Below are positions 1 through 6,735 of a stretch of 6,735 nt of DNA, in pieces. Numbering within the stretch: position 1 is the stretch's first letter; each line of letters begins with the position of its first letter. The stretch is from Nitrospinae bacterium RIFCSPLOWO2_12_FULL_45_22 (GTDB lineage: Bacteria; 2-12-FULL-45-22), in NCBI GenBank assembly GCA_001803565.1, contig MHDQ01000037.1, forward strand, positions 1 through 6,735. The letters are read 5' to 3'. Position numbers and translations under genes: made by a program. The notes under the pieces are model-generated. The model did no database searches, was not told the origin of the DNA, and saw only the letters and a program-made list of their open reading frames with translations.

Positions 1-2129
1 TCTAATACTGCCCCAATAGCTACTGATTTCAAGACCTTTGGGGAAACCCGCGAGAGACTTAAGAGGTCTTCGGTAATATTAGTGATCCTATCCACTTCTT
101 TAATTACTAAGGGCAAAAATACCTCCCTAAAACCTTGGTCCTGGTACTTATCCGGCAACACCTGGCAAAAGGTCTTTATGGAAACCAGAGGATTCCTTAT
201 CTCATGGGCTACCCTGGCCGCCATAGATCCCACGGTGGCTAATTTTTCCCGCTGCCTAACCTCTTCTTCTAAGCGACTGATTTCTGTAATATCAGAAAAA
301 ACCAATAAACCGCCTGAAATCTCTCCTTCTCTATCTTTAATGCAGGAGGAAGATATACTCAGTATCTTCTTCTCTTTCATAGCGGTTAAATTAAAGGGGA
401 GAGTCTTATTATAATATCTCTGCCCGCGCAAAGTTTGTCGAAACATATTAGCTATTTTGTCGCCCAGACGATCAATCTTTTGGCCCAAAATAGCCTGGGG
501 CTCCAGGTCCAGGATTTCTCCCGCCCTGGAGTTAAAAGTGACCACAATGCCCTCGGGATTGGCAGCAATCACCCCACTATCCATCTGCTGTAAGATCATC
601 TCGTAATTATTCCGCATAACCAACACTTCATTATATAGCTTGGCATTCTCCAGGGCAAGTCCCGCTTCATTCCTTATGGCCTCCAACAAGTTAATATCAT
701 CATCGGAATAGATACCACCCTTCAACTTACTACCCAGGCTAATGATCCCTTTCAGCTCACCCCGGTATATCAAGGGAATTAACAATTTACTGGAAAGTCT
801 ATGGAAATCCTGGGCCATGGCATGGCTCTCCTTTTCCGGCAAAAACCTGGATAATTCGTCCAAGACAAGAATCTCTTGCCTCTCTCTTAATCGTTTGCAG
901 GCAGGGCTGTCTATCGGAATATTTTTCCCTCCCGAAAATAATTCTTTCACCCTCAGCCTTTCCCCCTCCCCTGGAAGGAGGGGAGAAGGGGTAATTTTCA
1001 TTGCCCTTTGTGGCCCCTGGCTCATGAATGTTTCCTGTGAAGAGTCTTTTTCCGGGGGGTAAGTCGTTACGGACCGGTATTCTTCCTGTTTATCGTCTAA
1101 AAGTAGAAGGGAGACCTTATCAATCCTCATTATCTGCCCTATTCTTTCTACAATAAAATTTTCCAGCCGGGGTAGATCTAAGATAGTAGTAAGTTGGTGG
1201 CTGAAATCCTTCAGGGCTATTTGATAGCCGAAGATATCTTTAAAGAATATTCTCTTAACCCAAGTATCTAAATTTTGCTGAAAGACCCCTATTAGGATAG
1301 TTAAGATTATAGCCGAGAAAAGAATGGAAAGAGGCTTAGGGAGGTGAAGAATATTGTAAAGGAAATAATCCAGGGCCAACAATAAGCTGAAAATTCCCAG
1401 GACTGCTACTATGAGCGATAAAGTCCGGCTGACAACCACCTCTATCTCTAATAACCTATGCCTAATAATGGCATAGGTTATTAGAGAGGCGATAAATATA
1501 CTTGATAAATTACCAAGATAAAAATATTTACCACTATGAGTTATGAAAGGCAAATACCCGGCAAGGAATCCACCAATTGGAAAAATAATTCCAAAGGCAA
1601 AAACCAAATATTTGATCTGTAATTGTTCTAATCCTCTTTTTACCTTTTTGTACCTTTGGACCAGTTTAATGATGCCAAAACCCTGGATAACTGATATGTA
1701 AAAAACATAGATCTTATAACCGGGGGCAAGGACGGTGTCGTTGCCCCATGGTCTTAAAACAATGTCTTTCATGACCAAAGGGGTAAAACCAAGGGCTGAA
1801 AAAACTAATCCAATGAGAAAAACAGGTAATGTCTTGATAAGAATAGGTTTAGATCTATCTTCTTGGCAAAATATGATAATAAAAGCAATACTGACGGCTC
1901 CAGAAAAACCACCCAAGAAAAAGGCCATCCTGCCCGCTAAGATAAGCAACTCCCTACTTGAAAGAACCTCAAAGAGAAAGGCAGATAAGCTCCACAAAGA
2001 AAGCGAAAAGGCGTAAGCGGCGAAAGAGCGATTAATATTGCTTTGTGGTCTCTTAGCTAAGACGTAAAACCCCAGAATAATATTAATAATAGCCGATAAT
2101 ATTAAAGAAGACTCTTTGAAGTATAACAA
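1..2129 (-). CDS. Membrane sensor histidine kinase (7TM-type sensor, GAF, PAS, HisKA), 3' end outside window
   Basis: This is the sensor half of a two-component system; the frame is open through the left edge, giving 709 residues. Residues 8-225 hold about seven hydrophobic segments, resembling the HisKA_7TM sensor region, and two more lie near 237-257 and 267-283. A GAF domain spans about 305-495 and ends in the helix EAIRNEAGLALENAKLYNEV. A PAS domain spans about 508-615 (MDSGVIAANPEGIVVTFN, ending FSDITE). HisKA begins near 620, with the phosphoacceptor His642 in the H-box AHEIRNPL. The HATPase domain must lie beyond position 1. I chose the TTG start because an in-frame TAA lies 18 nt upstream and AAGGGGG precedes it by 7 nt; no ATG occurs near the start of the first membrane helix. 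Residues 380-394 are encoded by a palindromic DNA repeat inserted in the GAF domain. The architecture recalls PrsK-like kinases, but the signal and partner regulator are unknown. Confidence 0.93.
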   Translation of the reverse strand, partial: MLYFKESSLILSAIINIILGFYVLAKRPQSNINRSFAAYAFSLSLWSLSAFLFEVLSSRELLILAGRMAFFLGGFSGAVSIAFIIIFCQEDRSKPILIKTLPVFLIGLVFSALGFTPLVMKDIVLRPWGNDTVLAPGYKIYVFYISVIQGFGIIKLVQRYKKVKRGLEQLQIKYLVFAFGIIFPIGGFLAGYLPFITHSGKYFYLGNLSSIFIASLITYAIIRHRLLEIEVVVSRTLSLIVAVLGIFSLLLALDYFLYNILHLPKPLSILFSAIILTILIGVFQQNLDTWVKRIFFKDIFGYQIALKDFSHQLTTILDLPRLENFIVERIGQIMRIDKVSLLLLDDKQEEYRSVTTYPPEKDSSQETFMSQGPQRAMKITPSPLLPGEGERLRVKELFSGGKNIPIDSPACKRLRERQEILVLDELSRFLPEKESHAMAQDFHRLSSKLLIPLIYRGELKGIISLGSKLKGGIYSDDDINLLEAIRNEAGLALENAKLYNEVLVMRNNYEMILQQMDSGVIAANPEGIVVTFNSRAGEILDLEPQAILGQKIDRLGDKIANMFRQTLRGQRYYNKTLPFNLTAMKEKKILSISSSCIKDREGEISGGLLVFSDITEISRLEEEVRQREKLATVGSMAARVAHEIRNPLVSIKTFCQVLPDKYQDQGFREVFLPLVIKEVDRITNITEDLLSLSRVSPKVLKSVAIGAVL
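948..993 (+). repeat. GC-rich palindromic repeat inside the kinase coding sequence
   Basis: CTCCCC (966-971) pairs with GGGGAG (980-985), and CCCC (962-965) pairs with GGGG (988-991) across a 2-nt bulge. The left shoulder reads CACCCTCAGCCTTTCCC. The element closely resembles the intergenic repeat at 4128-4165 (ACCCTCACCCTTACCC shoulder, then a C/T-rich and G/A-rich hairpin). Both belong to the type of dispersed CCCTCACCCT...CCTCTCC palindrome found between genes in many environmental bacteria. Here it is read in frame on the minus strand as TPSPLLPGEGERLRV, residues 380-394 of the kinase, with no stop. Confidence 0.75.
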
Positions 2130-2136
2130 AGAGATG

Positions 2137-2143
2137 CCCCCTT
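2137..2143 (-). promoter_or_regulatory. Ribosome binding site supporting a TTG start of the histidine kinase
   Basis: AAGGGGG lies 7 nt upstream of the TTG at 2127-2129. The in-frame stop TAA at 2145-2147 leaves almost no room for another start. The site decides the otherwise unusual start codon. Confidence 0.6.
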
Positions 2144-2158
2144 CTTATTATTTATAAA

Positions 2159-2180
2159 CAAGGCTAAAGCCCGATGGCGG
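2159..2180 (-). repeat. Partial REP-like copy upstream of the kinase gene
   Basis: The 22 nt beginning CAAGGCTAAAGCCC match the reverse complement of 2285-2306 at 19 of 22 positions by eye. It corresponds to the second hairpin of the REP-like unit seen at 2258-2310, in the opposite orientation, and contains the AGGCTAAAGCC near-palindrome. It ends 30 bp before the kinase start codon. Confidence 0.6.
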
Positions 2181-2233
2181 TTTCTTCTTCAAAGTCCCTA
2201 AGTTATATGTTGATCTTATCAGGGCTAAAGACC

Positions 2234-2266
2234 TGAGTTACAGTAGCGTCTATGGCGCGTAACTCA
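2234..2266. repeat. Inverted repeat joining the degenerate and intact REP-like units
   Basis: TGAGTTAC (2234-2241) and GTAACTCA (2259-2266) form a perfect 8-bp inverted repeat around a 17-nt loop; GCG and CGC inside the loop could extend the pairing. The right arm overlaps the start of the intact REP-like unit. The left arm, preceded by a GGCTAAAG stretch, looks like the remnant of another copy in opposite orientation. Confidence 0.5.
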
Positions 2267-2310
2267 ACCCTTTAGGGTTGATTATTGCCATTGGGCTTTA
2301 GCCTTGACCT
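2258..2310 (+). repeat. REP-like two-hairpin unit, left copy
   Basis: The first hairpin is TCAACCC-TTTA-GGGTTGA (2264-2270 with 2275-2281), preceded by GTAAC, which sits where REP elements carry their guide tetranucleotide. The second hairpin is centred on GGCTTTAGCC (2294-2303). The unit repeats in inverted orientation at 2804-2857, on the other side of the transposase remnant. The transposase frame ends at a TAA (2298-2300) inside the second hairpin, so unit and gene overlap. Confidence 0.75.
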
Positions 2311-2786
2311 TTAAAGTCATAAACTAAAGAACCACTATAAGGATATGCTCTACAGTCCTCCAACTGCCCTCTTCTTACAGGATTTCCCAGGATATAAAGG
2401 GCTATTGACATTTTATCCTCTTCCTTTCTAAGAACATGATCGTAATAGCTCAAATGCTAAATGGGTCCTTGATACTTTTGTTTGAACCAGTAACCACTCT
2501 TTTGCTTAAAAAGGTTTACAAACCTCGCAAGATCAGATTTAGTATTTCTACCACTGAGTAAAAGGTGGAGATGATCTGGCATAAAACAATATGCCTCAAT
2601 GTCAAACCCTTCTTTTTCTGAGACTTCCTTTGTGAAGTCTAAAAGGATGTTTACAATCTCAGGGTTCGTAAAGAGGGGTCTTCTGTCTTTAGTTAAAAGG
2701 GTGAGGAAATAGGTATAGGTGCCACGATAATTAAAGGAACTAAGTCGAGGTCTTTTAGGCAACGGCATGTTTTTGTCTAATCCCAT
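2298..2786 (-). pseudogene. REP-associated tyrosine transposase (RAYT, Y1_Tnp family), broken by an in-frame amber codon
   Basis: RAYTs are HUH-type single-strand nucleases related to the IS200/IS605 transposases and are tied to REP palindromes. The frame encodes 162 positions. They include the N-terminal strand FNYRGTYTYFLTLLTKDRRPLF (split here as residues 18-39), the metal-binding H72-x-H74 in FMPDHLHLLL, and the helix LARFVNLFKQKSGYWF. After QGPI, codon 110 is TAG (2457-2459). The same frame then continues with SYYDHVLRKEEDK, the probable catalytic Tyr131 in ALYILGNPVRRG, and AYPYSGS. Family members usually have Trp near this point (GPLWQ-S-Y), so TGG to TAG is the likely change. The truncated product would lack the catalytic Tyr. 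I chose the ATG at 2784-2786 because AAGGGA lies 6 nt upstream; ATG 2766-2768 is also possible. REP-like units flank the gene on both sides, as expected for a RAYT. Confidence 0.9.
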
Positions 2787-2803
2787 TGTGTGTCCCTTGG
2801 TGC

Positions 2804-2857
2804 AGGTCAAGGCTTTAGCCTTGATGAAAGAGATCAACCCTGAAGGGTTGAGTTACG
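2804..2857 (-). repeat. REP-like two-hairpin unit, right copy
   Basis: This is an inverted copy of 2258-2310. It contains the perfect 16-nt palindrome CAAGGCTTTAGCCTTG (2808-2823) and the hairpin TCAACCC-TGAA-GGGTTGA (2834-2840 with 2845-2851), followed by GTTACG. The outer parts (CGTAACTCAACCCTT and GCCTTGACCT, read on the minus strand) match the left copy exactly, while the spacer between the hairpins diverges. It fills most of the gap between the synthase stop codon and the transposase start. Confidence 0.78.
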
Positions 2858-2877
2858 TTTTACTCAGGACTGAACGC

Positions 2878-4101
2878 TTATACTTTTTGTATCACGGCGC
2901 AGGCCTCAGAGCCTCCCATGCCCCCGGATAATACTAAAACCCTATCCACCCTATTGATCCGATAATGGTTGGGGACATAATCCAGATCGCATTGAGGGTC
3001 TGGATACTCGTAATTTATCGTAGGAGGGATGATCCCTTCTCTTAAGCTCAAGAGGGAGGCGATTACCTGGCTTGGTCCGGAGGCTAGCCCGGGATTACCG
3101 ATCATAGATTTTATGGCACTCACCGGGATATTATAGGCCTGGGGACCAAAGGCTTGCTTGATGCCTAAGGTTTCATTCAGATCTAATAGGGGATGGGAAG
3201 GGGCATGGGTGCTGATGTAGTCAATCTCTGGAGGTAAGACCCGGGCCCTTTCCAGGGTCTGCCGGATAGTATCGGCCCAACCCTCTCCCTGCCTGATCCC
3301 AGTGCGGTTTGCCTTTTCAATGGCCAAGACCTCTCCATAGATCGGGGCCTTCCGCAGCCGGGCATCATCCAGCCTTTCCAAAACTACAAAGGCCGCCCCC
3401 TCTGAGTATACTACCCCGTCCCTTTTTCTATCAAAGGGCCGGCTGGCCTTCTCTGGATGGGTATTCTGTTTGGTCAAGATGCCGGCCGCACAAAAAAGAC
3501 TAAAGGCATAGGGTGTAATGGTTGAACTGATGCCCCCGGATAAAGCGAGGTCTAGTTTCCTATCTCTGATCAGGCGGAATGCCTCGCCAATGGCCATCAG
3601 TCCGCCAGCACAGTCATTGGCCAAAGTTGAAGATAGGGCCTCAATCTTAAACAATTGGGCAATGGTGCTGGCAGGGGTATGGACCCTTATCATAGAAAGG
3701 GTGTGCGGGTCAATAAACTTAGGAGAACCCTTCTCTTTAAAATGGCAAAACTGTTCCTCAAACTTATCCAAAACTTGGGTTGTAAACCCTAAACTTAATC
3801 CCAATCTGCGACCATCATCCCGCCAATTAGTTAGTCCCGCGTCCTCTAAGGCCATCTTTGCCGCGGCCACACCAAATTGAGTAGCCCGGCCCATCCTTCG
3901 GGCCTCTTTCTCTTCCATATAGATTAATGGGTTAAACCCCTTTACCTCTCCAGCGATCTGGCAGGAATATTCCCTGGGATCAAAGGCCGTGATCCGCGCA
4001 ATCCCCGACCGGCCTTCTTTTAATGCCTGCCAGAATGCCTCTTTACCGATACCCACCGGCGAGACTATCCCTACCCCGGTTATTACTACCCGCTGCTCCA
4101 T
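2878..4101 (-). CDS. FabF-like beta-ketoacyl-ACP synthase with a Cys-His-Asn active site
   Basis: The 407-residue length and fold signatures match KAS II and type II polyketide ketosynthases, cytosolic enzymes that condense an acyl thioester with a malonyl unit. The N-terminal thiolase-like half (about 1-245) opens with VVITGVGIVSPVGIG and carries the nucleophile Cys164 in ANDCAGGLMAIGEA and the motif RPFDRKRDGVVYSEGAA. The C-terminal half carries His299 in STHAPSHPLLDLNE, Lys331 in AIKSMIGN, the PPTINYEYPDPQCDLDYVPN block, and GGMGGSEA in place of the usual GFGG-N-S loop. The second catalytic His (KSMTGH in FabF) is Asn336. Such active sites are typical of FabH and chalcone synthase rather than FabF, so activity may be altered. 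The start ATG has AAAGGG 8 nt upstream. It lies downstream of the AOR and MoaD-like genes on the same strand, suggesting a specialised acyl pathway rather than housekeeping fatty acid synthesis. Substrate unknown. Confidence 0.93.
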   Translation of the reverse strand: MEQRVVITGVGIVSPVGIGKEAFWQALKEGRSGIARITAFDPREYSCQIAGEVKGFNPLIYMEEKEARRMGRATQFGVAAAKMALEDAGLTNWRDDGRRLGLSLGFTTQVLDKFEEQFCHFKEKGSPKFIDPHTLSMIRVHTPASTIAQLFKIEALSSTLANDCAGGLMAIGEAFRLIRDRKLDLALSGGISSTITPYAFSLFCAAGILTKQNTHPEKASRPFDRKRDGVVYSEGAAFVVLERLDDARLRKAPIYGEVLAIEKANRTGIRQGEGWADTIRQTLERARVLPPEIDYISTHAPSHPLLDLNETLGIKQAFGPQAYNIPVSAIKSMIGNPGLASGPSQVIASLLSLREGIIPPTINYEYPDPQCDLDYVPNHYRINRVDRVLVLSGGMGGSEACAVIQKV

Positions 4102-4127
4102 ATAATATTCCCTTTCTTATTAAAATA

Positions 4128-4165
4128 CCCTCACCCTTACCCTCTCCTCTTGGGGGAGAGGGTAA
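4128..4165 (+). repeat. Intergenic palindromic repeat between the MoaD-like and synthase genes
   Basis: TTACCCTCTCC (4137-4147) and GGAGAGGGTAA (4155-4165) form a perfect 11-bp stem with a 7-nt loop, preceded by ACCCTCACCC. The element occupies about half of the 75 bp between the MoaD-like stop and the synthase start. It lacks a following T run on the minus strand, so it is a poor rho-independent terminator. A related copy lies in the kinase gene at 948-993, in the same orientation. Confidence 0.8.
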
Positions 4166-4176
4166 ATAACCCCAAT

Positions 4177-4479
4177 TTAAGTTGCTCTATTACCACCGGC
4201 TACTGGTGGGAAAAATGAAATGATATCGCCATCACAAAGTTTAGTATTCAGATCATCTAATTGATGCAGGTCTCTACCACCTAACAATACTCGGTAATAA
4301 GATCGGACTTTACCGCTATTTTTATCTATCACCGCATCTTTAAAGGATGGGCTTAATCTTTTTGTCAATTCTTCAATAGCATCTAACACAGTAGAATCCG
4401 GGGTAAGCTCAATAGTCAACTCTTTTTCTTTTAAGATCTCTTTGAGTTGAAAAAATGGTCTAACCTTTATCCTTATCAT
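4177..4479 (-). CDS. MoaD/ThiS-family ubiquitin-like sulfur carrier with a C-terminal extension
   Basis: MoaD-type proteins have a beta-grasp fold. Their C-terminal Gly-Gly is adenylated and thiocarboxylated by a MoeB-like enzyme, and they donate sulfur to make the dithiolene of molybdopterin or tungstopterin. This 100-residue protein has the family layout: an initial strand MIRIKVRPFFQLKEI, the STVLDAIEELTKRLSP helix, YYRVLLGGRDL, and the terminal DGDIISFFPPVAGG at residues 83-96. Unusually, NRAT follows the Gly-Gly (95-96) before the stop. A free glycine end is needed for activation, so the protein would require trimming, as known for the QbsE sulfur carrier, or it may not act as a classical carrier. 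It lies 50 bp after the AOR gene, which needs a tungstopterin cofactor. AOR-associated MoaD-like genes are common. The ribosome binding site is weak. Whether it serves general pterin synthesis or this enzyme alone cannot be told. Confidence 0.87.
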   Translation of the reverse strand: MIRIKVRPFFQLKEILKEKELTIELTPDSTVLDAIEELTKRLSPSFKDAVIDKNSGKVRSYYRVLLGGRDLHQLDDLNTKLCDGDIISFFPPVAGGNRAT

Positions 4480-4486
4480 TTGTTAA

Positions 4487-4529
4487 TACTCAGCCTTTTT
4501 ATTTGCGTGTTTTTTGCGCCTTTTTGTGG
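4487..4529 (-). repeat. A-rich degenerate CACAAA/AAAGGC simple repeat between AOR and the MoaD-like gene
   Basis: Read on the minus strand, the gap contains short periodic blocks of the type GCCACAAAAAGGCGCAAAAA, then CACGCAAAT, then AAAAAGGC. It resembles the dispersed cacgaag/cacaaagg-type simple repeats seen between genes in many bacteria. No convincing hairpin terminator is seen in it. Confidence 0.35.
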
Positions 4530-6419
4530 CTATAAATTATCCAGTTCAGCGGCTATATCGTTAAGACCTAATTCTTCCAGCGTTTTTCTGGTAGGTATAC
4601 CAGTCTTTTTGTCCCATCCTCGCAGTTGATAATACTCGTCCAGCATTTGGTTAAATTTGTCTGGGTCTAGCCTCTCGCCTTTGAATGGGCCACTGGCCAC
4701 AGCTTCCTGTCCCTGTTTTCCCATAACCGCATCATCTTTTCGCCTGATCCCTTCCCTCACTAAGAATGCCCGTTCTACATTATATATTCTTTCTGCTACC
4801 TCCAAGAGGGTCTCTTTGCTCATTGCTACACCGGTAGCAGTCTCCAACAATCTCCCCATTTCTTCTATCCCTATCCCCTGTCCAATAATCTCGGTATTGA
4901 ATTTACATATCTCTAAGGCATCGGCCAAAGTACACAAGTTTTGATAATGTAAGACCATGCGGGCCTTGTTATAGGAGGTCGGTAGCGCAGCCTCGGCGGT
5001 ACCGAATTTCTTCTGTGCCTCCTCTGGTGGTATGCCTAAGAGTTCGCCCCCCGGTATCCCCCTCAGATGGTCTGCCCCTCTGGTAGCGGTAGCTTGATTC
5101 AAGGCATAACCCTTAAAGGCCCTGATATCAGCATGACCCCACTCCAGCCCTTTCGAGTGAGTGATATAGTTTTCTGCCCCTCGGCCAATCTTAGCGGCGG
5201 CCCGTACTGCCCCTTCTCCTAATAATCCGCCAAACCCTTCCCTTTTTACCATTTTATAGAATATTTTTATAGCTGCTTCGTAATTACCCCATTCCAGCGG
5301 TATCCCATCCAGGTCGTCTAAAGTAATGATCCCCCTCTGATACCACTCCATAGCAAAGCCCAGGATAGTAGAGAAGCCCAGTACATCTACGCCATATTGA
5401 TTGCATAAATTAGCCATCTTAAATATGGCCGGGGCATAGGAAATACCACAATGGGTGCCAAAGGGACCAATGGCACCAAATTCTATCCCACCACCCTTCT
5501 CGCCAGCATAAGGCCCTTCTTTTATCTCGAAAAAATGACCACAATGGATAATACAACCCACGCAGCTTTTGGATTTAACAAAGAAGGGCATCAGGGCCTC
5601 ATGATCAATCTTGTCTATTTCTTCAAACCCGCCCGATTGTTGCAGGTTTCTGACCGAGCAATAGCCCCTTTCATTAAGGAGGGTAGTTAAGCCCGGGGTG
5701 CCATATACAGAGAGCCTGGGATAGATAGGACTATTCCGTATTTTTTCACATAATTCTTCTATGAGTAAGAAGAACTCTTTGGGTTTTTCTACCTTTACTC
5801 CTTTTGTTCCTCGGACGGCTATGGCCTTAAGCTTCTTGGCGCCCATAACCGCCCCCATACCAGTGCGGGCGGCACCCCGATAATTACTGCCAATAATGCA
5901 GGCTAATCCCACCTGGTTCTCTCCAGCAGGGCCTATAGCAGCAAATTGGATCTCTGAGTCGCCTAATTCCTGCTTGAGCATAATTTCCGTTTCTGGGACG
6001 GTTTTGCCCCAGAGATGCGAGGCGTCCCTGATCTCTACCTGGTCATCAAAGATCCAGAGATATACCGGCTTAGAGGCTGCCCCCTTAAATACAATATGGT
6101 CATAGCCTGCCCATTTCAACTCCGCCGAGAAACCCCCACCACAATTGGCATCTCCTAAAATCCCCGTTAATGGGGATTTAGCGGTCACAGTGAAGCGAGA
6201 GGCCGGGGCCAGGGTGCCAGAAAGGGGTCCAGTACCAAAAATAAGCAGGTTTTCAGGACCAAGAGGATCAATGCCAGCCTTTATCCCTTCATAGAGGAGC
6301 CGGGAATTGATCCCTCGACCACCAAGGTATTTTAGCTTTAAGTCGGGGCTCAAGACTTCTACCTCTATCTTCCCAGAACTTAGGTCTACTAACAAAATTC
6401 TACCTGCCCAGCCACTCAT
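4530..6419 (-). CDS. Tungsten-dependent aldehyde:ferredoxin oxidoreductase family protein
   Basis: AOR-family enzymes interconvert aldehydes and carboxylates (some act on other substrates) using a tungsten bis-pterin and one [4Fe-4S] cluster. The 629 residues are a full-length member. The N-terminal domain opens with GWAGRILLVDLSSG and contains GTGPLSGTLAPASRFTVTAKSP and ANCGGGFSAELKWAGYD, the pterin-binding signatures. Cluster ligands are Cys286, Cys289 and Cys293 (CVGCIIHC) with a fourth, Cys505, in ADALEICKF. Glu313 and the RGADH motif (His451) lie where the P. furiosus enzyme has active-site Glu313 and His448. I chose the ATG at 6417-6419 because homologues begin at GWxGRIL and GGAGG lies 9 nt upstream; the 31-codon upstream extension overlaps the ferredoxin gene in another frame and looks spurious. 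The gene overlaps the upstream ferredoxin gene by 20 bp, implying translational coupling and an electron-transfer complex like AorAB of Aromatoleum. The substrate cannot be assigned from sequence. Confidence 0.95.
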   Translation of the reverse strand: MSGWAGRILLVDLSSGKIEVEVLSPDLKLKYLGGRGINSRLLYEGIKAGIDPLGPENLLIFGTGPLSGTLAPASRFTVTAKSPLTGILGDANCGGGFSAELKWAGYDHIVFKGAASKPVYLWIFDDQVEIRDASHLWGKTVPETEIMLKQELGDSEIQFAAIGPAGENQVGLACIIGSNYRGAARTGMGAVMGAKKLKAIAVRGTKGVKVEKPKEFFLLIEELCEKIRNSPIYPRLSVYGTPGLTTLLNERGYCSVRNLQQSGGFEEIDKIDHEALMPFFVKSKSCVGCIIHCGHFFEIKEGPYAGEKGGGIEFGAIGPFGTHCGISYAPAIFKMANLCNQYGVDVLGFSTILGFAMEWYQRGIITLDDLDGIPLEWGNYEAAIKIFYKMVKREGFGGLLGEGAVRAAAKIGRGAENYITHSKGLEWGHADIRAFKGYALNQATATRGADHLRGIPGGELLGIPPEEAQKKFGTAEAALPTSYNKARMVLHYQNLCTLADALEICKFNTEIIGQGIGIEEMGRLLETATGVAMSKETLLEVAERIYNVERAFLVREGIRRKDDAVMGKQGQEAVASGPFKGERLDPDKFNQMLDEYYQLRGWDKKTGIPTRKTLEELGLNDIAAELDNL

Positions 6420-6735
6420 GATTCCTTTCCTCCATCTCTTTCTTTGCCCACTCCCTCTTCTTATCGTAGGTGAGGGCGATTGCGGGTAGATACTGAAGGG
6501 CCTTGGTCTCACAAAGCTTTACACATTGAGGATCACCTTGACAAAGATCACATTTTAATATCTTCATAGTCTCCGGATGAACTGTTATCACACCGAATGG
6601 ACAGTCCTCCATACATTTCCGACACCCGATACACTTTTCTTCGTCTATGAGCCAGGCCCCGGTTTCTGAATTACGAACAATAGCTTTTTCTGGACATGTG
6701 GATGCACAGGGTGGCTTCTCGCATTGCCGGCATAT
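6400..6735 (-). CDS. Polyferredoxin (HycB/AorA-like) subunit with at least three [4Fe-4S] motifs, N-terminus outside window
   Basis: The frame enters from the right edge and gives 111 residues before the stop. It shows three cysteine motifs in order: CRQCEKPPCASTCP (C-2-C-4-C-3-C), CIGCRKCMEDCPFG (C-2-C-2-C-3-CP) and CDLCQGDPQCVKLC (C-2-C-4-C-3-C). This is the pattern of 16-Cys, four-cluster electron-transfer subunits such as HycB, DmsB and AorA, so a first cluster motif probably lies outside the window. The C-terminal tail is charged (KKREWAKKEMEERN). It should pass electrons between the AOR catalytic subunit and a soluble carrier or a further subunit. An internal ATG at 6612 is not the true start, since the open frame and cysteine motifs continue upstream. 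The last 20 bp overlap the AOR start. Confidence 0.93.
   Translation of the reverse strand: MCRQCEKPPCASTCPEKAIVRNSETGAWLIDEEKCIGCRKCMEDCPFGVITVHPETMKILKCDLCQGDPQCVKLCETKALQYLPAIALTYDKKREWAKKEMEERNHEWLGR
6429..6433 (-). promoter_or_regulatory. Ribosome binding site that fixes the AOR start, inside the ferredoxin gene
   Basis: GGAGG lies 9 nt upstream of the ATG at 6417-6419, within the 3' end of the ferredoxin coding region. It supports coupled translation and the shorter AOR start. Confidence 0.65.

Follow-up and report, generated by a model that had tools for sequence, protein, structure and literature searches.

Does the palindromic repeat lying inside a histidine kinase gene of this DNA represent an element that has been taken into a protein, and what would it have done to that protein? 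The window, which is the whole contig analysed here (6735 bases), encodes a sensor kinase that the contig end cuts before its ATPase domain. An earlier note on these letters had described a GC-rich hairpin repeat at 948-993, captured in frame within the kinase GAF domain, probably in a surface loop. The repeat is indeed present in the gene, and the frame through it is open. With a probability of roughly 85%, we read the kinase segment as a small palindromic element, non-autonomous, a copy of which entered a GAF surface loop in sense orientation. The hairpin module at its 5′ end and its 3′ end are both conserved, and the palindromic cargo between them is exchangeable. With one stop-free sense frame in the 5′ module and a cargo of suitable length, such an insertion would have extended the protein and not truncated it. 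The product would be a GAF domain of otherwise normal fold with a flexible loop added, and the loop is most likely tolerated without being of use.

An insertion in the GAF domain

The kinase segment is an insertion. Approximately 36 residues (E366-G401) are absent from the aligned kinase homologues of other genomes. The best three of these (30-32% identity over the GAF region) run from the strand ..EYRSVTTYPPE straight into ..IPIDSPACKRL with nothing between, and the site is a loop of variable length among the homologues. The earlier proposal of an in-frame addition within a GAF loop is supported by the homologues that lack the segment and by the further copies described below, while the size it gave (15 residues) was too small. 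As the segment is absent from the homologues, none shares it at the protein level while lacking similarity to the repeat in its DNA. In an AlphaFold2 prediction (four sequences), the GAF core reached pLDDT values of 80-91 and residues 362-388 and 395-402 fell below 50, which suggests that the GAF fold is intact and the insert is a disordered loop.

A separate feature was observed elsewhere in the same gene. At window 1445-1487, the two 18-bp arms of an inverted repeat match perfectly around a loop of 7 nt (fold of -29 kcal/mol) and encode the conserved LITYAIIRHRLLEIE where the 7TM region ends. The repeat is far beyond chance and perhaps reflects a template-switch event.

Anatomy of the kinase copy

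Coordinates are collected in Table 1. On the kinase strand, the 5′ module GAAACATTCATGAGCCAGGGGCCACAAAGGGCAATGAAAAT is followed by the palindrome and then by ATTTTCGGGAGG, whose ATTTTC pairs with GAAAAT of the 5′ module. The feature first noted at 948-993 belongs to the repeat without being the whole of it; it is the central cargo of a 107-nt unit whose 5′ module and 3′ end had been missed. What had been taken for a single hairpin of the CCC type is a two-hairpin unit, the CCC type being one of many exchangeable cargoes.

Table 1. Features of the window that bear on the kinase insert
Feature	Position	Strand	Remark
Sensor histidine kinase gene, 7TM-GAF-PAS-HisKA	3..2129	-	ends at contig edge
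Whole inserted unit, 107 nt, kinase residues 366-401 (E366-G401)	928..1034	-	homologues lack about 36 aa
5′ module GAAACATTCATGAGCCAGGGGCCACAAAGGGCAATGAAAAT, hairpin at 1011-1024	994..1034	-	model R1 match, E 1.2e-6, 47.6 bits; alignment A1
Cargo palindrome, CCC-type repeat, read as TPSPLLPGEGERLRVKEL	940..993	-	contains the feature first noted at 948-993
3′ end ATTTTCGGGAGG	928..939	-	fits consensus 3′ end
Left flank GGAAA	1031..1035	-	imperfect direct repeat of GGGAAA at 924-929
Bare CCC-type palindrome between ThiS-like and ketoacyl-synthase genes	4128..4165	+	without 5′ module

The stem of the kinase copy is one T short of the 5′ module consensus. As a result, this copy starts as ETFMSQG, the usual frame of the family, before shifting to a second frame, PQRAMKITPSPLLPGEGERLRVKELFSGG, in phase with the kinase sequence downstream. 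If translated, as we infer, the insert would yield peptides such as ITPSPLLPGEGER.

Kinship between the kinase cargo and the repeat at 4128-4165 had also been proposed. The two scored 31 in a local alignment, where 200 shuffles averaged 12.3 and reached at most 22, and the second repeat proved to be a bare palindrome of the cargo type. Hairpin stability was dropped as evidence: folding of 948-993 was unremarkable (z about -0.8 against shuffles of the same composition). The 4128-4165 palindrome reached z -3.28 on the plus strand. The case for the kinase insert rests on the repeat family rather than on folding energy.

A repeat family with constant ends

The kinase segment belongs to a family in which a 5′ module (GAAACnnTCATG-hairpin-CACAAAGGRnnATGAAAAT) is followed by a palindromic cargo and a 3′ end (ATTTTCRGR). 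The aligned consensus reads GAAACnnT-CATGnnnn-loop-nnnnCA-CAAAGGRnn-ATGAAAAT, a variable stretch (median 98 nt), and ATTTTCRGR-nnAA, with the complementary GAAAAT and ATTTTC enclosing the variable stretch. In an initial search of the window's genome, other places matched the sequence next to the hairpin but did not match the hairpin.

Covariation supports the 5′ stem. In a sample partly chosen by a hairpin filter, 98.1% of cells were paired and 15 were double-change cells, a result reached in 0 of 500 shuffles. Compensating pairs included TGAGCC/GGCTCA, TGAACT/AGTTCA, TGTCCC/GGGACA, and TGCCCC/GGGGCA, and covariance-model matches in the window's genome added TGCCTC/GAGGCA and TGGCCT/AGGCCA. 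The 3′ end occurred within 300 nt downstream of the 5′ module in 77 of 115 units; the corresponding counts were 2 when that stretch was read on its reverse strand and 3 upstream.

The window element and eight element-bearing loci matched no Rfam 15 family above its gathering score, and a search of the open-access literature did not find the family; an earlier description is possible, and the family is apparently undescribed so far. The core superficially resembles a hammerhead. A self-cleaving ribozyme was rejected, with GAAA missing at the required place and Rfam negative.

Exchangeable cargo

Cargo varied widely even within one genome. In the Nitrospirota genome G043, 46 inspected units had 27 different cargo starts, and the cargoes represented several unrelated palindrome types (CCCTCACCC.., CCCCCTTTAGAAAAGGGGG.., CAAATATCAAAAATC.., GTCATTCCCG.., and others). 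The CCC-type kinase cargo aligned best with a G043 stretch (locus L234) that likewise runs into ..GAGGGTGAACGAAGGGGATTTTCAGATGAA, the ATTTTC end. Among 72 distinct cargoes, phase was close to random (31/24/17), which made family-wide selection for an open phase unconvincing. The family as a whole thus does not appear tuned for coding, and the in-gene copies are survivors. Judged only by how far away the next 3′ end lies, no unit was recognised as an autonomous version that holds a gene in place of the cargo.

Three near-identical units in the window's genome (L210, L211, and L213, on contigs C275, C177, and C205) are nested in a different palindromic repeat, GACAGGATTTACC...GGTAAATCCTGTTAATCCTGTC. 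These are repeats within repeats.

Copy number and distribution

We scanned genome contigs for the pattern CATGAGCC-nn-GGCTCACAAAGG. At least 112 contig stretches matched it exactly, mostly from Nitrospirota and also from Deltaproteobacteria, Nitrospinota, and Brocadia. Copy counts, all of them lower bounds that rest on a model of the 5′ module only, were 14 in the window's genome (E<=0.1), in agreement with the expectation of further copies there, and at least 123 in G043 (150 candidates scored), 35 in G044, 32 in G045, 13 in G042, and 11 in G041. The same model found no copy in G001, the only relative of the same order, and none in the three genomes that supplied the best-matching kinase homologues. 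Under strict filters, at least one copy was present in 19 of 148 sampled genomes of Nitrospirota. The family is common in groundwater Nitrospirota.

The window's genome is a metagenome bin. Its contig C208 (L002), together with L084, shows 99.6% identity to Nitrospirae bacterium RBG_16_43_11 (G041), a different genome. This identity marks C208 as probably foreign to the bin, so that the assignment of the window contig to an organism is tentative.

Recurrent in-frame capture

In-gene capture is recurrent in the family. In-frame landings were found in at least nine genes, including those for DNA-repair and tRNA-modification enzymes. In the window's genome these comprise the kinase, an ORF in which upstream sequence is joined to an ArsA-type ATPase, an AddA-like nuclease (with UvrD_C and PD-(D/E)XK matches), and a 1002-aa ORF with no Pfam match, and one unit forms the C-terminal extension of another histidine kinase. 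G043 carries units in UvrA, a heptosyltransferase, and a class I/II aminotransferase, and locus L139 carries one in a PMT-like protein. MnmG contains two tandem units in G042 and a unit at a different position in G044.

Empty sites were supplied by the UvrA orthologues of G042, G044, and G045 (82-87% identity, with orthologues at 85-86% among them), which are contiguous through the site and lack the 43-aa insert of G043. A local search for empty sites at the nucleotide level returned only tandem or paralogous units. In a separate observation, MnmG of G060 (L283) has an apparent bare CCC-type repeat in frame (SAPHPNPSPLRGSEGRGELSHDV), without the 5′ module, where G042 has its two-hairpin units; the shared site is possibly an insertion hot spot.

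Every in-gene unit is read in the sense direction. A uniform test requiring 60 open codons on both sides gave 7 of 7 in sense, two of them tandem units of one gene. Frames that stay open from end to end are antisense in most cases (58 of 93), and 7 of 7 would arise by chance with a probability of about 0.001 if strand followed open frames. On the sense strand, the 5′ module has TGA in two of three frames, leaving one free of stops; this explains the frame of the in-gene units, not their strand.

Alternative readings of the kinase insert

The insertion might instead have inactivated the kinase, with the open frame a recent relic of a pseudogene. The one-base decay of the 5′ hairpin would fit this, and the contig ends ahead of the ATPase domain, which leaves room for a gene that is no longer intact. 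However, the frame is open over 709 aa, insert included, with recognisable TM, GAF, PAS, and HisKA domains, and open-frame inserts also occur in genes expected to be important (MnmG and UvrA). We regard loss of function as unlikely.

A narrower account, in which a simple CCC-type palindrome was captured alone and the neighbouring sequence is ordinary kinase, draws on the existence of bare CCC-type repeats, at 4128-4165 and apparently in frame in the G060 MnmG. It is contradicted by the bases beside the cargo, which match the 5′ module (E 1.2e-6), by the ATTTTC end that follows it, and by a homologue gap of about 36 residues where 15 would be expected. We consider this account very improbable. 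Just as little probability attaches to domestication, in which the insert would modulate GAF signalling. Its location in a ligand-sensing domain and the divergence of this copy from the family consensus speak for such a role, but the insert is predicted to be disordered, insertions occur in unrelated proteins, and the kinase insert is conserved in none of its homologues.

An assembly or binning artefact that wrongly joined the repeat into the gene is scarcely credible: the bin is metagenomic, short repeats provoke misassembly, and at least one of its contigs looks foreign, but the frame is open on either side, the site is a length-variable loop of the homologues, and the pattern recurs in several independent genomes. 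Tolerance of a sense insertion in a surface loop, presumably neutral, is the simplest reading of the kinase insert.

Flanks and possible modes of spread

We infer that the element is mobile and that an enzyme mobilises it. The G043 UvrA unit has GATGAA at both ends, and the kinase copy lies between GGAAA and GGGAAA. Across 31 isolated units, NNAA on the two sides agreed better than in permuted pairs (p about 0.001), a value obtained after one realignment of the flanks (the first alignment showed nothing) and with subfamilies not controlled. This agreement weakly suggests a short target duplication. The two consensus ends (5′ GAAACnnTCATG and 3′ ATTTTCRGRTGAA) are not complementary and form no terminal inverted repeats, which makes an ordinary DDE MITE unlikely.

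REP elements are served by Y1 transposases. An IS200-like (Y1) enzyme was rejected as the mobiliser here, as Y1 counts do not track copy number: no Y1 match was found in G041 or G042, with 11-13 copies, and one weak match in G043, where copies number at least 123. By tblastn, the Y1 protein of the window was absent from all other element-bearing loci. Its gene (window 2457-2837) is flanked by palindromes at 2159-2306 and 2804-2857 (CTCAACCCTTTAGGGTTGA and GGCTTTAGCC), an arrangement that resembles a RAYT accompanied by REP-like repeats of its own.

Relation to known palindromic repeats

Protein-coding palindromic elements are known mainly from Rickettsia, and REPs inside genes are on record. 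Likeness to the Rickettsia palindromic elements (RPE) had been pointed out, and the comparison is apt, as in-frame units of this family occur in several unrelated protein genes. RPE are small palindromic repeats of about 100-150 bp between and inside genes (Ogata 2000, 2002, as cited in PMC10969869), found in frame in unrelated conserved proteins as flexible, probably tolerated peptides. Unlike the single long palindrome of RPE, the present element has two hairpins, the first constant in structure and the second exchangeable, and its hosts are Nitrospirota, Deltaproteobacteria, Nitrospinota, and Brocadia. Membership in an RPE family is unlikely because phylum and architecture differ. To our knowledge the two share no consensus; they are set apart here by architecture and host group.

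REP, BIME, and REPIN repeats with RAYT transposases are high-copy short hairpins, sometimes tandem or inside genes (PMC3733652, PMC2817692, PMC3116915). REPs lie in repair and replication genes (recB, dnaE) and tRNA-related genes (PMC3733652), resembling the units in UvrA, AddA-like, and MnmG proteins. In contrast to GTAG/CGTC REPs, the stem foot has neither GTAG nor CGTC (CATG...CACAAAGG in 36 aligned copies), units are mostly 100-200 nt with variable cargo, and Y1 transposase numbers are out of step with copy number. MITEs, ERIC, and RU are likewise non-autonomous and dispersed, with occasional in-frame fusions (PMC10969869, PMC2759123), although the present element differs from a MITE bearing terminal inverted repeats in that its ends are not inverted repeats of each other.

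More tentatively, and at somewhat less than even odds, the family may be a frame-and-cargo mobile element in which the constant 5′ hairpin and 3′ end carry, exchange, or capture unrelated palindromic repeats. Many of the anonymous palindromic repeats of environmental bacteria would then share it as a vehicle, and it would be one that lengthens essential proteins time and again. Exchangeable hairpins between constant ends offer a handle on the spread of short palindromic repeats where no transposase is obvious. One genome has more than 100 copies, close relatives have empty sites, and UvrA and MnmG carry insertions, which makes it testable whether such captures are merely tolerated or become new protein sequence.
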